Shown one piece after another: positions 1 through 9,809 of a stretch of DNA of 9,809 nt. How positions within the stretch are numbered: position 1 is the stretch's first letter; each line of letters begins with the position of its first letter. The translations under genes were made by a program, and so were the position numbers. Origin of the DNA: Candidatus Latescibacterota bacterium (GTDB taxonomy: Bacteria > JAAXHH01 > JABIQT01); NCBI GenBank assembly GCA_018667995.1, contig JABIQT010000024.1, positions 1 through 9,809 on the forward strand. The letters are read 5' to 3'. The notes below the pieces were generated by a model. That model ran no database searches, was not told the DNA's origin, and was given only the letters and a program-made list of their open reading frames with translations.

Positions 1-1080
1 GGTCGGACTCTCGTCAGGCATCAGCTTCATCTGCATGCTGCTCGCCGTGGCCAACTCTGCCTCGAGCATCTCGTTGTGAGCTCGGACAATTTTCTGAGCC
101 TCTTCCAGGCTGTGGTTGCGTTCCTCGATCTCGGCATTGGCTTGAGCCAAGTCAGCCGACCGACGTTCGATTCGCTTCAGCAGGCTCCGGATGATCGATC
201 CGGAAATCAGCACAAAGCCGAGCGAAACGAGGAGGGTCAAGCGGCCGGCTCGGCGGGGTTTCTTGAGGTAGGGTTCGGCATTCATATAGACGGCCACCGA
301 CCACGGTGGTTCATCCATTTCCGCCCGGATGGTCAGAATTCTCTGCTCGTCCTGATCATCACCGACTTCTTCTATCAATGCCCGTTTCGCCGGGAGTAAT
401 TTACTGTCGCTCTGATATATCAGACGTTCAGTAGCTCGCTCGTGGATGGCAAGCGTCATGTGCTCGGTGAGCCTGACTGGCAGAACCTCTTCCAAAGGGA
501 CGGCGGCGACAACAGTTCCTGTAAGTCCTCTCATATTAATGGCACGACTCAAAAAGACGACTTGTTCTCCTGCTTGCGTACTGTCGACACGAACGCTGAG
601 ATCGTTTCCCGAACTGGCCACTGTAGCTCTAGCTCTCTCGAGAATATTGGAATTCGTTCGACCGACAATAGGCAACCCCGTGCTCTGGCCAGTCATATCT
701 TGATCGGCGTGGTGGAGAAGCCTCCCAGTGGAGGAAAGGTATCCAATGGTCATGTACGTCGTCTCGGCATTCTGACAGAACCAGTTAACAAAATCGGCAA
801 CTTCAGAATGATCATCCGGGCCATCTTCCCGGTGCGCATAAAGGCTCTTCAGGGCTCTGTTTCTCGATAAGAGCTTTGTTTCATGGTCAATTATGGGGAA
901 CGCCCTTGAAATACTGCCTTCCGTCTCACGCGCCACATCCTCGATTTGCTGTCGCAGTAAGCTCTCTACAGAAGAGATCGACTGGGAATAAGAAAAAATG
1001 AGAATTCCAGAGAATACAATAAGGGCTGCTCCGAAGAAGAAACCCGTAGATCTAACGTAATTCTTGGCGTTCAGTGTCAA
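1..1080 (-). CDS. Transmembrane SpoIIE-type phosphatase B, sensor half (C-terminus off the left edge)
   Basis: The frame stays open from 1080 to base 1 (360 codons) with no stop. Visible are a TM helix at about residues 12-31, an extracytoplasmic Cache-like domain at about 35-280, a second TM at 281-299 and a coiled coil at about 301-355. The last is followed by MQMKLMPDESP, the usual entry into a SpoIIE/RsbU PP2C domain, which lies outside the window. It is a paralogue of the phosphatase at 7167-9005: both have a PPW motif just before TM2 (EMDEPPW here, EVGDPPW there), a GxVVxxxxLEEV/LEDV segment in the sensor, and nearly the same coiled coil (EEAQKIVRAHNEMLE versus EEANQIVSHHNQMLE). By family it would dephosphorylate a STAS protein under control of an external ligand. 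The likely start is TTG at 1080, overlapping the TGA of the upstream propeller gene; CTG at 1074 is an alternative, and no in-frame ATG occurs before about residue 110. The PP2C activity is inferred, since its metal-binding residues are not visible. Confidence 0.85.
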   Translation of the reverse strand, partial: MTLNAKNYVRSTGFFFGAALIVFSGILIFSYSQSISSVESLLRQQIEDVARETEGSISRAFPIIDHETKLLSRNRALKSLYAHREDGPDDHSEVADFVNWFCQNAETTYMTIGYLSSTGRLLHHADQDMTGQSTGLPIVGRTNSNILERARATVASSGNDLSVRVDSTQAGEQVVFLSRAINMRGLTGTVVAAVPLEEVLPVRLTEHMTLAIHERATERLIYQSDSKLLPAKRALIEEVGDDQDEQRILTIRAEMDEPPWSVAVYMNAEPYLKKPRRAGRLTLLVSLGFVLISGSIIRSLLKRIERRSADLAQANAEIEERNHSLEEAQKIVRAHNEMLEAELATASSMQMKLMPDESPT

Positions 1081-2843
1081 GGGAGGCTCACGGACTGATT
1101 GATGAGATTCCTGACGTCGGCTATCCAAGTGTGTGTGTACCATTCGGTGACCAAGTAGAAAGCTACCCGAGTGCCAGAGGGTGAGACCGATGTGCTGATT
1201 ACTTGATGGCCCGGTTTTTCCTCGAAGAGGAGCCTCTTCGAGGTGCCATCGGCGAGACGCTGAATAAGAAGTCCTTGACTCGCACTCATGCCGCCTGCTG
1301 TAAAAAACGAAGCGTCATCTGATATATCAGTAAACCAGCCAGCGTTCGATGATATATATTCCGGAGGGCTAGCCCATGTAGTGGCAAGTTTCCAAAGGCC
1401 TCCCCAACCATCGTTGCCCGCGTCCTGTGGCCCCTGTGTCCGGGGGCTGATGTAGTAGAAATACTGAGAGTTCTCTGCCCAGCCAACCGTGAAAGACTGG
1501 TCTCTATCTTCGAATAGAGGATTCGGCTCTCCTCCGTAAGGTGATACTTTCCAAAGGGTATTTCTATTTTCGAAGACAATCCACTCATCATCAGAAGACC
1601 AGTGCGGACGGGTGATATATCCCGGGAGCGCGAGCGTAATGGGATACGGATCAACTTCGTCGAGACTTGAAGTCCACAGTGCATTCCCGTGAACGTAGGC
1701 AATTTCATCTCCTGAAGGGGAGAACGTTTGTCCGTTTCCTGGCGAAATCTCGCGCACGTCCCCCCCTGTTATTTCTACGATAGAAATCGTAGTGTCCTCG
1801 ACAAAAGAGGTGAAGGCGATGAAACGCTCGTCCGGCGACCATGATGGGGTTTGACGACCGATGACATTCATGGCGCCTCCGGCCTGAGTCACGTCGGCCA
1901 ATATTGCGAAATTCTGTCCCGTGGTATCCACGATGGCAAGATGTGCACGTGCATCTTGCTCTGCCAATGGGTGACCAGAGTAGAGAAGTGCTTCACCATC
2001 GTGGTCCCAGGCGACGGTGCGAGCACCAGTCACCAAGGATTCATCGGTGACTTGAACTGGGCTCCCTCCTTTAGCCCGGAGAACATAGATATGCGGCCCG
2101 GGGTCACTCTGAAAGGCTATCCACTCGCCATCTGGAGACCAAGCAGGATAAAAACCGATTACGCCGTCAGAATTGAGTGGTTCAACAGTTCGGCTATCCA
2201 AGGAGAGTATCCAAAAACTACCATTCCCGTGTGTCTCCCCAGAGAAGAGGATACTGTTTCCGTCGGGAGACCAGGCAGGAAAAATAATATTACGTGCTTG
2301 ACAAAGCGTATCCGGTTCCTCCCCGGAGAGATTGTACTTGAGAAGGTGATCAGTATTGATGCCGTACTCGGTTACCGCCAACGCCTTGCTATCGGGCGAC
2401 CATGTAGGCGACACCGCAAATGCATCGGCGCCTAGGTGACGGTCAGTGATGCTTGTTACGACACCAGTCTCAATATGAACAGTCCAGATACCGGTCTCTC
2501 CGCCGAGATCCGAAGAAAAGGCAATAAGTTGACCGTCAGGTGACCATTTTGGGTATGCCTGAATATGTGATCGTGACTCGACGATCAGAGGTCGAGGGTT
2601 CCCACCGTCGCGGTCCATCACCCATAGTCTCCGATTGCCAATGTTCTGCGGATCGACCTTTAGATAGGCAATCAGGTGGCCATCTGGCGAGGAAATTGGC
2701 TCTTGATGGAGCTCCTCAGTCTGAAATTGGGTGAAGTAGATCTCATTTTGGGCAATAGGATCGGAAAAATCCCCTGCGAGACATGGAGTGGAACACAATA
2801 ACACACAGGCGAATACGGTAATGCTCGGGCGAGATGAATTCAT
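1077..2843 (-). CDS. Secreted TolB/PD40-type beta-propeller protein 1
   Basis: This 588-residue protein has a signal peptide of about 23 residues (hydrophobic core VFACVLLC, likely cleavage after CLA), so export to the periplasm is expected. The C residues do not form a good lipobox. The mature part is almost wholly PD40/TolB-like propeller blades marked by WSPDG-xxIAF motifs: near residues 51, 100, 148, 191, 235, 279 (WDHDG), 335, 374 (FSPSG), 415 (WSSDD), 455 and 553. That suggests two stacked propellers or one large one. No peptidase triad or other catalytic domain follows the blades, unlike the S9 peptidases that share this fold. The start ATG at 2843 has AGAGGA six bases upstream. The gene follows propeller 2 by 61 bases, and its TGA overlaps the TTG start of phosphatase B, implying translational coupling. 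Likely a binding or scaffold protein; the ligand is unknown. Its C-terminal tail (WIADV..L......LP) resembles that of propeller 2. Confidence 0.88.
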   Translation of the reverse strand: MNSSRPSITVFACVLLCSTPCLAGDFSDPIAQNEIYFTQFQTEELHQEPISSPDGHLIAYLKVDPQNIGNRRLWVMDRDGGNPRPLIVESRSHIQAYPKWSPDGQLIAFSSDLGGETGIWTVHIETGVVTSITDRHLGADAFAVSPTWSPDSKALAVTEYGINTDHLLKYNLSGEEPDTLCQARNIIFPAWSPDGNSILFSGETHGNGSFWILSLDSRTVEPLNSDGVIGFYPAWSPDGEWIAFQSDPGPHIYVLRAKGGSPVQVTDESLVTGARTVAWDHDGEALLYSGHPLAEQDARAHLAIVDTTGQNFAILADVTQAGGAMNVIGRQTPSWSPDERFIAFTSFVEDTTISIVEITGGDVREISPGNGQTFSPSGDEIAYVHGNALWTSSLDEVDPYPITLALPGYITRPHWSSDDEWIVFENRNTLWKVSPYGGEPNPLFEDRDQSFTVGWAENSQYFYYISPRTQGPQDAGNDGWGGLWKLATTWASPPEYISSNAGWFTDISDDASFFTAGGMSASQGLLIQRLADGTSKRLLFEEKPGHQVISTSVSPSGTRVAFYLVTEWYTHTWIADVRNLINQSVSLP

Positions 2844-2904
2844 CGAGAATCCTCTACGAATGGGCGCAAGATCATCTGGATAGAGAAATGCCGGTGCGGA
2901 GTCT

Positions 2905-4827
2905 TTAAGGAAGAGCAGTGGCCATCAGGTAGGATACGTCGCGCGACCAGATTGATACTGAAGCTTGTTCTTCAATCTTGAGATAGACCAACATTGAACC
3001 ATCATTGGAGAAAACAGGACGAGTCGCATTGGCCAGGAACTCTGCGGCTTTCTCTGTCTGACCATCAAGCATCAACATGGTCCATTTGCCCGGGGGGCCT
3101 TCTTGAAGGAACACCTGTCCGTCTTGATTCCTGAAAGGTCGCCAGCAGTGCTTCTTGCTACCGTAGACGAGTCTGGATTCCCCAGAATCACGATTTAAAC
3201 TGCGAACTTGAACCATGCCTCCCGTGACGGCTCCAGAATAAAGCACCTCCCGATCAGTGGTCCACATTGGTTGGGGGCCTTGCCAATCGTCATCGGGACT
3301 CACAGCTGTGGTTTCCCCTGAATCAAGGTCGTGAATGTAGAGATGATTATTTTCGCGAAAAAGTAAGGCCGTATCGTCGGTGGAAAATTGCAGAACACTC
3401 ACAGGATGTCCGTTGAACGTTTCCTGATAGGCCATGTTATCTACGCGATCGTATATCCAGATGTCCTGTTCGAGGCCAAAAGCAACAAGTTCACCGTCAT
3501 GGGACACGGCCAACCGTTGAATCTGGCTTGGCGTTTCGTATAGCACCTCAGTGCTCGTATTCTTTGTGACATCGTAGGCTACGATTCGACTAACGCCTGT
3601 TACACCTCCCGCTTCAGCAGAGCTTCGAAGTGAATCTCGCTTACAGTATGCAATGACTGAATTAGATAGCCAGGCTGGCGCATTCGATCCAGGCGTGGTC
3701 GGCCAGTCAGCCTGAACTTCGCGAATCTGTCGATCATTGACCGTAGCGATGACAAGTGTTGAGTCGGATCGCCCATCCGAAGGTCCAGCAAGAAAGCTGA
3801 CGTAGGCTCCGGAAGGCGACCAACTTGCCCACTGAGCGAATACCGTTGGAGACATGGACAGCACGGTCCATTCAATCATTGTCCGCATGTCACGCACAAT
3901 GACTTGACCCCTCTCGACTTCTGCTTGGTGGTATAGAAGCCGGTGCGATGCTCCATCCCAGACAGGCCCAAACAGTTGGCGATCTTCAGGTGGGAGCACT
4001 TCGCGGGGTTCGCCACCGATTGATGACACGATGTAGGTCTTAGGAGCAGAATGAAAAGCAATCCAGTTGCCATCCATAGAAAGTCTCGGAAAGGCAAATT
4101 CCATCTCCTCATTCTCACTTGAGACGATGGTGTCTGTCTTGCCGCTTTCGAGGCGGATTCTGACCAGATAGCGACGCTTGTCTCTCTCCATTCTATATAG
4201 AATGGAGAGACCATCACTGGACCAGGAAGGAAAAGCGATGGAAGCATTGTCCTCCTCAGTTACCTGCTCGACTGCACCATTCGTCAAATGATAGGTGAAC
4301 AGGTTGGACTGGTTCTCGTCATCACCGATGAGATTTGGATATATGATCCTTTCCCCGTCAGGTGACCAATCCGCTTGAGCATACCAGACATCAGTTGCCT
4401 CTACATCAAAAAGTCGGCGCAAGGATGCGCCATTTATGTCGACGAGATAGACCCCAGACGTTCCATTACGATCTGAAACAAACAAGATACTCTTGCCGTC
4501 TGGAGACCACCGCGCACATACGTCCCCCCATCTTCTCATCGTGGTATCTGGTGCTGTGAGCTGACGTTGTTTTCCTGTTTTTCGATCAAAAATCCAAATT
4601 GTTGATTGTTCCCAGTTTTCTGTTACCGACACGGAGGCTGCAATGTATTGCCCGTCCGGTGAAATGTCTGGATGATGCATCGACAGCTCTGGCTGATCCG
4701 ATGGCGCACTCAGTTCGAGAACCGGCTCCTGCGCCGTCGCCTGGTCCTGCCACGATGCCATGAGGGATAGGGCCATCCATAGCGCGAAAGTCCACCGGAA
4801 CGCAGCGGGATATGAGGGAACTGGCAT
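2905..4827 (-). CDS. Secreted TolB/PD40-type beta-propeller protein 2
   Basis: The protein is 640 residues from ATG 4827. This start is chosen because AAAGGA lies nine bases upstream and because it gives a compact signal peptide (hydrophobic FALWMALSLMA, cleavage probably after ATA). An in-frame ATG at 4845 adds six residues but has no ribosome binding site. The mature protein carries PD40/TolB-type blades (numbering from 4827): ISPDGQYIA near 55, WSPDGKSILF near 107, WSPDGERIIY near 154, WSSDGLSILY near 202, then LSMDGNWIAF, WSPSGAYVSF, VSHDGELVAF, FSTDDTALLF, WTTDREVLY and FSNDGSMLVY. Weak blades fill the gaps. No enzyme domain is appended. It is a paralogue of the next gene at similar length and with the same kind of tail (WSRDVSYLMATALP). 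It lies 84 bases after the STAS gene on the same strand. By fold it is a periplasmic binding or interaction protein; a role as signal receptor for the adjacent sensor phosphatase is inference. A perfect 28-base palindrome lies within the coding sequence at 4183-4210. Confidence 0.88.
   Translation of the reverse strand: MPVPSYPAAFRWTFALWMALSLMASWQDQATAQEPVLELSAPSDQPELSMHHPDISPDGQYIAASVSVTENWEQSTIWIFDRKTGKQRQLTAPDTTMRRWGDVCARWSPDGKSILFVSDRNGTSGVYLVDINGASLRRLFDVEATDVWYAQADWSPDGERIIYPNLIGDDENQSNLFTYHLTNGAVEQVTEEDNASIAFPSWSSDGLSILYRMERDKRRYLVRIRLESGKTDTIVSSENEEMEFAFPRLSMDGNWIAFHSAPKTYIVSSIGGEPREVLPPEDRQLFGPVWDGASHRLLYHQAEVERGQVIVRDMRTMIEWTVLSMSPTVFAQWASWSPSGAYVSFLAGPSDGRSDSTLVIATVNDRQIREVQADWPTTPGSNAPAWLSNSVIAYCKRDSLRSSAEAGGVTGVSRIVAYDVTKNTSTEVLYETPSQIQRLAVSHDGELVAFGLEQDIWIYDRVDNMAYQETFNGHPVSVLQFSTDDTALLFRENNHLYIHDLDSGETTAVSPDDDWQGPQPMWTTDREVLYSGAVTGGMVQVRSLNRDSGESRLVYGSKKHCWRPFRNQDGQVFLQEGPPGKWTMLMLDGQTEKAAEFLANATRPVFSNDGSMLVYLKIEEQASVSIWSRDVSYLMATALP
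4183..4210. repeat. 28-base perfect palindrome inside the propeller 2 gene
   Basis: The left half TCTCTCCATTCTAT (4183-4196) is followed directly by its exact reverse complement (4197-4210); the symmetry breaks at the next base on each side (C and C). On the mRNA it could form a stem of about 12 pairs with a four-base loop. It encodes part of a blade strand and the basic turn after it (around ILYRMERDKRR). Whether it is a protein binding site, an RNA hairpin or chance cannot be told from sequence. Confidence 0.9.
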
Positions 4828-4911
4828 ATCTACAATTCCTTTCATGAGGTTCGGAGCCGGACGTGGGTGGGGTGGATTGCCCCTGAACGGGCCACCTTCC
4901 GCCGCATCTGG

Positions 4912-5262
4912 TCAGGCTGCGGCGAGCGCGGCGAGGGCTTCCTCCTGGTCGCTGTACATCCCGGCCAGTTCCTTGAGCCCCATGATCTGAAAGGTCTTGG
5001 CGATGGTTTCGGAAAGACGACAGAAACTGAGGCTCCCTCCCTGTTCATCGAGCACTTCGATGATTTCGATAATGATCGCCACACCCACGCTGTTGACCAT
5101 GCGGCAATCTCGCATGTCGATCAGGACCAGAGAGACCCCGTCGTTGATCAAGCCACTGCACTCCTCCGAAATTGCCTCAGCGCTCTTTTCGTTCACGTAG
5201 CCGGGGGCCGTGACGATAGCGACCTTGCCATTGACGGTAACCGGAATTGATTCTGTACTCAT
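4912..5262 (-). CDS. STAS-domain anti-sigma factor antagonist (SpoIIAA/RsbV-like)
   Basis: This 116-residue protein is a single STAS domain, close to the usual family length. It starts with the typical beta strands (VTVNGKVAIVTAPG), then LVLIDMRDCRMVNSVGVAIII. Ser58 in the MVNSVG motif matches the phosphorylated Ser of SpoIIAA/RsbV. By family it is a cytoplasmic switch: phosphorylated by the RsbW-like ATPase and dephosphorylated by SpoIIE-type phosphatases. In the unphosphorylated form it binds the ATPase and frees that protein's other partner. It follows the ATPase gene by 63 bases, as in classical spoIIAA/AB and rsbV/W pairs but in reversed order (kinase first). ATG 5262 is preceded by GGAG about 11 bases upstream. 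The C-terminus ends in an Ala-rich helix (EEALAALAAA). Confidence 0.92.
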   Translation of the reverse strand: MSTESIPVTVNGKVAIVTAPGYVNEKSAEAISEECSGLINDGVSLVLIDMRDCRMVNSVGVAIIIEIIEVLDEQGGSLSFCRLSETIAKTFQIMGLKELAGMYSDQEEALAALAAA

Positions 5263-5325
5263 CTTGGTAGGTTCTCCAGACCGATGGAATCTTCGATGTG
5301 TTCGGGGAATTGGTAAGGACAGGGC

Positions 5326-5733
5326 CTAACGGTATTTGCTCATCTTGACGAGGGTGCCAGAGGGGCTCGAAGCGATGTCGACTTCGTCCATCAATTCCGC
5401 GATGAGCGTCAGCCCCCAACCTCGTTTCTCACCCTTGTCGCGTTTTTCCTCGATACGGCGCAGAGCGTCGTCCATATTAAAGCCGTCACCGCCGTCACTG
5501 ATCGTAATCGTCAGCGCCTTATCGCTAATCTTGAAGCTCAGATCGATTCGACGTTCGTGGCTGCGGCTATGCTCGAAGGCGTTGATACATGCTTCAATCA
5601 GCGCCATCTTGACTTCATCGATCTTTGTTGCTTCGAGTCCAATGAATGCCCCTAATGATTCGGCCACTGTCGTTGCCGTAAGCTCCATGTCGGGCAACAT
5701 TGGAATGCTGAGATCGACATCATCAGTTTTCAT
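5326..5733 (-). CDS. RsbW/SpoIIAB-like serine kinase, GHKL ATPase (HATPase_c_2)
   Basis: This 135-residue protein is a stand-alone GHKL ATP-binding domain, as in RsbW and SpoIIAB. The Bergerat fold motifs are all present: N box EACINAFEHS (Glu47, Asn51), G1 box ISDGGDGF (Asp80), G2 box RGWGLTLI near 104-111 and the G3-like PSGTLVKM near 124-131. There is no histidine-kinase dimerisation domain. By family it phosphorylates the STAS partner encoded directly downstream and sequesters a second protein, often a sigma factor. No sigma gene is visible here, so the second partner is unknown. The start is ATG 5733; a TTG directly before it at 5736 would add one residue. AGAGAGGCAGG upstream is the likely ribosome binding site. 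It follows the membrane-protein gene by 58 bases. Confidence 0.92.
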   Translation of the reverse strand: MKTDDVDLSIPMLPDMELTATTVAESLGAFIGLEATKIDEVKMALIEACINAFEHSRSHERRIDLSFKISDKALTITISDGGDGFNMDDALRRIEEKRDKGEKRGWGLTLIAELMDEVDIASSPSGTLVKMSKYR

Positions 5734-5791
5734 CAATAACCTGCCTCTCTGGCTGGGTAGGCGTCTGCAAATTGGACAACCCCTGCCGAGC

Positions 5792-7165
5792 TCAATGCTC
5801 GCTATGCAGAACGAAGAAGGGGATGGAGAAGGGAGGGGCGTTTGGGGTCTGGTTGAGGAGGTTCAACTGGTGCGGCCCCGGAGGAAGGTGATGGACGGGA
5901 ACGACCGAATAGAGGATCGGCCTTCCCGACCACGACGTGATCATCCATTGAGGCGGTGCGATTGGCGTCCCGTCAATGGCAACGCCGATCCGCTCCGCGA
6001 AAAGGGAAGACGACGGCAGATGATCGGGTCTTTGTACATCTATGCCTGTAGCCGCAAGGTACCCCTGATTGAGGAAAATTTCCAGGTGCCCTTCCTCCAC
6101 TCGCATTTTGCCCAGCGCAGGGCTGTTTAGGCTCGTATTCGGTGAAAGCCGCTCGACATACGTATAATCGCCATGGCTCGAAAAGGAATCCGGTAAGATC
6201 ACTCCGCTGGCGAGGCAGATCACCGGTAAACTCGATACGACCACGGCCCGGATCGGTGACCGCGGTAGAAGTACCGCTCGATAGTAGTAGAAGATCTCAA
6301 GGAGCGACTGGCGCCAGAGGGCAATGTCCTCGCTTTGGGTCACCCGCAGGAACGACCACAGGATCACCAGCCCGATTGCATAGGCCAACGCCGTATACCT
6401 GGCGAGAGCTTCCGCGTTGCTCCCCAAATCAGTGCCGACGTAGGTGATAGCATAGATCGACGCGGTGGCCAGGGTGTGACTCCCCACCAGCCAGGTTGTC
6501 CACATGGCCAAACTGAAGAAGGCGCTGAGCCAGACGCTGTAGGCCTCGCTCGAAAGGTGCTCGATGCGGATAGTCAGGCGAACGGCTGTGTCGGGTGCTG
6601 TCAGGTGCTTGTAGAATCGCGATGTCAGAGCCCCGTGGAGCCGGGTTCGATTCACACCGCTCGGATAGGCGAAGCCAAGACCAACGAGTCCGATCCAGAG
6701 GGATCTCAAGAGAAGGTGAGCAAAGATCCCCAGACGGAGAATCCAAATCGCGAAGAAGCTGGCACTGCAGAGCACCTCGATCAGGTAGACGGGCAGGAAA
6801 CTCGACAGGAGCCAGAGACTCGCTTCCATGTCACCGTGGTCGATGGATAGGAGTCCCGCCAGCAGCCCGACGGTGATGACGATCTCAGTGTGATAGGAGA
6901 TCGTCCTCACCTCATGGATATAGTTGACCTCATCGGGCTCCAGTTCCTTCGGATTCACGCCGAAGCTTCTGGGGGTACGCGGCACCGGCCAAGCTTTACG
7001 TAACAGCCCCCCGACCCGGCCATTCTCAGAGGCTGTGAGAACGGCCGTGAGCCAGCCCAACGTCGCCCCGATGATCATCCCCACCACCGCCCCATACGGT
7101 AGCAGGTCAGCGAGGTAGATGACCCCCGCCGTCGCACCGGTGATACTGTAGATTAGTCTCTGCAT
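5792..7165 (-). CDS. Multi-pass membrane protein of unknown family with C-terminal extracytoplasmic domain
   Basis: The family is not recognised. From ATG 7165 it is 457 residues. Hydrophobic segments lie at about 5-20, 24-43, 93-108, 115-142, 148-168, 209-246 (possibly two), 253-273 and 305-324, giving about seven to nine TM helices. After the last helix comes a soluble part of about 130 residues (325-457), rich in beta-strand patterns and ending with a strand-turn-strand stretch around LPPGPHQLNLLN, like a small Ig-type or carbohydrate-binding-like sandwich. A loop of about 50 residues (45-92) lies between TM2 and TM3. ATG 7165 begins one base after the TGA of phosphatase A (TGA-G-ATG) with GAGGAACTGAG upstream, so the two are probably translationally coupled. 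The frame stays open to 7276 but that part overlaps the phosphatase and lacks a better start. The position between phosphatase and kinase genes suggests a role in the same signalling route, for example as a sensor, transporter-like receptor or the regulated output; this is inference. Confidence 0.85.
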   Translation of the reverse strand: MQRLIYSITGATAGVIYLADLLPYGAVVGMIIGATLGWLTAVLTASENGRVGGLLRKAWPVPRTPRSFGVNPKELEPDEVNYIHEVRTISYHTEIVITVGLLAGLLSIDHGDMEASLWLLSSFLPVYLIEVLCSASFFAIWILRLGIFAHLLLRSLWIGLVGLGFAYPSGVNRTRLHGALTSRFYKHLTAPDTAVRLTIRIEHLSSEAYSVWLSAFFSLAMWTTWLVGSHTLATASIYAITYVGTDLGSNAEALARYTALAYAIGLVILWSFLRVTQSEDIALWRQSLLEIFYYYRAVLLPRSPIRAVVVSSLPVICLASGVILPDSFSSHGDYTYVERLSPNTSLNSPALGKMRVEEGHLEIFLNQGYLAATGIDVQRPDHLPSSSLFAERIGVAIDGTPIAPPQWMITSWSGRPILYSVVPVHHLPPGPHQLNLLNQTPNAPPFSIPFFVLHSEH

Positions 7166-7166
7166 C

Positions 7167-9005
7167 TCAGTTCCTCGACAGCTCCGATGGAGCAGGCGCT
7201 GTGGAGGACTCCGCCCTGAGCACAACGACGGTCTGATCGTCCTCCTGCTTGCCGTCACCGGCAAAGCGCTCCACATCGTCGAGAACTCGCTGGATCAACT
7301 GTCGTGCCGACAGGGATTGTTTTCCAGCCTGCCGGATGACCTCACGTGTGCGATCGTAGCCGAACAACTCTCCTTCGGGGTTGGCAGCCTCGATGATGCC
7401 ATCGGAGCACAAAACCACGACGTCGCCAGGCTCGAGTGTGATCTCCGTCGTCCCGTAGGCCGACTCGGCGCGAACGCCGAGCGGAATCGCACTGAGGTCG
7501 ATTTCGTCCACCGTGCCGGTGCGGGTCCGGTAATGGTAAGGGAAAGGACAGCCGCCGTTGGAGATCCGCATCGTTCCAGTCGTGGAATGAAGTTCGCCGA
7601 TGCTGAAACAGATGAAGGTCCGCTTCTCGAGTACGCGATGCAGGGACTGGTTGAGTCGCTGCATCAATTCCTGGGGCTCGGGCGTGTACTCCACTTGCGT
7701 ATTCAGCAGGCCCGAAAAAACCATCGTGGGAATTGCCGCCTGCATGCCGTGACCGGTGACGTCCGCGAGACCGAAGAGAAGGCGGTCTTCACCGGGAGTG
7801 AAGTACTGGAAGAAATCTCCTCCCACCGCCTCTGCCGGTCGACAGTGGCCGACGATGTCATAGCCGGCAAGTTTTGGGTCGGATGTTGGCATCAGACGCA
7901 TCTGCATATCGTGGGCCGTCCTGAGTTCCTGTTCCAGCATCTGATTGTGATGCGAGACGATCTGGTTCGCTTCCTCGAGCGCCTCTGATCGATTTCGGAT
8001 GCGCGTGACGAGCACGTAGATGGTCAGTCCGCCGATGCTCACGAAAAAGATCGAGGCGACGATGAGTACAGTGCCCTGGAACTCTAACGGTCCGGTAAGT
8101 ATCCTAACGGTTGTGACCAGATCCCAGGGAGGATCACCGACCTCTTCGTGGGTGAGGAGGAAGCTTTCCTTATCGACGTCGAATCGCGTGGAAAAGTGTT
8201 TTTCGTCCGAGGTCTCGGATGCCCCACTCGAAAGTGGCCGGGCCAGGTCGGGCGCACCAGTCTCAAGGGCAATTCCCGTACGGCTGAGATCGTCTGAATC
8301 ATAGATCAGGTGTCGATTCTGCCGATCGTAGACGACCAGTCGTCGATCGATGCCTCCTGTCCAATCGATCACGTCTTCCAAAGACTGGTCGACGACGACG
8401 TGTCCGAGCAGTGCCTTCGTGCGCCGGTGGTTGATGTCGAAGAGGGTGCGCAGAACCATCGTCGAATCGGCCAGTGTGGCAACATGCACGTCCATCTCAC
8501 CCGAAGGCAGGGCTGTCAGGCTTCCACGAATAACGTTCGGTCCCGTCGCAGCGGCAGTTTCTGGCCCGACATCGGCAAACTGACCGAGGTCGACGACTTG
8601 CTCATCCTGCTGAAAATCGATCCCAACGATGGGGTTCCCGCGGGCGTCTAGGTAGCTGAGGCCGCGGATCGAAGGATTTTTCGTGCGTTCGAACCACCGG
8701 CGTGCAAAGACATCTAGGCTCTGTGCCAAGATGACGTGATCTGTCTCACCGGCGAATTGGCGCCGGATCCCCCGGCTGACATGGAGGATGCGGGCCTGAC
8801 GAACCAGGGTTTGGCGCGACTTCTGCAGGTGCGGTACGATACTGGCGTGTGAGGCCAGATTCTGTTGCTCGAAGGCTAGGTCGATCGCTTGGAAGACCAG
8901 CCGGTAGAACAGCAGGAAGAGTGTGGCCAAGAGCAGACCCGCGACTGCGAAGAACAAGGGAAGATGGCGCGTACGAATTGAATCAAACATACATACTCGA
9001 GGCAT
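7167..9005 (-). CDS. Transmembrane SpoIIE-type PP2C phosphatase A with Cache-like sensor domain
   Basis: The protein is 612 residues from ATG 9005. It has TM1 at about 15-37, an extracytoplasmic double-Cache-like sensor at about 40-308 (PAS-like strands GLSYLDARGNPIVGID and RLVVYDRQNRHLIYD), TM2 at about 311-334 and a coiled coil at 337-372. The catalytic PP2C/SpoIIE domain spans about 383-597. Metal-binding acidic residues are all present: GGD at 395-397, DVTGHG at 415-420, CSDG near 533-536 and EDD at 588-590, so an active Mn/Mg-dependent phosphatase is expected. By family it removes phosphate from the STAS protein encoded three genes downstream, under control of an external ligand. The start is uncertain: ATG 8990 (five residues shorter) is also possible and neither has a strong Shine-Dalgarno. 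It is the first gene of the cluster and the full-length paralogue of the gene at the left edge. No HAMP domain is evident; the coiled coil joins TM2 directly to the catalytic domain. Confidence 0.93.
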   Translation of the reverse strand: MPRVCMFDSIRTRHLPLFFAVAGLLLATLFLLFYRLVFQAIDLAFEQQNLASHASIVPHLQKSRQTLVRQARILHVSRGIRRQFAGETDHVILAQSLDVFARRWFERTKNPSIRGLSYLDARGNPIVGIDFQQDEQVVDLGQFADVGPETAAATGPNVIRGSLTALPSGEMDVHVATLADSTMVLRTLFDINHRRTKALLGHVVVDQSLEDVIDWTGGIDRRLVVYDRQNRHLIYDSDDLSRTGIALETGAPDLARPLSSGASETSDEKHFSTRFDVDKESFLLTHEEVGDPPWDLVTTVRILTGPLEFQGTVLIVASIFFVSIGGLTIYVLVTRIRNRSEALEEANQIVSHHNQMLEQELRTAHDMQMRLMPTSDPKLAGYDIVGHCRPAEAVGGDFFQYFTPGEDRLLFGLADVTGHGMQAAIPTMVFSGLLNTQVEYTPEPQELMQRLNQSLHRVLEKRTFICFSIGELHSTTGTMRISNGGCPFPYHYRTRTGTVDEIDLSAIPLGVRAESAYGTTEITLEPGDVVVLCSDGIIEAANPEGELFGYDRTREVIRQAGKQSLSARQLIQRVLDDVERFAGDGKQEDDQTVVVLRAESSTAPAPSELSRN

Positions 9006-9111
9006 TATGGAGTGTGCAGGTAGTTGGGGAGGTGGATCTCACCGCCCCGTCAAGTCGCGCGACCCAAATAATAGGAAATATCCATGAGTACACCTTCCTT
9101 CCGGTGCTCTC

Positions 9112-9118
9112 AAGGAGG
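9112..9118 (+). promoter_or_regulatory. Perfect Shine-Dalgarno before a short ORF
   Basis: AAGGAGG is followed by a six-base spacer (CGTTCA) and ATG at 9125. This is a stronger ribosome binding site than any of the recognised genes here has. Confidence 0.4.
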
Positions 9119-9124
9119 CGTTCA

Positions 9125-9199
9125 ATGTCTCTTTTGTCCATTATTGAATATTTCCCCGCCAAAGAAGAGCTCCCGACAGATGGGAAAGAGCCGAGATAA
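9125..9199 (+). CDS. Possible 24-residue small protein or leader peptide
   Basis: ATG 9125 to TAA 9199 encodes 24 residues. It starts with a short hydrophobic/aromatic part (MSLLSIIEYFPAK) and ends charged (EELPTDGKEPR). The support is the AAGGAGG Shine-Dalgarno at ideal spacing and the A+T-rich position divergent from the cluster. It is not recognised as any family. The reading frame is open further upstream into the opposite-strand phosphatase gene, so the open frame itself proves little. It could be a leader peptide, a small membrane-associated protein or chance. Confidence 0.25.
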   Translation: MSLLSIIEYFPAKEELPTDGKEPR

Positions 9200-9468
9200 C
9201 CCGTGCCAAGCGGTCCTTTTCCTGTTGACACGACGGACGTGGTGACGCTCAGTGTGTTTCAGCAGATACCCCTGTGTCCACCCGCCACGCGATTGCCGCA
9301 AGGGGACGCTTCAGCATGTTGAGTCACCCTGCGAGCAGTGTGCCGGCCTACGCTGGTCCATGATGCCCGCGACGAACTCATTGAAACTCGCTTTTGGCTA
9401 GTGGTGTGATGTCTGGGTAGGTTGCTAGTGGAGCGAGTCATCTGCAGCTGGTCTAAGGGGATGGTGTG

Positions 9469-9809
9469 ATGCGATCGTGGTGGTGCCCATATCGACTACT
9501 TCCAGCTGTTGTTCTGTCTGGCCTCACGCATCTCACCAGTTGCAGTGATCCCGCCTCCCCGGTGCCCAGAGGCCTGGAGAATCGATCGGTGGATTGTGGT
9601 ACCGCCATCCTCGACGGCCAGGATACTGTCCTTGTCCTCAAGGCCACAAAATGGCGTGGCGATGCGGCCGCAACGTTATTTACCGTGATGGCGCAGAGCA
9701 AGCGCAGATGCTCGAACCCTTCACTACTCAGAAGCCCGCGGGTAGCCCGAATCCACGGGACCTCTGGCGCTGGATGGAAAGATACGAACAAACGACCGGC
9801 GGGCAGCTA
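9469..9809 (+). pseudogene. Damaged DUF3604-family lipoprotein gene (off the right edge)
   Basis: ATG 9469 has AAGGGG eight bases upstream and opens a frame that starts with a lipoprotein signal: RLLPAVVLSGLTHLTSC, with lipobox LTSC followed by SDPASP. This frame stays open to the edge, but after about 9660 a different frame carries what looks like family-conserved protein: GRNVIYRDGAEQ followed by MLEPFTTQ and then NPRDLWRWMERYEQTTGG (9666-9806). I recognise this from memory as the DUF3604 pattern (RNVIxRDG ... NPEDLWxWMxxYExxTGG). The stretch just before it, in the third frame (SSRPQNGVAM, about 9625-9655), also fits the usual EWTSxPxGxNLHRNV context, which would place a one-base insertion near 9656-9668. 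The N-terminal part of the family with the GDLHVHT-type motif is absent, since only about 60 codons separate the lipobox from RNVIYRDG. The simplest reading is a gene with an internal deletion and at least one frameshift. A sequencing error could account for the frameshift but not for the missing part. Confidence 0.45.

Follow-up and report, generated by a model that had tools for sequence, protein, structure and literature searches.

Tandem pairs of predicted exported PD40 propellers and dCache-like membrane sensors in a bacterial partner-switching gene cluster

Exported PD40 propellers are common, and most lack an assigned role. Outside signals are known to reach partner switches in few cases, and RsbU of Chlamydia has a periplasmic sensor domain (PMC11619594). 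In the MtrAB-LpqB system of Actinobacteria, a secreted protein with a propeller domain is encoded beside a membrane sensor; this lipoprotein, LpqB, binds the outer domain of the histidine kinase MtrB and alters its signaling (PMC3353115). In Bacillus subtilis, the cytoplasmic alpha/beta hydrolase RsbQ activates RsbP, a SpoIIE-type phosphatase with a PAS sensor that acts on a STAS protein, and modules of the RsbQ-RsbP type are found with other outputs too (PMC12143880). A linker mechanism has been reported for RsbU (PMC12143880), and the SiaABCD system of Pseudomonas aeruginosa, which has a membrane sensor phosphatase and lacks propellers, has a diguanylate cyclase as its output (PMC8457831). 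Our literature search returned no paper on propellers together with partner switching or SpoIIE.

The window analyzed here, 9809 bp in length, spans all of one contig (C903) of a MAG (G000; 6.06 Mb, 1165 contigs, 85% complete). A contig of a Saanich Inlet MAG (G143), JABJJN010000102.1 (L005 below), matches it with 0 mismatches over 9793 bases and is longer, completing sensor 2 and adding propeller 3 and sensor 3. Like the Rsb and SpoIIA systems (RsbU-RsbV-RsbW and SpoIIE-SpoIIAA-SpoIIAB), the locus encodes side by side a SpoIIE phosphatase, a STAS protein with an acceptor serine, and a GHKL kinase with the expected motifs. Unlike them, it has several membrane phosphatases with dCache-like domains, separate propellers predicted to be exported, and one more membrane protein, and over the 13.7 kb of L005 it shows no gene for a sigma factor or another target.

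All seven open reading frames of the window are in place, closely spaced on the minus strand (Table 1), as a preliminary description made from the sequence had stated; the cluster that it took to end with them in fact runs on. Since the window is a whole contig of a fragmented MAG, the gene order past it is taken from L005 alone; the genes there are, in order, sensor 1, P0002, kinase, STAS, propeller 1, propeller 2 with sensor 2, and propeller 3 with sensor 3. For P0002, 7165 (457 aa) is a likelier start than 7276, the corrected starts of P0003 and P0007 are at 5733 and at a TTG at 1080, and P0005 perhaps starts at 4827. Both junctions previously described as coupled were recovered, namely, a 1-bp gap between P0001 and P0002 and a stop/start overlap of -4 bp (TTGA) between propeller 2 and sensor 2. 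Four junctions measure about 60 bp, sensor 2 and propeller 3 are 126 bp apart, and propeller 3 and sensor 3 are 3 bp apart. Promoters and terminator-like sites were not in excess over shuffled sequence, and an Rfam search gave no match. The linkers of sensors 2 and 3 share an exact repeat of 126 nt (L005:9653-9778 and 13565-13690, the first copy corresponding to about positions 16 to 141 of the window), which reflects either recent copying or gene conversion; L005 terminates within this repeat, which is a probable cause of the contig break. At the other end of the window, an open frame on the plus strand (9466-9807), divergent from the cluster and truncated by the contig end, has a lipobox-like N-terminus and no Pfam match.

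Table 1. Genes of the cluster in the window and on L005 (coordinates without a prefix are window positions)
Feature	Position	Strand	Domains and remarks
P0001, sensor phosphatase 1	7167..9005	-	TM, dCache-like periplasmic domain, TM, linker, SpoIIE
P0002, multi-pass membrane protein, C-terminal likely beta domain	5792..7165	-	Without Pfam/NCBIfam family
P0003, RsbW/SpoIIAB-like GHKL serine kinase	5326..5733	-	HATPase_c_2
P0004, STAS antagonist, predicted phospho-acceptor Ser58 in VNSVG	4912..5262	-	STAS
P0005, exported PD40 propeller 1 (predicted)	2905..4845	-	PD40; signal-like N-terminus ending ATAQ
P0006, exported PD40 propeller 2 (predicted), coupled to P0007	1077..2843	-	PD40; hydrophobic N-terminus 8-26
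P0007, sensor phosphatase 2, N-terminal part	1..1080	-	TM, dCache-like, TM, linker
P0008, full sensor phosphatase 2	L005:8714-10459		Residues 1-360 are 100% identical to P0007
Propeller 3	L005:10586-12490		
Sensor 3	L005 from 12494		Cut by contig end

In Pfam searches, P0001 matched SpoIIE (3.8e-47), P0003 matched HATPase_c_2 (6.6e-25), and P0004 matched STAS (1.2e-13); P0003 also matched the RsbW structure 6m36 (7.8e-11), and P0004 matched the RsbV and SpoIIAA structures. Against the RsbW and SpoIIAB models, P0003 reached 4e-18 and 1e-15, both under the equivalog cut-offs. The ATP site of P0003 has an N-box (IEACINAFEHS) and two G boxes (DGGDGF and KRGWGL), Ser58 of P0004 is invariant among relatives, and the metal-binding motifs of SpoIIE (GGD, ADVTGHG, SDG, and DDQT) are intact. 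The earlier claim of a GHKL, STAS, and SpoIIE core with all key motifs is thereby borne out. The second transmembrane phosphatase that had been listed with it is present in the window as its transmembrane sensor part; the contig ends in the linker, and the catalytic part, a full SpoIIE domain (9.6e-44), is found only in P0008 on L005. Sensor phosphatases 1 and 2 are related over their whole length (36%). Judged by its sequence, the partner switch itself is ordinary, and a target sigma factor may be encoded elsewhere.

The same contig thus occurs in two bins, G000 (GC content of about 0.52 in the fetched contigs) and G143 (about 0.59), and its tetranucleotide profile (0.896 to G000 and 0.864 to G143) is ambiguous on the host. 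Database records name Gemmatimonadetes for the G143 and UBA7889 (G144) bins. Among the fetched loci, which allowed few places to be compared, we found no other DNA shared by G000 and G143, and one EF-G-like gene had no match in G143. At least one of these two bins may be contaminated, possibly by mis-binning; the host is uncertain, and the conclusions on the cluster are independent of it. A fragment of UBA7889 (L006), 97.6% identical, covers P0002 to propeller 1 with the order kept. Propeller 1 is broken there into two frames, 208 and 426 aa long (L006:2109-4046), through either gene decay or an assembly error.

The preliminary description had suggested looking for the seven families in the same order in other genomes. 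We found no orthologue of the whole operon among 15 genomes of the host's taxonomic order, a comparison that might involve the wrong relatives, the host being uncertain. P0002 is missing from these 15 genomes, and their SpoIIE-GHKL-STAS sets are ordinary ones that include no PD40 propellers; some adjoin Mla-like transport genes. At three loci of this order (L051, L078, and L080), an EF-G-like gene is followed by SpoIIE-GHKL-STAS, and in two of them Mla-like permease and ATPase genes come next. P0002 matched no Pfam or NCBIfam family, in keeping with the earlier impression of an unfamiliar multi-pass membrane protein. Its distant relatives in four other genomes (21 to 24% overall identity) lie beside unrelated genes and never beside switch genes; P0002 was ruled out as a pointer to function because of these neighbors and because its structural model (mean pLDDT, 47) is too poor.

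The nearest kinase/STAS pairs are those of G582 (identities of 68% and 48%) and G579 (51% and 42%), and both lie next to SpoIIE phosphatases that contain a Reg_prop propeller of their own. A profile of the kinase, run over 386 further genomes, gave strong matches in 21 of them. Reg_prop-SpoIIE proteins also occur near the kinase matches in G586, G590, and G795, the G590 protein being called solely from its motif count and its similarity to that of G586, and such fusions are present in G000 and G143 too. The remaining kinase matches either are fused kinases, have a SpoIIE protein with another kind of sensor as neighbor, or lack SpoIIE in their vicinity, and no separate PD40 propeller genes were found in the neighborhoods of the kinase/STAS relatives. 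The Reg_prop-Y_Y_Y-SpoIIE proteins of G582, G579, G795, and G586 resemble the present locus in having a propeller feeding SpoIIE and, alongside, kinase and STAS genes that are close relatives of those here, and they differ from it in that their propeller is fused, belongs to Reg_prop rather than PD40, and comes without a dCache domain. Propeller, SpoIIE, kinase, and STAS are thus found together repeatedly, the propeller being fused in the relatives and a separate protein here; the argument is one of analogy, since Reg_prop and PD40 are different families. In G143 (C30), a single frame (L191:8389-8886) combines the C-terminal half of a P0003-like kinase with the C-terminal part of a P0004-like STAS protein and looks like the decayed remnant of a second switch. 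In G000 (C1123), a 665-aa protein (L189:399-2396) has a kinase domain 48% identical to P0003 together with GAF/PAS-like and cyclase-like regions.

We then analyzed the sensor domains and the propellers. P0001 has two TM segments, and its AlphaFold model, made from four sequences, is of moderate confidence (mean pLDDT, 65). In this model the sensor region matches the tandem CACHE structure 6mni (Z score, 15.5) and several dCache structures (Z scores, 14 to 15.5), and in P0007 a Pfam match to dCache_1 is weak (0.0018, below the cut-off). The sensor domain, predicted to be periplasmic between the TM helices, may have a two-lobed dCache-like fold. The best structural match of the SpoIIE region is the PP2C domain of SiaA (Z score, 19.4), which recalls the membrane sensor phosphatase of SiaABCD; the SiaA equivalog model gave 76 bits for P0001 with a cut-off of 700, outside that family. 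Two exported PD40 propellers had been proposed, and both P0005 (PD40, 2.5e-19; DPPIV_N, 3.4e-18) and P0006 (PD40, 2.4e-27) indeed belong to this family and have signal-like N-termini from which export is predicted. They are similar in sequence to TolB and DPPIV_N, with 149 and 150 bits against the TolB equivalog, below its cut-off of 343. As for the Pfam model of the LpqB propeller, Gmad1 (cut-off, 20.5 bits), P0009 (25.1 bits) and a propeller of G143 C27 (33.4 bits) pass it, a point of likeness to MtrAB-LpqB, whereas P0005 and P0006 gave no match up to an E value of 10.

To see where such sensors occur, we built a profile (A3) from four sensor domains and used it to search 386 genomes related to that of L005, scoring at most five candidates per genome, so that weaker sensors may be missed. 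Strong matches were found in three of the 386 genomes, G143 (four genes), G544 (one), and G542 (one, frame-shifted in the assembly); a profile of the full-length phosphatase retrieved mostly SpoIIE domains in other architectures. A PD40 propeller gene lies directly upstream of five of the six A3 sensor genes, in all three genomes, with gaps of -4, 3, 2, 14, and 5 bp; the exception is sensor 1 (P0001), which has none. The sensors 2 and 3 are tandem copies within one operon and not independent cases, and because the C27 sensor had gone into the profile as one of its four sequences, its own match is not independent either; its propeller was noticed before the profile was built. The outputs of the five paired sensors vary, with SpoIIE in sensor 2 and in G544 and HisKA-HATPase in G143 C27 (sensor 3 and the G542 sensor are cut by contig ends), and the propeller therefore follows the sensor and not the output. 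Since G143 has 26 propeller matches in 7.1 Mb, a propeller neighbor would be rare by chance. At another place in C27 (L138:4518-12583), a lipoprotein-like PD40 propeller gene overlaps by 4 bases a gene for a 2040-aa HAMP-GAF-histidine kinase-REC-REC protein, a kinase without a dCache-like sensor.

As far as sequences tell, exported propellers are repeatedly paired with dCache-like sensors, and with differing outputs, and this is a real and unusual feature; the pairing as separate genes is seen in three genomes only. The preliminary description had taken the propellers for periplasmic accessories of an outside-to-inside switch. Such a switch is well supported by the predicted dCache-like sensor, SpoIIE, kinase, STAS, and exported propellers, but the propellers seem to partner individual sensors rather than to serve the switch as general accessories. 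It had also staked its reading on related neighborhoods keeping the propellers with the switch genes, and here the outcome is divided: the PD40 genes stay with dCache sensors in three genomes, while the closest kinase/STAS relatives lie beside fused Reg_prop-SpoIIE genes. Outside-sensing partner switches are already known, and the separate secreted propeller is the only unusual part.

With moderate confidence, we propose that the operon is a partner switch read out by several membrane sensor phosphatases in parallel, and that most of these form a two-part sensor with an exported propeller. The propeller, probably translated together with its sensor, would dock, with or without a ligand, on that sensor's dCache-like domain in the periplasm; docking would alter the helical linker and switch the cytoplasmic SpoIIE domain, as in the linker mechanism of RsbU (PMC12143880). 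By the chemistry of these families, the active phosphatase would strip from Ser58 of the STAS protein the phosphate placed by P0003, and the dephosphorylated STAS protein would bind P0003, which would free its partner, a sigma factor or another regulator. The tandem propeller-sensor cassettes would sum several outside signals on one switch; P0002 would be a membrane component without a place in this scheme. By analogy, the closest counterparts of the two-part sensor with its switch are LpqB-MtrB and RsbQ-RsbP. In MtrAB-LpqB the output is a histidine kinase with the response regulator MtrA, and here it is a SpoIIE phosphatase, although the C27 cassette does have a histidine kinase. RsbQ-RsbP likewise has a separate partner protein for a SpoIIE-type phosphatase acting on STAS, but here the partner would be an exported propeller, and the sensor lies in the periplasm.

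The absence of a propeller beside sensor 1 speaks against the two-part sensor in that a propeller is not always needed, and it fits a reading in which the sensors detect small molecules alone through their dCache-like domains, and the propellers are co-regulated periplasmic proteins with TolB-like envelope or binding roles and carry no signal. dCache domains usually take small ligands directly, and the propellers' likeness to TolB and DPPIV_N points the same way. We consider this unlikely given the tight propeller-sensor coupling in five of six genes, three genomes, and two output types, and given that the nearest kinase relatives have SpoIIE neighbors with a fused propeller. It is very unlikely that two independent units, one a plain switch (sensor 1, P0002, kinase, and STAS) and the other a propeller-sensor cluster acting on another STAS protein, came to lie together by chance: the sensor phosphatases of both halves are related over their full length, the UBA7889 part keeps the order from P0002 to propeller 1, and terminator-like sites are no commoner than in shuffled sequence. 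The spacing of about 60 bp to either side of propeller 1, a third-position GC content lower in propellers 1 and 2 (0.50 to 0.52) than in the switch genes (0.63 to 0.72), and the lack of separate PD40 propellers beside the kinase relatives would nevertheless suit two units. Third-position GC content was dropped as proof of module exchange, because G544 has the same trend of propeller below sensor below catalytic part.

A further question concerns the output only and is compatible with the two-part sensor. Instead of a sigma factor, the kinase and STAS protein might act on a nucleotide cyclase, a diguanylate cyclase, or P0002, as in SiaABCD. The lack of a sigma factor gene in 13.7 kb, the cyclase-like domain that shares a protein with the P0003-like kinase domain in G000, and the SiaA match of the SpoIIE domain favor such an output; P0003, however, scores best against RsbW and SpoIIAB, and targets of RsbW-type kinases are often encoded elsewhere, so that we regard it as possible, if rather doubtful.

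Returning to the two-part sensor, we suggest, tentatively and with confidence just short of even, that an exported PD40 propeller with a dCache-like sensor is a general, exchangeable module of envelope-bearing bacteria, operon-coupled to SpoIIE or histidine kinases, a periplasmic counterpart of RsbQ-RsbP whose arrays bring several signals together on a single partner switch. Should the propeller be the part that receives the signal, phosphatases and kinases would have in it a common input component, secreted and exchangeable. This would extend the exchangeable sensor modules described earlier (PMC12143880) to the periplasm and would offer a direct route to testing the role of exported PD40 propellers.
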